64,000 nucleotides of DNA from Kineococcus mangrovi (GTDB lineage: Bacteria; Actinomycetota; Actinomycetes; Actinomycetales; Kineococcaceae), in contig NZ_JBGGTQ010000002.1 in assembly GCF_041320705.1 (NCBI RefSeq), forward strand, positions 372,001 through 436,000, in the 5' to 3' direction. Within the stretch, counting starts at the first letter, position 1; each line of letters begins with the position of its first letter. Shown here in pieces: positions 1 to 64,000 of the stretch. The notes beneath the pieces were generated by a model, which was not told the origin of the DNA, ran no database searches, and worked only from the letters and a program-made list of their open reading frames with translations. A program made the position numbers and the translations under genes.

Positions 1-1
1 C

Positions 2-883
2 GCGCAGGACGAGCTCATGGGCGAGATGGACGAGCTGCTGCGCGTCCAGCTCGCGGGCGAGGAGGCCGACTCCGCGCGCCAGCGCGCCTTCGAGGCGCAC
101 GCGGCCGCGATGAAGGTGGCCTCCACGTGGCACGCGACGCGGACGATCCAGACGTGCCGCGAGGCGTGCGGCGGCAACGGCTTCCTCGCCGACTCCCGGT
201 TGCCGCTGCTGAAGGCGGACACCGACGTGTTCACCACGTTCGAGGGCGACAACACCGTCCTGCTGCAGCTCGTCGCGAAGGGCCTGCTGACGAGCTACGC
301 CCAGCAGTTCTCCGACCTGGACACCCTGGGCATGGCCCGCTTCGCGACGAAGGACTTCATCTCCACCTACGCCGGGCGCAGCCCCGCGGCCTCGCTCGTC
401 GCGGACGTCGTCGAAGCCGGCCGCGCCCCCGACGACCTGCACGACCGGGCGTGGCAGATCCGGATGCTCACCGACCGGGAACGGCACGTGGTGGAGTCGC
501 TGGCCAAGCGCATGCGCAAGGCGCGCAGCAAGCCCGAGGGCGAGCGCTTCGCCGCCATCGACGACCTGCAGGACCACCTCCTGCTCGCCGGCCGGGCGCA
601 CACCGACCGCATCGTCGCCGAGGCGTTCGCCGCCGCGATCGCGCGGTGCGAGGACCCGGCCGTCGCGGCCCTGCTCTCCGACGTCTGCGACCTGCACGTG
701 CTGGCGCTGCTGGAGGCCGAGAAGGGCTGGTACCTGGAGCACCGCCGCATGACCACGTTGCGCGCCAAGGCCATCACGAGCGCCGTCAACGCGCTGTGCC
801 GCAAGCTGCGCCCGCGCACCGAGGAACTGCTCGCCGGGTTCGGGACGCCGCGGCACTGGCTGGGGTCGCGCCTGGTCGGCTGA
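2..883 (+). CDS. Acyl-CoA oxidase/dehydrogenase family protein, C-terminal part
   Basis: The reading frame is open from the left edge, so the N-terminus and start lie outside the window. The visible roughly 293 residues include the segment CREACGGNGF followed by TTFEGDNTVLLQLVAKGLL. This is the conserved C-terminal flavin-binding region of acyl-CoA oxidases and dehydrogenases (the CGG.G and FEGDN..L motifs). A long helical tail follows, which is more typical of peroxisomal-type acyl-CoA oxidases than of short-chain dehydrogenases. By family it would catalyse the first, FAD-dependent oxidation step of fatty acyl-CoA beta-oxidation. The substrate chain length cannot be judged. The next gene on the same strand begins 52 bases downstream. 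Confidence 0.85.
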   Translation, partial: AQDELMGEMDELLRVQLAGEEADSARQRAFEAHAAAMKVASTWHATRTIQTCREACGGNGFLADSRLPLLKADTDVFTTFEGDNTVLLQLVAKGLLTSYAQQFSDLDTLGMARFATKDFISTYAGRSPAASLVADVVEAGRAPDDLHDRAWQIRMLTDRERHVVESLAKRMRKARSKPEGERFAAIDDLQDHLLLAGRAHTDRIVAEAFAAAIARCEDPAVAALLSDVCDLHVLALLEAEKGWYLEHRRMTTLRAKAITSAVNALCRKLRPRTEELLAGFGTPRHWLGSRLVG

Positions 884-935
884 CCGGGGGGCGCGTGCCG
901 GTGCTGCGGGCGCGCTGAGGACGTAGCCTGCGTCC

Positions 936-1985
936 GTGCACGGTGAGTACAAGGTCCCGGGCGGCAAGCTCGTCGTCGTCGACCTCGACGTCCGGGACGG
1001 CCGGCTCGCCGACGTCCGGCTGAGCGGGGACTTCTTCCTCGAACCCGACGACGCCCTGGAGTCGATCGACGCGGCCCTGACGGGGTTGCCGGCCGACGCG
1101 GAGGCGGCCGACGTCGCCGGCCGGGTCCGTTCGGCCCTGCCCCGCGGCGCGGTGCTCCTGGGGTTCACCCCCGAGGCCGTCGCGACGACGGTCCGCCGCG
1201 CCGTCGGCGGGGCCACCGGCTGGCTCGACCACGACTGGCGGTTCGTCCACACCGGTCCGCAGTCCCCGCTGACGCACATGGCCCTCGACGAGGTGCTGAC
1301 GCGGGAGGTGGCCGCGGGCCGGCGCGGGCCGACCCTGCGGGTGTGGGAGTGGGCGAGCCCGGCCGTCGTCCTCGGCAGCTTCCAGTCCGTGCTCAACGAG
1401 GTGGACCGCGAGGCCGCCGACCGGCTCGGGGTCGAGGTCGTGCGCCGGGTCTCCGGGGGCGGGGCGATGTTCGTCGAACCCGGGAACACCATCACGTACT
1501 CGCTCTACGCACCGGGTTCCCTCGTCGAGGGCCTGAGCTTCACCGAGTCCTACGCGTTCCTCGACGACTGGGTGCTCGTCGCCCTCGGCGACCTGGGGGT
1601 CAGGGCCTGGTACCAGCCCATCAACGACATCACGACCGACCAGGGCAAGATCGCCGGGGCGGCGCAGAAGCGGCTCGGTGACGGGACCGTCCTGCACCAC
1701 GTGACGATGTCCTACGACATCGACGCCGCGAAGATGCTGCAGGTCCTGCGGATCGGCCGGGAGAAGCTGTCGGGCAAGGGGCTGGCCAGCGCCGCCAAGC
1801 GCGTCGACCCCCTGCGCCGGCAGACGGGCCTGCCGCGCGAGGAGGTCATCGACTCGATGGTCGCGACGTTCCGCCGCCAGTACGGGCTGACCGACGGGCC
1901 GCTGACGGAGGCCGAGCTCGCCGCGGCGGGCGAGCTCGTGCGCACGAAGTTCGCGACGCCGGCGTGGACCGGCCGCATCCCCTGA
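936..1985 (+). CDS. Lipoate-protein ligase A family protein with N-terminal accessory domain
   Basis: 349 residues from a GTG start. Residues 1 to about 85 resemble the small accessory domain usually found at the C-terminus of LplA (a GKLV.VD motif, then a helical part). The catalytic biotin/lipoate transferase domain follows, with THMALDEVL, RRVSGGGAMFVEPGN and a ligand-binding lysine in ITTDQGKIAGAAQKR. The order of the two domains is therefore reversed relative to E. coli LplA. The likely role is attachment of lipoate or octanoate to E2 or GcvH domains, and the glycine-cleavage gene gcvT lies elsewhere in this window. The exact donor is not decidable from sequence. Its stop codon lies 2 bases from the convergent CoA-transferase gene. 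Confidence 0.8.
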   Translation: MHGEYKVPGGKLVVVDLDVRDGRLADVRLSGDFFLEPDDALESIDAALTGLPADAEAADVAGRVRSALPRGAVLLGFTPEAVATTVRRAVGGATGWLDHDWRFVHTGPQSPLTHMALDEVLTREVAAGRRGPTLRVWEWASPAVVLGSFQSVLNEVDREAADRLGVEVVRRVSGGGAMFVEPGNTITYSLYAPGSLVEGLSFTESYAFLDDWVLVALGDLGVRAWYQPINDITTDQGKIAGAAQKRLGDGTVLHHVTMSYDIDAAKMLQVLRIGREKLSGKGLASAAKRVDPLRRQTGLPREEVIDSMVATFRRQYGLTDGPLTEAELAAAGELVRTKFATPAWTGRIP

Positions 1986-1987
1986 GG

Positions 1988-2626
1988 TCAGCCTCCGGCC
2001 ACCGTGAACGCGGCCCCCGTCAGCGCGCGCAAGGATTCGACGTCCTCCCCCTCGGCGACGTCGACGAGCACCAACCCGGCGTCGGTGACGTCGAACACCG
2101 CCCGGTCGGTGATGACGCGGTCCACGACGCCCTTCCCGGTCAACGGCAGGTCGCACTCCTGCACGAGCTTGGGCGACCCGTCGCGGGCGACGTGCTCCAT
2201 GACGACGACGACGCGCGGGGTCCCGGCGACGAGGTCCATCGCCCCGCCCATGCCCTTGACCATCTTCCCCGGCACCTGCCAGTTCGCGAGGTCGCCGCAC
2301 GCCGACACCTGCAGCGCACCGAGGACGGCGACGGCGACGTGGCCGCCACGGATCATCCCGAAGCTCGTCGCCGAGTCGAACACGCTGCCGCCCGGCAGGA
2401 TCGTCACCGTCTGCTTGCCGGCGTTGACGAGGTCGGGGTCCTCCTCCCCCTCGTAGGGCCAGGGGCCCGTGCCGAGCAGGCCGTTCTCGCTCTGCAGCAC
2501 GACGCGGACCCCGGGCGGCAGGTGGTTGGCCACCAGGGTGGGGATGCCGATGCCGAGGTTCACGTGGTCACCGTCGCGCAGCTCCGCGGCGGCGCGGGCG
2601 GCCATCTGCGCACGCGACCAGGTCAC
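1988..2626 (-). CDS. 3-oxoacid CoA-transferase family, subunit B
   Basis: 212 residues from a GTG start. The protein carries the class I CoA-transferase beta-subunit signature: [14 protein letters not shown] near the N-terminus and [12 protein letters not shown], in which Glu47 is the expected glutamyl-CoA nucleophile. It pairs with the alpha subunit encoded immediately upstream, whose stop overlaps this start by 4 bp. The enzyme moves CoA from succinyl-CoA (or acetyl-CoA) to an organic acid. As the last gene of a ring-cleavage operon it probably activates the final acid of that pathway. Family members include PcaIJ and ScoAB; sequence alone does not choose the substrate. Confidence 0.88.
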
Positions 2627-3336
2627 GTGCCCACCTCCTCGCGCCGGCGGACCGTGCGTTGCTCCACGGGTCTGTCGCGGTCGGTCCGCACGACCGACGT
2701 CACGAAGACCCCGGGGGTGTGGACGTCGTCGGGGTGCAGGAAACCCCCCTCGTCCAGGACGCGCTCGGCCTCGACGACCGTGACGGGTGCCGCGGTGGCG
2801 ACCAGCGGGTTGAAGTTCCTGGCCGTGAGCCGGTAGCGCAGGTTCCCGGCGCGGTCGGCCGTCGCGGCGTGGACGAGCGCGAGGTCGGCGACGATCCCGC
2901 GCTCCTGCAGGTAGGTGCGACCGTCGAACTCCGCGGTCGGTTTCCCCTCGGCCACGGTCGTCCCGACGCCGGTGGGGGTGTAGAACGCGGGGATCCCGGC
3001 GCCGCCGGCGCGCAGCCGTTCGGCGAGGGTCCCCTGGGGCACGAACTCGACGTCGAGGTCACCGTCGAGGTAGCGCCGGGCGAACAGCTTGTTCTCGCCC
3101 ACGTAGGAGGCGAGGACCTTGACCACCTGGTCGTTCTCCAGGAGAACGCCGAGGCCCTGTCCGTCCACCCCCATGTTGTTCGAGACGATCGTCAGGTCGC
3201 GGACCCCGGAGTCCCGCACGGCGTCGACGAGCGCGAACGGCACCCCGCACAACCCGAAACCGCCGACGGCGATCGTCATGCCGTCGCGCAGGACCCCGGC
3301 CAGCGCCTGCGCCGGGCTCTCCAGCAGCCTGCTCAC
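2623..3336 (-). CDS. 3-oxoacid CoA-transferase family, subunit A
   Basis: 237 residues. I chose the GTG at 3336 because the protein then begins as family members do and the start overlaps the stop of the upstream FAH gene by 4 bp. Visible motifs are the glycine-rich [15 protein letters not shown] near residue 25, the NNMGVDG turn, and the CoA-binding GVGT and LALVHAA regions. This is the non-catalytic CoA-binding alpha subunit that partners the beta subunit encoded next to it. The frame remains open well upstream, but that extension is arginine-rich shadow sequence inside the FAH gene and has no family similarity. Confidence 0.88.
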
Positions 3337-4343
3337 GCCGCCCGCCCCCCGTTCCTCTCGCGCCGGCGCGACCGGGCACGGGCTCGGGGCACGACCGGCA
3401 GGTCCGTCAGGTCCGAGCCGGCGACCACCCTGTTCTCCACGCTCCCGATGCCCTCCACGTCCAGCCGCACGACGTTGCCCGGCCGCAGCGGCGGCGGGTC
3501 CTGGCGGCCCCGACGTCCCCACAGCTCGGCCAGGCACCCGCCGTTGCCGCAGGTCCCCGACCCCAGCACGTCACCGGGACGCACCCACGTCCCCCGGGAG
3601 GCGTAGGCGATCATCTCCTCGAACGTCCAGCCCGCGTTCGACAGCAGGTCGTGCCCGACCTGCTCCCCGTCGATCGAGGCCCGCAGCCGCAGGGCGAGGA
3701 AACCTTCCTCGTCGCGGAACCCCTCCAGCTCGTCGGGGGTGACGATCCACGGCCCGAGCGTCGTGGCCGAGTCCTTGCCCTTGGCCGGCCCGAGGTTGAC
3801 CTTCATCTCGCGCCGCTGCAGGTCACGGGCCGACCAGTCGTTGAGGACGGTGTAGCCGAACACGTGCCGCGCGGCCCGTGCCGGGTCCACGTCGCGGCCG
3901 GCGGCGCCGACGACGACGGCGACCTCGAGCTCGAAGTCGAAGGCGGCGCACCCGGGCGGGACGGGGACGTCGTCGTGGGCGCCGACGAGCCCGTGCGGGT
4001 TCGTGAAGTAGAACGTCGGCGCCTGGTACCACTCGGGGGCCACCCCGCCCCCGGCGGCGCCGTCGACGCTGCGGACGACCCCCTCGACGTGCTCCTCGAA
4101 GGTGACGAAGTCGCGCACCGACGGCGGCTGGACGGGGGGCAGCAACCGGACGGAGGACACCGGGACGGCGTCGCTGGACCGCAACGCCCAGTCGGTCGCC
4201 TCCCGCGCCGCGCCGTGGTCCCCCCCGGCCAGGTCGACGACGGTCGTCGTGCCCCGCAACGCGTGCAGCACCTCGGCGCCGGGGTCGCCGGCGACGGCGG
4301 CCGTGACCTCGCGGCCCTGGAGGAGAGCCCGGGCGAACCTCAC
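3333..4343 (-). CDS. Fumarylacetoacetate hydrolase (FAH) family protein
   Basis: 336 residues from a GTG at 4343 whose bases overlap the upstream stop codon. The C-terminal FAH fold is clear. FELEVAVVVG supplies the paired glutamates of the metal site and NDWSARDLQ the aspartate region, followed by GKDSATTLGPWIVTPDEL and a GSGTCGNGG loop that contributes to the active site. FAH-family enzymes hydrolyse C-C bonds of acylpyruvates or act as hydratases/decarboxylases on ring-cleavage products, usually with Mg or Mn. In this operon it most likely acts on the product of the alpha/beta hydrolase or extradiol dioxygenase. Confidence 0.88.
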   Translation of the reverse strand: MRFARALLQGREVTAAVAGDPGAEVLHALRGTTTVVDLAGGDHGAAREATDWALRSSDAVPVSSVRLLPPVQPPSVRDFVTFEEHVEGVVRSVDGAAGGGVAPEWYQAPTFYFTNPHGLVGAHDDVPVPPGCAAFDFELEVAVVVGAAGRDVDPARAARHVFGYTVLNDWSARDLQRREMKVNLGPAKGKDSATTLGPWIVTPDELEGFRDEEGFLALRLRASIDGEQVGHDLLSNAGWTFEEMIAYASRGTWVRPGDVLGSGTCGNGGCLAELWGRRGRQDPPPLRPGNVVRLDVEGIGSVENRVVAGSDLTDLPVVPRARARSRRRERNGGRAA

Positions 4344-5482
4344 GCCGGCACCTCCACGAGAGCGGAGATGCGCCGCAGCAACCCCGGGACGTCGGCCTGC
4401 TCGCGCGGGGTGCGGTCGAGCATCCAGCGCCCGATCTGCACCGACGCGTCCACCACCTGGCGCGCCCGGTCCCGCCGTCGGTCGGCGTAGCGGACCAGGA
4501 CGTCCTCGTCCCACACCGGGGCCTGCAGCAGCAGGTCGGCCAGGACGGCGGAGTCCTCCAGCGCCTGCGCGGCCCCCTGCGCGATGGTGGGCGGGCAGGA
4601 GTGCACGGCGTCCCCGACGAGCACCACGCGGCCGCGGTGCCAGGGCCCCTCGACGAGGTGGGTCTCGAAACGCGTGTAGTTCACGGGCGTGTCCGCGGTC
4701 AGGCTGTCCCGCAGCGCGTCCCAGGGCCCGTGGTAGGCCGAGGCGAGACCGCGCACGACCTCGACCTGCTCGGCGCGGGTGAGCCCGGAACGGTCCTGCA
4801 CGTCCTCGACGAGGTAGGCGTAGACCGAGTCCGGCCCCGTCGGGCAGTACCCCGCGATGTGGCAGGGCCCCCCGTAGGTGAGGTCGGTGCGGACGACGTC
4901 GGCGGGCCGGGGCAGGCTCACCCGCCAGATGCCCATGCCCGTGCCCTCGGGTTCGGCGTCGATGCCGACGGTGCGGCGCGTCCACGAGCGGATCCCGTCG
5001 GCGCCGACGACGAGGTCGTACCGGCGGGCCGCAGCGTCGGAGAACGTCACGTCGACGCCGTCGGCGTCCTGCTCCAGCCCGGTCGCCGCGACCCCGAGGC
5101 GCAGCCTCGCCCCGGCCTCGACCGCGAGGTCGAGCACGATCCCCGCGAGGGCGGGCCGGGACATGCCCAGGGTCGCGGGCAGGTCCGGGCCACCCGTGCG
5201 GACGTCCGGCACCTCGGCCAGCAGCGTCCCGGCCGCGTCGGGGGCGCGCAGGCCCAGGGAGTCGAAGGCGAACCCGCGCGCCGACACCTCCGGCCAGGCC
5301 CCCAGGTCGCGCAGCACCCGCAGGGCGTTGCCCTGCAGGGTGATGCCGGACCCGGTGTCGGTCGTGCCGGGCCGGGCCTCGACGACCTCGACCTCCACCC
5401 CGGACCGGGCCAGCAGGACGGCCGCGGCGCAACCGGCGACGCCGGCCCCCACGACGAGGACGGAACGAACGGCGGGCGTCAT
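4340..5482 (-). CDS. FAD-dependent aromatic-ring monooxygenase family
   Basis: 380 residues with the class A flavoprotein hydroxylase layout. The N-terminal dinucleotide-binding loop is VVGAGVAG (residues 9-16), followed by an acidic residue in VVEARPG. The DG fingerprint LVVGADGIRS lies near residue 160, and GDAVHSCPPTIAQGAAQALED, which binds the FAD ribityl chain, near residue 290. Such enzymes insert one oxygen from O2 into phenolic or pyridine rings using NAD(P)H. Its place in the operon suggests it hydroxylates the aromatic substrate to give the diol for ring cleavage. The substrate is unknown. The stop overlaps the next start by 4 bp. Confidence 0.87.
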   Translation of the reverse strand: MTPAVRSVLVVGAGVAGCAAAVLLARSGVEVEVVEARPGTTDTGSGITLQGNALRVLRDLGAWPEVSARGFAFDSLGLRAPDAAGTLLAEVPDVRTGGPDLPATLGMSRPALAGIVLDLAVEAGARLRLGVAATGLEQDADGVDVTFSDAAARRYDLVVGADGIRSWTRRTVGIDAEPEGTGMGIWRVSLPRPADVVRTDLTYGGPCHIAGYCPTGPDSVYAYLVEDVQDRSGLTRAEQVEVVRGLASAYHGPWDALRDSLTADTPVNYTRFETHLVEGPWHRGRVVLVGDAVHSCPPTIAQGAAQALEDSAVLADLLLQAPVWDEDVLVRYADRRRDRARQVVDASVQIGRWMLDRTPREQADVPGLLRRISALVEVPA

Positions 5483-5508
5483 CGCCCCACCTCCTCAGGA
5501 TCGTCGGA

Positions 5509-6501
5509 CTACTTCAGGGCCAGCGGGTTCAGGGGCGCACCGACCGCCCCCGTGACGGGCAGCGGGGCCGCGACGAGGAGGAACTCGTGCACGCCGTCCG
5601 CGGCGCAGTCGGCGGCGAGCTCCTCCAGCGCCCACATCTCCCCGACGAACAGACCCATGTTGGGGATCACCACCTGGTGCAGCGGCTGGAACGCCACGTC
5701 GAACTCGTTCGGTCGGACCTCGAAGCCCCACGTGTCCGTCGCCACGGCCGCGACGTCGTGCGCGTGCAGCCAGTCGGCCGTCCGGAACGACATCCCGGGG
5801 GCGGGTCCCCCGGCGTAGTCACCCCAGCCCTCGCGCAGCACGCGGCCGTACTGGCCGGTGCGGACCAGCAGCAGGTCCCCCGCCCCCACCTCGAGGCCCT
5901 GCGCGGCGCAGGTGGCGTCGAGGTGCTCGGGGGTGATCGCGAAACCGTCCGGGAGTTCCCCGCCCGTCCCGGCCGGGTCGTCCCCGAACAGCCGGCCGAC
6001 GTCGAGCAGCACACCGCGGCCGGCGAAGTCGGCCGCGACCGTCTCGATCCCCGTCACCCCGTCACCGAGGGACGTCACGACGGCCCCCGCCCGGCGGCCG
6101 TTCCAGGCACGGCCGTGGTCGAAGATGTGCCCGAGCCCGTCCCACTGCGTCGAGCACTGCAGCGGCATCGCGACCACGTCGTCGGCGCCGCCGATGCCGT
6201 GCGGGAACCCCTGGACCCCCGCCTCGGCGTCGGTCCCCGTGTCCAGCATGGTGTGCACCGGGTTGGTGCGGCGACGCCAGCCCTTCTGCGGCCCGTCCAC
6301 GGAGAACTGCTGGGCCAGGGAGAACACGCGCCCCCGCCGGACGAGTCCGGCCGCGGCGCGACGGTGCTCGTCCGTGATGAGGTTCAAGGTCCCCTTGACG
6401 TCGTCCTCGCCCCAGCGGCCCCAGTTCGAGACGCGGGTGACGGCCGCCGCCACCGCCCCCTCGGGGTCGGTGCGGTCCGGCGCCAGGGGTCCGGCCGTCA
6501 C
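5509..6501 (-). CDS. Cyclase-family (kynurenine formamidase-like) hydrolase
   Basis: 330 residues. The sequence matches the larger members of the cyclase family (PF04199). It has a WG..D..GTLNLIT N-terminal region, the metal-site stretch STQWDGLGHIFD, where the canonical HxGTHxDxPxH motif is degenerate, and a C-terminal EVRPNEFDVAFQPLHQVVIPNMG. Family members are metal-dependent hydrolases of amides, esters or lactones, such as kynurenine formamidase and isatin hydrolase. In this operon it may open a lactone or hydrolyse an amide intermediate. Replacement of the first motif histidine is common in this subgroup, so activity should not be assumed lost. Confidence 0.82.
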   Translation of the reverse strand: MTAGPLAPDRTDPEGAVAAAVTRVSNWGRWGEDDVKGTLNLITDEHRRAAAGLVRRGRVFSLAQQFSVDGPQKGWRRRTNPVHTMLDTGTDAEAGVQGFPHGIGGADDVVAMPLQCSTQWDGLGHIFDHGRAWNGRRAGAVVTSLGDGVTGIETVAADFAGRGVLLDVGRLFGDDPAGTGGELPDGFAITPEHLDATCAAQGLEVGAGDLLLVRTGQYGRVLREGWGDYAGGPAPGMSFRTADWLHAHDVAAVATDTWGFEVRPNEFDVAFQPLHQVVIPNMGLFVGEMWALEELAADCAADGVHEFLLVAAPLPVTGAVGAPLNPLALK

Positions 6502-7652
6502 GACGTGCTCCCGCCGAGGCGTTCGGCGACCCAGTCGGCGATGAGGTCGGTGGCCACCGCCCCGTTGTCGACGCTGGAGTGCGCGGTGCCGCCCGTGCGG
6601 TCGGTGAACACCACGAGTTCACGGTCCGGGGAGTTCACGAGCTGCTCGTACGTGCGGTGCGCGTACCGCAGCGGGATCTGCCGGTCGTGCTCCCCGTGGG
6701 TGACGAGGAACGGGACGCGGATGCGGTCCAGGACCCCGTCGAGGTGCACGCGTTCGGCGACCTCGAAGAAGTCGTCGAGGTCCTCGGTGCCCCAGACCCA
6801 CTGCACGTGGTCCCAGTAGTGCGGCACGGGCCGCTCACCCTCGCGCTCGCGGCGCGCCTTCTGCACCGCGCGCCAGTCGTGGTTGGCGCCCCAGGCCACG
6901 CCGAGGGCGAAGCGGGGTTCGAACGCGACCGCCCGTGGCGCGTAGTACCCGCCGAGGGAGACGCCGAGCAGGCCGACGCGGTCGGCGTCCACGTCCTCGC
7001 GCGCGGCGAGGAACTCGTAGACCGGGCTGGCCCAGCGCTCGGACTCCGGGACGGCGTGCAGGTCGTGCAACCGCAGCGCCTCCCCCGTGCCCGGCTGGTC
7101 CAGGGACAGCGTGGAGACCCCGCGGGCGGCGAGCTTGGCGCCCGGACCGGTGCGGTGGAGCATCTCCTTGGTCGAGTCCAGGCCGTTCACCATGACGAGC
7201 AGGGGTTTCGGGCCGTCACCGGGGGCCCGGGTCAGGATCCCCGACAGGACGGTCCCCTCGTAGGGGATCTCGACGCGTTCGGCGTTCTCCCGCGCCAGCT
7301 CGACGCCGCGGTCGAACGTCCGCCGGAACTTGGCGTACAGCGCGACGCGCGGGGCGTGCCCGGCGGCCTGCATGCGCTCGCCCGTGAGGAAGTAGGTCGC
7401 GGCACGACCCAGCTTCTGGCCCGCGGACAGCAGGCGGCCGGCGGCCTCGTCCTCGGCGGCCAGCTCGACGAGGGTGTCCCCCTGCGCCTCCCAGGCCGCC
7501 ATGAGCTCGGCGGTGCCGGCGTCCTCGCCGCGGGAGGCGGCCTCCAGGAGCGGGCGGCAGACCGTGTCGACCTCACCGATGCGCGCCCCCATCTCCATGG
7601 CGAGGTTCACGGAGAGGTTCCACACGTAGTTCCCGGGGAAGTACTGGAACAC
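6498..7652 (-). CDS. Alpha/beta-hydrolase of the C-C or ester hydrolase type
   Basis: 384 residues. An N-terminal helical cap of about 125 residues precedes the alpha/beta-hydrolase core. The nucleophile elbow is GVSLGG with Ser232, the acid is probably the aspartate in THGEHDRQIPL, and the histidine lies in GGTAHSSVDN. Overall design and length recall 2,6-dihydroxypseudooxynicotine hydrolase and related C-C bond hydrolases, which use a helical N-terminal region. Together with the neighbouring extradiol dioxygenase it probably cleaves a carbon-carbon bond of a ring-fission product or an acylated aromatic. The stop overlaps the start of the cyclase gene by 4 bp. Confidence 0.83.
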   Translation of the reverse strand: MFQYFPGNYVWNLSVNLAMEMGARIGEVDTVCRPLLEAASRGEDAGTAELMAAWEAQGDTLVELAAEDEAAGRLLSAGQKLGRAATYFLTGERMQAAGHAPRVALYAKFRRTFDRGVELARENAERVEIPYEGTVLSGILTRAPGDGPKPLLVMVNGLDSTKEMLHRTGPGAKLAARGVSTLSLDQPGTGEALRLHDLHAVPESERWASPVYEFLAAREDVDADRVGLLGVSLGGYYAPRAVAFEPRFALGVAWGANHDWRAVQKARREREGERPVPHYWDHVQWVWGTEDLDDFFEVAERVHLDGVLDRIRVPFLVTHGEHDRQIPLRYAHRTYEQLVNSPDRELVVFTDRTGGTAHSSVDNGAVATDLIADWVAERLGGSTS

Positions 7653-7662
7653 GACGGCCCCC

Positions 7663-8688
7663 TCAGCCCTGGCCCTGGAGGGCGTACGGGTTCAGCAGCG
7701 CCTCCTCGGTGCCGGGCAGGACGCCCTCCTCCGTGGCGGTGGGGCGACCCGGGTCCGGCGGGAAGGACTCGGTCATCGACATCGGCATGGCGCCGTTGCG
7801 GTAGATGCTGTTCGACCCCATCGACGGCTTCCAGGTGTTCGGCTCCCAGTCCGGCACGTAGTTGCGGTAGCCGCCGGTGTTGAGCTCGACGCGCATGCCG
7901 CCGGGTTCGCGGAAGTACAGGAACGTCTGCTCCCCGACCCCGTGGATGGACGGGCCGTACTCGATGTCGACCCCGTTCTCCATGAGGACGTCCGCGGCCA
8001 CGAGGAGCTCCTGGTGGCTGTCGGTCCAGAACGCGACGTGGTTGACGCGACCGCCGAGCTGGGAGGAGTCCAGCACGCAGCCGAGGTCGTGGGACTTCTC
8101 GTTCGTCGTGAGGACGCCGAACACCGTGACGGGCGCGTGGTCGAGCTCGGTGAACGCCATGGTGCGGAACCCGAGCACCTTCGAGTACCAGGCCGCGAAA
8201 CCCTTGACGTCGGTGGCCGCGACGGTGACGTGGTCGAGGAACCGGGGCGCCGCGGCGTGCGAGGAGCGCTTCTCCGGACGGTCGGGGAACACCGAGACCA
8301 GCCCGGCCGGCGCCGAGTGCCTCGGGACGTCCCAGTAGACCTCCATGGTGTGGCCGTAGGGGCCCGTGAAGCGGAACGAGCGGCCGTGTCCCTGCCGCCC
8401 CTGCGACCAGGTGCCCTCGACGCCCTCGGCGGCCACGCGGCGCGCGACCTCCTCGACGGCGTCCTCGCTCGTGGTGCGCCAGGCCATCGTCAGCAGAGCC
8501 GGCTGCTCGCCCGGCGTCACGACGAGGCTGTACGGGTAGTGGTCGCCCCAGCAGCGCAGGTAGGCGCTGCCCTCGTCGTCGCGGTGGACCTCGCGCAGAC
8601 CGAAACCCTTCTCGAAGAAGGTGACCGACGCGTCGACGTCGGGAGAGGAGATCTCCAGGTGGGCGAGGTGGGCCAGCAGGTTCGTCAT
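7663..8688 (-). CDS. Extradiol ring-cleavage dioxygenase (VOC superfamily)
   Basis: 341 residues with two vicinal-oxygen-chelate repeats. The iron ligands expected of type I extradiol dioxygenases are present: His153 (FLDHVTVA), His217 (RVNHVAFW) and Glu268 (GMRVELN). These match the usual H-H-E spacing of catechol 2,3-dioxygenases. I chose ATG 8688 because a GAGGA ribosome site lies about 7 bases upstream; an in-frame start at 8712 is possible. The family cleaves catechols next to the two hydroxyls with Fe(II) and O2. It is the first gene of a seven-gene operon running to 1988 and defines that operon as an aromatic catabolic pathway. Confidence 0.9.
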   Translation of the reverse strand: MTNLLAHLAHLEISSPDVDASVTFFEKGFGLREVHRDDEGSAYLRCWGDHYPYSLVVTPGEQPALLTMAWRTTSEDAVEEVARRVAAEGVEGTWSQGRQGHGRSFRFTGPYGHTMEVYWDVPRHSAPAGLVSVFPDRPEKRSSHAAAPRFLDHVTVAATDVKGFAAWYSKVLGFRTMAFTELDHAPVTVFGVLTTNEKSHDLGCVLDSSQLGGRVNHVAFWTDSHQELLVAADVLMENGVDIEYGPSIHGVGEQTFLYFREPGGMRVELNTGGYRNYVPDWEPNTWKPSMGSNSIYRNGAMPMSMTESFPPDPGRPTATEEGVLPGTEEALLNPYALQGQG

Positions 8689-8833
8689 CGAACGGTCCTC
8701 TCGAACGGTCATCTCTGGTGCGTCGTGGGCGGCGCGGGCGCCGGGGCCGTCCCGGAGGCGCTGCGTCGCGGCCTGGCAGCACTCTCCGCCACGCCGGAGG
8801 CATCAGGGAAGGTCGACTTGGCGATGCCGGTCA

Positions 8834-10048
8834 TCACGTTCGTTGATGCCGTGCGGGCTGTCGGACCACGGCCAGCACCGCGGCCACGGCGAGCGCCGCG
8901 ACGGCGACCGCCGCCAGGGCCGCCGGCAACCCACCCAGCACGTCCGCGAGCCCCAGGACGAGCAGCGGGCAGACGAACTCCCCGCCGAACAACGCCGAGG
9001 TCCACCAGCCCGTGGCCCGGCCGCGCTGCTCGGTCCCGACCCCTCCGAGGGCCCACGTCAGCAGCACCGGCAGGAGCAGGCCCGTGCCGGCCGACGCCAC
9101 CGCCGCTCCCGCCAGCAGCGCGGGCACCGACCCCGCGAGCGCCACCCCGACGAGACCGGCGCCGGCCAGGGCGAAGGCCACGGGCAGCAGCGGACGTGAG
9201 CCCCGCTGCCGGTGCCGGGCCAGCCGGGCGAAGGACGCCGCCCCCACGCACGTGGCCACGGCGGCCGCCGCGCTCACCGCGCCGATCGTCGCGGTCGACT
9301 CCACCCCGATCCGGTCGAGGGCGAAGGAGAGCTCGACGACGGGGGTGTAGAACACGATCCCGCCCACGAACGTCACCAGCAGCGGGACGCGCAACCCCCG
9401 CAGGTCCAGCGGGGGCAGCGGACCGGACCGCACGGCGACGGGTTCGCGCAGCAGGACGGGCACCAGCACGGCGCCGAGGAACCCGACGGCGTACAGCCAG
9501 AACGGGGTGCGCCAGTCGTGCGCGGCCAGCGCCCCGCCCGCGGCGATGAACACGACGGCGGACAGGCTCGTCGCCACCGTCTGCAGAGCGAAGCAGCGGT
9601 TGCGCCGTTCCCCCTCGAACAGGTCGCCGATGAGCGTCGTGCAGCACGTCATGACACCGGCCTCCGCGATGCCGACGAGGGCGCGACTGGCCACGATCGC
9701 GGGCAGCAGGTCCAGCCAGAGCGGGGCCGTCCCGACGACGGCGTAGAGGACGAGCGAGGCGGTGAGCACCCGCACGCGCCCGACGCGGTCCACGACGCGA
9801 CCGGCGACGGGGGCCAGCAGGGCGATCGCCAGGGCGGGGACCGTGAGCGTCAGCGGGACGAGCGCGTCGAGACCGGGTTGGCCGGCGAAGGCGCGGGCGA
9901 TGCTCGGCTGCACCGGCGCGATGAGCACCGCACCGAGCACGGCCAGCGTGCTGAGGGCGACGAGCAGGGCGGCCTGCGGCGCCCCCGCGCGCGGGGGTCC
10001 GGCGGCGGGAGCGCGGCGGGAGAGGGACGTGGGAGAGGAACTGGACAC
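8834..10048 (-). CDS. Major facilitator superfamily transporter
   Basis: 404 residues from GTG 10048, preceded by a perfect AGGAGG ribosome site 5 bases away. About 12 hydrophobic segments can be counted, with the MFS loop 2-3 pattern GRVVDRVGRVRVL and a charged central loop (LRGLRVP). MFS proteins are proton-coupled or uniport carriers. The gene sits between a LysR regulator and the ring-cleavage operon, all on the same strand, so uptake of the aromatic substrate is a reasonable guess. Efflux cannot be excluded. Confidence 0.85.
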   Translation of the reverse strand: MSSSSPTSLSRRAPAAGPPRAGAPQAALLVALSTLAVLGAVLIAPVQPSIARAFAGQPGLDALVPLTLTVPALAIALLAPVAGRVVDRVGRVRVLTASLVLYAVVGTAPLWLDLLPAIVASRALVGIAEAGVMTCCTTLIGDLFEGERRNRCFALQTVATSLSAVVFIAAGGALAAHDWRTPFWLYAVGFLGAVLVPVLLREPVAVRSGPLPPLDLRGLRVPLLVTFVGGIVFYTPVVELSFALDRIGVESTATIGAVSAAAAVATCVGAASFARLARHRQRGSRPLLPVAFALAGAGLVGVALAGSVPALLAGAAVASAGTGLLLPVLLTWALGGVGTEQRGRATGWWTSALFGGEFVCPLLVLGLADVLGGLPAALAAVAVAALAVAAVLAVVRQPARHQRT

Positions 10049-10145
10049 GGGAACCTCCTGGGAGGGCCTGCTCCGTCGCAGGCGGTACCGGGAGTTTCGA
10101 CGACCCGCTGCACCCCGGTACAGCGCGAATCGCTGAGGTTCCCCA

Positions 10146-11078
10146 TCAGCGCGGTGGATGCCCCTCGACGTCGGGCAGCGTCGCGGCGGCCCGCCGGACG
10201 AGGTCGCGCAACCACGCGTGCTCGGGGTCGGCGGTGTACACGGGGTGCCACCACATCGCCTCGAGCAGCAGCCCGACGTCGACCGGCAGGGGCAGCGCCC
10301 GGACCCCGGAACCCGGGGGCAGCCGGTCGGCCAACCGCTGCTGCAGCAGGCCGAACCGCGCACTGCCGGCGACGAGGGCGGGGACGGTGAGGAAGTGCTC
10401 GGTGACGACCTGCACGTGGGGTTCGACGCCGAGCATGCGCATCTGCAGAGCGGCCGGGGTCGAGGCGACGGGCCCGTGGTAGGTCACGACCCAGGGCGTG
10501 GTGCGCAGCTGGTCGACGGTGAGCTCGTCGCCGACGTCGGGGTTCTCGGTGGCGACCAGGCACACCCAGCGGTCGCGGTGCAGGTCCTGGTGCGGCAGGT
10601 CGGTGAGGAAACCGTGCGGCAGCAGGAGCAGGTCCGCGTCGACGAGGACGCGTTCGGCGTCCTCCACGACGGGCGGGGTGTTGACGCTGAACCGCAGGCG
10701 CATCCGGGGTGCCTCGAGCGCGAGCAGGGCCGTCAACGGGCCACCCAGGACGGTCTCGGCGTAGTCGCTGCTGACGATGCGCAGGTCGCGCTCGGAGGAG
10801 GCCGGGTCGAAGTCGGGTTCGGCGCGGAACACCCGTTCGACGCCGGACAGCGCGACCCGCACCTGCTCGCGCAGCCGCACGGCCAACGGTGTCAGCTCGT
10901 GCTCGTTGCCGACGCGGGTCAGCAGCGGGTCGTCGAAGTGCCGCCGCAGCCGGGCCAGCGACGCCGACAGCGCGGGCTGGCTCAGCCCGAGCCGTTGCGC
11001 GGCGCGCGTGACGCTGCGCTCCTGCAGCAGCGCCTCCAGCGGCACGAGCAGGTTGAGGTCGAGCGAGCGCAGGTTCAC
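10146..11078 (-). CDS. LysR-family transcriptional regulator
   Basis: 310 residues from GTG 11078. The N-terminal winged helix-turn-helix is clear: LDLNLLVPLEALLQERSVTRAA followed by LGLSQPALSASLARLR and the PLLTR wing. A periplasmic-binding-like effector domain follows from about residue 90, with DLRIVSSDYAETVLG. It most resembles the NodD/LinR-like subgroup, whose members often control aromatic or flavonoid catabolism. It probably senses an intermediate of the adjacent pathway and controls the transporter and the ring-cleavage operon immediately downstream on the same strand. Autoregulation from the 11079-11167 gap is likely but not shown. Confidence 0.88.
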   Translation of the reverse strand: MNLRSLDLNLLVPLEALLQERSVTRAAQRLGLSQPALSASLARLRRHFDDPLLTRVGNEHELTPLAVRLREQVRVALSGVERVFRAEPDFDPASSERDLRIVSSDYAETVLGGPLTALLALEAPRMRLRFSVNTPPVVEDAERVLVDADLLLLPHGFLTDLPHQDLHRDRWVCLVATENPDVGDELTVDQLRTTPWVVTYHGPVASTPAALQMRMLGVEPHVQVVTEHFLTVPALVAGSARFGLLQQRLADRLPPGSGVRALPLPVDVGLLLEAMWWHPVYTADPEHAWLRDLVRRAAATLPDVEGHPPR

Positions 11079-11167
11079 CGCGGTGAGCGTAGGACCTGCA
11101 CCACCACCCCGGCCGCACCTGCGCCGACCACGTGGACAGCACCGCGGCGGCGGAGCACACTCGGTGG

Positions 11168-11386
11168 ATGGAGAAGGCCGTCGACCGCGGGATCCGCACG
11201 GGTGTCGTCCGCGACGCCGACCGGGTCGGGCGCGCCCTGCGGGTGACGACGCACCCCGAGGCGGGCCGGGTCGTCCTGTCCACCTGGCAGGACGCGACGT
11301 GCGTCTCCACCGTCCGCCTCGACCGCGCCGACGTCGTGGAACTGCTCACCGCCCTCGGAGCGGCGCTGCTCCCCCCGGAGCGCTGA
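11168..11386 (+). CDS. Small protein of unknown function
   Basis: 72 residues from ATG 11168; an in-frame GTG at 11132 would add 12 residues, and neither has a convincing ribosome site. The sequence is soluble and mildly acidic, with alternating beta-like stretches (ALRVTTHPEAGRVVLSTWQDATCVSTVRL) and a C-terminal helix (DVVELLTALGAALL). Third codon positions are nearly all G or C, supporting real coding. I do not recognise a family. It lies between the LysR gene and trkH, 44 bases before the latter. Confidence 0.55.
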   Translation: MEKAVDRGIRTGVVRDADRVGRALRVTTHPEAGRVVLSTWQDATCVSTVRLDRADVVELLTALGAALLPPER

Positions 11387-11430
11387 GGTCCCGCCCCCGG
11401 ACGTGCGCCGCCGTCCAGCAGGATGGCCCC

Positions 11431-12816
11431 GTGAGCAGTGCACCGCCCCCGCCGGCGCCGACCCCCCTGCGCGCGCTCCGGCGCCGCGTCACCGGCCCGA
11501 TGAACCCGGCGCGGCTGACGATCGCGGGTTTCGCCCTGGCCGCGGCGCTGGGGACGGGTCTGCTGATGCTCCCGGAGGCCGCGCGCGACGGGCGGGGCAC
11601 CGACGTGGTGACCGCCCTGTTCACGGCCGTCTCGGCGCTGTGCGTGACGGGGCTGGTCGTCGTCGACACGGCCGGGTTCTGGTCGGGGTTCGGGCAGGTG
11701 GTCGTCCTGGTGCTCATCCAGGTGGGCGGCTTCGGGATCATGGCGCTGGCCTCGCTGCTGGGTGTGCTCGTCGCGCGCCGCCTGGGTCTGCGAGGTCAGC
11801 TCGCCGCCGCCGCCGAGACCAAGACGCTGACCCCGGGGGACGTCCGCCTCATCCTGGTCGGGGTCGCCCGGACGAGCCTCGTGGTCGAGGCCGCCACCGC
11901 GGTGCTGCTGGCCGCCCGGTTCGCGACGGGGTACGGCGAGCCGCTGCCGAGGGCGCTGTGGCTGGGGGTCTTCCACTCGGTCTCGGCGTTCAACAACGCC
12001 GGTTTCGCGCTGTGGGGCGACAGCCTCACCCGGTTCGCCACCGACCCGTGGATCTGCCTGCCGATCACCGCCGCGGTGGTGGTCGGCGGTCTGGGGTTCC
12101 CCGTCCTGTTCGAGCTGCGCCGCCACCTGCGCCGGCCCTCGCGCTGGAGCCTGCACACCAAGCTCACGCTGCTGGGCTCGGCCGTGCTGCTCGTCGCGGG
12201 GCCGGTGATGGTGTGGCTCCTGGAGTGGCGCAACCCGGGCACCCTGGGGTCGTTGAGCGTGCCGGGCAAGCTGCTGGCCGGGTTCTTCCAGGGGGTCATG
12301 CCGCGCACGGCGGGTTTCAACAGCGTCGACATCGCGCAGATGAACAGCGGGACCTGGCTGGGCACGGACGTGCTGATGTTCATCGGCGGCGGCAGCGCCG
12401 GCACGGCCGGGGGCATCAAGGTGACGACCTTCGCCGTGCTGCTGCTCCTCATCGTCTCGGAGGTCCGCGGGGACGAGGACGCCACCGCCTTCGGCCGCAC
12501 CCTGCCCCGCGGCCTGCACCGGCAGGCGCTGACGGTGGCGCTGCTGGGGGTGGGCGCCGTGGTCGCCTCCACGATGGCCCTCCTCACCACCACCCGCTTC
12601 TCCCTCGACCAGGTCCTGTACGAGGTGGTCTCCGCGTTCGCCACCGTGGGCCTGTCCACGGGGATCACCGCGCAGCTGCCGACCGGGGGCCAGCTGCTGC
12701 TGGTCGCCCTCATGTTCCTGGGCCGCACCGGGACGATCACGCTGGCGACGGCCCTGGCCCTGCGCAGCAGGCCGCGGCTCTACCAGCTGCCGGCGGAACG
12801 GGCGATCGTCGGCTGA
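11431..12816 (+). CDS. TrkH-family potassium uptake transporter
   Basis: 461 residues from GTG 11431. The four pore repeats of the Trk/Ktr/HKT superfamily are visible, each with its filter glycine: SALCVTGLVV, SAFNNAGFAL, MPRTAGFNSVD and SAFATVGLSTG. Between them lie about eight transmembrane helices, and GGGSAGTAGGIK matches the intramembrane loop next to the third pore. The protein should form the membrane channel of a potassium uptake system and requires a TrkA/KtrA regulatory partner, which is not in the window. The 3' end overlaps a coding-like frame on the other strand by 37 bases. Confidence 0.92.
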   Translation: MSSAPPPPAPTPLRALRRRVTGPMNPARLTIAGFALAAALGTGLLMLPEAARDGRGTDVVTALFTAVSALCVTGLVVVDTAGFWSGFGQVVVLVLIQVGGFGIMALASLLGVLVARRLGLRGQLAAAAETKTLTPGDVRLILVGVARTSLVVEAATAVLLAARFATGYGEPLPRALWLGVFHSVSAFNNAGFALWGDSLTRFATDPWICLPITAAVVVGGLGFPVLFELRRHLRRPSRWSLHTKLTLLGSAVLLVAGPVMVWLLEWRNPGTLGSLSVPGKLLAGFFQGVMPRTAGFNSVDIAQMNSGTWLGTDVLMFIGGGSAGTAGGIKVTTFAVLLLLIVSEVRGDEDATAFGRTLPRGLHRQALTVALLGVGAVVASTMALLTTTRFSLDQVLYEVVSAFATVGLSTGITAQLPTGGQLLLVALMFLGRTGTITLATALALRSRPRLYQLPAERAIVG

Positions 12817-13079
12817 GCACGTCGGGCACCGCGGGCCCGGTGCACCGTGAGCGTGGCGAGCAGGGCGAGCGCCGAGGTGGTGGACGCACCCACGAGGCCC
12901 GACAGCGCGCTGTGCAGCGGGGTCGAGACGTCGAAGCGGCTCGTCGTCCCGGCGGCGGCCCCGTCGATGAGCGCGCGGACGAGGCGCCACCGGGTCAGGT
13001 GGTCCTCGGAGCCGTCGGTCCGGTCGTGGCCCGTGCGCTCCCCCGGGGGCGGCAGCCCCTCCCGGGCGCAGGACTCGAT
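12780..13079 (-). pseudogene. Coding-like frame without a usable start codon
   Basis: On the minus strand, from an ATC codon at 13079 to a TAG at 12780, there are 99 sense codons. Until about the last ten, almost every third base is G or C, as in the real genes here. The product would have a charged first half (ESCAREGLPPPGERTG, then LTRWRLVRALIDGAA) and a hydrophobic stretch ending ALALLATLTV, perhaps one membrane helix. No ATG, GTG or TTG opens this frame near its beginning. A GTG at 13087 would join it only with a one-base shift. It may be a truncated or frameshifted gene, or an assembly error. No family recognised. Confidence 0.4.
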
Positions 13080-13144
13080 GTCGGCACGCCCCGCGGGACG
13101 AGCGCCGGTGACGTGGCGCTGTGGGCCGCGGGCTCAGCCGACCG

Positions 13145-13840
13145 TCACCACGGGACGGCACCGTTGCGGTCGCGGAACTGACCCGTCGGGCCGTCCGGGC
13201 CGATGGAGGCGAGTTCGACGATCGCGTCCGTCCCCTCCGTCACGGTCTGCGTGCCGCTGCGCCCGTTGAAGTCGGTCGCCGTGTACCCGGGGTCGACGGC
13301 GTTGAACTTCACGTCCGGCAACGCCTTGGCGAACTGCAGCGTGAGCATCGTCAGCGCCGACTTCGAGGACGTGTAGAGCGGGGCGACCACGCTCGACTCC
13401 ACGCGGTCGGGGTCGTGGGTGGCGGCGAAGGACCCGAGCCCGCTGGAGACGTTGACGACGACGGGGTTCTGCGAGGTCCGCAGCAGCGGCAGGAACGCGT
13501 TCGTCACGCGCAGCGGTCCGACGACGTTCGTCTCGTAGACGGCCTGCGCGTCGGCGGCGGTCAGGTCCTCGGCCGGCGTGGTCGGGCCGGAGATCCCGGC
13601 GTTGTTGACCAGGACGTCGATCGTGCCCTCGTGCGCGGCGACGTCGGCCGCCGCGGAGGCGACGGACGCGTCGTCGGTGACGTCGATCTGGACGAACCGG
13701 GCGCCGAGCGCCTCGGCGGCGACCCGGCCGCGCTCGGGGTCGCGCGCGCCGATCAGGACGGTGTGGCCGGCTTCGAGGAGCCGCCGCGCGGTCTCGTAGC
13801 CGAGCGACTTGTTGGCTCCGGTGATGAACGTGGTGGTCAT
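13145..13840 (-). CDS. Short-chain dehydrogenase/reductase
   Basis: 231 residues from ATG 13840. Classical SDR features are present: the cofactor loop TGANKSLGYETA (TGxxxGxG form) at residues 7-18, NNAG near residue 80, the catalytic serine in VNVSSGLG, and YTSSKSAL as the YxxxK pair. The C-terminus GTDAIVELASIGPDGPTGQFRDRNG is typical of the small carbonyl-reductase-like SDRs found singly in actinobacteria. It would reduce a carbonyl or oxidise an alcohol with NAD(P)H. It stands alone, flanked on both sides by non-coding or decayed sequence, so its physiological substrate is unknown. Confidence 0.88.
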   Translation of the reverse strand: MTTTFITGANKSLGYETARRLLEAGHTVLIGARDPERGRVAAEALGARFVQIDVTDDASVASAAADVAAHEGTIDVLVNNAGISGPTTPAEDLTAADAQAVYETNVVGPLRVTNAFLPLLRTSQNPVVVNVSSGLGSFAATHDPDRVESSVVAPLYTSSKSALTMLTLQFAKALPDVKFNAVDPGYTATDFNGRSGTQTVTEGTDAIVELASIGPDGPTGQFRDRNGAVPW

Positions 13841-14230
13841 GGGCACACCCTGCACCCCCGGCCCGACGACCGTGCCAGCCCCCCGCGAGGCGGGGTGGAC
13901 GGGGGGAGGACCCGGGCGACCTCGGCGGCGCGAGGGGCTCGCCGACCACGTCGTCCGGCGGGAGCGGGGTCGCGCGGAACACCCCTCGACCCAGGTCGTC
14001 GCGGCCTGGGCCCGGGAACCGTCGACCCGTCCCCGTTCGGGCAGGAACGCGGTGCGGCGCAGCCCCTGCACGGGGCCCGCGGCGGTTCCTGCCGGCTCCG
14101 GGGCGCGGACGACGGCGCCGGACCCCGGGCAGCGGCGGCGCGAGCGCGCGCCGGGGCGCCGGTCGGGTCAGCAGCACCCCGCCTCGTCCCCTATGCTGGA
14201 CGGGCTTCGGCAGCAGTGCCCGAGCGCCAC
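13841..14230. other. 390-base gap without a supported gene
   Basis: No convincing gene is present. On the minus strand two frames each look coding over a short stretch (about 13960-14070 and about 13890-13975), but neither continues and arginine and proline dominate. They may be the remains of a frameshifted gene. The right end probably carries the promoter of the tRNA cluster; a TATGCT box at about 14191 is a possible -10 element. Confidence 0.4.
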
Positions 14231-14303
14231 GCCCCCATCGTTTAGTGGCCTAGGACGCCGCCCTTTCAAGGCGGTAGCACGGGTTCGAATCCCGTTGGGG
14301 GTA
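14231..14303 (+). tRNA. tRNA-Glu (anticodon UUC)
   Basis: A 73-base cloverleaf. The acceptor stem GCCCCCA pairs with TGGGGGT (first pair G-U) and the discriminator base is A. The anticodon loop CTTTCAA carries TTC, and the T-arm has GGTTCGAAT. CCA is not encoded. Confidence 0.95.
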
Positions 14304-14414
14304 CGAGCCGGTCTCGGCCCGGGAGGTGGTCACGACCACCGCCGCGGATCGGGTAAGGTCTTCTCAGCAAGCGCACGACAGCAACACCCAGCACAACAAG
14401 CAAGGTCTCTCTGA

Positions 14415-14488
14415 GGCCCCGTAGCGCAGTTGGTTAGCGCGCCGCCCTGTCACGGCGGAGGTCGCGGGTTCGAGTCCCGTCGGGGTCG
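14415..14488 (+). tRNA. tRNA-Asp (anticodon GUC)
   Basis: A 74-base cloverleaf. The acceptor arm GGCCCCG pairs with CGGGGTC (one G-U pair) and the discriminator is G, as expected for Asp. The anticodon loop CTGTCAC carries GTC, and the T-arm has GGTTCGAGTCC. CCA is not encoded. Confidence 0.95.
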
Positions 14489-14518
14489 CTCGTCGTGCCG
14501 GTTCGTCCGGCCCGGCAC

Positions 14519-14591
14519 GGCCAGGTAGCTCAGTTGGTAGAGCGTCCGACTGAAAATCGGAAGGTCAGCGGTTCGACCCCGCTCCTGGCCA
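14519..14591 (+). tRNA. tRNA-Phe (anticodon GAA)
   Basis: A 73-base cloverleaf. The acceptor arm GGCCAGG pairs perfectly with CCTGGCC and the discriminator is A. The anticodon loop CTGAAAA carries GAA, and the T-arm has GGTTCGACC. It lies 30 bases after tRNA-Asp, so the two are probably co-transcribed. Confidence 0.95.
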
Positions 14592-14607
14592 CCTGGAACA
14601 GCTTCCC

Positions 14608-14640
14608 GAAGGGCCCCGGTGCACCGCACCGGGGCCCTTC
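14608..14640 (+). terminator. Hairpin terminator after the tRNA cluster
   Basis: A perfect 15-bp inverted repeat, GAAGGGCCCCGGTGC and its complement, encloses a three-base loop (ACC). No T-run follows, as is common for terminators in high-GC actinobacteria. It sits 16 bases after tRNA-Phe and before the next gene start. Confidence 0.8.
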
Positions 14641-14674
14641 GTCGTGCCGGGCGGACGGCGTCTACCCTCCTGGC

Positions 14675-14986
14675 GTGCCTGCGACCTCCTCGATCCCCAG
14701 CCCCGTCGTCCTCGCCCCCGCCGTCCTGGGCGGGTACGCCCTCGGCCGCGCGACGGGGAACCGGAAGCTGGCCGGGGCGGCGCTCGCGGCCGGGCTCGGC
14801 GTCGTCGTCCCCCGCTGGGCGGCCGTCTCGCCCGTGCTGGCCGCCGCCCTGGCCGCCGGTGCGGTCGGTCTCGTCGGGGCGTCGCACCCGCTGTCGCGGC
14901 GGACCGGGCCCTGGCCCGCCGTGCTCACCACGACCGCGGCGGCCGCCGCCCTCGCGGCGGCCGGCGACCGGCTCACGGCGCGCTGA
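14675..14986 (+). CDS. Small hydrophobic protein, unknown function
   Basis: 103 residues from GTG 14675. The protein is rich in alanine, glycine and leucine, and about three to four short hydrophobic segments alternate with arginine-containing turns (ALGRATGNRKLAG, VVPRWAAVSP, ASHPLSRRTGPW). This suggests a small integral membrane protein. Third positions are almost entirely G or C. No clear ribosome site precedes the GTG. It ends 3 bases before the stop of the convergent xylulokinase gene. I do not recognise the family. Confidence 0.6.
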   Translation: MPATSSIPSPVVLAPAVLGGYALGRATGNRKLAGAALAAGLGVVVPRWAAVSPVLAAALAAGAVGLVGASHPLSRRTGPWPAVLTTTAAAAALAAAGDRLTAR

Positions 14987-14989
14987 CCC

Positions 14990-16411
14990 TCACCGCTGCG
15001 TCGCGGTGAGGTCGCGCACCTGCGCGTAGCGCTCCCGCACGGCCGGCGTCGGGTCGGCCTCGAAGGTCTCCGCCGGACCCAGCGTCCACTCCGGCGGCGC
15101 GTCCCCCCCGGCGAGCACCCACGCCGCCTGCCGGGCCGCGCCGTCGGCGACGTACTCCCCGGGGGCGGGCACGACGACCGGACGGCCCAGGACGGCCGGG
15201 GCCAGGACGCGCACGGCCTCCGAGCGCGCCCCGCCGCCGACGAGGACCACCCGGCCGATCGCGCAGCCCTGCGCCTCCAGGGCGTCCAGACCGTCCGCGA
15301 GCCCGCACAGCAGCCCCTCCACGGTCGCGCGGGCGAGGTGGGCGGGCGTCGACGTCGCCAGCGTGAGCCCGTGCAGCGCGCCCGTGGCGTCGGGCCGGAC
15401 GGGGGTGCGTTCGCCCTCCAGGTACGGCACGAGGACGAGCCCGCCGCTGCCGGCGGGTGCCGACAGGGCGAGGCGGGACAGCTCGGCGTGGTCCACCCCG
15501 AGCACCCGCGCCGCCGCGTCGAGGACGCGCGCCGCGTTGAGGGTGCAGACGAGCGGCAGGTAGCGGCCGGTCGCGTCGGCGAAGCCGGCGACGAGCCCGC
15601 TGGGGTCGTGCGTCGGGGCCTCGCTGACGACGCTGACGACCCCCGAGGTCCCGATGGACACGACGACGTCGCCGACCTGCGCGCCGACCCCGAGCGCGGC
15701 GGCCATGTTGTCCCCGGTCCCCGGCCCCAGGCGCGCCCCGCGGGACAGGGCCGAAGCGCTGTCACCGGCGGCCTGCGCCGGCCCCAGGACGTCCGGCAGG
15801 GACGGCACCGCGCCGAACGCGCGCTCCAGCAGGTCCGTCCGGTAGGTGCCGTCGGCCGGGGAGAAGTAGCCCGTCCCGCTGGCGTCGCCGCGGTCGGTGA
15901 CCAGGCGCGCGGCGCCCCCGCCGGCGAGGCGGTGCGTCAGCCAGTCGTGCGGGAGGCAGACCGCGGCGGTGCGGCCGACGGCGTCCGGTTCGTGCTCGGC
16001 GATCCACCGCAGCTTCGTGATCGTCAGGGACGCGACGAGGACGCTGCCGACCTGCTCGGCCCACGCGCCCGGTCCGCCCAGCTCGGCGGTGAGGTCCGCG
16101 GCCGCGGCCGCGGACCTCCCGTCGTTCCACAGCAGGGCCGGCCGGACGACCTCACCGGCCTCGTCGAGCAGGACGGCGCCGTGCTGCTGGGCCCCGACCG
16201 CCAGCGCGTCCACGTCGTCGAGGCCACCGGCGTCGGCGACGGCGGTCTCGAGCGCCCGCCACCAGTGCGCGGGGTCGACCTCGGTCCCGTCCGGGTGGGC
16301 GGCACGCCCGGACCGCAGCAGCTCCCCCGTCGCCGCGTCCCGCACGACGACCTTGCACGACTGGGTCGAGGAGTCGATCCCGGCCACCACACCCGCACCT
16401 TCGCTGGTCAT
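14990..16411 (-). CDS. xylB: Xylulokinase (FGGY carbohydrate kinase)
   Basis: 473 residues from ATG 16411. FGGY-family hallmarks are present: the N-terminal phosphate loop [15 protein letters not shown], the xylulokinase substrate loop [11 protein letters not shown], and the C-terminal [16 protein letters not shown] followed by [13 protein letters not shown]. The GIDSSTQS.K and QQHG.V patterns are typical of actinobacterial XylB. The enzyme phosphorylates D-xylulose with ATP, feeding the pentose-phosphate pathway. No xylose isomerase or transporter lies nearby, so it is a stand-alone gene here. It is transcribed away from the DUF3073 gene, leaving a 193-base shared promoter region. Confidence 0.88.
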
Positions 16412-16604
16412 GGGCCCACCCAACACCATCGCGGCGCGGCGCCGGAGCGGGCCCGAACCGTCCCCGTGGGCCGTCCGGGCTGCCACGTCGCGACCGGGAT
16501 GCCGGAACCTCTGCAGAACATGTACCGTTGGGGGCACGGAGAGATGACAGCTGCTCCGGGGTCAGCACAGACTGCCCCGGCCGACGCGCGAGGGGGTCGA
16601 CGCC

Positions 16605-16862
16605 ATGGGGCGCGGCCGTCAGAAGGCCAAGCAGACGAAGGTCGCTCGGGAGCTGAAGTACTTCAGTCCCGACACCGACTACAACGCTCTGCAACGTGAG
16701 CTTCACGGGCCCGACCCGTACCGCCAGACGGGGCGCGACACCGCCCCCGAGGCGCCGGAGTCTGACGTGGAAGACGACGACTCGGACGACAACCCCGAGA
16801 ACTGGTCGAAGTACACCGCCACGGACGACTACGACGACTGGACGTCCAAGCGCCGGGCTTGA
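16605..16862 (+). CDS. DUF3073 family protein
   Basis: 85 residues. The basic N-terminus MGRGRQKAKQTKVARELKY followed by FSPDTDYNALQREL, and an acidic middle (EDDDSDDNPENW), match DUF3073, a short actinobacterial family of unknown function. In streptomycetes and relatives it sits next to purM, as it does here, in convergent orientation (purM stop at 16933). The charged two-halved composition suggests a nucleic-acid- or ribosome-associated role, but that is only inference. Confidence 0.9.
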   Translation: MGRGRQKAKQTKVARELKYFSPDTDYNALQRELHGPDPYRQTGRDTAPEAPESDVEDDDSDDNPENWSKYTATDDYDDWTSKRRA

Positions 16863-16932
16863 CCGGGCGCACGGAAGACCAGGTCGCGCAGTAGCTCGCG
16901 GCACCGCACGAGGCGTGGCGATCCCCCGGACC

Positions 16933-18021
16933 TCACCAGCCCTGGTGGGAACCCCGGAGGACCGTCACGCCTCCTGCGATCCCCTTGCCGTTGCTCGCGC
17001 CGTCCTCCGCGGTCCGCTGCCGGACCTCACCGCACACCCACGCCGGGATGCCGGCCTGCTCGACGGTGTCGACGACGGCCTGCGCCTGCTCGGCGGACAC
17101 CACGGCGATCATGCCCACCCCCAGGTTCAGGGTGCGCTCCAGGTCGTCGGTCGGCACCCGCCCGAGGTCGCGGACGACCGAGAACACCGCGCCCGGGGTC
17201 CACGTCGAGCGGTCGACCTCGGCGGTCACGTCGGCGGGCAGGCAGCGCGCCAGGTTCGCGGCCAGACCGCCGCCGGTGACGTGGCTCATGGCGTGCACCC
17301 CGCCGGTGGCCAGCGTCGCGAGCGCGGGCTGGGCGTAGATGCGGGTCGGGACCAGCAGCTCCTCGCCCAGGGTGCGGCCGAACTCCTCCACGTGCCGGTC
17401 GTAGGCCCAGCCGGCGTCGGCGACGACGCGCCGCACGAGGGAGTAGCCGTTGGAGTGCAGCCCGGAGGAGGCCATCGCCACGAGCACGTCCCCGGCGCGG
17501 ACCTTCTCGGCGCCGAGCAGCTCGTCGGCCTCGACGACCCCCGTGACGGCACCGGCCACGTCGTACTCGTCCGCGCCCAGCAGCCCCGGGTGCTCGGCGG
17601 TCTCGCCGCCGACGAGGGCGACCCCGGCCTCCTCGCAGGCGCGCGCGATGCCCGCGACGATCGCGGCCATCCGCTCGGGCACGACGCGGCCGCAGGCGAT
17701 GTAGTCCGTCATGAACAGCGGCGCCGCGCCGCAGACGACGACGTCGTCGACGACCATCCCGACGAGGTCGGCGCCGATGGTGTCGTGCACGTCGAGCGCC
17801 TGGGCGACGGCGACCTTCGTCCCGACGCCGTCGGTGCTCGTCGCGAGCAGCGGCCGGCGGTAGTCCTTCACCGCGGACACGTCGTAGAGCCCGGCGAACC
17901 CGCCGAACCCGCCGACGACCTGCGGGCCCTGCGTGCGGGCGACGGACGCCTTCATGAGCTCGACGGCGCGGTCGCCCGCGACGACGTCGACGCCCGCGGA
18001 GGCGTAGGTCGTTCCACTCAC
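16933..18021 (-). CDS. purM: Phosphoribosylformylglycinamidine cyclo-ligase (AIR synthetase)
   Basis: 362 residues. The ATP-binding and PurM-fold motifs are clear: YASAGVDVVAGDRAVELMK, GGFAGLYD, TDGVGTKVAVA, DLVGMVVDDVVVCGAAPLFMTDYIACG and GGETAEHPG. The enzyme closes the imidazole ring of purines, making AIR from FGAM with ATP. The C-terminus carries a short actinobacterial extension (NGKGIAGGVTVLRGSHQGW). Its start overlaps the purF stop by 4 bp, so the two are translationally coupled. Confidence 0.97.
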   Translation of the reverse strand: MSGTTYASAGVDVVAGDRAVELMKASVARTQGPQVVGGFGGFAGLYDVSAVKDYRRPLLATSTDGVGTKVAVAQALDVHDTIGADLVGMVVDDVVVCGAAPLFMTDYIACGRVVPERMAAIVAGIARACEEAGVALVGGETAEHPGLLGADEYDVAGAVTGVVEADELLGAEKVRAGDVLVAMASSGLHSNGYSLVRRVVADAGWAYDRHVEEFGRTLGEELLVPTRIYAQPALATLATGGVHAMSHVTGGGLAANLARCLPADVTAEVDRSTWTPGAVFSVVRDLGRVPTDDLERTLNLGVGMIAVVSAEQAQAVVDTVEQAGIPAWVCGEVRQRTAEDGASNGKGIAGGVTVLRGSHQGW

Positions 18022-19568
18022 TGCTGGGCTCCCTCGGGGACGTCGTGCTGGTGCCGGGTGACGGCGGTGATCGGGAGGCGCGGCTTGTCCATCGAGCGCT
18101 CACCGAGCCGGTCGAGGTCGTTGAGCGGAACGGGGTACTCCCCCGTGAAGCACGCCGAGCACAACCGGTCGGCGGGCTGCTCGGACGCGGCGATCATGCC
18201 CTCGGCCGAGATGTAGCCCAGGGAGTCCGCGCCGATGCTCTGGGCGATGTCCTCGACGCTCAGGCCGTTGGCGATGAGCTCGGCGCGGGTGGCGAAGTCG
18301 ATGCCGTAGAAGCACGGCCACTTCACGGGCGGGGAGGAGATCCGGACGTGGATCTCGGCGGCACCGGCCTCGCGCAGCATCCGGATGAGGGCGCGCTGGG
18401 TGTTGCCGCGCACGATCGAGTCGTCGACGACGACGAGCCGCTTGCCCGCGACGACGTGCTTGAGCGGGTTGAGCTTGAGCCGGATGCCGAGCTGGCGGAT
18501 CGTCTGGCTGGGCTGGATGAACGTCCGGCCCACGTAGGAGTTCTTCACCATCCCCTGGCCGTAGGGGATGCCGGACTCCTCGGCGTAGCCGATGGCCGCG
18601 GGCGTGCCGGACTCCGGGGTGGGGATGACCAGGTCGGCCTCGACGGGGTGCTCGCGGGCCAGGACCCTGCCCATCTCCACGCGCGACTCCTGGACGACCT
18701 TGCCGTTGATGGAGGTGTCCGGGCGGGCCAGGTAGACGTACTCGAAGACGCAGCCCTTGGGCGCGGCCTCCGCGAAGCGGGTGCTGCGCAGACCGTCCGC
18801 GTCGATCGCGATGAGTTCGCCGGGCTCGATCTCGCGGACGAAGCTCGCCCCGCAGATGTCGAGCGCGGGCGTCTCGGAGGCGACGACCCAGCCGCGGTCC
18901 AGCCGGCCCAGGACGAGCGGGCGGATGCCCTGCGGGTCGCGGGCGGCGTAGAGGGTGTGCTCGTCCATGAAGACGAGGGAGAACGCGCCCTGCACGTGCG
19001 GCAGGACCTCGGCGGCCGTCGCCTCGAGGGTGTGGTCGGGGTCGCCGGCGAAGAGGGCCGTGAGGATCGCGGTGTCCGTGGTGTTCCCGCGGGCGATCTC
19101 GCTGGGCGAGGGGCGACCGCGCAGCGGCGGCTGCGGGGCGCTGGGGTAGCGCTCGGCGAGCATGTCCCGCAGCGCGAACTGGTTCGTCAGGTTGCCGTTG
19201 TGGGCGAGCGCGACCGTGCCGCCGGCGGTGTCGCCGAGCGTGGGCTGCGCGTTCTGCCAGCCGCCGCCACCGGTCGTGGAGTAGCGGGCGTGCCCGACGG
19301 CGATGTGCCCCTGCAGGGACTCCAGCGCCGACTCGTCGAAGACCTGGGACACCAGCCCGGTGTCCTTGAAGACGAGGATCTGCTCGCCGTTGCTCACGGC
19401 GATGCCGGCCGCCTCCTGGCCCCGGTGCTGCAGGGCGTAGAGGCCGTAGAAGGTGAGCTTGGAGACTTCCTCGCCCGGCGCCCAGACCCCGAAGACGCCG
19501 CACGCGTCCTGGGGTCCCTTCTCGCCGGGGAGCAGGTCGTGGTTCAGACGTCCGTCACCGCGGGCCAC
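18018..19568 (-). CDS. purF: Amidophosphoribosyltransferase
   Basis: 516 residues. A 22-residue propeptide precedes Cys23 in GPQDACGVFGVW, which becomes the N-terminal nucleophile of the glutaminase domain after processing. The phosphoribosyltransferase domain contains the PRPP loop VVVDDSIVRGNT. The C-terminal region has conserved cysteines (KWPCFYGIDF, DRLCSACFTGEYP) like the [4Fe-4S]-containing B. subtilis-type enzymes. It catalyses the first committed step of purine synthesis, PRPP plus glutamine to phosphoribosylamine. It is followed by purM in an overlapping pair. Confidence 0.97.
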   Translation of the reverse strand: MARGDGRLNHDLLPGEKGPQDACGVFGVWAPGEEVSKLTFYGLYALQHRGQEAAGIAVSNGEQILVFKDTGLVSQVFDESALESLQGHIAVGHARYSTTGGGGWQNAQPTLGDTAGGTVALAHNGNLTNQFALRDMLAERYPSAPQPPLRGRPSPSEIARGNTTDTAILTALFAGDPDHTLEATAAEVLPHVQGAFSLVFMDEHTLYAARDPQGIRPLVLGRLDRGWVVASETPALDICGASFVREIEPGELIAIDADGLRSTRFAEAAPKGCVFEYVYLARPDTSINGKVVQESRVEMGRVLAREHPVEADLVIPTPESGTPAAIGYAEESGIPYGQGMVKNSYVGRTFIQPSQTIRQLGIRLKLNPLKHVVAGKRLVVVDDSIVRGNTQRALIRMLREAGAAEIHVRISSPPVKWPCFYGIDFATRAELIANGLSVEDIAQSIGADSLGYISAEGMIAASEQPADRLCSACFTGEYPVPLNDLDRLGERSMDKPRLPITAVTRHQHDVPEGAQQ

Positions 19569-19580
19569 GACCCGAGTGTG

Positions 19581-19916
19581 TCACACCCCCGAGCGCTTGC
19601 CGCTCCGCCGACGGGGTTCGGCCCGGGTCCCGGTGCGCCGGTCGACGAGGACCGCGACGAGCGCACCGAGCAGGACGAGGACCAGCCCGAGGGAGCAGAA
19701 CAGGTAGCCGAAGAGGGCCTGCTGGGAGTACCCGTCCGAGGGCGGCGTGGTGATCGCGATGGCGCCGGAGACGACGAACGCGACCACCAGGCCCGTCAGC
19801 CCGAAGGACCGGAACCGGGGCGCCCGACGGCGCGTGACCTGCACGAACGCCGTCCCCTCGCGCTCGACCTCCCCCTGGGGGGCGTCGGGGGTCGGGTCCT
19901 GCGTCGGCTCGCTCAC
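19581..19916 (-). CDS. Small two-helix membrane protein
   Basis: 111 residues. A polar, acidic N-terminus of about 25 residues and an arginine-rich patch (TRRRAPRFRS) precede two transmembrane helices: FGLTGLVVAFVVSGAIAI, and YLFCSLGLVLVLLGALVAVL followed by a basic tail. The R-rich patch before helix 1 predicts that the N-terminus is cytoplasmic. It sits 12 bases upstream of purF on the same strand and probably shares its transcript. Function is unknown; purine-gene neighbours of this kind are common in actinobacteria. Confidence 0.65.
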   Translation of the reverse strand: MSEPTQDPTPDAPQGEVEREGTAFVQVTRRRAPRFRSFGLTGLVVAFVVSGAIAITTPPSDGYSQQALFGYLFCSLGLVLVLLGALVAVLVDRRTGTRAEPRRRSGKRSGV

Positions 19917-19933
19917 GGGAGAACGCTACGGGC

Positions 19934-20320
19934 TCAGGCGGGCTCCGGCGGCACGAGGGGCAGCAGCTCACCCAGGTCGGTCCGCTGGCCGCTGGCCTGG
20001 ACCCGTCCGCCGGCGCGGGCCTCGGCGAAGCTCAGCCGCCCGGTGGCCAGCGCGATCCAGGTGGGCCCGTCCATCTCGACGACCGCCGGCGGGGTGCCGC
20101 GGGTGTGCCGGGGGCCCGCGACGACCTGGACGGCCGCGAACGGGGGCACCCGCACCTCGACGCTGCCGCCCGGGTAGCGGGCCGCCAGTTCCTCCAGCCC
20201 GTACCGGACGGCGGTCGCGAGGAGGGGACGCGGCGGCTTCCCGCCCCCGTCGAGGACCCGGGTCACCTCCCGGACGGCGGCCAGGCCCTCGGCGGGATCG
20301 GTGCGTCGACGCGGGGGCAC
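19934..20320 (-). CDS. Sterol-carrier (SCP2-like) domain protein
   Basis: 128 residues from GTG 20320. After a basic N-terminus and helix (GLAAVREVTRVLD), the protein has the compact alpha/beta layout of bacterial SCP2-like domains: RYGLEELAARYPGGSVEVRVPPFAAVQV, then MDGPTWIALATGRLSFAEARAGG, where the TWIALATGR..FA motif is characteristic. Members bind hydrophobic ligands or act as the C-terminal domain of DinB-like enzymes; the role here is unknown. It begins 4 bases after the MFS stop and is followed 17 bases later by the small membrane protein, so all may be co-transcribed toward purF. Confidence 0.75.
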   Translation of the reverse strand: MPPRRRTDPAEGLAAVREVTRVLDGGGKPPRPLLATAVRYGLEELAARYPGGSVEVRVPPFAAVQVVAGPRHTRGTPPAVVEMDGPTWIALATGRLSFAEARAGGRVQASGQRTDLGELLPLVPPEPA

Positions 20321-20324
20321 GGGC

Positions 20325-21563
20325 TCATGCTCGCACCCGTCCGGTGGCGCGCAGCGCGAGCGCCACCGCACCGAGGAGGGCGAGCACGACCCCGGCCAGG
20401 ACGGGCACCGAGACGGCGAACGCGACCCCGGCGCTCGAGCTGACCCCGACCGCGAGCGCCGGGACGGCCATCCCGAGGTAGCCGGCCAGGAACACCCCGG
20501 CCGTGGCCTCCCCGCGCGCTCCGGCCGGGGCCAGGGCGACGGCCGTCGCGAGGGCCCCCTTGAGCAGGGCCCCCACCCCGGCGCCGGCGACGACACCGCC
20601 GCCGACGAACAGCGCGACGGAGCCGGCGAGGACCCCCGCGCCCAGGACGACGACCCCCGTCGCGGTGAGGACGAGGCCGAGCCGGAGCTGGTGGTCGGGG
20701 TGCAGGTGGGTCAGGAGGACCTGGCTGACCGCGGCGGCCGCGAAGACGGCGGAGGCCGTCGCCCCGCCGGGGACGGGACCGGCGTGCCCGAGGGTGGACA
20801 GGACCGACGGCGCCAGCGCGCTGAACAGGCCCAGGACGGCGAACAGCCCGAAGGCGGCGAGGGCGGCGGCGAGGTAGCGACCGCGGGCCTGCGGCGGGAC
20901 GGCGACGCGCTGGGCGCGGTAGGGCCGGTGCTCGGCGCGGACGTCGGCGGGCACGGTCTCCGGAACGGTCCGCACGGCGACGGTCAGGACGACGAGCAGA
21001 CCGAGGAAGAGCAGGTGCGGGACGCGCAGCGGGTCGCCGAGGTGCCCGACGAGGAACCCCGCGAGCAGGGAGCCGAGCCCGAGGCCGCCGAGGTTGGCGG
21101 CCGTGGCGACGACCGCGGCCGTCCCCGGACGCGTCGAGGCGCTCCGGCCGTGCAGCTCGGCGAGCCAGGCCGTCGCGGTCGGGGTGAGCGCGCCGACCGC
21201 GAGACCAGTCAGGACGCGGGCCACGACGAGCACGACGACGTCCGGGGTCAGGGCCAGGAGCAGGGCCGCGACCGCTTCGAGCGCGAGCGCCGGCACGAGG
21301 ACGCGGCGCCGGCCGAGGTGGTCGGACAGGTGCCCGACGGCGAACAGGCTGACCGCGACACCGGCCGCGTAGACGGCGAAGGCGACGGTGACCACGACGG
21401 TCGGCAGCCCGTCGCGCTCGCGGTACAGCGCCCACAGCGGGGTGGGGACGGTGGCGAAGGCCATGGCCGTCGTGAAGGCGGCGGCGACGAGGAGGAAGCC
21501 CGCGCCGTGCCGGCGCGGGGACGGGACGTGCCGGGGTGCGGTCGTGCTCGCGGTGGTGGTCAC
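20325..21563 (-). CDS. Major facilitator superfamily transporter
   Basis: 412 residues from GTG 21563; an upstream in-frame ATG at 21623 would place the start inside the operator repeats and is less likely. Twelve hydrophobic segments are present, with the MFS signature GHLSDHLGRRRVLVPAL between helices 2 and 3. It resembles drug/proton antiporters of the DHA1 type. Divergent from a LysR gene whose promoter region it shares, it is probably controlled by that regulator. Substrate unknown. Confidence 0.85.
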   Translation of the reverse strand: MTTTASTTAPRHVPSPRRHGAGFLLVAAAFTTAMAFATVPTPLWALYRERDGLPTVVVTVAFAVYAAGVAVSLFAVGHLSDHLGRRRVLVPALALEAVAALLLALTPDVVVLVVARVLTGLAVGALTPTATAWLAELHGRSASTRPGTAAVVATAANLGGLGLGSLLAGFLVGHLGDPLRVPHLLFLGLLVVLTVAVRTVPETVPADVRAEHRPYRAQRVAVPPQARGRYLAAALAAFGLFAVLGLFSALAPSVLSTLGHAGPVPGGATASAVFAAAAVSQVLLTHLHPDHQLRLGLVLTATGVVVLGAGVLAGSVALFVGGGVVAGAGVGALLKGALATAVALAPAGARGEATAGVFLAGYLGMAVPALAVGVSSSAGVAFAVSVPVLAGVVLALLGAVALALRATGRVRA

Positions 21564-21600
21564 GGGAGCTGCAACCCCGGGGGGAGGTGGTCCTTCCGTC

Positions 21601-21644
21601 CCATCGGTGGCCGGTGGGACCATCCATCGGGAAGACCGGTGGGA
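21601..21644. promoter_or_regulatory. Direct-repeat operator candidate between MFS and lysR
   Basis: Two copies of CCATCGG-N(3 or 5)-CCGGTGGGA occupy 21601-21619 and 21624-21644. Within each copy the two halves form an imperfect dyad (CCATCGG against CCGGTGG). This fits a LysR-type binding region with a recognition and an activation site. The second copy runs into the ribosome site of lysR, suggesting autorepression. Confidence 0.5.
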
Positions 21645-21650
21645 GGGGTC

Positions 21651-22559
21651 GTGGACCTGACGCAGCTGGAGACGTTCCTCGCCGTCGCCGAGGCGGGGAC
21701 CATCAGCGCGGCGGGGCGGCGGTCGGGGTCGGCGCAGTCGACCGTCAGCACCGTCCTGCGCGCGCTGGAGGACGACCTCGGGGTCACCCTGTTCACCCGC
21801 ACGTCGCGGCGGGCCGTGCTGACCGACGCCGGGCGGGCGCTGCTGCCGGAGGCGCGTCGGCTGCTGGCGGGGGCGGCGGAGGCGCGGACGGTGGTCCGGG
21901 AGGCCGAGGCGGGACCCGCCGGCCCGCTGACGGTCGGCGTCGTCACGACGATGCACCCCGTCGACCTGCCCTCGCTGCTGAGCACGTTCACCACGGCCCA
22001 CCCGCGGGTGTCGGTGTCGATGCGCGTGGTGGCGGACGGGTCGCGGGGGTTGCTGCGCGGGCTCGTCGACGGCGAGCTGGACGTCGCGTTCCTGTCCTGG
22101 CCGTTCCGGCCACCGGCCAGCGTCGAGCTGCGACCCCTCGTGCGGGCCCCGTTCCGGCTGCTCGTGCCGCCCGCCCACCCGGCGCCGGCGGACCGGCCGG
22201 TGGCGCTCGCGGACCTGGCCGGGGAGCGCTGGGTGGACGGCCCGCCGGGGTTCGGCAACCGGCTGCTCGTCGACGCGGCCTTCGACCGCGTCGGGGCACG
22301 GCGGACGGTCGCGGTGGAGGTGCCGGACGTCTCGACGTTCGGCAGCTACGTGGCGGCGGGGCTGGGGATCGCGTTCGTCCCCGGGACGGTGCCCGTGCCG
22401 CCGGGGGTGCGGGAGCTGGTGCTGACCGAACCACCCCCGCAGTGGTCGCTCGCGCTCGCGACGCGGCGCGCCACCCCGGAGCGGCCGGTGCGCCGCGCCG
22501 TCGACGCGTTCGTGGCGCAGGTGCGGCTCAGCGCCCGGGGGCGCCGGCCCCCGCCGTGA
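21651..22559 (+). CDS. LysR-family transcriptional regulator
   Basis: 302 residues from GTG 21651, preceded by GGGAGGGG 3-10 bases upstream. The N-terminal helix-turn-helix is LTQLETFLAVAEAGTISAAGRR with SAQSTVSTVLRALEDDLG as recognition region and the wing LFTRTSRRAVLT. An effector-binding domain begins near residue 90 (GPLTVGVVTTMHP). It probably controls the divergent MFS transporter through the repeats at 21601-21644. The inducer is unknown. It converges on gcvT with 16 bases between stops. Confidence 0.9.
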   Translation: MDLTQLETFLAVAEAGTISAAGRRSGSAQSTVSTVLRALEDDLGVTLFTRTSRRAVLTDAGRALLPEARRLLAGAAEARTVVREAEAGPAGPLTVGVVTTMHPVDLPSLLSTFTTAHPRVSVSMRVVADGSRGLLRGLVDGELDVAFLSWPFRPPASVELRPLVRAPFRLLVPPAHPAPADRPVALADLAGERWVDGPPGFGNRLLVDAAFDRVGARRTVAVEVPDVSTFGSYVAAGLGIAFVPGTVPVPPGVRELVLTEPPPQWSLALATRRATPERPVRRAVDAFVAQVRLSARGRRPPP

Positions 22560-22575
22560 CGCGGGCGCTCGCGGC

Positions 22576-23709
22576 TCACCGCTCCCGGCGGTAGAACGGC
22601 AGGGCGACCACCTCGACCGGCAGCTCGGTCCCCCGCACGTCCACACCCAGGCGCGTGCCGGGCTCGGCCAGCTCGGCGTCGACGTACGCCATGGCGACGG
22701 GGTGCCCGAGGGTGGGCGAGAGGGCGCCGCTGGTCACCTCCCCGACCCCCCGGCCGGCCGCGACGACGGCGTACCCCGCCCGGGGCGCCCGGCGGCCCTC
22801 GCCGCGCAGCCCCACCAGGACCCGCGCGAGCGGCTCCTGCGCCGACCGCTGCAACGCCGCCAGGCCCACCGCGCCGGGCTCCTTGTCGAGGACGACGACG
22901 CGACCCAGCCCGGCCGCGAAGGGGGTGACGTCCCGGCTGAGCTCGTGCCCGTAGAGGGGCATCCCGGCCTCCAGGCGCAGGGTGTCGCGGCAGGCCAGCC
23001 CGGCCGGGACCCCCCCGTGCTCACGGGTCGCGGCGAGCAGGGCGTCCCACACCCGGCGGGTGCGCTCGACGGGGACGAACACCTCGAAGCCGTCCTCCCC
23101 GGTGTAGCCGGTGCGCGCCAGCAGGACCTCGACGCCGGCCAGCACGGCGCCGACCGAGCGGTAGTAGCGCAGCGTCGCCAGGTCGACGCCCGCCGAGGGG
23201 TCCAGGAGCGGGGCGACGATCGCCACCGACGCCGGTCCCTGCACCGCGACCAGGCCCCAGCGGGCCGTCTCGTCCGCGACGTGGGCCTCGAAGGGGCGGA
23301 CCCGGTCGGCCAGGGCGACGACGACGGGCTCGACGTTGGCGGCGTTGGCCACGACGAGGAACTCCTCCTCGCCGAGGCGGTACGTCACGAGGTCGTCGAC
23401 GATGCCGCCGTCGTGGTCGACGACCATCCCGTAGGCGGCCCGGCCGACCGCCATCGTCGAGGGGCGGCCCACGAGGGCGGCGTCCAGCGCGCGGGCGGCC
23501 TCGGGGCCGGTGACGCGGATCTCGCCCATGTGCGAGAGGTCGAAGAGCCCGGCGCTGGAGCGCACGGCCTTGTGCTCGGCGAGGTCGGAGGCGTAGCGCA
23601 GCGGCATCGACCAGCCGGCGAAGTCGGTGAAGGACGCGCCCAGCTCGGCGTGCGCGGCCGCCAGCGGGCTCGCGGCGGGCGTGGTCTCGGAGGTGGTGCT
23701 CGTGCTCAC
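22576..23709 (-). CDS. gcvT: Aminomethyltransferase, glycine cleavage system T protein
   Basis: 377 residues from GTG 23709. GcvT motifs are LAAAHAELGASFTDFAGWSMPLRY, DLSHMGEIRVTGP, GRAAYGMVVDHDGGIVDDLVTYR, ARTGYTGEDGFEVFVP and the C-terminal barrel with SPTLGHPVAMAYVD. The protein transfers the aminomethyl carbon from GcvH to tetrahydrofolate, releasing ammonia. gcvP and gcvH are not in the window. A tandem glycine riboswitch upstream ties its expression to glycine concentration. Confidence 0.97.
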   Translation of the reverse strand: MSTSTTSETTPAASPLAAAHAELGASFTDFAGWSMPLRYASDLAEHKAVRSSAGLFDLSHMGEIRVTGPEAARALDAALVGRPSTMAVGRAAYGMVVDHDGGIVDDLVTYRLGEEEFLVVANAANVEPVVVALADRVRPFEAHVADETARWGLVAVQGPASVAIVAPLLDPSAGVDLATLRYYRSVGAVLAGVEVLLARTGYTGEDGFEVFVPVERTRRVWDALLAATREHGGVPAGLACRDTLRLEAGMPLYGHELSRDVTPFAAGLGRVVVLDKEPGAVGLAALQRSAQEPLARVLVGLRGEGRRAPRAGYAVVAAGRGVGEVTSGALSPTLGHPVAMAYVDAELAEPGTRLGVDVRGTELPVEVVALPFYRRER

Positions 23710-23751
23710 GGGGTTCCTCTCGTCACGGCCGCGCGTCGCGACCGGGCTGGA

Positions 23752-23950
23752 CCCCCTCTGTCGCGGAACCTGAGAGCTTCACCGTCACCCGCTGCGTGGT
23801 GACGGTTTTCCCCGTGGGTGAGGACCTGCGCGGTCCTGCTTTCCAGAGCGGCCTGCCCGTGGCGGTACGTGGACCTGAGAGGTTCCGGGGTGGTTGCTCC
23901 TTCGGTGCCCACCGCGGACGGCGGGGCTCTCCCGCCGGGGCGGAGCGGCC
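23752..23950 (-). promoter_or_regulatory. Tandem glycine riboswitch upstream of gcvT
   Basis: Read on the minus strand, the first aptamer shows GGCGGGAGAGCC (about 23932-23945), CACCGAAGGAGCAA (about 23892-23906), CCTCTCAGG (23874-23882) and TCTGGAAAGC (23838-23847). The second shows the linker TCCTCACCCACGGGGAAAAC, GCTCTCAGGTTCC (23765-23777) and ACAGAGGGGG at about 23752. These conserved blocks, in this order, are those of the cooperative two-aptamer gcvT element. The gcvT start is 42 bases downstream. In actinobacteria the element generally turns expression on with glycine. Confidence 0.92.
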
Positions 23951-24007
23951 GAGTGTTCAGTTGTCCCGCACAGCGTGGCACACCCCGGGACCCGGTGCCC
24001 CGGGTGT

Positions 24008-24898
24008 TCACCGGCAGGAGTTCAGGTAGGTCAGGGTGCGGGTCGCGACGGGCAGGGGCGTGTCGAACGAGGCCAGCGGGTACATGTCCTGCTCGACGAT
24101 CGCGAACAGGTCGCGCCCCAGACCCTCCAGCGCGGTGAGGACGGGGGGCATGGCGGGCACGCCCCGCGGCGGTTCCACCATGACGCCGAGGGCGACGGCC
24201 TCGCCGAAGGGCAGGTCCTGCGCCTTCACCCTCGCGACGACCGCCGGGTCGACCTGCTTGAGGTGGACGTAGGCGATGCGGTCCGGGTGGTCGGCGATGA
24301 TCTTGAGGCTGTCCCCGCCGGAGTAGGCGACGTGGCCGGTGTCGAGGCACAGCTTGACGACGTCGGGGTCGGTGATCTGCAGGAACCGGTCGACCTCGGC
24401 GTGGGTGTCGATGTGGGTGTCGGCGTGGGAGTGGACCGCGACCTGCAGCCCGTACCCGTCGCGGACGTCCCGGCCGAGGCGGTCCATCCCGGCGGCCAGC
24501 CGCGCCCACCCCTGCGCGTCGAGCTCGCGGGGTTCGATCTGCTCGCCGGTGGTGTCGCTGCGCCACTGGCCGGGGATGACGACGAGGTGCGTGCCGCCGA
24601 GGGCCTGCGTGAGCTTCGCGACCTGCTCGACCTGGGCCCACGCCTCGTCGTAGTGGTCGGGGCGGTGCAGCGCGGCGAAGATCGTGCCGGCGGAGACCTT
24701 CAGGCGCCGCTCCTCGAGCTCGTCGGACAGTTCCGCCGGGTCGGTCGGCAGGTACCCGTACGGGCCGAGCTCGATCCACTCGTACCCGGCCTCGACGACC
24801 TCGTCGAGGAACCGGGACGCGGGGGTCTGCCGTTCGTCGTCTGCGAACCAGACGCCCCAGGAGTCGGGGGCGGTGCCGATGGTGATGGGTCGGGCCAT
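24008..24898 (-). CDS. TIM-barrel sugar-phosphate isomerase/epimerase of the inositol cluster
   Basis: 296 residues from ATG 24898, with GAGGT five bases upstream; a GTG at 24910 is an alternative. The xylose-isomerase-like barrel is recognised by GTAPDSWGVWF, EAGYEWIELGPYGY, VAVHSHADTHIDTHAEV (metal-site histidines), LCLDTGHVAYSGGD and YVHLKQVDP. IolE (inosose dehydratase), IolH and IolI share this fold. As the last gene of an operon with iolC, iolB and iolD it probably acts on inosose or a keto-inositol isomer. Which of the three activities it has is not clear from sequence. Confidence 0.82.
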   Translation of the reverse strand: MARPITIGTAPDSWGVWFADDERQTPASRFLDEVVEAGYEWIELGPYGYLPTDPAELSDELEERRLKVSAGTIFAALHRPDHYDEAWAQVEQVAKLTQALGGTHLVVIPGQWRSDTTGEQIEPRELDAQGWARLAAGMDRLGRDVRDGYGLQVAVHSHADTHIDTHAEVDRFLQITDPDVVKLCLDTGHVAYSGGDSLKIIADHPDRIAYVHLKQVDPAVVARVKAQDLPFGEAVALGVMVEPPRGVPAMPPVLTALEGLGRDLFAIVEQDMYPLASFDTPLPVATRTLTYLNSCR

Positions 24899-24941
24899 GG
24901 GGGACCTCACGTCCTCGTGCGGGTGCGGTGGGGTGGTCGGG

Positions 24942-26873
24942 TCAGACGAGGGGGCGCTGGCGCGCCTTGTGCCCCTCGTACCAGGTGCGGGCCGTGCGGG
25001 TGGAGTCCAGGTGCGAGACCTCCGAGACCGGGACGTCCCACCAGCCGCCGCCGTCGGGCGCCTCGGAGTACAGGTCGGTCTCGACGTGCACGACGGTCGA
25101 CTCGCTCGACGCCTTGGCCTCCCGCAGCGCTTCGACGAGTTCCTCGCGCGTGCCCGCGCGTACCGCGCGCACCCCCAGGCTCGCGGCGTTCGCGGCGAGG
25201 TCGACGGGCAGCTCGTCGCCCTCCAGCCGACCCTCGGGGGTCCGCCGCCGGTACTTCGTGCCGTACCGCTGGGACCCGTGCTGCTCCGACAGGGCGCCGA
25301 TCGAGGCGAACCCGTGGTTCTGCAGGATGACGACGATGAGCTTGACGCCCTCCTGCACCGCGGTGACGAGTTCGGTCGGCATCATGAGGTACGACCCGTC
25401 CCCGACGGTGACGAACACGTCCCGGTCGGGGGCCGCGAGCTTCACCCCGATCGCCCCCGGGATCTCGTAGCCCATGCAGGAGTAGCCGTACTCCACGTGG
25501 TACTGCTTCGGGTCGCGGCTGCGCCACATGCAGTGCAGGTCCCCGGGCAGCGAACCCGCGGCGCACACCACGACGTCGCGGTCCTCGGCCACCTCGTCGA
25601 CCGCGCCGACGACCTCGGCCTGCGCCAGCAGACCCGTGCGCTCGCCGATCCCGGAACGGAAGAAGGAGTCGACGACCCCGTCCCACTCGCGGTTCAGGCG
25701 TGCCGCCCGCTCGCGGTAGGCGTCCGGCGTGGAGAAGTCCGCGAGGGCGGCGGTGAACGCCTCCAGCGCGACCTTCGCGTCGGCCTGCACCGGGACACCG
25801 GCGTGCTTGACGGCGTCCAGGGCCGCGACGTTGACGTTGACGAACCTCACGTCGGGGTTCTGGAACGCCGTGCGCGAGGCCGTCGTGAAGTCGGAGTACC
25901 GCGTCCCGACACCGATGACGACGTCGGCCTCGGCGGCGATCTCGTTGGCCCCCGTCGTGCCGGTGGAACCGATCGCGCCGAGGCAGAGCGGGTGGTCGTA
26001 GCGGATCGCGCCCTTGCCGGCCTGGGACACCCCGACGGGGATGCCGGTCGTCTCCACGAACTCCTTCAGCGCCTCGGTGGCCCGGGAGTACACGACCCCG
26101 CCGCCGGCGACGAGCAGCGGCGCCTTCGCCGAGCGGACGAGGGCGACGGCCTCGTCGATCGCCACCTGCTCGGGCACGGGCCGGGCGATGCGCCAGGTCC
26201 GCTCGCGGAACAGCTCGACGGGGAACTCCCACGCCTCGGCCTGCAGGTCCTCCGGCAGGCAGATCGTCGCCGCGCCCGTCTCGGCGGGGTCGGTCAGCAC
26301 GCGCATCGCGCCCAGCAGCGCCGACGCCAGCTGCTCGGGCCGCCAGACGCGGTCGAAGAACTTCGACAACGGGCGGAACGCGTCGTTGACCGACACGTCG
26401 TAGCCGTGGGGCTGCTCCAGCTCCTGCAGCACCGGGGAGGCGACGCGCGTGGCGAACACGTCGCTGGGCAGCAGCAGCACCGGGATGCGGTTGACCGTCG
26501 CCAGCGCGGCGCCCGTCAGCATGTTCGTCGACCCCGGGCCGACCGACGCCGTCACGGCGAGCGTCTGCAACCGGTCCTGCTGACGGGCGTACCCGACGGC
26601 CGCGTGGACCATCGCCTGCTCGTTGCGGCCGGTCATGTAGGGGACCTGGGACGGCGCCGTCCAGTCGTCGCCGAGGGCGCCCTCCTGCGCTTCCAGCAGG
26701 GCCTGCCCGACCCCGGCCACGTTGCCGTGCCCGAAGATGCCGAACACCCCGCCGAAGAACGGCCGGCGCTCGCCGTCGCGCTCGGAGAACTGGGCCTGGA
26801 GGAAGCGGACGACGGCCTGGGAGACCGTCAACCGGACCGTCGGCACGGCGGGGTTCGCAGGGACTGCGCTCAT
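24942..26873 (-). CDS. iolD: 3D-(3,5/4)-trihydroxycyclohexane-1,2-dione hydrolase
   Basis: 643 residues from ATG 26873. It is a thiamine-diphosphate enzyme of the acetolactate synthase fold. The N-terminal domain has GVFGIFGHGNVAGVGQAL and the catalytic-glutamate region YMTGRNEQAMVHAA. A central domain follows, and then the ThDP-binding segment CMGYEIPGAIGVKLAAPDRDVFVTVGDGSYLMM (GDG motif) and LQNHGFASIG. The GHGN and length match IolD rather than acetolactate synthase. It opens the trihydroxycyclohexanedione ring to 5-deoxy-glucuronate. It lies 37 bases after iolB on the same transcript. Confidence 0.95.
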   Translation of the reverse strand: MSAVPANPAVPTVRLTVSQAVVRFLQAQFSERDGERRPFFGGVFGIFGHGNVAGVGQALLEAQEGALGDDWTAPSQVPYMTGRNEQAMVHAAVGYARQQDRLQTLAVTASVGPGSTNMLTGAALATVNRIPVLLLPSDVFATRVASPVLQELEQPHGYDVSVNDAFRPLSKFFDRVWRPEQLASALLGAMRVLTDPAETGAATICLPEDLQAEAWEFPVELFRERTWRIARPVPEQVAIDEAVALVRSAKAPLLVAGGGVVYSRATEALKEFVETTGIPVGVSQAGKGAIRYDHPLCLGAIGSTGTTGANEIAAEADVVIGVGTRYSDFTTASRTAFQNPDVRFVNVNVAALDAVKHAGVPVQADAKVALEAFTAALADFSTPDAYRERAARLNREWDGVVDSFFRSGIGERTGLLAQAEVVGAVDEVAEDRDVVVCAAGSLPGDLHCMWRSRDPKQYHVEYGYSCMGYEIPGAIGVKLAAPDRDVFVTVGDGSYLMMPTELVTAVQEGVKLIVVILQNHGFASIGALSEQHGSQRYGTKYRRRTPEGRLEGDELPVDLAANAASLGVRAVRAGTREELVEALREAKASSESTVVHVETDLYSEAPDGGGWWDVPVSEVSHLDSTRTARTWYEGHKARQRPLV

Positions 26874-26910
26874 CGGGTTTCTCCCAGTTCTCGGGCGGTG
26901 CCCGGTGCGG

Positions 26911-27813
26911 TCACTTCGGGGCGGAGTAGAACGGTAGCCGCGGGTCGACGCGCTGCCCGTCCCAGGTCGAGCGCACCCAGCCGTGGGCGGGGTCGTCGCA
27001 GATCTTCCAGGCCCGCTCGTCCTCGGGGCCGGCCATGACGTTGAGGTAGTACATGTCGTAGGCGGGCGAGGCGATCGACGGACCGTGCCAGCCGTGCGGG
27101 ATGAGCACCACGTCGCCGGAGCGCACCTCCTCCAGCACGTCGATCGGCCGGTCCGGGTCCTGCTCGTCGCCGTAGACCTGCTGGATCCCCACCCCGCCGG
27201 GCACGGTGGGGACACCGTCCGGGGCCAGGGCGCGGAACCGGTAGTAGTAGATCTCCTCCAGCTCGCTCTCGACCTCGCTGCTGCGGTCGTGCCGGTGCGG
27301 CGGGTAGGAGGACCAGTTCCCGCCCGGGGTCAGGACCTCGCAGGCGATGAGCTTGTCGGTCTCGAACGCCGCGGGGGTCGCGAAGTTGTTGACCTGCCGG
27401 CTGGCCTGCCCGGCGCCGCGCAGTTCCACGGGGACACCGGCCGCCGGGCCGTACCGGGCGGGCAGGCGGCGACGCGCCCGGGCCCCCGGGAACGAGAACA
27501 CGCCGCCGGCGGCGCTGTGGATCGTCAGCTCGCTGTCGCGGCCGACGTAGGCGAAGTCCGTCACACCGTCGAAGACGCTCCCGCGCCCCGCGAGCTGGAA
27601 CTCCTGCCCCTCGGCGCGCACGGTGCAGGCGCCCGACAGCGGCAGGACGAGCAGCTCGTCCTCCCCCGTCGCGACGGTGCGCGAGGCGCCGGGCGCCAGG
27701 GTCAGGACGCGCAGGCCGGAGTACCCCCAGCCCGCGGACTCGGGGGTGACGACGAGGTCGAAACCGTCGCCCGTCGACGACCCCGCGGGGAGGTGGAGGT
27801 TCTGGTCGCTCAC
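26911..27813 (-). CDS. iolB: 5-deoxy-glucuronate isomerase
   Basis: 300 residues from GTG 27813. IolB features are the bicupin fold with TPGGNWSSYPPHRHD (metal-site histidines), EVESELEEIYYYRF, and VVLIPHGWHGPSIASPAYDMYYLNVMAGP near the C-terminus. The enzyme converts 5-deoxy-D-glucuronate to 5-dehydro-2-deoxy-D-gluconate, the substrate of IolC. It lies 8 bases after the upstream aldolase gene, so translation is likely coupled. Confidence 0.95.
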   Translation of the reverse strand: MSDQNLHLPAGSSTGDGFDLVVTPESAGWGYSGLRVLTLAPGASRTVATGEDELLVLPLSGACTVRAEGQEFQLAGRGSVFDGVTDFAYVGRDSELTIHSAAGGVFSFPGARARRRLPARYGPAAGVPVELRGAGQASRQVNNFATPAAFETDKLIACEVLTPGGNWSSYPPHRHDRSSEVESELEEIYYYRFRALAPDGVPTVPGGVGIQQVYGDEQDPDRPIDVLEEVRSGDVVLIPHGWHGPSIASPAYDMYYLNVMAGPEDERAWKICDDPAHGWVRSTWDGQRVDPRLPFYSAPK

Positions 27814-27821
27814 GTGACTCC

Positions 27822-28709
27822 TCACCGCACCAGGGAGACGGCGGTCTTCACGGCCGACTCCACGTCGCCGTCGGGCGGGTACAGCAGCGTCCGCCCGACG
27901 GTGAGCCCACGCACCGACGGCAGCGCCAGCGCCTTGCGCCACGTCGCGAACGTCTCCTCCGGGGACGTCGTCGGGTCCCCGCCGAGCAGCAGCGTCGGGA
28001 ACGTCGTGGACTCCATGACGCGTTCCATGTCGTCGACGACCGGGATCTTCAGCCACGTGTACGCCGTCGTGCGACCCAGCGCCTGCGCGACGTTCACGGA
28101 CTTCACGACGCCCTCGGCCGACAGGTCGTGCACGACCTTGCCGCCCTCGCGGCGGGACCAGAACGGCTCGATCATCGCCACGAGCCCGCGGGCGGCGAGC
28201 TCGCTGATCGCGTCGGCCGAGGCCGTCAGCGTCGGCAGCGTGCCGGGGTCGTCGAGGGCGATGCGGGTGAGGAACTTCCCGCCGTCGAGGTTCATGTCCG
28301 CGATCGCGGCCGCATCGTACCCCGTGAACCGGTCGTCGAGCTCGAAGCTGGCGCCCTGCAGCCCGCCGCGGTTCATGGAGCCGAAGACGACCTTGCCCTC
28401 CAGGGCCCCCAGGAGGGTGAGGTCCTCGATGACGTCGGCGGACCCGAGCAACCCGTCGACACCGGGGACGGCGAGCGCCACCCGCAGGCGTTCGAGCAGT
28501 TCGGTGCGGTCGGCCATCGCCATCGGGTTCGACCCCACGGCGTTGGCGCCGCGGGCGGGGTGGTCGGCGGCGATGACCATGAGCCGGCCGTCGGAGCCGA
28601 GCAGCGGGCGGCGGCGGCGGGCGCGGGACAGTTCCCGGACGCGACCGGGGTTCCGGGCGCGGATCTCGGCGACCTCGGCGAGGTCGCGGGCGAACCGCTG
28701 GTCAGGCAC
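27822..28709 (-). CDS. Class I aldolase-like (beta/alpha)8-barrel protein of the inositol operon
   Basis: 295 residues from GTG 28709. The sequence shows an aldolase-type barrel: LMVIAADHPARGANAVG near the N-terminus, KVVFGSMNRGGLQGASFELDDR, IADMNLDGGKFLTRI, and a probable Schiff-base lysine in YTWLKIPVVDDM. It resembles the Cgl0158-type proteins found in actinobacterial inositol clusters, and probably cleaves 5-dehydro-2-deoxygluconate 6-phosphate (the IolJ step) or a related sugar phosphate. Its start overlaps the iolC stop by 8 bases, supporting a joint role with the kinase. Confidence 0.78.
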   Translation of the reverse strand: MPDQRFARDLAEVAEIRARNPGRVRELSRARRRRPLLGSDGRLMVIAADHPARGANAVGSNPMAMADRTELLERLRVALAVPGVDGLLGSADVIEDLTLLGALEGKVVFGSMNRGGLQGASFELDDRFTGYDAAAIADMNLDGGKFLTRIALDDPGTLPTLTASADAISELAARGLVAMIEPFWSRREGGKVVHDLSAEGVVKSVNVAQALGRTTAYTWLKIPVVDDMERVMESTTFPTLLLGGDPTTSPEETFATWRKALALPSVRGLTVGRTLLYPPDGDVESAVKTAVSLVR

Positions 28710-29676
28710 GGGACGCGACCTCCTCCAGCAGGGCCTCCACCTCGGCGGTCGTCGGCATGGCGGTGGAGCACTCGCGGCGGGTGGCCACGATGGCACCGGC
28801 GGCGTTGGCGAACCGCAGGACCCGTTCGAGTTCCCAGCCCGACAGCAGCCCGTGCACGAGGGCACCCCCGAAACCGTCGCCGGCGCCGAGGCCGTTGACG
28901 ACCGCCACCGGCGTCGGCGGGACCTCGACGACCTCCAGGCCGCCCGCGCCGCGGGTCATGCCGAGGACGCCCCGGGGTCCCTGCTTGACGATCGCGACCT
29001 CCACACCGGCCTCGAGCAGCGCCTCGGCGGCGCGGCGCGGTTCGCTCTCGCCGACGGCGACCTCGCACTCCTCGCGGTTGCCGACGGCGACCGTGACGTG
29101 CTGCAGGGCCTGGCGGACCTGTTCGGCGGCGGCCGCCGGGGACTCCCAGAACATGGGCCGGTAGTCGAGGTCCAGGACGGTGAACCGTCGGCGCCGCCGC
29201 GCCCGCCAGGCCGCGAAGTGGGCGCCGCGGCTGGGTTCTTCCGACAGGCCGGTGACCGTCGCCCAGAACACCCCGGCGGAGCCGATGGCGTCCAGGTCGA
29301 GCTCCTCGGCGCGGATCTGCAGGTCCGGCGCCGTCGGCTGGCGGTAGAACAGCAGCGGGAAGTGGTCCGGCGGGTACATCTCGCAGAAGGCCAGCGGGGT
29401 GTTCAGGCCCTCGACCCCGGAGACGAACCGGTCCGAGACCCCGAACGCCGTCAGCGCCCGGTGGACGAACGTGCCGAAGGCGTCGTGGCCGGTGCGGGTG
29501 ACGACGGCGGCGGACCGGCCGTGCCGGGCGGCGGCCACGGCGACGTTCGTCGCGCTGCCGCCCAGGTACTTGCCGAAGGTCTCGACGTCCTCCAGACCCA
29601 CCCCGTCCTGCAGCGGGTACAGGTCGACCCCGACCCTGCCCATGGTCACCACGTCCAGCGCGGCCGTGCTGCTCAC
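28702..29676 (-). CDS. iolC: 5-dehydro-2-deoxygluconokinase
   Basis: 324 residues. A PfkB-family kinase with VVTMGRVGVDLYPLQDG at the N-terminus, GGSATNVAVAAARHG as substrate motif, and the anion-hole/catalytic-base motif NGLGAGDGFGGALVHGLL. The usual form of the last motif is GAGDAF, so one alanine is replaced by glycine. The long YPPDHFPLLFYRQPTAPDL region is typical of IolC. It phosphorylates 5-dehydro-2-deoxy-D-gluconate. It is the first gene of the operon, just downstream of the palindrome at 29778-29791. Confidence 0.93.
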   Translation of the reverse strand: MSSTAALDVVTMGRVGVDLYPLQDGVGLEDVETFGKYLGGSATNVAVAAARHGRSAAVVTRTGHDAFGTFVHRALTAFGVSDRFVSGVEGLNTPLAFCEMYPPDHFPLLFYRQPTAPDLQIRAEELDLDAIGSAGVFWATVTGLSEEPSRGAHFAAWRARRRRRFTVLDLDYRPMFWESPAAAAEQVRQALQHVTVAVGNREECEVAVGESEPRRAAEALLEAGVEVAIVKQGPRGVLGMTRGAGGLEVVEVPPTPVAVVNGLGAGDGFGGALVHGLLSGWELERVLRFANAAGAIVATRRECSTAMPTTAEVEALLEEVASRA

Positions 29677-29777
29677 GCGAGGTCCTCCCCCAGTCCGGTG
29701 GTCTGCTGCGCCGACCCGGGCCGCGGCGGCGCGGTGGCTGGTCGCAGCCTGCTCCGCCGAGCGTCACCCTGTCAAGA

Positions 29778-29791
29778 TTTGTCAGGACAAA
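29778..29791. promoter_or_regulatory. Palindromic operator candidate of the iol operon
   Basis: TTTGTC-AG-GACAAA is a perfect inverted repeat with 6-base arms and a 2-base spacer, in an unusually AT-richer spot between iolC and the divergent GntR gene. A half-site TGTCAAG precedes it. Position about 100 bases from both starts fits an operator for the GntR repressor encoded alongside. Confidence 0.6.
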
Positions 29792-29887
29792 CGTACCTCC
29801 TGACGTGCAGACCTCCACCCGGCTACGATGCCGGTGCGGCGGTGCGTCGACGTGGTCGGCACGCCCCATCGACCCCAGGAGCGCGAT

Positions 29888-30625
29888 GTGAACGACCTGT
29901 TCGTCGACCTCGACCGGTCGAGCCCCGTCCCGCTGTACTTCCAGGTGGCGCGGCAGATCGAGCAGGCCATCGAGCACGGCAAGCTGCCGCCGGGGTCCCG
30001 GCTCGAGAACGAGATCCACCTCGCCGACCAGCTGGGGTTGTCCCGCCCGACCATGCGCCGCGCGATCCAGCAGCTCGTCGACAAGGGCCTGCTCGTGCGC
30101 AAGCGCGGTGTCGGGACGCAGGTCGTGCACGGCCAGGTGACGCGGCCGGTCGAGCTGACGAGCCTGCACGACGACCTCGCGCGCTCGGGGCAGTCGCCCT
30201 CGACGCAGGTCCTGCTGCACGAGATCTGCGGCGCCCCCGACGAGGTGGCCGCCGCGCTGGCCACCGGCCCGGGCACCCCGGTCCTGCACCTGCGCCGGCT
30301 GCGGCTGTCCGGCGGCGAACCGCTGGCCCTGCTGGAGAACTGGCTGCCGGCCCCCTACACGGACCTGTCCGGTGAGGCCCTGGGCGAACGCGGCATGTAC
30401 CAGCTGCTGCGCAGCCGCGGGGTGGGGATGCGGGTGGCGCGCCAGCGCATCGGGGCCCGCCGCGGCAGCGGTGAGGAGTGCACGCTGCTCGACGAACCCC
30501 GCGGCGCCCCCCTGCTGACGATGCAGCGGACCACGCACGACGACTCCGGTCGCGTCGTGGAGCACGGCCGGCACGTCTACCGCGCCAGCCGGTACGCGTT
30601 CGAGGTCACGCTCGTCGACCGCTGA
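29888..30625 (+). CDS. GntR-family (HutC-type) regulator of inositol genes
   Basis: 245 residues from GTG 29888, with AGGAG six bases upstream. The GntR winged helix is LYFQVARQIEQAIEHGKLPPGSRLENEIHLADQLGLSRPTM in outline, with VRKRGVGTQV as wing. A UTRA effector domain follows from about residue 85 (VLHLRRLRLSGGEPLALLENWLP). Divergent orientation to the iol operon and the palindrome between them make it the likely inositol repressor, probably relieved by an inositol catabolite. Confidence 0.88.
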   Translation: MNDLFVDLDRSSPVPLYFQVARQIEQAIEHGKLPPGSRLENEIHLADQLGLSRPTMRRAIQQLVDKGLLVRKRGVGTQVVHGQVTRPVELTSLHDDLARSGQSPSTQVLLHEICGAPDEVAAALATGPGTPVLHLRRLRLSGGEPLALLENWLPAPYTDLSGEALGERGMYQLLRSRGVGMRVARQRIGARRGSGEECTLLDEPRGAPLLTMQRTTHDDSGRVVEHGRHVYRASRYAFEVTLVDR

Positions 30626-30657
30626 GGTCCACCGCCCCCCTCCGGCAGGACGGTCGC

Positions 30658-30786
30658 GTGGGCGACGACGCCCTGCCCGTCGGGGTCGTCGGGGTCGTCG
30701 GGTCGGTCGCGGTCTCCGGCCCGCCGCGGGCCGAGGACCACGCGCTCGTCGTGGAAGTGCTCACGCCGTTCCGCACCACCCCCTAG
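30658..30786 (+). CDS. Possible 42-residue hydrophobic peptide
   Basis: From GTG 30658 to a TAG, with AGGA about 8 bases upstream. The product starts MGDDALPVGVVGVVGSVAV and ends VVEVLTPFRTTP. Third positions are nearly all G or C. It could be a small real gene, or the remainder of a longer lost gene. No family recognised; 9 bases separate it from the next start. Confidence 0.3.
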   Translation: MGDDALPVGVVGVVGSVAVSGPPRAEDHALVVEVLTPFRTTP

Positions 30787-30795
30787 GTTCGGGTC

Positions 30796-31575
30796 GTGGC
30801 GGTGGGAGCGGGGGACGTGCGGGAACCGGTCGAGGAGGTGGGCCCCGACCACGGCGGGCGGGTCCCGCTGCGGTTGCGGGTGGCGTCCCGGGTCCTGGCC
30901 GTCGCCGCGCTCGCCCTCCCCCTGCTGGGCGTCGCCGTGGCCGTGCACGTCCTCACCGGCGGCGTCGACGCGCAGTACTTCACCGGCTACGAGTACGACG
31001 GCGACGGCAACGAGGTCTCGGCCACGACGAGCGCCACCCTGGCGCAGCGCTGGCAGGCCCTCGACTACCTCGTCCCCCCGGACCACGTGCTCCTGGGCCC
31101 GGCGGCCGTGGTGCTGCTGCTGGCCGGACTGCACCTGAGCGGCCGGGGGCGTCCCGCGCTGTCCCCGGGCACCCGCCTCCTCGCCGCGGCGGCCGCGACC
31201 TCGTCGGCCCTGTACGCGGTCGGGGGCGGGGTCGTCCCGCTCGTCCTGCGCCAGGGCACCACCGCGGACGAGCAGGGGTTCGGCGGGCCACCCCCCTTCG
31301 TGCTGCTGGTGGGGCCTGCCGGCGTGGTCGTCTTCCTGGCCGCCGCCTGCGTGGTGGCCGGGGTGCTCCTGCTCCTCCCGAGGACCCCGCAGGAGGAGCA
31401 GGAACCGTGGTCGCCACCGCCCGCCGCGCAGGAGCCCCCCGTCGCGCCGCCACCCGACCCCGCGCCGGAGCCGGTCTCGGACCCGCCCCCCGTCCCGCAG
31501 GACGCGCCGCCACCCCCGGCGGTCCCGCGGCTGCGGGAGGAGGACCGCGCGTGGTACCGGCGGCCGGCGCCGTGA
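30796..31575 (+). CDS. Multi-pass membrane protein with proline-rich tail
   Basis: 259 residues from GTG 30796. Four hydrophobic segments are visible: VLAVAALALPLLGVAVAVHVL, a second beginning LLGPAAVVLLLAGL, LLAAAAATSSALYAVGGGV and VVVFLAAACVVAGVLLLL. Between the first two lies an extracytoplasmic-looking loop with YFTGYEYDGDGNEV and RWQALDYLVPPDH. The last 70 residues are rich in proline and glutamate, ending RLREEDRAWYRRPAP, and are likely cytoplasmic. The next gene overlaps its stop by 4 bp and encodes a protein of the same design. Function unknown. Confidence 0.7.
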   Translation: MAVGAGDVREPVEEVGPDHGGRVPLRLRVASRVLAVAALALPLLGVAVAVHVLTGGVDAQYFTGYEYDGDGNEVSATTSATLAQRWQALDYLVPPDHVLLGPAAVVLLLAGLHLSGRGRPALSPGTRLLAAAAATSSALYAVGGGVVPLVLRQGTTADEQGFGGPPPFVLLVGPAGVVVFLAAACVVAGVLLLLPRTPQEEQEPWSPPPAAQEPPVAPPPDPAPEPVSDPPPVPQDAPPPPAVPRLREEDRAWYRRPAP

Positions 31576-32144
31576 CGGGCCCCCCGTCCCCGTGGTGGTT
31601 CCGCGTCGTCGCGGTGGCGGCGGCCGCGCCGCTGCTGGTCGCCGCGACCGTCACCGCGGTCGTGTTCCAGGACGACGAGGGGGTCTACAGCACGACGGGG
31701 GTCCCGGCCACGACGGTCCTGCGGTGGCAGGACCGGTGGCAGGCGGTGCAGAGCTTCGACCACTGGCAGGCGGTGCCGGCCTCCGGGTGGCCGGTCGTGC
31801 TGACCGCGGTGGCGTTCCTGGCCCTGGCGCTCGCGGCCGTCCGCGGCCGGCCGGCCCGGCTGGCTCCGCCCGAGAGCCGCGCCGTCGTGACGTGGTTCGC
31901 CCTCGGGTGCGGCGCCTGGGCCCTCGGGACGGCCGTGCTGACCACGTGCGCGCAGGTCGCGGGCCCGCCGGGACCGGACGCCGACCCCGGTGGGGGCACC
32001 CTCCTGCTGCTGCAGGGGGTCGTCGACGGCGGGCTGGCCCTGTTCGCGGCGGCGGTGGCGGCCGCGACCGTCCTGTGGTGCGGCCGCCGGGACCCCGACG
32101 AGCGGGCCGTGGAGGTCCTGGACGAGGACGCGCGCCCCGCGTGA
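31572..32144 (+). CDS. Multi-pass membrane protein, probable paralogue of its upstream neighbour
   Basis: 190 residues from a GTG that overlaps the upstream TGA (GTGA); a GTG at 31551 is an alternative. Layout mirrors the previous protein: helix 1 (VVAVAAAAPLLVAATVTAVVF), an outer loop with YSTTGVPATTVLRWQDRWQAVQSFDHW, then three further helices ending in LALFAAAVAAATVLWC and a charged tail. The shared RWQA loop motif and four-helix pattern suggest an old tandem duplication. It lacks the proline-rich tail. Function unknown. Confidence 0.7.
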   Translation: MTGPPSPWWFRVVAVAAAAPLLVAATVTAVVFQDDEGVYSTTGVPATTVLRWQDRWQAVQSFDHWQAVPASGWPVVLTAVAFLALALAAVRGRPARLAPPESRAVVTWFALGCGAWALGTAVLTTCAQVAGPPGPDADPGGGTLLLLQGVVDGGLALFAAAVAAATVLWCGRRDPDERAVEVLDEDARPA

Positions 32145-32168
32145 GGACGTGCCCGGACGCCCGACCCG

Positions 32169-32208
32169 GGGGCTCGGGGGCTCGGGGACTCGGGGACTCG
32201 GGGACTCG
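32169..32208. repeat. Five tandem 8-bp repeats
   Basis: Two units of GGGGCTCG are followed by three of GGGACTCG without gaps, between two convergent genes (stops at 32144 and 32215). The units differ only in the fourth base. This is a simple-sequence tract likely to vary in copy number by slippage. Confidence 0.9.
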
Positions 32209-32214
32209 GGCCGG

Positions 32215-32910
32215 TCAGGCGAGCACGGCGGCCCGGACGACGTCGGGGTCCACCTCGTACCGGGCGCCGAACCCGGCGTCGGGGACCGCGAGGCGCCGGG
32301 CCGACAGGTGCACGTCGGTGACGCCCGTGCGCGCCACGAGGTCCCGGACGCGCGCCGGGCGCACTCCCCCGCCCGCCGTGACGGTCAGGCGCCCCGCGGC
32401 CGCGGTGACCGTCCGGGCGAGCCGGTCGGTCCCGTCGTGCGCGCAGGCGGCGCCCCCGGAGGTCAGGACGCGGTCGACGCCGGCCGCCACCAGCGCCTCG
32501 ACGTTGCCCTCGACGTCCGGGTGCACGTCGAAACCGCGGTGCGCGGTGAGGTCCGCGCTCCCCGCGACCTCGCGCACCGCCTGCAGCGCAGCGAGGTCGA
32601 ACCGCCCGTCCGGCAGCAGCGGCCCGACGACGAGACCCGCCGCCCCGAGGGCCAGGACGGACCGCGCGTCCGCCAGGACCGCGGCGAGGTCGTCCTCGTC
32701 GTGGACGAAGCCACCGGGCCGGGGCCGCAGCAGGACGTGGACGCCGAGGGGGCCGGCGGCCGCGACGACCCGTTCCACGAGGCCCGGCGAGGGGGTCAGC
32801 CCGCCCACCTCGAGCCCGACGGACAGTTCGAGGCGGTGGGCCCCCGCCGCGCGGGCGGCGCGCGCCCCGGCGGGGTCGGTGACGGCGATCTCGACGGTCG
32901 GCACGAGCAC
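32215..32910 (-). CDS. cutC: Copper homeostasis protein CutC
   Basis: 231 residues. CutC motifs are VEIAVTDPAGARAARAAGAHRLELSVGLEVGGLTPS in outline near the start, VLLRPRPGGFVHDEDDL, GAAGLVVGPLLPDGRFD, HRGFDVHPD, VDRVLTSGGA and TAGGGVRP. The protein is a TIM barrel. Its link to copper is genetic and its biochemical activity is unsettled. It stands as a single gene convergent with the membrane protein pair and 37 bases downstream of the epimerase gene. Confidence 0.92.
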   Translation of the reverse strand: MLVPTVEIAVTDPAGARAARAAGAHRLELSVGLEVGGLTPSPGLVERVVAAAGPLGVHVLLRPRPGGFVHDEDDLAAVLADARSVLALGAAGLVVGPLLPDGRFDLAALQAVREVAGSADLTAHRGFDVHPDVEGNVEALVAAGVDRVLTSGGAACAHDGTDRLARTVTAAAGRLTVTAGGGVRPARVRDLVARTGVTDVHLSARRLAVPDAGFGARYEVDPDVVRAAVLA

Positions 32911-32946
32911 AGCCTGCCGTGCCGGGGCCGCCGGGACCGCCCCGGC

Positions 32947-33840
32947 TCAGCCGAAGTAGCTGCCGCCGGCCAGGTCCGCGGCGAGCGTCGGTCCGCTGGG
33001 CCGCCAGTCGAGCAGGGCGCGCGTCCGCTCGCTCGTCGCGGACAGGTCCAGGCCGAAGAAGGACCCGATCCAGCCCAGTTCCTCCACGGCGCGGGCCGGG
33101 TCGACCGCGTCGACGGGCAGCCCGAGCCCGCGGCCGACGGCGGTGGCGATGTCCCGGGTGGGGACGCCCTCCTCGGCGGCGACGTGCAGCACGCTGCCCG
33201 CCGGGGCCCCCTCGACCGCGAGGCGGACGGCCCGGGCGGCGTCGGTGACGTGGACCGCGGCCCACCGGTGGCCGCCGTCCCCGACGTGGCCCGAGGCGCC
33301 GCGGGCCCGGGCCGCGGCGACGAGGGCGGCCACGAACCCGTGGTCCCCCGTGCCGTGGACGGTGGGCGCGAAGCGGGCGGCGAGGGCGCGGACCCCGCGC
33401 TCGGCGAAGTCGAGGGCGAGGCGTTCGGACCCACCGCGGACCGAGACCGGTCCGACCGCCGGGTTGACGTCGGTCTCGACGACCGGGCGCCGGACCCCGA
33501 ACCCGGCGACCCCGGAGGCGATCAGCAACGGCCGGTCCGAGCCGGCGAGGACCTCCCCGATCGTCTGCACCGCAGCGCGTTCGGCGGCGTTGCTGACCTC
33601 GGGGTGGGCGAAGTCGTGCTTGTTGGCGAGGTGGACGGTGCCGTCGGTCGACTCCGCGCCGCGCCGCAGCGCGTCGAGGTCGTCGAGGTCACCGCGCAGG
33701 ACCTCGGCACCCTTGGCGGCGAGCGCCGCGGCGGAGTCGTCGGAGCGGGCGAGGCCGAGGACCCGGTGGCCGTGGGCGAGGAGCTCGTCGACGGTGTGGG
33801 AGCCGATCCAGCCGGATGCACCGGTGGTGAAGACGCGCAC
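32947..33840 (-). CDS. NAD-dependent epimerase/dehydratase family (extended SDR)
   Basis: 297 residues from GTG 33840, with GGAGG about 7 bases upstream. The N-terminal Rossmann loop is VFTTGASGWIGSHTVDELLAHGH (TGxxGxxG), followed by LDDLDALRRGAESTDGTVHLA. The usual YxxxK is replaced by a region around RGGSERLALDFAERG, as in atypical SDRs of this subgroup. A C-terminal domain has GHRWAAVHVTDAARA. It probably reduces or epimerises a small metabolite with NAD(P). Divergent from a TetR gene, with two palindromes between them, it is likely the target of that repressor. Confidence 0.82.
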   Translation of the reverse strand: MRVFTTGASGWIGSHTVDELLAHGHRVLGLARSDDSAAALAAKGAEVLRGDLDDLDALRRGAESTDGTVHLANKHDFAHPEVSNAAERAAVQTIGEVLAGSDRPLLIASGVAGFGVRRPVVETDVNPAVGPVSVRGGSERLALDFAERGVRALAARFAPTVHGTGDHGFVAALVAAARARGASGHVGDGGHRWAAVHVTDAARAVRLAVEGAPAGSVLHVAAEEGVPTRDIATAVGRGLGLPVDAVDPARAVEELGWIGSFFGLDLSATSERTRALLDWRPSGPTLAADLAGGSYFG

Positions 33841-33857
33841 GGGGGAACCTCCAACAG

Positions 33858-33878
33858 TGATGTCAGGACGTGACATCA
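33858..33878. promoter_or_regulatory. Palindromic operator 1 between epimerase and tetR
   Basis: TGATGTCA-GGACG-TGACATCA is a perfect inverted repeat with 8-base arms. Its centre lies 28 bases from the epimerase start codon. Confidence 0.75.
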
Positions 33879-33888
33879 CAGTAGCGTC

Positions 33889-33907
33889 GATGTCAGGATC
33901 TGTCATC
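33889..33907. promoter_or_regulatory. Palindromic operator 2 between epimerase and tetR
   Basis: GATGTCA-GGATC-TGTCATC repeats the left half of operator 1 exactly and has one mismatch in the right half. Its centre is 30 bases from that of operator 1, about three helical turns, and it lies 15 bases before the tetR start, fitting autorepression. Confidence 0.65.
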
Positions 33908-33922
33908 ACCTAGGATGGTCCC

Positions 33923-34492
33923 GTGACGAGGTGGGCACCGGGAGCACGCGAGCGGCTGCAGACCGCCGCCCTCGACCTCTTCGTCGAGCAGGGCTACGAC
34001 GAGACGACCGTCTCCCAGATCGCCGCCCGCGCCGGCGTCACCGACCGCACGTTCTTCCGCCACTTCACCGACAAGCGCGAGTCCCTCTTCACCGGGAGCG
34101 AGGTGCTCGTGACGCTCTTCACCGGCGCCGTCGAACGGTCGACGGCGACCGACCCGGTGGACCTGGCCGCCGCCGCGCTCGCCGCGGTGACGGAGTTCTT
34201 CCCCGAGGAACGCCGCACGTGGTCCCGGCGGCGGACCGCCGTCGTCCTGGCGAACCCCGCCCTCGCCGAGCGCGAGCAGCTCAAGATGGTGACGATCGCC
34301 CAGGCCCTCGCACGGGCGCTGCGCGAACGAGGTCTCCCCGACCCGGCCGCCACCCTGCTCGGGCGGTCCACGGTCACGGTGTTCCAGGTCGCCTTCGACC
34401 GGTGGCTCACCGAGGACGAGGACCGCCCGATGGCGGACCTGCTGCAGGACACCCTGTCCGCGTTGCGGGCCACGCTCGCCCCGCGGGGCTGA
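33923..34492 (+). CDS. TetR-family transcriptional repressor
   Basis: 189 residues. The N-terminal TetR helix-turn-helix is ARERLQTAALDLFVEQGYDETTVSQIAARAGVTDRTFFRHF in outline (residues 7-48), followed by DKRESLF. The remaining helical domain (EFFPEERRTWSRRRTAVVLANPALAER) binds an unknown ligand and resembles the TetR_C group found with small oxidoreductases. It probably represses itself and the divergent epimerase gene through the two palindromes at 33858-33907. Confidence 0.9.
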   Translation: MTRWAPGARERLQTAALDLFVEQGYDETTVSQIAARAGVTDRTFFRHFTDKRESLFTGSEVLVTLFTGAVERSTATDPVDLAAAALAAVTEFFPEERRTWSRRRTAVVLANPALAEREQLKMVTIAQALARALRERGLPDPAATLLGRSTVTVFQVAFDRWLTEDEDRPMADLLQDTLSALRATLAPRG

Positions 34493-34525
34493 CCCGCGCG
34501 GGAGGGGTTCCCCTCCCGCGCGGGT
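34492..34525. terminator. Bidirectional hairpin terminator between tetR and purL
   Basis: A perfect 16-bp inverted repeat (left arm ACCCGCGCGGGAGGGG) with a TT loop begins on the last base of the tetR stop codon and ends 16 bases before the purL stop. It can serve both convergent transcripts. Confidence 0.85.
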
Positions 34526-34541
34526 CGTGGCCGGCCGGGGT

Positions 34542-36845
34542 TCAGCCGAAGTGGCGCGGCAGCGTGGCGGTGTGCGCCTCGCGCAGCTCGGCGACGGGCA
34601 CGGAGAACCGGCCCTGGACGTCGAGCGCGGCCTGCCCGTCGTCCCCGGTGTCGGTGACGCCGATGCGCAGGTGCGCCAGGCCCCGGGCGGTGCACATGTC
34701 GGTGAACCGCACCTCCTCCTCGCGCGGCACGGACACGATCGCCCGGCCCGCCGACTCGGAGAACAGCGCCGTGAACGCGTCGATCCCGTCGCGGTCGAGG
34801 AGTTCGTCCAGCCCGACCCGCACGCCCACGCCGTGGCGCAGCACCGACTCCACGAGGGCCTGCGCGAGACCGCCGTCCGACAGGTCGTGCGCCGCGTCGA
34901 CGAGGCCGTCGCGCGAGCACTGCACGAGCACGTCGGCGAGCAGTTTCTCGTGCTGCAGGTCCAGCGCCGGGGGCAGACCCCCGAGGTGGCCGTGCTCGGC
35001 CCACGCCCACTCCGAGCCGCCGAGCTCCTCGCGCGTGGTCCCGAGCAGGAAGACGCCCTGCCCGGCCTCCCGCCACCCGGACGGGGTGCGACGGCGGACG
35101 TCGTCCAGGACACCGAGGACGCCGATGACCGGTGTCGGCAGCACGGCGGAGTCCAGCCCGTCGTCGCCGGTCTGGTTGTAGAGCGAGACGTTCCCGCCGG
35201 TGACGGGGACGCCGAGCTCCTCGCAGGCCAGGGCCAGGCCCTGCACGGCCTCGGCGAACTGCCACATGACGCCGGGGTCCTCGGGCGAGCCGAAGTTCAG
35301 GCAGTCGGTCACGGCGAGGGGTTTCGCCCCCGCCGCGGCGACGTTGCGGTACGCCTCGGCCAGCGACAGCGCGGCCCCCGTGCGCGGGTCGAGCCGGGCG
35401 AACCGGCCGTTGCCGTCCAGGGACAGCGCGACCCCGAGGTTCGTCTCCTCGTCCACGCGCACGACACCCGCGTCGTCGGGGGTCGCCAGCGCCGTCCCGC
35501 CCATGACGTACCGGTCGTACTGGTCGGTGACCCAGGCGCGCGAGGACAGGTTCGGCGAGCCGGCCATCCGCAGCAGGGTCGCCCGCAGCTCCTCGTCCGT
35601 CCCCGGCCGCGCCAGGCGGTCCGGGGTGTCGGCCTGCAGCGCGTCCTGGGACTCCGGACGCGCGTACGGGCGCTGGTACACCGGGCCGTCGTGGGCGACC
35701 GTGCGCGGCGGGACGTCGACGACCGTCTCGCCGTGCCACTGCACGACGAGGTGCTCGCCGTCGGTGACCTCACCGAGCACGGCGGCCTCGACGTCCCACT
35801 TCGCGGTGACCGCGAGGAACGCCTCGACGTTGCCCGGCGTGACGACGGCCATCATGCGTTCCTGCGACTCGCTCATGAGGATCTCCTCGGGCGAGAGCGA
35901 AGGGTCGCGCAGCGGGACGCGGTCGAGGTGGATGAGCATGCCGCCGTCACCGGCCGAGGCCAGTTCACTGGTGGCGCAGGACAACCCGGCACCGCCGAGG
36001 TCCTGGATGCCCTCGACGAGACCGGCGTGGAACAGCTCCAGGCAGCACTCGATGAGCACCTTCTCCTGGAACGGGTCCCCCACCTGCACGGCCGGCCGCT
36101 TCGAGGGACCGGTCGCGTCGAACGTCTCGCTGGCCAGCACCGAGACCCCGCCGATGCCGTCGCCGCCCGTGCGGGCCCCGAACAGCACGACGAGGTTCCC
36201 GACCCCGCGGGCGTTCGCCAGGTGCAGGTCCTCGTGCTTCAGCGCACCGACGCACAACGCGTTGACGAGCGGGTTGCCCTGGTACGTCGGGTCGAACACG
36301 ACCTCGCCGCCGATGTTCGGCAGGCCGATGCAGTTGCCGTACCCGCCGACGCCGGAGACGACCCCGGGCACGACGCGGGCGGTGTCGGGGTGGTCGATCG
36401 CCCCGAACCGCAGCGAGTCCATCACCGCGATCGGCCGGGCACCCATCGCCATGATGTCGCGGATGATCCCGCCGACACCGGTGGCCGCGCCCTGGTAGGG
36501 CTCGATGTAGCTGGGGTGGTTGTGCGACTCCACCTTGAACGTCACGGCCCAGCCCTGGCCGATGTCGACGACGCCGGCGTTCTCGCCGATCCCCACCATG
36601 AGGTGCTCGGTCATGGCCTCGGTGACGTGGTCGCCGAAGGTGCGCAGGTGGACCTTGGAGCTCTTGTAGGAGCAGTGCTCGCTCCACATGACCGAGTACA
36701 TGGCCAGCTCGGCGCCCGTGGGGCGGCGGTCGAGGATCTCGCGGATCCGCTCGTACTCGTCGGCCTTCAGGCCCAGCTCGGACCACGGCTGCGGGTGGTC
36801 AGGGGTGCCCGCGGCGCGGGTGACGGTGTCCAGCGCGGTGCTCAC
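34542..36845 (-). CDS. purL: Phosphoribosylformylglycinamidine synthase II
   Basis: 767 residues from GTG 36845, the small-PurL length that requires PurQ and PurS. Conserved features are [16 protein letters not shown] (catalytic histidine region), [37 protein letters not shown], and a second half with [13 protein letters not shown] and [14 protein letters not shown]. It converts FGAR to FGAM using ATP and ammonia channelled from PurQ. The three genes purS-purQ-purL overlap by 4 bp at each junction and form one operon. Confidence 0.97.
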
Positions 36846-37519
36846 GCGATCGCCTCCAGACCGGCGCTCAGCACGGAGGTGAACAGGCCCAGACCGTCCA
36901 GCCCGGGACCGAACAGCTCCTCCACGGCGTGCTCGGGGTGCGGCATGAGGCCGACCACGTTGCCGCGGTCGTTGCTGATCCCGGCGATGTCGCGCAGCGA
37001 GCCGTTCGGGTTGCCGTCCAGGTAGCGGAAGACCACCCGGCCCTCGCCCTCGAGCCGGTCCAGCGTCGCGGTGTCGGCGACGAACCCGCCCTCGCCGTTC
37101 TTCAGCGGGACGGTGATCTCCTGGCCCGCGGTGAAGGACGACGTCCACGCCGTGCCCGTCCGCTCGACCCGCAGGCGCTGGTCCTTGCAGACGAACTTCT
37201 GGTGGTCGTTGCGCACGAGCGCGCCGGGCAGCAGGTGCGACTCGCACAGCACCTGGAACCCGTTGCAGATGCCGAGCACGGGCATCCCGCCCCCGGCCGC
37301 GCGCACGACCTCGGTCATGACGGGGGCGAAGCGGGCGATGGCGCCGCAGCGCAGGTAGTCGCCGTAGGAGAAGCCCCCGGGCAGCACGACCGCGTCGACG
37401 CCGCGCAGGTCGGCGTCCGCGTGCCACAGCGCGACGGCCTCACCGCCCGCGAGCGTCACCGCGCGGCGGGCGTCACCGTCGTCGAGGGAGCCGGGGAAGG
37501 TGACCACGCCGACCTTCAC
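36842..37519 (-). CDS. purQ: Phosphoribosylformylglycinamidine synthase, glutaminase subunit
   Basis: 225 residues from GTG 37519. It is a class I glutamine amidotransferase with [36 protein letters not shown], the nucleophile loop [11 protein letters not shown] (cysteine) and [15 protein letters not shown] (catalytic His and Glu). It hydrolyses glutamine and passes ammonia to PurL. It starts within the purS stop codon and stops within the purL start. Confidence 0.97.
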
Positions 37520-37788
37520 GCCGTGGCCCCCGCAGCGGCGTCGTCGGCCTCGCGGACGCTGACGACGTCCTCGACGACCGGGTTGGACAGCAGGGTCTCG
37601 GCGGCCCTGCGCGCCTGCTCCAGGACCTCGGGCGTGACATCGCCCGCGACCTCCAGCTCGAACCGCTTGCCCTGGCGGACACCGGTGAACTGGTCGAACC
37701 CCAGGCGTGGGAGGGCGCCGACGACGGCCTTCCCCTGCGGGTCGAGGATCTCGGGTTTCGGCATGACGTCGATGACGACGCGGCCCAT
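37516..37788 (-). CDS. purS: Phosphoribosylformylglycinamidine synthase subunit PurS
   Basis: 90 residues. The small PurS fold is recognised by [28 protein letters not shown] and [11 protein letters not shown], ending in the helix [21 protein letters not shown]. PurS bridges PurL and PurQ in the FGAM synthase complex. It is the first gene of the purSQL operon; the GGDEF gene is divergent, leaving an 85-base promoter region. Confidence 0.96.
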
Positions 37789-37873
37789 GCGCGGCGCTCC
37801 TTCGGGGAGGGGGATCGGCGACCCCCAGGCTACCGCCGCTCAAGGTGGCGCCCGTCCGTGCCGAGGGGGGGAC

Positions 37874-39388
37874 GTGGAGACCGCCTCGACCCCACCCCGG
37901 GGACCGCGCCGACCCAGCACCTCGGTGCTGCTGGACGGCGGGGTCTTCGTGCTGGGCCTGGCCGTGCTCGCAGGGGTCCTGCACGCCTGGTGGAGCGCCG
38001 GGGCCGACCCGCGCCTGACCACCGCGCTCGCGCTCAGCCTGCCCCTGGGCTGGGTCCTGACGCGCTTCCCGCTCATGGTCACCGGCGTCGCCTCGGGCAT
38101 CCACGTGCCCTTCTCGCCCGTCGTCCTCTTCTACCTGCTCGTCGTGCACCGCCCGCGGGTGGCCCTGGCGGCCTGGGTCCTGACGGCGCTGCCCGCCTAC
38201 TTCGTGGACCGGCGCCCCTGGCAGAGCCGGGTCTTCAACACCGGGTCCTCGATCCTGTCCGGCCTGCTGGCCACGCTCGTCGTCGGCTCCCTCGCACCCG
38301 CGCAGCCGGTCGACCCGCGGATGCTGCTCGCGGTGCTGGCCGGGGCGGGGACCTACTACGCGACGGACACGGTGCTGTCGGCCGTCTCGATCGCGGTGGA
38401 GCGACGGCGCACGCTGGTCTCCGAGCTCGTCGAACCCGGAGCCCTCGTCGGCGGCGGCCTGTTCCTGCTGGTCGCGGCGCTCGGCTACCTCGCCGGTGCC
38501 GTCCGGCAGGAGATGCCGGAGTGGGTCGCGGCGCTCACGCTGCTGCCGAGCATGGCCGTCGTCGTGGCGGCCTGGGCGTGGCGGCGGGCCCACCAGAGCC
38601 GGCGGCAGCAGCGGTCCCTGTTCGAGGCGGCCGTCCGGATCCACGCCGCCACCACGGTCGAGGAGCTGCTGCGGGCCGTCGAGGCGCACGGCACCTCCCT
38701 GGTCTCCAGCGGGAGCCTCGAGGTGCGCTCGCGCCCGCCCGCGGAACCGGAGATCGGCTGCGAGCTCGGCGACGACCCCCGCCGCTGGCTCGTCGCCGCC
38801 AGGCCCACGAGCCGGCACGCCGAGCAGTTCGACGCGGTGGCGCTCGCGTCCCTGGGTTCCCTGACCTCGGCCGCGCTGCTGCGCGTGCGGCTGGCCGCCG
38901 AGACCGAGCGCCTCGCCCTCGTCGACCCCCTCACCGGGCTGGCCAACCGCCGCGCGTTCACGACGCACCTGGAGCGGGGCCTGGCCGACGGGGCCGTCGT
39001 CGCGGTGCTCTTCGTCGACCTCGACGGGTTCAAGGCCGTCAACGACACCCTCGGGCACGCCGCGGGGGACGAGCTGCTCGCCGAGAGCGCCCGCCGGTTG
39101 CGGCGCGCCGCGGGGGTGGACGGGTTCGTCGCCCGCCTCGGCGGCGACGAGTTCGCCGTCGTCCTGCCCGACCTGTTCCCCGGCGCGGCCGACGACACCG
39201 CGGAGGCCGTCGTCCAGACCCTGCGGCTGCCGTTCCTGCTCGAGGCCGGGCCCGCGACGATCAGCGCGAGCGTCGGCGTCACCGCGTCCGCACCGGGCGA
39301 CGACGCCGACGCGCTGCTGTCCCGGGCCGACGCGGCCATGTACGTCGCGAAGAGAGCTGGTGGAGGTCGCAGCGTCCTCGGCGTGTGA
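37874..39388 (+). CDS. Membrane-bound diguanylate cyclase (GGDEF)
   Basis: 504 residues from GTG 37874. About six to seven transmembrane helices occupy residues 20-235, with helices such as [20 protein letters not shown] and [23 protein letters not shown]-like linker of about 90 residues follows, then a GGDEF domain (about 350-500) with [37 protein letters not shown] and the intact active site RLGGDEF. The usual RxxD inhibitory site five residues before GGDEF reads AGVD here, so product inhibition is probably lost. It should make cyclic di-GMP. Divergent from purS. Confidence 0.9.
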
Positions 39389-39415
39389 GGGTCCCGGACC
39401 GGGCAGCCTCGGAGC

Positions 39416-40321
39416 GTGCCCCGCCCCCGTCCCCGCCGCCGCGCCGTGCTCGCCGGAGCCGGCGCCGTCGTCCTCGCCGGCGCCGGTGCGCTGGCCCTGG
39501 AGGACCCGCTGCGCTCCTCCCTCCTGCCCGCGGTGCGCCGCCGGCTCGGCGTCGGGCAGGTCGACGCCGCCGTGCCCGACGCCGGGGCCACCGGCCCCGT
39601 GTTCGCGACGTTCGCCTCCGCCGCCCGCGGGCGGGACGTCACGTGGGGCTGGGCCGCGCCACCGGGGCACGACCCGTCGGGGTTGCCGGTCCTGCTGACC
39701 CTGCACGGCCGCGCCGCCGACGCGCGCGCCGCGTTCACCCAGCTGGGGGTGCACGAGTTCCTGGCCGCCCACGTCGCCGCCGGCGGGACGCCGCTGGCGG
39801 TGGTGAGCGTCGACGGCGGCTCGGCGTACTGGCACCCCCGGACCGACGGGGACGACCCGCTCGCGATGCTCTCCGGCGAGCTGTGGCCGCGGCTGTCCGC
39901 CGCGGGGTTCGACCTGTCGCGGTGGGCCGTGGCCGGCTGGTCCATGGGCGGGTTCGGCGCGCTGCTGCTGACCCGCGAGACCGTCGCCGGCCGGTTCGCA
40001 CCGGGCGGCACCCTCGTCGCGGCCGCCGCGGGCAGCCCCGCCCTCTTCGCCTCCCCCGGCGCCACCTCCCCCGGGTCGTTCGACGGCCCCGGCGACTGGC
40101 ACCGGTACGGCGACCTCGTCACGGACCCGGGCACCGGGGACGTGGCGCTGTCGGTCTCGTGCGGGCGGGACGACCCGTTCCGCGAGCAGACGCAGCGCTA
40201 CCGGGACGCCTGCCGTCCCGCACCGGCGGGCGGGATCGGCGACGGCGCCCACACGACCGGCTACTGGCGCAGCCTCGTGCCCGGCTGGCTGCAGCTCGCC
40301 GGGGCCGGGCTCACGACCTGA
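39416..40321 (+). CDS. Exported alpha/beta-hydrolase (esterase-like)
   Basis: 301 residues from GTG 39416. An arginine-rich N-terminus ([26 protein letters not shown]) looks like a Tat or Sec signal or signal anchor. The hydrolase core has [22 protein letters not shown], the nucleophile elbow [14 protein letters not shown] and a late GAHTTGYWR that may give the histidine. It resembles the esterase D/antigen 85-like group. Probable extracytoplasmic esterase of unknown substrate. Its 3' end overlaps the convergent RpiR gene by 11 bases. Confidence 0.8.
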
Positions 40322-41189
40322 GCCGGGCCTCGCCGCGCAGGTCCTCGAGCTCGCCCAGGTCGTCGAGCGCCGCGCTCAGCGCCGTGACCCGGTCGCGGCC
40401 CGCCGCGCCCCGCGCCGCGAGCACCCCCTCGGCCAGGACCGCGGCGGCCGTCATGGCGGCGGCGTAGCTGTCGAAGGCGCCGGGCCCCTCGACCGGGACC
40501 TCGAACCGGTGCGCCACGGGGACCGCGGGCGGGCCGGCGGCGGGGTCGGTGAACAGGACGGCCGGCACCCCCTGCGCGTGCGCCAGCCGCAGGGCGGCGG
40601 CCGCGTGCGGGGTCCGGCGGCGGAAGGCCACGAGCACGACCACGTCCCGCGCCCCCAGGCCGGTGAACTCCTCGGCCACCGTCTGCCCCGGCTGGGGCGC
40701 GAGCGCCACGTCGGGGCGCGCCTGCAGCAGCTGCTCGCGCAGGTGCAGGGCCACCGGGAAGCTGTTGCGCCAGCCCGCGACGAGGACGCGACGGGCCCGG
40801 GCCACCAGCCGCGCGCACGCGGTCAGGTCGGCGCGGGCCAGCGCCTCGCCCGTGCGGGCCAGGTTCGCCGCGTCGTGCTCGACGTGCAGCGCCACCGGCC
40901 CCGCCGCGCTCGGGGGCAGCCCCCCCGTGGGGACGCCGCGCGCCCGCGCCGACCGCGCAGCCGTCCGCGCCTGGGCGAAGGAGCCGAACCCGAGCCGCCG
41001 CACGAAGCGGCTCACCGACGCCTTGGAGGCCCCGGCCGCGTCGGCGAGCTCGGTCGTCGTCCACGCCGCGAGGTCGTCGTCGGCCCGTTCCAGCAGCAGC
41101 TGGGCGATCCGGCGCTCGACGGGGCTGAGGTCGGGCCAGGACCGCTCGATGCGCTCGCGGACGCCGTCGTCCCCGGCCTCAGCCGGCAC
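40311..41189 (-). CDS. RpiR/MurR-family regulator with SIS domain
   Basis: 292 residues from GTG 41189. The N-terminal HTH is [21 protein letters not shown] with [25 protein letters not shown] (residues 18-65). A SIS domain follows from about 115, with [22 protein letters not shown] and [24 protein letters not shown], a sugar-phosphate-type binding fold. It is the last gene after an aminotransferase and an M20 hydrolase (11-base overlap with the latter). RpiR regulators in ureide and purine clusters of actinobacteria suggest it controls this operon and the divergent amidase gene. Confidence 0.87.
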
Positions 41190-42432
41190 TGCGGGTCCGC
41201 GCCACGTCGAGGACGGCCGCCTCGAAGGCGTCGAGCCCCACCGCCACGTCGGCGAGCGTCACGCGTTCGTCCGGGGCGTGGCTCACCCCGTCCTCGCACC
41301 GCACGAAGATCATCGCCACCGGTGTCACGGCGGCGAGGGCCATGGCGTCGTGCCCGGCGCGCGACCACAGCCGCAGCGGTGCGGTGTCACCCGTGGCGGC
41401 GATGCCCGCGGTCACCGACCGCTGCAGCGCCTCGTCGCAGTAGACACCCCGCGCGGAGTGCACCTCGGTGAGTTCCAGCGTCAGACCCCTTGCGGCGCAG
41501 TCCTCCTCGGCGGACGACCGGATCGCCTCGACGAGGGCGTCCCGGTCGGCGTCGTGCTCGTCGCGCACGTCGAGGGAGAACTCGACGTGCCCGGGCACGA
41601 CGTTCACCCCGCCGGGGAACGCCTGCAGCCGGCCGACGGTGGCGATGCCGTCGCGCTCGCGGGCCAGCCGCTCCACGGCCAGCACCACCTCGCAGGCCCC
41701 GACGAGGGCGTCCCGGCGGCGCGGGTACGGGGTCCCGCCGGCGTGCCGGGCCTCGCCCACGACGCGGCCGGTGAAGCGCCGGGCGCCCGCGATGGAGGTG
41801 ACGACCCCGAGCGCGCGGTCGGCGGCCTCCAGGTGCGGGCCCTGCTCGATGTGCAGTTCGAGGTACCCGAGGAGGTCCTCGGGCCGTCGCGCGGCCTCAC
41901 CGATCCGCGCCGGGTCCAGGCCGAACGCCTCGGCGGCCTCGCGGACGGTCGTCCCGGCCGCGTCGGCGCGGTCCCACCACTCCTCGCGCCACGTCCCGGC
42001 CACGGCCGAGCTGCCCATGAGCGCGGTCGCGAACCGGGCGCCCTCCTCGTCGGAGAACGCCACGACCTCGACGGCGAACGGGAGGGCCGCGGCCCGGGGC
42101 CGCAGGCGGTGCACCACCTCGACCGCGGACAGGACGCCGAGGATCCCGTCGTAGCGGCCGGCGTCGGGCACGGTGTCGAGGTGGGAGCCGAGGACGAGGG
42201 CGGGCAGCCCCGGTTCCCGCCCCTCGAGGCGGCCCCAGAGGTTCCCCGCCTGGTCGGTGCGGGTCCGCAGCCCGGCCTGCGCCATCCAGGCCGCGACGAC
42301 CTCGTTGACCCGGGCGTGCTCGGGCGACAGGTGCACCCGCTCGATGCCGTCCGGGGAGGCGGACACCGCCGCCAGCTCGTCGCAGCGGTCCAGGACGCGC
42401 CGGGCGTCCGCCTCGCCGCCGGCGGAGGTCAC
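41179..42432 (-). CDS. M20-family ureide amidohydrolase (allantoate amidohydrolase type)
   Basis: 417 residues from GTG 42432. Metal-site motifs of the AllC/UAH group are all present: LGSHLDTVPDAGRYDGILGV (His and Asp), FSDEEGARF (Glu pair), LELHIEQGPHLE (His) and the late SRAGHDAMALA (His). The family removes the terminal ureido group of allantoate, giving ureidoglycine, CO2 and ammonia; ureidoglycolate and N-carbamoyl-amino-acid hydrolases are close relatives. With allantoinase and a ureidoglycine-type aminotransferase nearby, allantoate is the most likely substrate. Start overlaps the aminotransferase stop by 4 bp. Confidence 0.87.
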   Translation of the reverse strand: MTSAGGEADARRVLDRCDELAAVSASPDGIERVHLSPEHARVNEVVAAWMAQAGLRTRTDQAGNLWGRLEGREPGLPALVLGSHLDTVPDAGRYDGILGVLSAVEVVHRLRPRAAALPFAVEVVAFSDEEGARFATALMGSSAVAGTWREEWWDRADAAGTTVREAAEAFGLDPARIGEAARRPEDLLGYLELHIEQGPHLEAADRALGVVTSIAGARRFTGRVVGEARHAGGTPYPRRRDALVGACEVVLAVERLARERDGIATVGRLQAFPGGVNVVPGHVEFSLDVRDEHDADRDALVEAIRSSAEEDCAARGLTLELTEVHSARGVYCDEALQRSVTAGIAATGDTAPLRLWSRAGHDAMALAAVTPVAMIFVRCEDGVSHAPDERVTLADVAVGLDAFEAAVLDVARTRSAG

Positions 42433-43685
42433 GCGTAGACCTCCTGCGCCGCAGCGCACCCCGCCCCGGCCTCGACCCGGGCGCCGTGGCGGCGCAGCAC
42501 CTGCTCCAGAGCGGCGAGGGTCACGAGGACGGCGTCCTTGCGGGCGTTGTAGCCCATCGACCCGATCCGCCAGACCCGGCCGGCCAGGGGCCCGAAGCTC
42601 GTGCCGATCTCGATGCCGTAGTCGTGCAGGAGCTCGGCGCGGACGGCCTCGCCGTCGACGCCGGCGGGGATCTCCACGGCCACGACGTTGTGCATCTTGT
42701 GCGCGACGTCGCCGAAGACCTCCAGGCCCAGGGCCCGGACGCCGGCGAGCACGGCCTCCCCGTGCAGGCGGTGCCGGGCGATGGCCGCGTCCAGCCCCTC
42801 CTCCAGCAGGAGCCGGGCGCACTCGCGCGCGCCGTAGAGCATCGTCGTGGCCTCGGTGTGGTGGTTCAGGCGCTTCTCGCCCCAGTAGTCCAGGACCATC
42901 CCGAGGTCGAAGTAGTTCGAGCGGATCCGCACGGGCGCGGGGGCGGCGTCCTCGTCCTCGGAGCGCAACCCGGCCTCGACGCTGCGGCGGCCGTCGACGA
43001 CGGCCACGGCCCGCGGCGACAGCGACAGCGGGGCGCTGCCGGACGGCCCGCCGAGGCACTTCTGCAGACCCGCGGTGGCCGCGTCGATCTCCCACGCGTC
43101 CATCTCGAAGGCGTTGCCGCCCACGGAGGCCGTGCAGTCGACGTAGAGCAGGGCGCCGTGCCGGTGGCAGACCTCCCCCACCCCTTCCAGCGGCTGGTTC
43201 ATCGTCGTCGAGGTGTCGCCCTGGACCATCGCGACCAGGTGCGGCCGGACCTCGCGGACGGCCTGCTCGATCGCCTCGAGCGTGAACACCTCGCCCCACG
43301 GGACCTCGCGGACGTGCACCTCGGCACCGCACCGTTCGGCGATCTCGCGCAGGAGGTGGCCGAAGCGGCCGAACACGGGGACGAGGACGCGGTCGCCGGG
43401 GTGGACGAGCGAGACGAGCGCCGCCTCGATGCCGGCGCGGCTCGTGCCGTCGACCAGGAGCGTCGCCTCGTTGCGGGTGCGGAACACCTCGCGGTACAGC
43501 GCCTGCGTCTCGTTCATGTAGGCCGTCATGGCCGGGTCGTACTGCCCGACGAGCTGGGCGGACATGGCCCGCAGGACCCGCGGGTCGACCGTGATGGGGC
43601 CCGGACCCATGAGGAGGCGGGGCGGCGGGGCCACCGGGGCCCCCACGGCCGTCCGCAGCAGCGCCTCGTCCACCGTCGTCGTCAC
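42429..43685 (-). CDS. Ureidoglycine-glyoxylate-type class V aminotransferase
   Basis: 418 residues from GTG 43685; in-frame GTGs at 43691 and slightly upstream are equally possible, a GAGGTGG site lying at about 43700. The fold-type I class V features are LLMGPGPITVDPRVLRAMS, GTSRAGIEAALVSLV (phosphate-binding loop), YVDCTASVGG and LQKCLGGPSG with the PLP lysine. The PucG-like enzymes of this group transfer the amino group of (S)-ureidoglycine to glyoxylate. The pairing with an M20 allantoate hydrolase supports that. Alanine-glyoxylate or serine-pyruvate aminotransferase activity is the alternative. Confidence 0.83.
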   Translation of the reverse strand: MTTTVDEALLRTAVGAPVAPPPRLLMGPGPITVDPRVLRAMSAQLVGQYDPAMTAYMNETQALYREVFRTRNEATLLVDGTSRAGIEAALVSLVHPGDRVLVPVFGRFGHLLREIAERCGAEVHVREVPWGEVFTLEAIEQAVREVRPHLVAMVQGDTSTTMNQPLEGVGEVCHRHGALLYVDCTASVGGNAFEMDAWEIDAATAGLQKCLGGPSGSAPLSLSPRAVAVVDGRRSVEAGLRSEDEDAAPAPVRIRSNYFDLGMVLDYWGEKRLNHHTEATTMLYGARECARLLLEEGLDAAIARHRLHGEAVLAGVRALGLEVFGDVAHKMHNVVAVEIPAGVDGEAVRAELLHDYGIEIGTSFGPLAGRVWRIGSMGYNARKDAVLVTLAALEQVLRRHGARVEAGAGCAAAQEVYA

Positions 43686-43734
43686 CTGCACACCCACCTC
43701 ACGAACCGTCTGTTCCACGAGAGGGATTCTATGC

Positions 43735-43744
43735 AACGATCGTT
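43735..43744. promoter_or_regulatory. Palindrome in the shared ureide promoter region
   Basis: AACGATCGTT is a perfect 10-base palindrome midway between the divergent aminotransferase and amidase genes. The heptamer GTTCCAC occurs twice nearby (43712-43718 and 43742-43748). It is a candidate site for the RpiR or PucR regulator. Confidence 0.45.
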
Positions 43745-43773
43745 CCACCGCGCCAGACCCCCGGGAGGTCCGC

Positions 43774-44817
43774 TTGACCGTCCACCTGCTCCCCTCGACG
43801 CCCGGCACCGTCCGCTGGGGCGACCTGCCCCGCGCCGGGGACCGTTCCGTCCTGACGGTCGACCCCGGTGACGTGGTCGTCGTCGACACCGTCAGCCACG
43901 AGGGGATCCTGGAGGACCAGGGCCGGGACCCGCTGGCGTTCTTCACCGCCCGCGGCATCGCGGCCGACGCCGTCCTGCCCGACGCGGTCGAGATCGCGCG
44001 CACGGTCGAGCACGACCCGCTGCGGCAGGGCCCGCACGTCGTGACCGGCCCCGTCCACGTGCGCGGCGCCCGCCCCGGCGACGTGCTGTCGGTGACGGTC
44101 GAGGAGCTCGTCCTGCGCGCCGACTTCGGGGTGGTCAGCAACCGGCACGGCCGCGGCGCCCTGCCCGGGGAGTTCCCCCGCGACGGGCAGGACGTCGTCT
44201 CGGTGCTCGCCCGCGTCGAGACCGACCCGCGGACCGGCGCCCGCTGCGGGGCGATGCCCGTCGCCGCGGGGTCGCGGGCCCGGGTCCGGTTCCCGCTGCG
44301 CCCCTTCCTCGGCCTGGTCGGGGTCGGCACCCCCGGGCCCGAGCACCTGCACTCGGTCCCCCCGGGGATGCACGGCGGGAACCTCGACGTGTCCGTCCTC
44401 GGCGCCGGGTCGACGCTCCACCTGCCGGTGCAGGTGGAGGGCGCCCTGTTCCACGCCGGGGACCCGCACTACGCCCAGGGCGACGGCGAGGTCGCGCTGA
44501 CGGCGTTCGAGGCCCCGCTGCGCGCCCGGCTCCGCCTCGACCTCGTGCCCGAGGCCGCCGTCCGCGTCCGCGACGTGCTGTGGGGGGAGACCCCGGAGTT
44601 CCTCGTGCCGATCGGTCTCGACGTCGACCTCGACGAGGCCGCGCGGCGCGCCGTCCGCACCGCCGTCGCGCTGCTCGCCGACCTCGGGATGGACCCGGCC
44701 CACGCCCTCGCGTACCTGTCCGCCGCCGGCGACTTCGCCGTCTCCCAGGTCGTCGACCGCGTCAGCGGGGTGCACGGCCTGATCCGCAAGGCCGACCTCG
44801 CCGACCTCACCGGCTGA
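43774..44817 (+). CDS. Acetamidase/formamidase family amide hydrolase
   Basis: 347 residues. The only start that fits is TTG 43774, with GGGAGG five bases upstream. The FmdA/AmdA family is recognised by VHLLPSTPGTVRWGDL, GDVVVVDTVSHEG, GPVHVRGARPGDVLSVTVEEL, RVRFPLRPFLGLVGVG, PPGMHGGNLDVSVLGAGSTLHLPV and HAGDPHYAQGDGEV. Members hydrolyse formamide, acetamide or related short amides. Divergent from the M20/aminotransferase operon, it may act on an amide arising from ureide breakdown, such as oxamate; that is inference. Confidence 0.85.
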   Translation: MTVHLLPSTPGTVRWGDLPRAGDRSVLTVDPGDVVVVDTVSHEGILEDQGRDPLAFFTARGIAADAVLPDAVEIARTVEHDPLRQGPHVVTGPVHVRGARPGDVLSVTVEELVLRADFGVVSNRHGRGALPGEFPRDGQDVVSVLARVETDPRTGARCGAMPVAAGSRARVRFPLRPFLGLVGVGTPGPEHLHSVPPGMHGGNLDVSVLGAGSTLHLPVQVEGALFHAGDPHYAQGDGEVALTAFEAPLRARLRLDLVPEAAVRVRDVLWGETPEFLVPIGLDVDLDEAARRAVRTAVALLADLGMDPAHALAYLSAAGDFAVSQVVDRVSGVHGLIRKADLADLTG

Positions 44818-44870
44818 CCCACCGCACCGGCTGACCGACCGGGGGCCTGCGGGGGATCTGCGGGGACGCC

Positions 44871-44908
44871 GGGACGCCCCGACCCGCGGGTGCGGGCCGG
44901 GGCGTCCC
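44871..44908. terminator. Bidirectional hairpin between amidase gene and katG
   Basis: A 17-bp inverted repeat with one mismatch (left arm GGGACGCCCCGACCCGC, loop GGGT) lies between the convergent stops at 44817 and 44924. No T-run. Confidence 0.8.
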
Positions 44909-44923
44909 GGTGGTGCGGGGTCC

Positions 44924-47164
44924 TCAGCGCAGGTCGAAGCGGTCCAGCTCCATGACCTTCTGCCACGCCGCGGCGAAGTGCCGCACGAACAGCTCCTTCG
45001 CGTCGTCGGCCGAGTAGACCTCGACGATCCCGCGCAGGATGGAGTTCGAGTTGAACACCAGGTCGACGGCCGTGGCCGTGCGGACGACGTCGCCGTCCGC
45101 GCCCAGGCCCTCGTAGACCCCCTCGGTGTCCGTGGCGGTCCGCCACTGCACGCCCAGGTCCAGCAGGTTCTTGAAGAAGTCCTGGGACAGCACGCCCGGG
45201 GTGTCGGTGAACACCCCGTGCTGCACGCCGCCGGTGTTCGCGCCGAGCACGCGCAGGCCGCCGACGAGGACGGTCATCTCCTTCGCGGTCAGGTCGAGCA
45301 TGGCGGCGCGGTCGAGCAGCAGGGTCTCCGGCTGCAGCTTGCTGCCGGGCTTGACCCAGTTGCGGAACCCGTCGGCCCGCGGCTCCAGCCAGCGGAAGTT
45401 CGCGACGTCCGTCTGCTCCTGGGAGGCGTCGGTGCGACCGGGCGAGAACGGCACGGTGATCGAGACGCCGGCGTCGGCCGCCGCCTTCTCCACCGCGGCG
45501 GTCCCGCCGAGGACGACGAGGTCGGCGAGGGAGACCTTCGCACCCGTCGCCCCCTCGAACTCGCCCTTGACGCGCTCGAGCACCGGCAGCACGTCACGCA
45601 CGCCCTCGTTGACGGCCCAGCCGATCTGCGGGTCCAGGCGCAGCCGGGCGCCGTTGGCGCCGCCGCGCTTGTCGGTGCTGCGGAAGGACGCCGCCGACGA
45701 CCACGCGGTGTGGACGAGCTGGGAGACGCTCAGCCCGCAGGACAGCAGGCGCTGCTTGAGGTCGGCGATCTCCGCCTCGCCCACGAGCTCGTGGTCGACG
45801 GCCGGCGTCGGGTCCTGCCACACGAGTTCCTCGGCGGGGACGTCCGGACCCAGGTAGCGGCTGCGCGGACCCATGTCGCGGTGCAGGAGCTTGAACCAGG
45901 CACGGGCGTACTGGTCGGCGAAGTACGCGTGGTCGGCGTGGAACCGCTTGGCGATCTCGTGGTAGGCGGGGTCGGCCATGAGCGCGAGGTCGCTCGTGAG
46001 CATCATCGGGGCGTTGCGCTTGCCCTCGATGTGCGCGTCCGGCACGAGGTCACCGGCCGCGGGGTCCTTGGGCTTCCACTGCTTCGCGCCGGCGGGGCTC
46101 GTCGTGAGTTCCCACTCGTGGGCGAACATCGTGTCGAAGTAGGTGTTGTCCCACTGCGTCGGCGTGGGCGTCCAGGCGCCCTCGAGACCGCTGGTGATGG
46201 CGTCGGCACCCTTGCCGGTGCCGTGCTGGTTCTTCCAGCCGAGGCCGTTGCCGTGGACCGGGCACCCCTCCGGCTCCGGGCCGACGAGGGCGGCGTCCCC
46301 GGCACCGTGGGTCTTGCCGAACGTGTGACCCCCGGCGACGAGGGCGACGGTCTCCTCGTCGTTCATGCCCATGCGGCCGAACGTGACGCGGATGTCGTGC
46401 GCGGAGCCCAGCGGGTCGGGCTGACCCTTGGGGCCCTCGGGGTTGACGTAGATCAGGCCCATGGTGACGGCGGCGAGGTCGCCCTCGTCGAGGTCGAGGG
46501 GGTTCTCGTCGGCGTAGCGCTCGTCACCGAGCCAGGTGTCCTCCGGCCCCCAGAACACCTCGGTGGGCTGCCAGGTGTCGGCGCGGCCGAAGGCGAACCC
46601 GAAGGTCTTCAGGCCCATGTCGTCGTGCGCCACGTTCCCGGCCAGGACCAGCAGGTCCGCCCAGGAGATCTTGCGGCCGTACTTCTGCTTGACCGGCAGC
46701 AGCAGGCGGCGGGCCTTGTCGAGGTTGGCGTTGTCGGGCCAGCTGTTCAGCGGCGCGAAGCGCTGACCGCCCTCGCCGCCACCACCGCGGCCGTCGGCGA
46801 TGCGGTAGGTGCCGGCGGCGTGCCAGGACATGCGGATGAACAGCGGGCCGTAGTGGCCCCAGTCGGCCGGCCACCAGTCCTGCGAGGTGTGCATGACCTC
46901 GGCGACGTCCCGCTTCAGGGCCTCGACGTCGAGCGTGGCAAACTCCGCGGCGTAGTCGAAGTCCTCGCCGAGGGGGTCGGAGTCCCGCGACGGCTTGTTC
47001 AGGACCGACAGGTCGACCTGGTTCGGCCACCAGTCCTGGACGGTGCGGGGCCGGCCGTTCGTGGACGGCTCCGGCGCCGGGATCACCGGGTTCTCGCTCT
47101 CGGTGGTGGACGCGGTCTGCGCCTTGTCCTGGGCCTTGTCTCGGGCGTTGTCGAGCTCGGTCAC
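44924..47164 (-). CDS. katG: Catalase-peroxidase
   Basis: 746 residues from GTG 47164. The N-terminal catalytic domain has the distal triad Arg111, Trp114 and His115 in [13 protein letters not shown] and the proximal histidine in [15 protein letters not shown]. The covalent Met-Tyr-Trp adduct partners are all present (Trp114, the tyrosine in [10 protein letters not shown], the methionine in GRMGMNDEE). A second, non-haem-binding peroxidase-like domain follows, as in all KatGs. The enzyme removes hydrogen peroxide and can act as a peroxidase. It is downstream of a furA gene with a 4-bp overlap. Peroxide from the neighbouring uricase and XDH gives it a plausible local role. Confidence 0.97.
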
Positions 47165-47655
47165 GTCACGCTTCTCTCTGCTGGAGGACGACCGGGGTCT
47201 GGGGGGTCGGTGGACGGGTCGGTGGTGAGGACCGGGGCCGTCGCGCAGGACCGGCACCGGCCCCAGTAGATGACCTCGGCCTCGTCGACGTCGAAACCGT
47301 CGAAGACGGGGGGCGTGAGGCACGGCGCCTGCGCCGTGGCGCAGTCGACGTCGGTGATGTCCCCGCACACCCGGCACACCAGGTGGTGGTGGTTGTCGTG
47401 GACCCGCGCCTCGTAGCGCGCCACCGAACCCTGCGGCTGGATGCGCCGCACCAGGCCGTGGTCGGTCAGGACGCGCAGGACGTCGTAGACCGCCTGGTGC
47501 GAGACCCCTTCGACGCGCGCGCGGGCGGCCCCGATCAGCGCCTCGGTGTCCCCGTGCGGCAGGGCGTGCACGGCGTCGAGGACGGCCAGGCGCGGACGGG
47601 TGACCCGCAGACCCGCGGCGCGCAGCACGCGCTCGAGGTCCGGGGTGGTGGGCAC
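47161..47655 (-). CDS. furA: Fur-family regulator of katG (FurA type)
   Basis: 164 residues from GTG 47655. The DNA-binding domain has [26 protein letters not shown] and [24 protein letters not shown]. The dimerisation domain has [26 protein letters not shown], with the first CxxC, and the second pair CRSC. This is the FurA/PerR-like arrangement that couples metal-catalysed oxidation or iron to katG repression. Its stop overlaps the katG start (GTGA), the classic furA-katG operon. A probable operator lies 20 bases upstream. Confidence 0.93.
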
Positions 47656-47674
47656 GGCGCCATCCTGACCGCTG

Positions 47675-47691
47675 GACTTGAACGAGTCAAG
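47675..47691. promoter_or_regulatory. FurA operator candidate
   Basis: CTTGA-ACGAG-TCAAG is a perfect inverted repeat (arms 47677-47681 and 47687-47691). On the minus strand it reads TCTTGACTCGTTCAAGTCC, resembling the TCTTGACT-type box known upstream of mycobacterial furA. It lies just before the furA start. Confidence 0.7.
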
Positions 47692-47718
47692 ACCAGGTGG
47701 TCCGCCGGTCACCCGGTC

Positions 47719-47752
47719 CTGCCCCACCGTCAGACCTGCCCCACCGTCAGAC
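47719..47752. repeat. Perfect 17-bp tandem duplication
   Basis: CTGCCCCACCGTCAGAC occurs twice in direct succession. The second copy includes the stop codon region of the aminotransferase gene ending at 47747, so the duplication left a copy of the gene's last bases outside it. Confidence 0.9.
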
Positions 47753-49147
47753 CAGCCGCATCGCCTCGGTGAGCGTCGCGCGCAGGATCTGCTCCATCTC
47801 GTCGAACTCCGCCTGCCCGCAGGTCAGCGGCGGCGCGACCTGGATGACGGGCTCGCCGCGGTCGTCGGGGCGGCAGTACAGACCGTTGCGGAACAGCGCC
47901 CCGGGCAGGAACTGCTTGATGAGCGTCTCGCGCTCGGCCGGCCCGAAGGTCTCCTTCGTCGCCTTGTCCTTGACGAGCTCGAGCGCCCAGAAGTACCCGT
48001 CGCCGCGGACGTCGCCGACGATGTCGAGGTCGAGCAGCCTGCGCATCGTGTCCCCCAGCGCCTGCTCGTTGTCCAGGACGTTCTGGTTGAGGCCCTCGCG
48101 CTCGAAGACGTCGAGGTTGGCCAGGGAGACCGCGGCCGAGACGGGGTGCCCGGCGAACGTGTAGCCGTGCGGGAAGAAGTTCTTGCCCTGCAGGAACGGT
48201 TCCATGATGCGGTCGGTCGCGATCATCGCGCCGATGGGGCCGTACCCGGAACTCATGCCCTTGGCGCACGTGATGATGTCGGGCTGGTAGCCGAACTTCT
48301 CCGCGGCGAACATCGTCCCGTGCCGGCCGAAGCCGCAGATGACCTCGTCGGAGACGAGCAGCACGTCGTGCCGGTCGCAGATCTCCCGCACCCGCTGGAA
48401 GTACCCGGGGGGCGGGGTGAAGCAGCCCCCGGAGTTCTGGACGGGTTCGAGCACGACGGCCGCGACCGTGTCGGGCCCCTCGAAGAGGATGGCCTCCTCG
48501 ATCCGGTCGGCGGCCCAGCGCCCGAACTCGACCGGGTCGGTCGGTGCGCCCATGCGCTCGGCGCGGTAGATGTTCGTGTTCGGCACCCGGAACCCCCCCG
48601 GGGTGAGGGGTTCGAACGCCTGCTTCATGGCCGGCAGCCCCGTGATCGCGAGCGCCCCCTGCGGGGTCCCGTGGTAGGCGGTGGCGCGCGAGATGACCTT
48701 GTGCTTCATCGGCCTGCCGGTGAGCTTGAAGAACTGCTTGGCCACCTTCCAGGCGCTCTCGACGGCCTCACCGCCCCCGGTGGTGAAGAACACCCGGTTC
48801 AGGTCGCCGGGGGCGTACCCGGCGATGCGGTCGGCCAGTTCCACCGCGGGTTCGGTGGCGTAGCCCCAGACGGGAAAGAACGCGAGCCGGCGGGCCTGCT
48901 CCGCCATGACCTCGGCGAGCTCCTCGCGCCCGTGCCCGACCTGGACGACGAACAGCCCGGAGAGGCCGTCGAGCACCTCGTGCCCCCGGTCGTCCCAGAT
49001 GCGGGCCCCCTCGCCCCGCACGATGACGGGCGCCGGCGTGTCCTGGTAGGCGCCCATCCGGGCGAAGTGCATCCACAGGTGGTCGCGGGCGGCCTCGGTG
49101 AGCCCGGAGGCCCCCGCGCCCACCACGGTCTGCTCGGTCACGGTCAT
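47747..49147 (-). CDS. Class III (omega-amino acid) aminotransferase
   Basis: 466 residues from ATG 49147. Class III PLP aminotransferase motifs are DHLWMHFARMGAY, VFFTTGGGEAVESAWKVAKQ, LVSDEVICGFGRHGTMF (PLP aspartate), ITCAKGMSSGYGPIGAMI (PLP lysine) and GYTFAGHPVSAA. It resembles beta-alanine/putrescine/GABA-pyruvate aminotransferases. The divergent PucR-type regulator fits control of polyamine or omega-amino acid use, as often seen in actinobacteria. A role in pyrimidine (beta-alanine) breakdown next to purine genes is also possible. Confidence 0.87.
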   Translation of the reverse strand: MTVTEQTVVGAGASGLTEAARDHLWMHFARMGAYQDTPAPVIVRGEGARIWDDRGHEVLDGLSGLFVVQVGHGREELAEVMAEQARRLAFFPVWGYATEPAVELADRIAGYAPGDLNRVFFTTGGGEAVESAWKVAKQFFKLTGRPMKHKVISRATAYHGTPQGALAITGLPAMKQAFEPLTPGGFRVPNTNIYRAERMGAPTDPVEFGRWAADRIEEAILFEGPDTVAAVVLEPVQNSGGCFTPPPGYFQRVREICDRHDVLLVSDEVICGFGRHGTMFAAEKFGYQPDIITCAKGMSSGYGPIGAMIATDRIMEPFLQGKNFFPHGYTFAGHPVSAAVSLANLDVFEREGLNQNVLDNEQALGDTMRRLLDLDIVGDVRGDGYFWALELVKDKATKETFGPAERETLIKQFLPGALFRNGLYCRPDDRGEPVIQVAPPLTCGQAEFDEMEQILRATLTEAMRLV

Positions 49148-49305
49148 GTCCGGTCCTCCTCGGCTGCCGGTCCGCCTGGCGGCGCTCCCCGGCGGGACGG
49201 GTGTCCCGCCGATCCTCCCACCCTGGCCCTCGACACCGGCCCGGACCAGCGACGGAACGTCGGCGCCCGCCGCTCGGCTCCGACGGTCCGTCGTAGGCTC
49301 TCCGG

Positions 49306-50850
49306 GTGCTCACCGTGGCCGACGTCCTCGCCCTGCCCGTGCTCGCGGCCGGTGAGCCGCAGGTGCGCACCGGCCGGGACCGGCTCGACGTCCCGGTGCG
49401 CTGGGTCCACGTCACCGAGCAGGTCGACGTCGCCGGTCTGCTCGGTGGCGGGGAACTGCTCCTGACCACCGGGATGGGCTGGGCCGCCGGCGACTTCGAC
49501 GTCGCGGCCTACGTCGCCTCCCTCGTCGAGGCCGGGGTCGTCGGTGTCGTCGTGGAGCTGACCGAGCACCTGGGCCAGGTGCCGCCGGAGCTGGTCCACG
49601 CGGCCCGCGCGGCGCAGCTGCCCCTCGTCGAGCTGCACCGCGTGGTCCGGTTCGTCGAGGTGACCGAGCAGGTGCACGGGCGGCTGCTGCACGACCAGTA
49701 CGACCGGCTGCGGTTCGCCGACCGGGTGCACGCGACGTTCGCGTCCCTCGGCGTCGTCGGGACGCGGGTGGAGGAGGTGCTGGACCGCGCGGCCGGGCTG
49801 CTGGGCGGGCCCGTCGTGCTCGAGGACCTCGCGCACCGCGTCGTCGCGCACGTGGCGGGGCCGGTGGGGACGGCGGAGCTGCTGGTGGACTGGTCCCGGC
49901 GCTCCCGGCGCGACCCGGGGTCGCAGGGGTGGGTCGTCGTCCCGGCCGGTCCCCCCGGCGACCGCTGGGGCCGGCTCGTCGCCCCCGGCCCGCGCGCGGC
50001 GCCCGACCCGCTGCTCGTGCTCGACCGCGCCGCCGAGGCGCTCACCGTGGTGCGCCTCATCGCCGGTGGCCCGCCCGAGGGGGAGGACCTGGCCCGGCGG
50101 GCCCACGACGACCTGGTCCGCGACCTGCTGCGGGCGCGCCGGGACGACGAACCGGCGCTGCGGCAACGGTTGCGGGCCCTCGGCCTGAGCCCCCGGACGG
50201 GGTTCGCGGCAGCCGCCGTCGTCGGCGCGGACCGCCGCGAGGTCTCGGCGGCGCTCGCCCGGACGCGGTCGGCGGGGCTGACGGGGACGGTCGGGCGCGG
50301 TGAGGACCCCACCGGGAGCGTCGTCGGGGTCCTGCTCGTGGGCTCGGCCCGCGTGGTCACCGCCGCGCTGGACCGGCTCGCCGCGGCCCTGCCGGGCGCG
50401 GCGACGCTCGGGGCCGCCGAACCGGTCACCGAGCTGCACGCCACCCGCGAGGGGCTGGAGGAGGCCCGGCACGTGGCGCAGGTCGCCGCCGCGGCCCCGC
50501 GCCGCGCGCCCGGTCGCGTCCACCGGACCGCCGACCTCGGGGTGCGGGGGCTGGTGTGGCGGCTGCGCGGGGACGCCCGGCTGGCGGCCTTCGCCGAGGC
50601 CCAGCTCGCGCCGCTGTTCGAGACGCCCGAGGACCTGGGGCTGCTCGCGGACTACCTGCAGGTCAACGGGTCCATGACGCGGCTCGCCGGACGGCTGCAC
50701 CTGTCGCGCCCCGCCGCGTACGGCCGGGTGGACCGGCTCACCCGACGGCTGGGCCGGGACCTGGAGGACCCCGAGGTGCGCCTCGGGTTGCACCTGGCGC
50801 TGCTCAGCGCGCCGGCACCGCCACCCCCGCGCGCGCACCGGGGCGGGTGA
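49306..50850 (+). CDS. PucR-family transcriptional regulator
   Basis: 514 residues from GTG 49306. The N-terminal PucR domain has LTVADVLALPVLAAGEPQVRTG and VRWVHVTEQVDVAGLLGGGELLLTTGMGW in outline. A central GGDEF-like degenerate domain follows, and the C-terminal HTH_30 has DLGLLADYLQVNGSMTRLAGRLHLSRPAAYGRVDRLTRRLG. PucR proteins activate purine catabolism or amine use. This one may regulate the divergent aminotransferase, the purine operon, or both. The 3' end overlaps the convergent allantoinase gene by 47 bases. Confidence 0.9.
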   Translation: MLTVADVLALPVLAAGEPQVRTGRDRLDVPVRWVHVTEQVDVAGLLGGGELLLTTGMGWAAGDFDVAAYVASLVEAGVVGVVVELTEHLGQVPPELVHAARAAQLPLVELHRVVRFVEVTEQVHGRLLHDQYDRLRFADRVHATFASLGVVGTRVEEVLDRAAGLLGGPVVLEDLAHRVVAHVAGPVGTAELLVDWSRRSRRDPGSQGWVVVPAGPPGDRWGRLVAPGPRAAPDPLLVLDRAAEALTVVRLIAGGPPEGEDLARRAHDDLVRDLLRARRDDEPALRQRLRALGLSPRTGFAAAAVVGADRREVSAALARTRSAGLTGTVGRGEDPTGSVVGVLLVGSARVVTAALDRLAAALPGAATLGAAEPVTELHATREGLEEARHVAQVAAAAPRRAPGRVHRTADLGVRGLVWRLRGDARLAAFAEAQLAPLFETPEDLGLLADYLQVNGSMTRLAGRLHLSRPAAYGRVDRLTRRLGRDLEDPEVRLGLHLALLSAPAPPPPRAHRGG

Positions 50851-52174
50851 GCAGCTCCCCGGCCGGCACCTGCGGGTCGACCTCCGCACCGCGGCGCCAC
50901 GTCGAGCGGACGACACCGCTGAGCGTCCGGCCCGCGTACGGGGAGACGGGGTTGCGGTGCTGCAGGGCGGCCGGGTCCACGACCCACGTCGCGTCCGGGG
51001 CGAAGACCGCGAGGTCGGCGACGCAGCCGGCGGCGAGCCGGCCGCGGTCGGCCAGTCCCACGAGGTCGGCCGTCGCCGTCGCCATCCACCCGACGACGGT
51101 GGCCAGCGGGACGCCGCGCGCCCGGGCCGCGGTCCAGACGACGGGCAACCCGAGCTGGACCGAGGCGATGCCGCCCCACGCCGCGCCGAAGTCCCCCTCG
51201 TCGAGCCGCTTCAGCTCCGCCGTGCACGGCGAGTGGTCCGACACGACGCAGTCGACGGTGCCGTCGAGCAGCCCGCGCCACAGGGCGTCCTGCTCGGCGC
51301 GGTCCCGGATCGGCGGGCAGCACTTGAACGTCGTGTCGCCGTCGGGCACCTCCTCGGCGGCCAGGGCGAGGTAGTGCGGGCACGTCTCGACGGTGATCCG
51401 GGTGCCGACGGCCTTCGCGGCGCGGACCTCGGCCAGCCCGGCCGCGGACGACAGGTGCACGACGTGCACCCGGGCCCCGGCGGTCGCCGCGGCCTCGGCG
51501 ACCGCCCGGACCGCCGACGCCTCCGCCGACGGGGGCCGGGAGGCCACGAACTCCGCGAACGAGGGACCGCCCTCGTGGGGGGTCAGGCCGTCGCCGTCCT
51601 CGGCGTGGACGAGGAGCAGCCCGTCGATGCGCGCGAGCTCGGCGAGCGCGGCCCGCAGGCCCGCGGCGTCCAGCGGCGCGAACTCCGGGACCCCGGAGTC
51701 GAGCAGGAAGCACTTCACCCCGAACACCCCGGCGTCGTGCAGCGGGGCGAGCTGGTCGGCGTTGCCGGGGACGGCACCGCCCCAGAACCCCACGTCGACG
51801 ACGCACTGCCCCTGCGCCGCGGCGCGCTTGACCGCCAGGGCGTCCGGGTCGACGGTGGCGGGGACGCTGTTGAGGGGCATGTCGACGATCGTCGTGACCC
51901 CGCCGGCCGCGGCGGCCCGCGTCGCGGACGCGAAACCCTCCCACTCCGTCCGGCCGGGTTCGTTGACGTGGACGTGCGGGTCCACGAGCCCGGGCAGCAG
52001 CACCTCGTCGGCCCCCAGGACGACCTCGCGGGCCGCGGGGGAACCCCAGTCGTGGTCCCGGTCCCGCACGGCGACGATCCGGCCGGCCGCGACCCCCAGC
52101 GAGGCCGCCCGTTCGGTCCCGTCCACCACGGCGCGGTCGGCCCGCACCACGAGCTCCACCACCTGATCAGTCAC
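50804..52174 (-). CDS. allB: Allantoinase
   Basis: 456 residues from GTG 52174, which has AAGGTGGA a few bases upstream; GTG 52183 would leave no spacing for a ribosome site. Cyclic amidohydrolase motifs are LLPGLVDPHVHVNEPGRTEWEGF (first zinc pair), GVKCFLLDSG (carboxylated lysine), HAEDGD, HVVHLSS and SDHSPC. The DPHVHVNEPGRTEWEGF form is typical of allantoinase rather than dihydropyrimidinase. It opens allantoin to allantoate. It is the last gene of the purine operon, overlapping the XDH gene by 8 bp. Confidence 0.94.
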   Translation of the reverse strand: MTDQVVELVVRADRAVVDGTERAASLGVAAGRIVAVRDRDHDWGSPAAREVVLGADEVLLPGLVDPHVHVNEPGRTEWEGFASATRAAAAGGVTTIVDMPLNSVPATVDPDALAVKRAAAQGQCVVDVGFWGGAVPGNADQLAPLHDAGVFGVKCFLLDSGVPEFAPLDAAGLRAALAELARIDGLLLVHAEDGDGLTPHEGGPSFAEFVASRPPSAEASAVRAVAEAAATAGARVHVVHLSSAAGLAEVRAAKAVGTRITVETCPHYLALAAEEVPDGDTTFKCCPPIRDRAEQDALWRGLLDGTVDCVVSDHSPCTAELKRLDEGDFGAAWGGIASVQLGLPVVWTAARARGVPLATVVGWMATATADLVGLADRGRLAAGCVADLAVFAPDATWVVDPAALQHRNPVSPYAGRTLSGVVRSTWRRGAEVDPQVPAGELLTRPGARAGVAVPAR

Positions 52175-54920
52175 CCGTTCCACCTTCCTGGAGATCGCGC
52201 ACGGCGCGCCACACCCGGTCCGCCGACATCGGCAGTTCGTGGAACCGTACGCCGACCGCGTCCCGCACCGCGTTCGCCAGCGCCGCGGCGACCGGGTTGT
52301 ACGGCGCCTCGCTCATCGACTTCGCCCCGAGCGGCCCGACGACGTCGTAGGTGTCGGCGAACAGCACCTCGGTGTCGGGGACGTCGTCGGAGCGCGGCAC
52401 GTAGTACTCGCGCAGCGAACCGGTCGGGCTGGACCCGTCGGCGTCGAGGCGCACCTCCTCGAACAGGGCCGACCCGATCGCCTGCGCGACCCCGCCCTCG
52501 ACCTGCCCGCGCAGCTGGCCGGGGTTGAGCACGGTGCCCGCGTCGACGGCCTGCACCGAGCGCAGGACCCGCACCAGCCCGGTGCCGGGTTCGACGGCGA
52601 CGCGGAACCCCTGGACGGTGAACGCGACCGAGCGGACGGCCGCGTCGTCCCCGGCCTCGGCGCTGGGGGCGGTCCCGCCGCGGCGCAGCGCCTCGGCGTG
52701 GACGTCGGCGAGGTCGACGTGCGCGTCCCCGGCGACGGCCCGGCCCGGGCGCAGGTCCACGTCCGCGACCGGGACGCCCAGGAGTTCGGCGGCGAGCGCG
52801 CGCACCTGCCCGGCCACGTCGAGGCACGCGAGGTGCAGGGCCTTGCCCGCGACCACGGACCCCGCCGACCCGAAGGCGCCCGTGTCGTGCCGGACGGCGT
52901 CGGTGTCGCTCTGGTGCAGGTGGGTGCGCTCGAGGCTCGACCCCAGGGCCGTCACCGCGAGCTGGTGGTGGACGGTGGTGGTGCCGTTGCCGAACTCCGC
53001 CGTCCCCACCCGCAGGTCCCAGTCGCCGTCGGCGCGCAGCGCGACGCCGGCGTCGGCGAAGTGCCCCCGCGGCGGGGTCGTGGCGATCATCGCGACCGCC
53101 ACCCCCTCCCCCGTCCGCCAGTGCGGGCCGGGCGGGGGTTGCCCGGCGTCCCGGGCGAGCGCGTCCTGGACGAGGTCGAGGCACTGGTCCAGACCGTAGC
53201 TGCCGTAGCGCAACCCGTCGTCGCCCTCGGCCCCGTCCGCGGGCAGCGACGTCGCGACGAACGGGTCGCCCGGCACGACGACGTTCCGGCGGCGCACCTC
53301 GAACGGGTCCACCCCCAGTTCCCGGGCGAGGTCGTCGAGCGCGGACTCGAGCGCGAACACCACCTGACCGAGGCCGTACCCGCGGAACGCGCCGGAGGGC
53401 ACGGTGTGCGTGTAGACGGCCCGGGCGTCGACGCGCTTGTTCTCGCAGCGGTACGTCGCCAGGGTCTCGTGGCAGGCGTGGAACATGACGCCCGGGGAGT
53501 GGTTGCCGTAGGCGCCCGCGTCGGACAGGACGTCCACGGCCAGCGCCGTGAGGGTCCCGTCGCGGCGCGCCCCCAGGCGCACCCCCACCCGGAAGGGGTG
53601 CCGGGTCGGCAGGTGCCGCAACGTGTCCTCGCGCGTGGTCTCGTGGACGACGGGCCGGCCCAGCCGCAGCACCGCGAGGCCGACGAGGTCCTCGACGAGC
53701 ATCTCCTGCTTGCCCCCGAAACCCCCGCCGACGCGAGCCGCGAACACCCGCACGCGATCGCGGTCCAGCCCCAGGACGCGGGCGAGCTCGTCCCGGACGA
53801 GGAACGGCACCTGCGTGCTGCTGCGGACGACGAGCCGGCCGTCCTCGTCGGGCCAGCCGACCGCCGCGTGGGTCTCCAGCGCGACGTGCGAGACGCGCTG
53901 GGTGCGCCACGTCCCGGACACCGTGACGTCGGCCGCGGCCAGGGCGGTCTCGACGTCCCCGACGCCGCCGTGCAGTTCGGCGACGAGGTTGCGCTGCGGG
54001 TCGGCGATGCGCGACGCCGCCGCGTCCTTGTCACCGTGCACCAGCGGGGCGCCGGGTTCCTGCGCGCTCACCGGGTCCAGCACCGCGGGCAGTTCCTCGT
54101 ACTCCACGACGAGGCGGCGCACCCCCTCCTCGGCCGTGGCGAGGTCGTCGGCGACGACGGCGGCCACGCGCTGCCCGTGGTACCGCAGCACCGGGTCCAG
54201 GACGAGGGTGTCGTCGGGGTCGTCGAGGCGGTTCTCGTGCCGGCCGGTGGAGAACAGCGTCGCGGGGACGTCCTCGTGGGTGAGGACAAGCCGCACGCCC
54301 GGGAGGGAACGCGCCGCCGTGGCGTCGACGCCGATCACCCGGGCGTGCGCGTGCGGGCTGCGCAGGAGGGCCAGGTGCAGGGCGCCGGGGGGCGGGTCGT
54401 CGAGGGTGAAGGGTTCGACGCCGGAGACGACGCGGCGGGCCGCCGGCGCCGCGACGGTGCGCCCGACCGACCCCGTCGCCTCCGCCGGGTCCTGCGTCGT
54501 GCCCGAGACCGCCTCGCGGATCGAGCGGTAGCCGGTGCACCGGCACAGGTTGCCCTTGAGGTGCTCGTCGAGGTCGGCGCGCTGGTCCGCGGTGAGCGCC
54601 GAGGCCGTCACGACCATCCCGGCCGTGCAGAACCCGCACTGGAACCCCGCGGCGTCGACGAACCGCTGCTGCACCTCGCTGAGCCGGCCGGGGGTCCCGA
54701 GCCCGGCGACGGTCGTGACCTCGCGCCCGGCCGCCCGCAGCGCCGGGTAGAGGCAGGAGTGCACGGGGGCGGCGTCGAGCAGGACGGTGCACGCGCCGCA
54801 GTCGCCGGAGTCGCAGCCCTTCTTGACCTCGACGTGGGTGCTCTCGCGCAGCAGGGTGCGCAGGCACTGCCCGGGCCGCGGGTCGACCTCGCGCGCGGTC
54901 CCGTTGACGGTGAGCTTCAC
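52167..54920 (-). CDS. Xanthine dehydrogenase, fused [2Fe-2S] and molybdopterin subunit
   Basis: 917 residues. The first 150 carry two [2Fe-2S] clusters: the plant-ferredoxin type GCDSGDCGACTVLLD plus HSC, and the helical type FQCGFCTAGM with NLCRCTGYRSI. The molybdopterin domain follows directly, with RVGGGFGGKQEMLVED, PSGAFRGYGLGQ, and the catalytic glutamate near the C-terminus in LGAKSMSEAPYNPV. No FAD domain lies between, as in the Mop-type aldehyde oxidoreductases; the FAD subunit is the preceding gene. It should hydroxylate hypoxanthine and xanthine to urate. Confidence 0.9.
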   Translation of the reverse strand: MKLTVNGTAREVDPRPGQCLRTLLRESTHVEVKKGCDSGDCGACTVLLDAAPVHSCLYPALRAAGREVTTVAGLGTPGRLSEVQQRFVDAAGFQCGFCTAGMVVTASALTADQRADLDEHLKGNLCRCTGYRSIREAVSGTTQDPAEATGSVGRTVAAPAARRVVSGVEPFTLDDPPPGALHLALLRSPHAHARVIGVDATAARSLPGVRLVLTHEDVPATLFSTGRHENRLDDPDDTLVLDPVLRYHGQRVAAVVADDLATAEEGVRRLVVEYEELPAVLDPVSAQEPGAPLVHGDKDAAASRIADPQRNLVAELHGGVGDVETALAAADVTVSGTWRTQRVSHVALETHAAVGWPDEDGRLVVRSSTQVPFLVRDELARVLGLDRDRVRVFAARVGGGFGGKQEMLVEDLVGLAVLRLGRPVVHETTREDTLRHLPTRHPFRVGVRLGARRDGTLTALAVDVLSDAGAYGNHSPGVMFHACHETLATYRCENKRVDARAVYTHTVPSGAFRGYGLGQVVFALESALDDLARELGVDPFEVRRRNVVVPGDPFVATSLPADGAEGDDGLRYGSYGLDQCLDLVQDALARDAGQPPPGPHWRTGEGVAVAMIATTPPRGHFADAGVALRADGDWDLRVGTAEFGNGTTTVHHQLAVTALGSSLERTHLHQSDTDAVRHDTGAFGSAGSVVAGKALHLACLDVAGQVRALAAELLGVPVADVDLRPGRAVAGDAHVDLADVHAEALRRGGTAPSAEAGDDAAVRSVAFTVQGFRVAVEPGTGLVRVLRSVQAVDAGTVLNPGQLRGQVEGGVAQAIGSALFEEVRLDADGSSPTGSLREYYVPRSDDVPDTEVLFADTYDVVGPLGAKSMSEAPYNPVAAALANAVRDAVGVRFHELPMSADRVWRAVRDLQEGGTGD

Positions 54921-55735
54921 GACAGTTCCTCCACCGCTTCGGCCGCGAACCGCAGCGTCGTCGCGCGCCGCCAGTCCGGCGCGCCGTGGACGTCGTCGAA
55001 CCAGCGGCCGGCGACGACCTCCTCGACGTCGGCGGCCACCTGCGCCGGAGGGGGGACCTCGCGGTAGCGCAGCACGTGCGGCCGCGGGGTGGACGCCGTG
55101 ACGGCGAGGACGAGACCCCCGTCGGGGTCCCGGCGGCCGACGACGAGCGTCGCCGAGCGGCCGAGCCGGGCCAGGGAGGCCCGGCGGAACGCGGTGGTCC
55201 CGCGCAGCGCCGCGGCCGGCAGGTGCAGCGAGCGCAGCACCTCACCCGGCGCGAGCGCGGTCGTGCGGTCGCCCGTCACGAACTCCTGCACCGGCAGCCG
55301 CCGCACCCCGCCGTCGGCGGCCCACAGCTCGGCGACCCCGTCCAGGGCCACGGCGAGGGAGGTCACGGCCCCGGCGGGCAGCGCGGCGCACACGTTCCCG
55401 CCGACCGTGGCGACCGAGCGCACCTTGAACGAGGCGAGCAGGGCGCGCACGCACTGCCGCACCAGGGGCTTCGCCACCCACTCGGGACGCCAGGGCACGG
55501 ACTCCAGCTCCCCCACGGGGCACGTCGCGGCGAGCTCGATCCCGGCGTCGGAGACGGTGGACGGTTCCCAGCCCAGCGTCGTGAGGTCGACGAGGGTGCG
55601 CAGGTGCGGTTGCGGGACGGAGAACAACCACGTCCCGCCGGCGACGACGGCCGTCGCCGGGTTCCCGTCGTGGGCGCGCCGCAGGGCGGCGGCGTCGGTG
55701 ACGGGCAGGAACTCCGTCACGGTGTTCAGGTCCAC
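54917..55735 (-). CDS. Xanthine dehydrogenase FAD-binding subunit
   Basis: 272 residues from GTG 55735, with GAGGGG about 8 bases upstream. The PCMH-type FAD domain is shown by TAVVAGGTWLFSVPQPHLRTLVDLTTLGW in outline, and VRSVATVGGNVCAALPAGA, where the TVGGN motif binds the flavin pyrophosphate. The C-terminal CO-dehydrogenase flavoprotein domain follows (FRRASLARLGRSATLVV). It passes electrons from the Fe-S clusters of the fused subunit to NAD or another acceptor. It stops within the start of that gene (ATGA overlap). Confidence 0.9.
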   Translation of the reverse strand: MDLNTVTEFLPVTDAAALRRAHDGNPATAVVAGGTWLFSVPQPHLRTLVDLTTLGWEPSTVSDAGIELAATCPVGELESVPWRPEWVAKPLVRQCVRALLASFKVRSVATVGGNVCAALPAGAVTSLAVALDGVAELWAADGGVRRLPVQEFVTGDRTTALAPGEVLRSLHLPAAALRGTTAFRRASLARLGRSATLVVGRRDPDGGLVLAVTASTPRPHVLRYREVPPPAQVAADVEEVVAGRWFDDVHGAPDWRRATTLRFAAEAVEELS

Positions 55736-55746
55736 GGTGGCACCCC

Positions 55747-56247
55747 TCAGTAGTCGACCCGCCCGGTGCTCGCGAGCCAGGCGTCGAAGGGGGCGGGCGA
55801 GCCCGCGTTCCGCTGCTGCTGCACGGGCACGGACCACTCGGTGCGCGGGGTCTCGAACAACTCGTAGAACGCGCGGTCGTCGAAACCGCCGCGCGCGGCG
55901 TCGTCCCGGTCCGCGGCGTAGAGCACGCGGTCGACCCGCGCCCACAACGAGGACGCCAGGCACATGGGGCACGGTTCGCAGCTGGAGTACAGCGTCGCCC
56001 CCGCGAGGCTGAACGTCCCCAGGCCCGCGCAGGCCGCCCGGATCGCCTGCACCTCGGCGTGGGCGGTGGGGTCGTTCTGCGCCGTCACGCGGTTCACGCC
56101 GGTCGCGACGACGATCCCGTCGCGGACGACAACGGCACCGAACGGGCCGCCACCGGCGGCCACGTTCTCCACGGCCAGCCGGACGGCGAGGTCGAGGTGG
56201 TCCGCGTCGGTGCCGGCGCGCCGGTCCTGCACCGGCACGGCGTTCAC
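55747..56247 (-). CDS. Guanine deaminase-type nucleobase deaminase
   Basis: 166 residues from a GTG that overlaps the uricase TGA. The cytidine-deaminase-like zinc motifs are DPTAHAEVQAIRAAC (HAE) and YSSCEPCPMCLASSLWA (PCxxC). Length and C-terminal GFDDRAFYELFETPRTEW match the small bacterial guanine deaminases (GuaD of B. subtilis). It converts guanine to xanthine, supplying the XDH encoded next to it. Confidence 0.9.
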   Translation of the reverse strand: MNAVPVQDRRAGTDADHLDLAVRLAVENVAAGGGPFGAVVVRDGIVVATGVNRVTAQNDPTAHAEVQAIRAACAGLGTFSLAGATLYSSCEPCPMCLASSLWARVDRVLYAADRDDAARGGFDDRAFYELFETPRTEWSVPVQQQRNAGSPAPFDAWLASTGRVDY

Positions 56248-57170
56248 CGTTCCCACGCCAGCGGTGCGGCCGGGGCGGTGTCGTCCGCGACGACGGCCTG
56301 GATGAGGCCGTAGGGCCGGTCGTCGGCGTGGAACACCTCGCCGGCGTTCTCGACGCCGAACCGCTGGAGGTCGTAGAGGAAGTGGTGCTTGTTCGGGGCG
56401 GCGAGGCGCACCTCGATGACGCCCGGGACGCTCTCGACGGCCGCTTTCCCCATGTGCCACAACGTCTGCTGCAGGGCCAGGGAGTGCACCGTCGCGAACT
56501 GCCCGACGAGGACGGCGCGCACCGCGTCGTAGGCCGCGTCGAAGTCGAAGCCGTCGGCCAGGCAGGTCGCGTCGTAGCGCCACTGCGCGACGAGCGAGGT
56601 GGCCATGACGCGGTCCTGCGTGGGTTCCAGCGTCGTGTACCCGTCGACGAGGAAGTCCTTGAACTCCGAGCCGGTGGACTTCAGCAGGGTCAGGTCCTTC
56701 AACCCGGCGACGACGTGGGTCTCGCGGTCGGGACCGTCGCCGGCGACGGTGACGGCCGCGGTCCGCACCTCGCCCCCGGCGCGCACCCAGGTGTGGTCGT
56801 GCTCGCGGCCGGAGACCGTGGCGCGTTCCCAGCGGTAGGAGTCCACGTCGATCCGCGCCCCGGTGACGGGTCCGGTCTCCTCGATGAAGTGCCGGGCCAG
56901 GTCGAGCGCGTAGGACTCGACGGCGACGATCCCCTTCGCCATCCCCTGCCCGGCCGGTCCCTCCTTGGCGAACGCGTAGATCGTGTTCTTCTGCGAGTCG
57001 GTCGGCAGGACCTTGCTCTGGTCGCCGGTGAGGTAGGCGTCGGCGAAGTCGCCGCGCAGCGTCGAGGTGACGTTGAGGTCGACGATCTCGTGCCGGGGGG
57101 TGTCGCGCTGGAACCGCACGACGCGGTTCTCCGCCTTCCCGTACTGGTGACCCGCCAGGACGACGGCCAT
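56244..57170 (-). CDS. pucL: Urate oxidase (uricase)
   Basis: 308 residues from ATG 57170. Cofactor-free uricase motifs are VLAGHQYGKAENRVVRF, LPTDSQKNTIYAFAKE (catalytic lysine/threonine region), the central LLKSTGSEFKDFLVDGYTTLEPTQDRVMAT, and NKHHFLYDLQRFG near the C-terminus. It oxidises urate with O2 to 5-hydroxyisourate, releasing hydrogen peroxide. There is no fused OHCU decarboxylase domain; that enzyme is separate two genes upstream. Confidence 0.96.
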   Translation of the reverse strand: MAVVLAGHQYGKAENRVVRFQRDTPRHEIVDLNVTSTLRGDFADAYLTGDQSKVLPTDSQKNTIYAFAKEGPAGQGMAKGIVAVESYALDLARHFIEETGPVTGARIDVDSYRWERATVSGREHDHTWVRAGGEVRTAAVTVAGDGPDRETHVVAGLKDLTLLKSTGSEFKDFLVDGYTTLEPTQDRVMATSLVAQWRYDATCLADGFDFDAAYDAVRAVLVGQFATVHSLALQQTLWHMGKAAVESVPGVIEVRLAAPNKHHFLYDLQRFGVENAGEVFHADDRPYGLIQAVVADDTAPAAPLAWER

Positions 57171-57174
57171 GTTC

Positions 57175-57495
57175 TCAGCTCCCTCGGTAGGTGGAGTAGG
57201 CGAAGGGGGACAGCAGGAGGGGGACGTGCAGGTGCTCCCGTCCCGCGGTGACGGTGAACGCGACCACCACTTCGGGGTGGAACGTCTCGCGCCCGGCCGC
57301 GGCGAACCACTCCCCCGTGGCGAACCGGAGCCGGTACGTCCCGGGGGCGAGGTCCTCGGCGAGGCGGGCGCGGCCGTCGTCGTCCGTCCGGCCGGAGGCG
57401 GCCGGTGCCCCGTCGGCGTCCGTCACGTCGAGCCCGATCCCGGCGGCGGGGGTTCCCGTGACGGCGTCCAGGACGTGCGTGGACAGGCTGGTCAC
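57175..57495 (-). CDS. uraH: 5-hydroxyisourate hydrolase
   Basis: 106 residues from GTG 57495, overlapping the upstream TGA. The transthyretin-like fold has the HIUase signatures LSTHVLDAVTGTPA (active-site histidine), GRTDDDGR (arginine), FHPEVVVAF and the C-terminal YSTYRGS. It hydrolyses 5-hydroxyisourate to OHCU. It lies 4 bases before uricase. Confidence 0.96.
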   Translation of the reverse strand: MTSLSTHVLDAVTGTPAAGIGLDVTDADGAPAASGRTDDDGRARLAEDLAPGTYRLRFATGEWFAAAGRETFHPEVVVAFTVTAGREHLHVPLLLSPFAYSTYRGS

Positions 57496-57980
57496 GGGGT
57501 CTGCTCCAGCAGGCGGCGCAGACGGAGGTCGGTGATGGCGGCCAGCTCCCGGCGCAGCACCCGCCGCTCGGCCGCCGGGTCGTTGTCCAGCCGCGTCTCG
57601 AGCAGGTCGAGGAGCTCGGTGGCGCTGCGGCCGGAGGCGAACACCAGGTACACGTGCCCGAACCGCTCCTCGTACCGGCGGTTCCCCTCGGCGAGGCGGC
57701 GCAGGACGTCCTCGTCGGCCGCCAGCGCCCCGGCCTGCTCGCGCCGGGAGGTGGCGCTGTCGCTGCGCTCCCCGATGCGGGGGTGCGCGGCGAGGGCGAC
57801 CTCCACGTCCTCCTCGGGCGTCACCGCGAGTTCGCGGGCCGCGGTCTCCCGCAACGCCTCGACCGACCCGAACGGGCGCGCGGCGGTGAGCCGCGCGGCC
57901 CAGGCGGGTGCGTCGCAGCAGGTGCGCAGGAGTTCCTCGCACCGCGGGGCGTCGAGCGCCTCGAGTTCCGTGAGCTGCAC
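57492..57980 (-). CDS. uraD: OHCU decarboxylase
   Basis: 162 residues from GTG 57980; no strong ribosome site. Motifs of the family are FGSVEALRETAARELA, AHPRIGERSDS (catalytic histidine), YEERFGHVYLVFASGRSATELLDLLETRLDND (catalytic glutamate and phenylalanine region). It converts 2-oxo-4-hydroxy-4-carboxy-5-ureidoimidazoline to (S)-allantoin. It is the first gene of the seven-gene operon ending at allB and is divergent from the MobA-like gene with a 42-base shared promoter region. Confidence 0.95.
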   Translation of the reverse strand: MQLTELEALDAPRCEELLRTCCDAPAWAARLTAARPFGSVEALRETAARELAVTPEEDVEVALAAHPRIGERSDSATSRREQAGALAADEDVLRRLAEGNRRYEERFGHVYLVFASGRSATELLDLLETRLDNDPAAERRVLRRELAAITDLRLRRLLEQTP

Positions 57981-58022
57981 TGTCGTCCCGTCGTCGTGGT
58001 TCCGGTGTGCTGTGCTGGGCCC

Positions 58023-58592
58023 GTGCTCGTGACGGGGGTGGTGCTGGCGGCCGGGGCGGGCCGGCGGATGGGGACGCCCAAGGGGTTGCTGCGCCGACCG
58101 GACGGGACGTCCTGGGCGGCAGCGGCTGCGGGCCTGCTGACGGGGGCGGGGTGCTCCCCGGTGCTCGTCACCGTGGGCGCGCAGGCCGACCGCGTCCGCG
58201 CCACGCTCCCGCCCGGGGTGCGGGCGGTCGAGGTCCCCGACTGGTCGCGCGGGCCGGGCGCCGGGGTGGCGCGGGCGCTGGCCGACCCGGCCGTCCGGGC
58301 CGCCGACGCCGTGCTCCTGCTGCTCGTCGACCTGCCGCACGTCGACCTCGCCGGGGTGCGGACGGTGCTCATGCACGCCCACGCGGGCGCGCTCGTGCGG
58401 GCGGTGGACCGCGGCCGGCCGGGACACCCGGTCCTGCTGGGGCGCGAGCACCTGGACACCGCGGCCGCGGCCTGCGCGGGCGGTTCCGGGTTGCGGGGGT
58501 TCCTGGCCGGCGCGGAGGTCCTGGAGGTGCCCGTCGGGGGTTCCGCCGACGACGTGGACGTACCGGGGGACCTGCCGCGGGACCTGCCCTGA
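58023..58592 (+). CDS. MobA-like nucleotidyltransferase (molybdenum cofactor cytidylyltransferase type)
   Basis: 189 residues from GTG 58023. The N-terminal nucleotide-binding motif VVLAAGAGRRMGTPKGLLR is that of MobA/MocA. Next come VPDWSRGPGAGVARAL, LLLVDLPHVDLAG (metal aspartate) and RGRPGHPVLLGREHLD. MocA-type enzymes add CMP to the molybdopterin cofactor used by xanthine dehydrogenase, which fits its position between the XDH operon and xdhC. It is convergent with xdhC, 8 bases apart. Confidence 0.87.
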   Translation: MLVTGVVLAAGAGRRMGTPKGLLRRPDGTSWAAAAAGLLTGAGCSPVLVTVGAQADRVRATLPPGVRAVEVPDWSRGPGAGVARALADPAVRAADAVLLLLVDLPHVDLAGVRTVLMHAHAGALVRAVDRGRPGHPVLLGREHLDTAAAACAGGSGLRGFLAGAEVLEVPVGGSADDVDVPGDLPRDLP

Positions 58593-58600
58593 ACCCGCGC

Positions 58601-59749
58601 TCACGCGCAGACCTCCGCAGCCGCCGCGACCACCGCGTCGAACTGCTCGTGGTGGATGCGCCCGCGGGTGTCGCGCAACGGCCGCCCCGTCCCCCCGCCG
58701 CGGACGGCGACGACCTCCGCGGCGATGGACACGGCGGTCTCCTCCGGGGTGCGGGCCCCGAGGTCCAGGCCGACGGGTGAGCGGAGCCGCGCCAGGTCGG
58801 CCGCGGTGAGCCCCGCCTCCCGCAGCCGCTCCAGCCGGTCGGCGTGGGTGCGGCGCGAGCCCATCGCCCCCACGACCCCGGCCGGACCGGGCAGGGCGAC
58901 CTGCAGCAGGGGGACGTCGAACTTCGGGTCGTGGGTCAGGACGGTGAGCACCGTCGAGGCGTCGACCGTGGTCCGCTGCAGGTAGCGGTGCGGCCAGTCG
59001 ACGACGACCTCGTGGGCGTCCGGGAACCGGGCCGCGGTGGTGAACGCCGGCCGCGCGTCGCAGACGGTGACGTGGAACCCGAGGAACGCCGCGACGCGGC
59101 TCAGGGCCGCGGCGACGTCGACCGCGCCGAACACGATCCAGCGCGGCGCGGGGGCGAACACCTCCACGAGCACCTCGAGGTCGTCGGCGCGCCGGTCGCC
59201 GTCCGCACCGAGGCGGAGGACACCCGAGGACCCGGCGGCCAGCCGGCCGCGGACCGCGTCGACGACCGCGGCGTCCAGCCGTCCCGACCCCAGGGAGCCG
59301 TCGTGGCGCAGTTCCTCGACCACGACCCGGCGGGTGCTCCCGGGGGTCAGCGCGGTCGCGACGGCGACCGGGCGCTGCTCGTCCACCGCCGCGAGCACCG
59401 TCCGCAGGACGTCCTCGTCGGCGAGCGCGACGCGCACCTCGATCGTCCCGCCGCACGTCAGGCCGGGGGCGAAGGGGTCGTCCTGCGCCGTGCCGTACCG
59501 GGCCTGCCGGGGGCGGCCGTCGGCCAGCACCTCGCAGGCGAGCTCGTGGACGGCGGACTCCACGCACCCCCCGGAGACGCTGCCGAGCACCTCGCCCGGT
59601 GTGCCGTCCGGCGCCTGCACGAGCGCCAGGCACGCCCCCGCCGCCCGCGGGGCCGACCCGTCGGTGCGCACGACCGTCGCGACGGCCACCCGCCGCCCCC
59701 GCCGCAGCCGGTCGTGCACCGCGCGCAGGACGGCCAGACCCTCAGCCAC
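58601..59749 (-). CDS. XdhC/CoxI-family molybdenum-cofactor maturation protein
   Basis: 382 residues from GTG 59749, overlapping the permease stop by 8 bases. The N-terminal XdhC_CoxI domain has VAVATVVRTDGSAPRAAGACL and VSGGCVESAV; the C-terminal Rossmann domain has VTVCDARPAF, VLTHDPKFDVPLL, VGAMGSRRTHADRLERL and SPVGLDLGARTPEE. XdhC binds and sulfurates the cofactor before insertion into xanthine dehydrogenase. The dinucleotide loop is FGAVDVAAAL, less canonical than GAGHVA. Confidence 0.9.
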   Translation of the reverse strand: MAEGLAVLRAVHDRLRRGRRVAVATVVRTDGSAPRAAGACLALVQAPDGTPGEVLGSVSGGCVESAVHELACEVLADGRPRQARYGTAQDDPFAPGLTCGGTIEVRVALADEDVLRTVLAAVDEQRPVAVATALTPGSTRRVVVEELRHDGSLGSGRLDAAVVDAVRGRLAAGSSGVLRLGADGDRRADDLEVLVEVFAPAPRWIVFGAVDVAAALSRVAAFLGFHVTVCDARPAFTTAARFPDAHEVVVDWPHRYLQRTTVDASTVLTVLTHDPKFDVPLLQVALPGPAGVVGAMGSRRTHADRLERLREAGLTAADLARLRSPVGLDLGARTPEETAVSIAAEVVAVRGGGTGRPLRDTRGRIHHEQFDAVVAAAAEVCA

Positions 59750-60632
59750 GCCCGCGCGCCGATCCGGCCGCCGGGCCCCACGTCGCGAGCACGATCGTCT
59801 CGACGATGCTCACCAGCGTGTAGAGCAGGATCGACGTGAACGTGACGACGACCACGATCGACCAGACGAGGTTGTACTGCACCTGGCTGTTGGCGCGGAA
59901 GATCTCCGCACCCATCCCGGTGCCGGAGAACAGCCACTCGTAGAGCATCGCCCCGATGACGGCCCCGGGGACGGAGATGCGCAGGGCCGCGAAGAGGTTC
60001 GGCAGCGCGCTGGGGATCGCCACCTTGCGCAGCGCCGTCCACCGGGTGCCGCCGTTGACCCGGACGACGTCGATCGCCTGCGGGGAGGCCGAGCGCAACC
60101 CGGTGGCGGCGTTGACGAGCACGGGGAAGAACACGACGATCCCCCCGATCGCGGCCTGACCGCCCAGGCCCCGGCCGAAGAGGATCCCGATGAGCGGGGC
60201 CATCGCGACGAGCGGCACGGAACGCAGCAGCATCGCCAGCGGCATGAACACGAACTCCAGCGGCCGGACGACCGTGAAGACCGCGGCCACCGCGACGGCG
60301 GCGACGACCCCCGTGACGAAACCCGTCACGGAGTCGGTGAGGGTGATGAGCAGGGCGTCGAGGATCGCGGCCCGGTTCTCGGCGGCCTTCGGGACGCTCA
60401 CGAGGTACTCGTAGACGTCCAGGGGTCGTTTGCCGACGAACGCGTCGACGTCGAACAGCCGCAGCAGGGCGTACCAGGCCAGGACGAGCACGACGGTCGA
60501 GACGAGCAGGGTCAGGACCGAGGCGCCGACGCGCCGTCCGACTGCGGCCGCCAGCGACGCCCGGCTGCGGTTCTCGTGCACCTCGGGGGCAGGGCGGGTG
60601 GAGGTCGAGGCGGTCGAGGTGGTGGTGGCCAT
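59742..60632 (-). CDS. ABC transporter permease (SsuC/TauC/nitrate type)
   Basis: 296 residues from ATG 60632, which shares a base with the preceding TGA. After a polar N-terminus come about six transmembrane helices, with the BPD_transp_1 EAA loop seen as VVRVNGGTRWTALRKVAIPSALPNLFAALR. It resembles permeases of the nitrate/sulfonate/pyrimidine-precursor importers. It forms the membrane channel with the neighbouring permease; two unlike permeases suggest a heterodimer. Confidence 0.9.
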   Translation of the reverse strand: MATTTSTASTSTRPAPEVHENRSRASLAAAVGRRVGASVLTLLVSTVVLVLAWYALLRLFDVDAFVGKRPLDVYEYLVSVPKAAENRAAILDALLITLTDSVTGFVTGVVAAVAVAAVFTVVRPLEFVFMPLAMLLRSVPLVAMAPLIGILFGRGLGGQAAIGGIVVFFPVLVNAATGLRSASPQAIDVVRVNGGTRWTALRKVAIPSALPNLFAALRISVPGAVIGAMLYEWLFSGTGMGAEIFRANSQVQYNLVWSIVVVVTFTSILLYTLVSIVETIVLATWGPAAGSARGRG

Positions 60633-61486
60633 CAGAGGTCTCCTCCCCGCGCACCGGTCGCCGACCACGGGGTCAGGACCCGCGCGACGAGGCCGATGAG
60701 CAGGTACCCGGCGCCGGCGACGGCGCCGCTGAGCAGGGCCAGGCCCCAGATCTGGGCGTACTGCAGGTTCGTCTGGGCGGCGACGATCATGATGCCGAGG
60801 CCGGAGTCGACGCCCCCGAAGTACTCCCCCAGCACGGCGCCGAGGAAGGACGCCGGAGCGGCGAGCTTGAGGGCCGCGAAGACGTTCGGCAGGGCGGCGG
60901 TGAGACGCACCTTGACCAGCGCCGTCCACTTCGTGCCGCCGTAGGCGCGCACGACGTCCAGAGCCGACGGGTCCGCGGCCCGCAGACCGAGCAGGCACCC
61001 GACGACGGAGGTGAACACGACGCTCATGGCCGCGAGGAACACTGACGTGATGCGCGAACCGGGCGGGGACACGATGAGGACGATGGGCCCGATCGCCGTG
61101 AGCGGGATGCAGTAGGAGATGACGGCGACCTGGTTCGCGGCCCCCTCCAGCGGCGGGACGAGCAGGACGACGACGGCGATGCCGATCGCCACGAGGTTGC
61201 CCCACACCCAGCCCTGCGCGGCCGAGGCGGTGGTGATCGAGATGTTGTCCCAGTAGGTGGCGAACCCGTTCTCGTGCAGCTGCTGCACCACCGCCCACGG
61301 AGTGGGGACGATGCCGCCGCTGGAGAAGAAGAGGCCGACGACGCTCCACACCGCCAGGACGACCACCGCCCCGATGACGCCCCCGGCCCACGGGGGCAGG
61401 TCGCCCAGGGACCGCGCGCGGGCACGGGCGGGTGCGGCGGCGCCGGCCTGCCCGGCGGTCCGTTCGGGAGCGGACGTGCCGGCCAT
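60632..61486 (-). CDS. ABC transporter permease (second subunit)
   Basis: 284 residues. A 30-residue alanine/arginine-rich cytoplasmic N-terminus precedes about six helices. The EAA loop is VVRAYGGTKWTALVKVRLTAALPNVFAALKLA, close to that of the next gene, so the two permeases are paralogues. Its start overlaps the ATPase stop by one base. Confidence 0.9.
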   Translation of the reverse strand: MAGTSAPERTAGQAGAAAPARARARSLGDLPPWAGGVIGAVVVLAVWSVVGLFFSSGGIVPTPWAVVQQLHENGFATYWDNISITTASAAQGWVWGNLVAIGIAVVVLLVPPLEGAANQVAVISYCIPLTAIGPIVLIVSPPGSRITSVFLAAMSVVFTSVVGCLLGLRAADPSALDVVRAYGGTKWTALVKVRLTAALPNVFAALKLAAPASFLGAVLGEYFGGVDSGLGIMIVAAQTNLQYAQIWGLALLSGAVAGAGYLLIGLVARVLTPWSATGARGGDL

Positions 61487-62391
61487 CAGTCCTCCTCCCC
61501 GGGACCCTGCGCCCCCACCCGCCCGCCGCCGAAGAGGATCTCCGAGAGCCGGTCGTGGTAGGCGTGGAACTCCGGCGTGCGCATCATCTCCGGCGTCCGG
61601 GGCCGGGGCAGGTCGATCTCGACGACCTCGACGACCCGGCCCGGACGCGGGCTCATGACGGCGACGACGTCGGACAGGAAGATCGCCTCACCGATGCCGT
61701 GGGTCACCATGAGCGTCGTGGCGGGCTTCTCCGTCCAGATGCGCAGCAGTTCGACGTTCAGCCGCTGGCGGGTCATGTCGTCCAGGGCCCCGAACGGTTC
61801 GTCGAGCAGCATGACGCTCGGCTGGACGACCAGGCACCGCGCGATGGACACGCGCTGGCGCATCCCGCCGGACAGCTGCGCCGGTTTGGCCTTCTCGAAA
61901 CCCCTCAGACCCACGAGGCCGATGAGGTCGTCGACCAGGCCCGGTTCCGGTCGCACCCCGGCGACCTCCAGGGGTAGCCGGATGTTCTGCGCGACCGTCC
62001 GCCACGGCAGCAGCGCGGAGTCCTGGAAGGCGACCCCCAGCTCGTGCCCGCGCTGCAGCTCACGGGTGGTCTGGCCGTTGACGAGGGCCTGACCACCCGT
62101 GGGCGCCTCCAGCCCGGCGAGGATCCGCAGGATCGTCGACTTGCCGCACCCGGACGGGCCCAGCAGGGACAGGAACGCGTCCTTGCGGGTGCCCAGGTCC
62201 GTCTTCTCCAGGGCGAGCACGCTCTTGCGGCCCAGGTCGAACCGCTTGGTCAACCCCTGCAGGTTGAAGCCGGTGGCCGCCTCCGGGTGGCGCCCGGGAT
62301 CGGTGGTCGCGGCCAGCGGGCCGGCGACCCGGGACGTGGACACCGACGGCAGCGGCGGGGCGGCCAGGTCGGTCGGGGGTTCCTGGGACAC
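61486..62391 (-). CDS. ABC transporter ATP-binding protein
   Basis: 301 residues. A 40-residue extension precedes the ATPase core, with Walker [18 protein letters not shown], the Q-loop [12 protein letters not shown], signature [15 protein letters not shown], Walker [13 protein letters not shown] and H-loop VTHGIGEA. This is the SsuB/TauB/NrtD-like group. It energises the importer whose permeases and binding protein flank it. Confidence 0.94.
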
Positions 62392-62426
62392 GGGTCAGCC
62401 TTCCGGGATCGGGACGAGGTGGAGGT

Positions 62427-63560
62427 TCAGCCGGTGATCAGGTCCGGGTTCTCCTCGTAGACCTCCTGCAGGAGCGACAGGTCGAACAGGTCGTCGGCCT
62501 CGATGGTGGTCCCCATCTGCGAGAGGGCCTCGACGTTCTGCTCGACCAGCTCGTCGGTCATGGTGAACAGGCCGTTGGCCCTCGTGTCGTCGGAGACGAT
62601 GAGCGTGTTCTGCGCCTCCGCCTCCTTGGTCTGCTCCTCCAGGTCGAGGTTCTGGTCCTTGCCGTAGGTGTTCACGGCGAGCTCGGCCGATTCCTGCGGG
62701 CTGGCGACGGCGTCGGTCCAGCCGCGGATCTCGGCCACCAGGAAGGCCTTGAGGTAGTCGCGCTGGTCGTCGATGGTCGACTGCAGGACGGTGAAGGTCT
62801 CGGCCACGACGGGCAGGCCGTTGTCGGCGAACCCGAGGGTGACGGGGACGATGGGCTGCCCGTCGATCTGCCGGGCGGCCAGCAGGATCGGCTCGTTGGT
62901 GAGGTAGGCCATGAAGGCGTCGACCTCGCGCGAGACGACGACGGACGGGTCGTACTGCACGGGGACGATCTCGAAGGAGGACTTGTCGATCCCGTTGGCC
63001 TGGCAGAACCCGTCGAAGATCGTCTCGTTCCCGCCGGTCTGGATCCCGATCTTCTTGCCGGCCAGGTCGGCGGTGGTGCGGACGGGCTTGCCCTGCTCCA
63101 TCGAGACGAGGCAGAACGGGTTCTTCTGGAAAGTCGTCCCGATGATCTTCAGCGGTGCCTGCTCGTTGACGATCGCGGGGCCGGTCAGGGTCGGGGACGA
63201 CAGCCCGACGTGGGCCTTGCGCGAGAGGACCATGGCCTCGGCGGCCGTCCCGGCGCTGCCGCCGGCGAGGAGGTTGACGTTCGAGAACCCGGCGTCGGTG
63301 TAGTAGCCCTTGCTGTCGGCGAAGTACTCGCCCGCGAACTCGATGTTCTTGATCCACGACAGCTGGATCGTCAGCTCGCCGAGGCCGTCGGAACCACCGG
63401 AGGCCGAACCGGTCGAGGACCCGGTGTCGCCGTCACCGCAGGCCGCGAGCGAACCGAGGCCGGCCGCGCCCAGGAGGCCGAGACCGGTGCCCCGCAGGAA
63501 CGCGCGGCGCTGCAGGGCGGCGGCCAGACCGGCGGGACGCGGGCGAGGAGGGAGGTTCAT
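62427..63560 (-). CDS. ABC transporter substrate-binding lipoprotein (NMT1/THI5-like)
   Basis: 377 residues from ATG 63560, with GGAG 7 bases upstream. The leader has a Tat motif (RRAFLRG) and a lipobox, LGSLAACG, so the mature protein is a membrane-anchored lipoprotein. The NMT1/THI5-like fold is indicated by LTIQLSWIKNIEFAGEYFADSKGYY, NLLAGGSAGTAAEAMV and VDAFMAYLTNEPILLA. Homologues bind hydroxymethylpyrimidine, sulfonates or other small organics. Linked to xdhC and purine genes, it may take up a purine, allantoin or pyrimidine; substrate is unproven. Confidence 0.88.
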   Translation of the reverse strand: MNLPPRPRPAGLAAALQRRAFLRGTGLGLLGAAGLGSLAACGDGDTGSSTGSASGGSDGLGELTIQLSWIKNIEFAGEYFADSKGYYTDAGFSNVNLLAGGSAGTAAEAMVLSRKAHVGLSSPTLTGPAIVNEQAPLKIIGTTFQKNPFCLVSMEQGKPVRTTADLAGKKIGIQTGGNETIFDGFCQANGIDKSSFEIVPVQYDPSVVVSREVDAFMAYLTNEPILLAARQIDGQPIVPVTLGFADNGLPVVAETFTVLQSTIDDQRDYLKAFLVAEIRGWTDAVASPQESAELAVNTYGKDQNLDLEEQTKEAEAQNTLIVSDDTRANGLFTMTDELVEQNVEALSQMGTTIEADDLFDLSLLQEVYEENPDLITG

Positions 63561-63783
63561 GCGCGGCTCCGGGGAGTGAGAGCCCGACGTCACGTGCTGC
63601 GGACGGACGGGCGACGGGTGCGGGGGCCGCCGTCGGAGGCGGCCTGCCCAGGTACTGAAGCACCCGTGCGCGGCGCTCTCGTCACATCCGTGTGAACCCC
63701 GTGTTACGAGACCGGCCGCGTGTGACGTTCGTGTGACGTGGCCGGCGGGAGGTCACGGAACCGCGCGCGGCCGTGGTCTCATG

Positions 63784-63799
63784 TGAACCACTCGGTTCA
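63784..63799. promoter_or_regulatory. Inverted repeat before the final gene
   Basis: TGAACC-ACTC-GGTTCA is a perfect inverted repeat with 6-base arms, 18 bases before the GTG at 63817. It sits within an AT-richer stretch and is a likely operator. The surrounding 63561-63816 region also holds CGTGTGA three times (63689, 63719, 63730). Confidence 0.6.
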
Positions 63800-63816
63800 A
63801 CGGAGGGAGTTCCACC

Positions 63817-64000
63817 GTGCGCACGATGCACCTGGGGGTCTTCGAGGTGGCCGCGCCGCAGGTCGGCGGGACCCTCTCGTGGTCGCACCCCTACAGCGGT
63901 TCCGAACGGCACCGTGAGCAGCAGCACTGGATCGACGTGGCCCGGCTGCTGGAGGCGGCGGGCTTCGACTTCCTGTTCTTCGCCGACGGTTACGGCTACC
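63817..64000 (+). CDS. LLM-class flavin-dependent monooxygenase, N-terminal part
   Basis: The first 61 codons only; the gene runs past the right edge. GTG 63817 has GGAGGGAG 7 bases upstream; ATG 63826 is an alternative. The protein begins MHLGVFEVAAPQVGGTLSW and continues HWIDVARLLEAAGFDFLFFADG, the pattern of the NtaA/SnaA/DszA branch of luciferase-like monooxygenases, which use reduced FMN from a partner. Divergent from the ABC importer, it may act on the imported compound. Confidence 0.8.
   Translation, partial: MRTMHLGVFEVAAPQVGGTLSWSHPYSGSERHREQQHWIDVARLLEAAGFDFLFFADGYGY

What the first reader, a model, noticed from the sequence alone, without database searches (positions are those of the whole stretch)
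1988..8688. Seven-gene ring-cleavage operon with no obvious known substrate
The order extradiol dioxygenase, helical-cap alpha/beta hydrolase, cyclase-family hydrolase, FAD monooxygenase, FAH hydrolase, CoA-transferase A and B is compact (most junctions overlap). It contains every step needed to hydroxylate, cleave, hydrolyse and CoA-activate an aromatic or N-heteroaromatic. It lacks the usual semialdehyde dehydrogenase, hydratase and aldolase of the standard meta pathway. A cyclase-family amide/lactone hydrolase and a hydrolase resembling the pseudooxynicotine type suggest a heterocycle or acylated polyphenol. This is the best candidate in the window for an undescribed pathway.
Basis: partly seen in the sequence, partly recalled or inferred. 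Interest (0 to 1): 0.62.

Follow-up and report, generated by a model that had tools for sequence, protein, structure and literature searches.

The report
Actinobacterial flavonoid-like ring-cleavage operon
A seven-gene bacterial operon that probably breaks down plant flavonoid-type compounds by opening their phloroglucinol ring and dismantling what is left; it resembles a pathway known from Gram-negative bacteria, but several of its enzymes differ.

Summary
The operon is real: seven minus-strand genes at 1988-8688, four of six junctions overlapping by 4 nt, conserved in 6 of 10 other genomes of the genus and in the one same-family genome examined. MFS and LysR genes lie directly upstream. Its alpha/beta hydrolase is 63% identical to the hydrolase in the fdeB position of a Herbaspirillum fde (flavonoid-degradation) cluster. 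The FMO shares an NCBIfam subfamily with the FdeE-position protein, but that subfamily is not limited to fde clusters. Candidate LysR operators carry ATC-N9-GAT, the nod-box motif. Dioxygenase and cyclase are not FdeC- or FdeG-like and FdeD/FdeH/FdeJ matches are missing nearby, so it works like Fde but is not a member. New here: related clusters carry either this hydrolase or an acylpyruvase-like FAH plus an ACMSD-like decarboxylase, never both (10 against 10), which fits two ways of removing the opened ring. The operon's own FAH carries the fumarylacetoacetase signature beside a 3-oxoacid CoA-transferase, suggesting a flavone tail (aryl carboxylate + acetoacetate); its whole-protein profile scores are mixed. 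The substrate is untested. Verdict: new variant of a known kind.

The parts
7663..8688 (-). Type I extradiol ring-cleavage dioxygenase, catechol 2,3-dioxygenase-like (341 aa); proposed to cleave the C8-C8a bond of an 8-hydroxylated A ring
   Evidence: Pfam Glyoxalase; TIGR03211 239 bits, cut-off 320; columns H153, H217, E268, H200, H249, Y258 invariant in 10 aligned proteins (their roles as ligands and catalytic residues are recalled). Only 21-22% identical to three fde-cluster VOC proteins
6498..7652 (-). FdeB-like alpha/beta hydrolase (384 aa, GTG start); proposed C-C hydrolase removing the opened A-ring side chain
   Evidence: 63.4% identity over 385 columns to the Herbaspirillum aquaticum fde-cluster hydrolase; S232, D323, H358 invariant in 12 aligned sequences, itself included; best solved relative 2jbw
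5509..6501 (-). Cyclase-family (PF04199) hydrolase (330 aa); proposed lactone (pyrone) opener
   Evidence: PF04199 75.5 bits; CSTQWDGLGH in 10 of 11 homologues searched, with Gln where FdeG has His in 11 of 11
4340..5482 (-). Group A FAD monooxygenase (380 aa); proposed C8 hydroxylase of the A ring
   Evidence: NCBIfam PRK06847 404 bits, cut-off 372, next family 138; H. aquaticum FdeE-position protein 537 bits to the same family, but so do FMOs outside fde clusters (L040 457; L042 422); GAGVAG and GDAVHSCP motifs
3333..4343 (-). FAH-family hydrolase with fumarylacetoacetase-type signature (336 aa); proposed 3,5-dioxo acid hydrolase giving aryl carboxylate + acetoacetate
   Evidence: PF01557; best solved match 5ti1, fumarylacetoacetate hydrolase; NDWSARD(L/I)Q...LGP..(G/A)K signature as in 6 of 6 fumarylacetoacetases and 16 of 16 rows of its own group; profile scores mixed
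2623..3336 (-). 3-oxoacid CoA-transferase subunit A
   Evidence: TIGR02429 246 bits, cut-off 128.5
1988..2626 (-). 3-oxoacid CoA-transferase subunit B
   Evidence: TIGR02428 320 bits, cut-off 243.55; a second copy in the genome lies near a pcaF-like thiolase
8834..10075 (-). MFS transporter, likely uptake or efflux of substrate
   Evidence: PF07690 128 bits; between LysR and dioxygenase in 5 of 7 loci
10146..11078 (-). LysR-type regulator
   Evidence: PF00126 and PF03466; 37% to the H. aquaticum FdeR-position regulator over 302 aa; adjacent in 6 of 7 loci
8833..8847 (.). ATC-N9-GAT palindrome, candidate LysR operator upstream of the dioxygenase gene
10145..10159 (.). ATC-N9-GAT palindrome, candidate LysR operator at the LysR-MFS junction (overlaps the LysR stop)
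   Evidence: the only other copy in the 64-kb window

Best explanation
A LysR-regulated catabolic operon that degrades a flavonoid-type compound (5,7-dihydroxychromone core) by A-ring meta cleavage, analogous to Fde/Ifc of Gram-negative bacteria but with partly different enzymes. Proposed order (all inferred; none shown biochemically): (1) the FMO hydroxylates C8. (2) The dioxygenase cleaves C8-C8a; because C8a carries the ring oxygen, this leaves a lactone with a 2,4-dioxo acid (acylpyruvate) side chain on C4a. (3) The FdeB-like hydrolase cleaves the C4a-C5 carbon-acyl bond, releasing oxaloacetate and the C-ring lactone (6-aryl-4-hydroxy-2-pyrone from a flavone, 6-aryl-oxane-2,4-dione from a flavanone). 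(4) The cyclase-family protein opens the lactone to a 3-oxo acid. (5) For flavones, the FAH splits the 3,5-dioxo acid into an aryl carboxylate and acetoacetate. (6) The CoA-transferase activates acetoacetate (or, for flavanones, the 3-oxo acid itself) for a thiolase. Shown by computation: gene content, families, conservation, candidate operators, conserved putative active-site residues, and the exchange of the hydrolase for an acylpyruvase-like FAH plus an ACMSD-like protein in relatives.
For: Hydrolase: 63.4% to the hydrolase in a cluster of H. aquaticum ordered like fdeR-A...J; of the 80 loci kept for this hydrolase, 77 also have an FdeC-type VOC match, 75 an FdeE-type FMO match, 75 a Rieske match. 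FMO: same NCBIfam subfamily as the FdeE-position protein, far ahead of other families. Operators: ATC-N9-GAT 18 times in 2,850 bp of operator regions against 31 times in 307,335 bp elsewhere, in 12 of 13 loci, with variable centres; it is the nod-box palindrome (PMC5596368, passages); FdeR is called NodD-like in a cited title and binds naringenin, chrysin and daidzein (PMC10799723, passages). Exchange: 10 clusters with the hydrolase have no amidohydrolase match, 10 with amidohydrolase + second FAH have no hydrolase match; the amidohydrolase's nearest solved relative is an ACMSD decarboxylase (E 8.7e-48), the second FAH's a 2,4-diketo acid hydrolase (E 2e-42). Both routes balance to the same lactone. 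The operon FAH has the fumarylacetoacetase signature, the second FAH does not. A thiolase directly follows the CoA-transferase in L026 and L029. Published daidzein intermediates X2 and X3 (PMC11069340) fit C8-C8a cleavage and loss of a C4H4O4 unit.
Against: No substrate or induction data. FMO is only 35-39% identical to FdeE-type proteins, and the shared NCBIfam subfamily is not specific: an FMO of a Streptomyces cluster that looks biosynthetic (L042, 38.8% to the window FMO; 422 bits) and one in Bradyrhizobium without fde neighbours (L040, 457 bits) also pass. The dioxygenase is not FdeC-like; cyclase and FdeG give no BLAST match. FdeD, FdeH and FdeJ give no match in the first 20 kb of the window. 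The operon FAH group scores slightly better with an acylpyruvase-like profile than with a fumarylacetoacetase profile in 13 of 16 rows (that profile holds one misread row). In Variovorax, disruption of the DHPONH-like hydrolase gene 59470 did not affect daidzein degradation; daidzein lacks the 5-OH that would make the bond an acyl bond, but this is my reading. IfcA homologues were reported only from Proteobacteria. Many Pseudomonas loci have hydrolase, VOC and FMO matches without cyclase or FAH in the fetched stretch. The LysR's best solved relatives are LysR-type regulatory proteins 2uyf/5ae4 (DntR by recall), not a flavonoid sensor. The cyclase has Gln for one His of the usual motif. L140 has no ATC-N9-GAT in the tested region, and only 1 of 4 fde-type regions has an exact copy.
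Confidence: 0.45

Rival explanations
1. Same chemistry, other substrate: a non-flavonoid acylphloroglucinol, alkylchromone or hydroxycoumarin whose phenolic ring is ortho-hydroxylated, meta-cleaved and removed by the FdeB-like hydrolase.
Against: ATC-N9-GAT operators and an FdeR-like LysR and the fde link favour flavonoids; all seven genes have a role on a flavone.
Confidence: 0.32
2. An N-heteroaromatic (nicotine- or pyridine-like) pathway.
For: Best solved relative of the hydrolase is 2,6-dihydroxypseudooxynicotine hydrolase; best solved relative of the FMO is 6-hydroxynicotinate 3-monooxygenase.
Against: Those matches are weak (87 and 99 bits) beside 63% identity to the fde-cluster hydrolase; none of the nine proteins scanned is a molybdenum hydroxylase or amine oxidase.
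Confidence: 0.05
3. A monocyclic-phenol meta pathway feeding the beta-ketoadipate route, with the CoA-transferase acting as PcaIJ on 3-oxoadipate.
For: CoA-transferase belongs to the PcaIJ/ScoAB families; some related clusters have a thiolase that resembles PcaF.
Against: The genome has a second CoA-transferase B (C2:217831) near its best pcaF match (C2:219170) and intradiol dioxygenase genes at C1:568977; 3-oxoadipate formation needs no FdeB-like hydrolase, cyclase-family protein or FAH (recalled).
Confidence: 0.12

Closest known systems
fde (flavonoid degradation) operon of Herbaspirillum seropedicae; compared here through H. aquaticum L122
   Same: LysR regulator, FdeB-position alpha/beta hydrolase (63%), FMO of the same NCBIfam subfamily (36-37%), an extradiol dioxygenase of the VOC superfamily, a PF04199 protein and an FAH-family protein together
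   Different: Dioxygenase and cyclase of other subfamilies; no FdeD, FdeH or FdeJ match nearby; 3-oxoacid CoA-transferase added; FAH only 33% to FdeI over 178 aa
ifc isoflavone cluster of Variovorax sp. V35 (PMC11069340)
   Same: FMO, VOC dioxygenase and DHPONH-like hydrolase genes together; A-ring cleavage with loss of a C4 unit
2,6-dihydroxypseudooxynicotine hydrolase (2jbw), nicotine pathway
   Same: Related hydrolase; cleaves a C-C bond next to a carbonyl on an electron-rich ring (bond type recalled)
   Different: Weak sequence match (86.7 bits)
Catechol meta-cleavage pathway
   Same: Dioxygenase closest to the catechol 2,3-dioxygenase model (239 bits, below its cut-off)
   Different: No semialdehyde dehydrogenase, hydratase or aldolase in the operon
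Tail of homogentisate/tyrosine catabolism (fumarylacetoacetase, then acetoacetate CoA-transferase; recalled)
   Same: FAH with the fumarylacetoacetase signature beside a 3-oxoacid CoA-transferase
   Different: FAH far below the fumarylacetoacetase cut-off (78 against 375 bits)

Membership tests
Fde flavonoid-degradation operon | FdeB-position alpha/beta hydrolase | tested here: met
   63.4% over 385 columns to H. aquaticum; in a 38-row tree the genus clade and Deinococcus join the fde-type group at 96/97
Fde flavonoid-degradation operon | FdeE-type FAD monooxygenase | tested here: inconclusive
   Both over the PRK06847 cut-off (404 and 537 against 372), but FMOs outside fde clusters also pass (L040, L042); pairwise identity 36-37%
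Fde flavonoid-degradation operon | FdeC-type ring-cleavage dioxygenase | tested here: not met
   21-22% identity to three fde-cluster VOC proteins; C23O-like instead
Fde flavonoid-degradation operon | FdeD Rieske protein | tested here: not met
   No match at 1e-8 in the first 20 kb of the window
Fde flavonoid-degradation operon | FdeG-type cyclase | tested here: not met
   PF04199 member, but no BLAST match to FdeG at 1e-3 and Gln for His in the motif
Fde flavonoid-degradation operon | Cupin FdeH and FdeJ | tested here: not met
   No match at 1e-8 in the first 20 kb
Fde flavonoid-degradation operon | NodD-like FdeR with LTTR boxes | tested here: inconclusive
   LysR 37% to the FdeR-position protein; ATC-N9-GAT sites present here, but only 1 of 4 fde-type regions has an exact copy
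Fde flavonoid-degradation operon | Acts on naringenin or another flavonoid | not testable with these tools
   Needs enzyme assay or growth test
Nicotine-pathway DHPON hydrolase | Hydrolase clearly closest to DHPON hydrolase | tested here: not met
   86.7 bits to 2jbw against 63% identity to the fde-cluster hydrolase
Catechol 2,3-dioxygenase | Score over the TIGR03211 cut-off | tested here: not met
   239 against 320 bits
Type I extradiol dioxygenase | Conserved two-His one-carboxylate set and catalytic residues | tested here: met
   H153, H217, E268, H200, H249, Y258 invariant in 10 rows; roles recalled
Fumarylacetoacetase | Score over the TIGR01266 cut-off | tested here: not met
   78 against 375 bits; signature segment shared with 6 of 6 fumarylacetoacetases
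3-oxoacid CoA-transferase (ScoAB/PcaIJ) | Both subunits over the family cut-offs | tested here: met
   246 against 128.5 and 320 against 243.55 bits

The most novel reading that the evidence does not exclude
The operon is a complete, previously undescribed Gram-positive route for flavones: 8-hydroxylation, C8-C8a cleavage, removal of the opened A ring as oxaloacetate, pyrone opening, and a fumarylacetoacetase-like cut to aryl carboxylate and acetoacetate, the latter activated by a dedicated CoA-transferase. In related Actinobacteria the A-ring removal step is done by an interchangeable two-enzyme module (acylpyruvase + ACMSD-like decarboxylase) that yields the same pyrone with pyruvate and CO2 instead of oxaloacetate.
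Probability: 0.25. Interest if true: 0.65.

Novelty: new variant of a known kind. Interest (0 to 1): 0.48.

Why it matters
In the papers I found, bacterial A-ring flavonoid catabolism is described at gene level only for Proteobacteria. An actinobacterial version would widen who consumes plant signalling flavonoids. The exchange of the hydrolase for an acylpyruvase-like FAH plus an ACMSD-like decarboxylase is a genomic clue to the least resolved step of the known pathway: Aoki et al. state that the gene for X2 to X3 remained to be identified. It gives testable assignments for proteins that the records call only 'cyclase family', 'prolyl oligopeptidase family', 'FAH family' or 'VOC family'.

Tried and rejected
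Nicotine/pyridine reading: considered because of the 2jbw and 6-hydroxynicotinate monooxygenase matches; set aside on the strength of the fde-cluster match.

PcaIJ reading of the CoA-transferase: weakened by a second copy near the genome's best pcaF match.

LigY-type C-C hydrolase for the amidohydrolase of related clusters: considered; its match to the meta-cleavage compound hydrolase 6e6i (56 bits) is far below ACMSD (166 bits), so decarboxylase preferred. A paper search on LigY found none.

Paper searches for an actinobacterial flavonoid A-ring operon: (0 papers; 2 listed; 14 listed; 48 papers, 20 listed; 1 listed) showed none, judged from titles and starts of abstracts. Marin 2013 and 2016 were not fetched; I know them from passages in other papers and recall.

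H. seropedicae SmR1 is not among the 80 kept loci; H. aquaticum stands in for it. The letters FdeB, F, G, H, I, J are assigned by gene order and recall; FdeA, C, D, E and R are named in passages seen.

FAH comparison: the tree is not used. Its row L155 was a wrong reading frame, and L154 and L156-L160 gave no row; two of these loci are held in reverse orientation. re-read 8 of the 12 loci by the match length and supersedes (L161 was not used; L151-L153 kept). Even so, row L159 of the acylpyruvase-like profile is misread. Whole-protein profile scores for the operon FAH group are mixed: fumarylacetoacetase profile 78-97 bits, acylpyruvase-like profile 76-118, the latter higher in 13 of 16 rows.

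Exclusivity count: 22 clusters tabulated; L034 and L004 show neither full pattern and were left out of the 10 against 10. L034's genome (G210) has a 42% hydrolase elsewhere. Eight of the ten hydrolase clusters are from one family; I estimate about three independent lineages against five.

Operator count: 13 loci with LysR beside the operon. Not tested: L031 (contig start) and L002, L003, L004, L033-L036, L142 (no LysR hit in the fetched stretch). Four fde-type regions tested (exact copy in 1) were left out of the count. The motif was first noticed in the window and then tested in the others; the window as a whole has no excess (2 found, 2.0 expected).


Full report
OBSERVATION. Directly upstream on the same strand are an MFS transporter (8834-10075) and a LysR regulator (10146-11078). 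The window lies at C2:372001-436000 of a 4.36-Mb, 23-contig genome. I take the genus to be Kineococcus by recall only; no call names it.

CONSERVATION. In 39 genomes a hydrolase match of 74% identity or more is present in 6 of 10 other same-genus genomes and in the one same-family genome, and in 0 of 27 other same-order genomes. All seven loci fetched (L026-L032) keep dioxygenase, hydrolase, cyclase, FMO and FAH in order at 67-95% identity; CoA-transferase A and B are within the stretch in 5 of 7 (not in L027 and L030). In 396 genomes of the phylum, its own included, strong matches are rare: dioxygenase (E<=1e-60) in 5, cyclase (E<=1e-80) in 8, hydrolase (E<=1e-80) in 3. Of the 7 other cyclase-bearing genomes, 6 have FMO and FAH matches near it; the seventh (G218) does not in its 11.5-kb stretch.

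LINK TO FLAVONOID DEGRADATION. Matches within these 80: FdeC-type VOC 77, LysR 76, Rieske 75, FMO 75, FAH 37, cyclase 34, epimerase 29, cupin 27, window-type CoA-transferase 1. One of them, Herbaspirillum aquaticum (L122), has the order regulator, FdeA-like, hydrolase, VOC, Rieske, FMO, MFS, cyclase, cupin, FAH, epimerase, which I identify with the fde operon. The window hydrolase is 63.4% identical to its hydrolase. The window FMO and the L122 FMO both exceed the cut-off of NCBIfam PRK06847 (404 and 537 bits against 372; next families 138 and 166). This subfamily is not specific: an FMO of a Streptomyces cluster that by its annotation looks biosynthetic (L042, 422 bits) and one of Bradyrhizobium without fde neighbours (L040, 457 bits) also pass. 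Published: FdeE belongs to the naringenin pathway and is active on flavanones, flavones, isoflavones and flavonols, giving C-8 hydroxyflavonoids (PMC11303751, passages); in Variovorax the FMO IfcA makes 8-hydroxydaidzein, IfcB (65.8% to FdeC) acts on it, and a DHPONH-like hydrolase gene lies in the cluster (PMC11069340, Results section; passages).

WHAT DIFFERS. The dioxygenase is C23O-like and only 21-22% identical to three fde-cluster VOC proteins, though the residues I recall as metal ligands and catalytic residues are invariant. The cyclase is of another PF04199 subfamily, with CSTQWDGLGH where FdeG has NGTHLDAPWH. FdeD, FdeH and FdeJ are not found in the first 20 kb. So it fails membership of Fde while resembling it in mechanism. 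In a 38-row hydrolase tree the genus clade groups with Deinococcus aetherius (94/81), and these with the proteobacterial fde-type hydrolases (96/97), apart from two other actinobacterial rows (L140, L009) and Rhizobium K84 (L004), which are long branches. Among the loci examined, the nearest relatives of cyclase, FMO and FAH are actinobacterial. This suggests a mosaic; direction of transfer is not shown.

EXCHANGE OF MODULES. Across clusters from Actinobacteria and Deinococcus the backbone of cyclase, FMO, dioxygenase and FAH (with LysR and CoA-transferase in some) varies at one point. Ten clusters (window, L026-L032, L140, L002) have the hydrolase and no amidohydrolase match at 1e-8. Ten (L003, L033, L035, L036, L037, L038, L141-L144) have an amidohydrolase (47-100% to the Arthrobacter one) and a second FAH (52-100% to the Nonomuraea one) and no hydrolase match. 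None of the 80 fde-type loci has an amidohydrolase match; seven show only 26-29% partial matches to the second FAH. The backbone itself is not uniform: L002 and L036 have an FdeG-type instead of the window-type cyclase, L035 has both. The two dioxygenase types assort independently: L140 has the hydrolase with the other dioxygenase, L003 and L033 have the window-type dioxygenase with the amidohydrolase. The amidohydrolase is closest to ACMSD, a decarboxylase of a ring-cleavage product (4ign, E 8.7e-48), then other decarboxylases; a meta-cleavage compound hydrolase follows at 56 bits. The second FAH is closest to L-2,4-diketo-3-deoxyrhamnonate hydrolase (8gsr, E 2e-42), with FAHD1 acylpyruvase among its matches. 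The two-route idea was entered in the notebook in the same batch as these searches, before their answers were seen.

MECHANISM. By established extradiol chemistry (recalled), cleavage between C8 and C8a of an 8-hydroxylated 5,7-dihydroxychromone gives a C8 carboxylate, a C7 ketone, a C5 ketone and a lactone at C8a; the side chain on C4a is then a 2,4-dioxo acid. Route 1: hydrolysis of the C4a-C5 carbon-acyl bond, the kind of bond that DHPON hydrolase cuts (recalled), gives oxaloacetate and a C11 lactone. Route 2: an acylpyruvase releases pyruvate, leaving a beta-keto acid that a decarboxylase turns into the same C11 lactone. All steps balance. The published daidzein intermediates X2 (m/z 301.0352) and X3 (203.0349, 2-hydroxy-5-(4-hydroxyphenyl)-4H-pyran-4-one) match C15H10O7 and C11H8O4 and differ by C4H4O4 after adding water, which I read as loss of C5-C8. 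The cyclase-family protein would open the lactone; for a flavone this gives 5-aryl-3,5-dioxopentanoate, of the form R-CO-CH2-CO-CH2-COOH like fumarylacetoacetate. The operon FAH and its relatives in these clusters (16 of 16 rows) carry NDWSARD(L/I)Q...LGP..GK; 6 of 6 fumarylacetoacetases carry NDWSARD(I/L)Q...LGPFL(G/A)K; 0 of 9 second-FAH rows do (they read ND.T.R), and the acylpyruvase-like rows read correctly have (N/H)DVSER. Whole-protein profiles are less clear: the operon FAH group scores 78-97 bits with a fumarylacetoacetase profile and 76-118 with an acylpyruvase-like one, the latter higher in 13 of 16; the second FAH scores 136-178 with the acylpyruvase-like profile and at most 17 with the other. 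So the second FAH is clearly acylpyruvase-like, the operon FAH is in between with a fumarylacetoacetase-type active-site segment. Products would be an aryl carboxylate and acetoacetate, and the neighbouring genes encode a 3-oxoacid CoA-transferase; in L026 and L029 a thiolase follows it directly. The genome has a second CoA-transferase near its best pcaF match and intradiol dioxygenase genes that could take the aryl carboxylate through protocatechuate (inference).

REGULATION. ATC-N9-GAT occurs twice in the 64-kb window, at 8833-8847 (before the dioxygenase gene) and 10145-10159 (LysR-MFS junction); 2.0 are expected by chance, so only the placement is notable. In loci with an adjacent LysR, 12 of 13 (window included) have at least one in the operator region: 18 copies in 2,850 bp against 31 in 307,335 bp outside. 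The loci are related, so the printed binomial value overstates; but the nine central bases differ between loci. L140 has none, and only 1 of 4 fde-type regions has an exact copy. The motif is the nod-box palindrome (PMC5596368, passages). FdeR is described as NodD-like in the title of a cited paper and as binding flavonoids (PMC10799723, passages). I recall that the motif occurs in a wider LysR subgroup; the best solved relatives of this LysR are 2uyf and 5ae4, LysR-type regulatory proteins (DntR by recall), and in plasmids its best matches are actinobacterial. So it supports control by this LysR, and only weakly a flavonoid inducer.

LIMITS. No enzyme, induction or growth data. FMO identity to FdeE-type is 35-39%. 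The Variovorax hydrolase mutant had no phenotype on daidzein. The fde letters beyond A, C, D, E, R are by order and recall. I put the detailed flavonoid reading at 0.45 and flavones as the main substrates at 0.25.

Noticed in passing
L054, L057, L059-L061 and other Pseudomonas loci: Pseudomonas loci carry FdeB-, FdeC-, FdeD- and FdeE-like matches with LysR and DUF1302/DUF1329/YCF48/MMPL genes, mostly without cyclase, FAH or cupin matches in the stretch (L110 has them); FMO 36-41% to the Burkholderia one. Possibly a different substrate.
   Followed up: no
L078 (Pseudomonas sp. ML96): The only one of 80 FdeB-type loci with a window-type CoA-transferase pair in the stretch.
   Followed up: no
L130:5078-13365 and L131:6945-16135 (Rhodococcus plasmids): LysR 47-49% identical to the window's, in clusters with VOC protein, FAH, amidohydrolase, FAD oxidoreductase, carboxymuconolactone decarboxylase and alpha/beta hydrolase genes: a further aromatic cluster whose substrate I do not know.
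   Followed up: partly
L002:12001-21118 (Deinococcus aetherius plasmid): A mixed cluster: window-type dioxygenase (66%) and hydrolase (67%) with an FdeG-type cyclase (41%), FdeE-like FMO (37%), SMP-30 protein and FdeJ-like epimerase (47%).
   Followed up: partly
L123:8734-12142, just left of the window, and window 17-883: A thiolase with reductase- and dehydratase-like ORFs and an acyl-CoA dehydrogenase-like ORF, the latter named from translations only; a possible beta-oxidation set near the operon.
   Followed up: no
window 936-1985 (+): Lipoate-protein ligase-like ORF convergent with the operon's end; named from its translation only.
   Followed up: no
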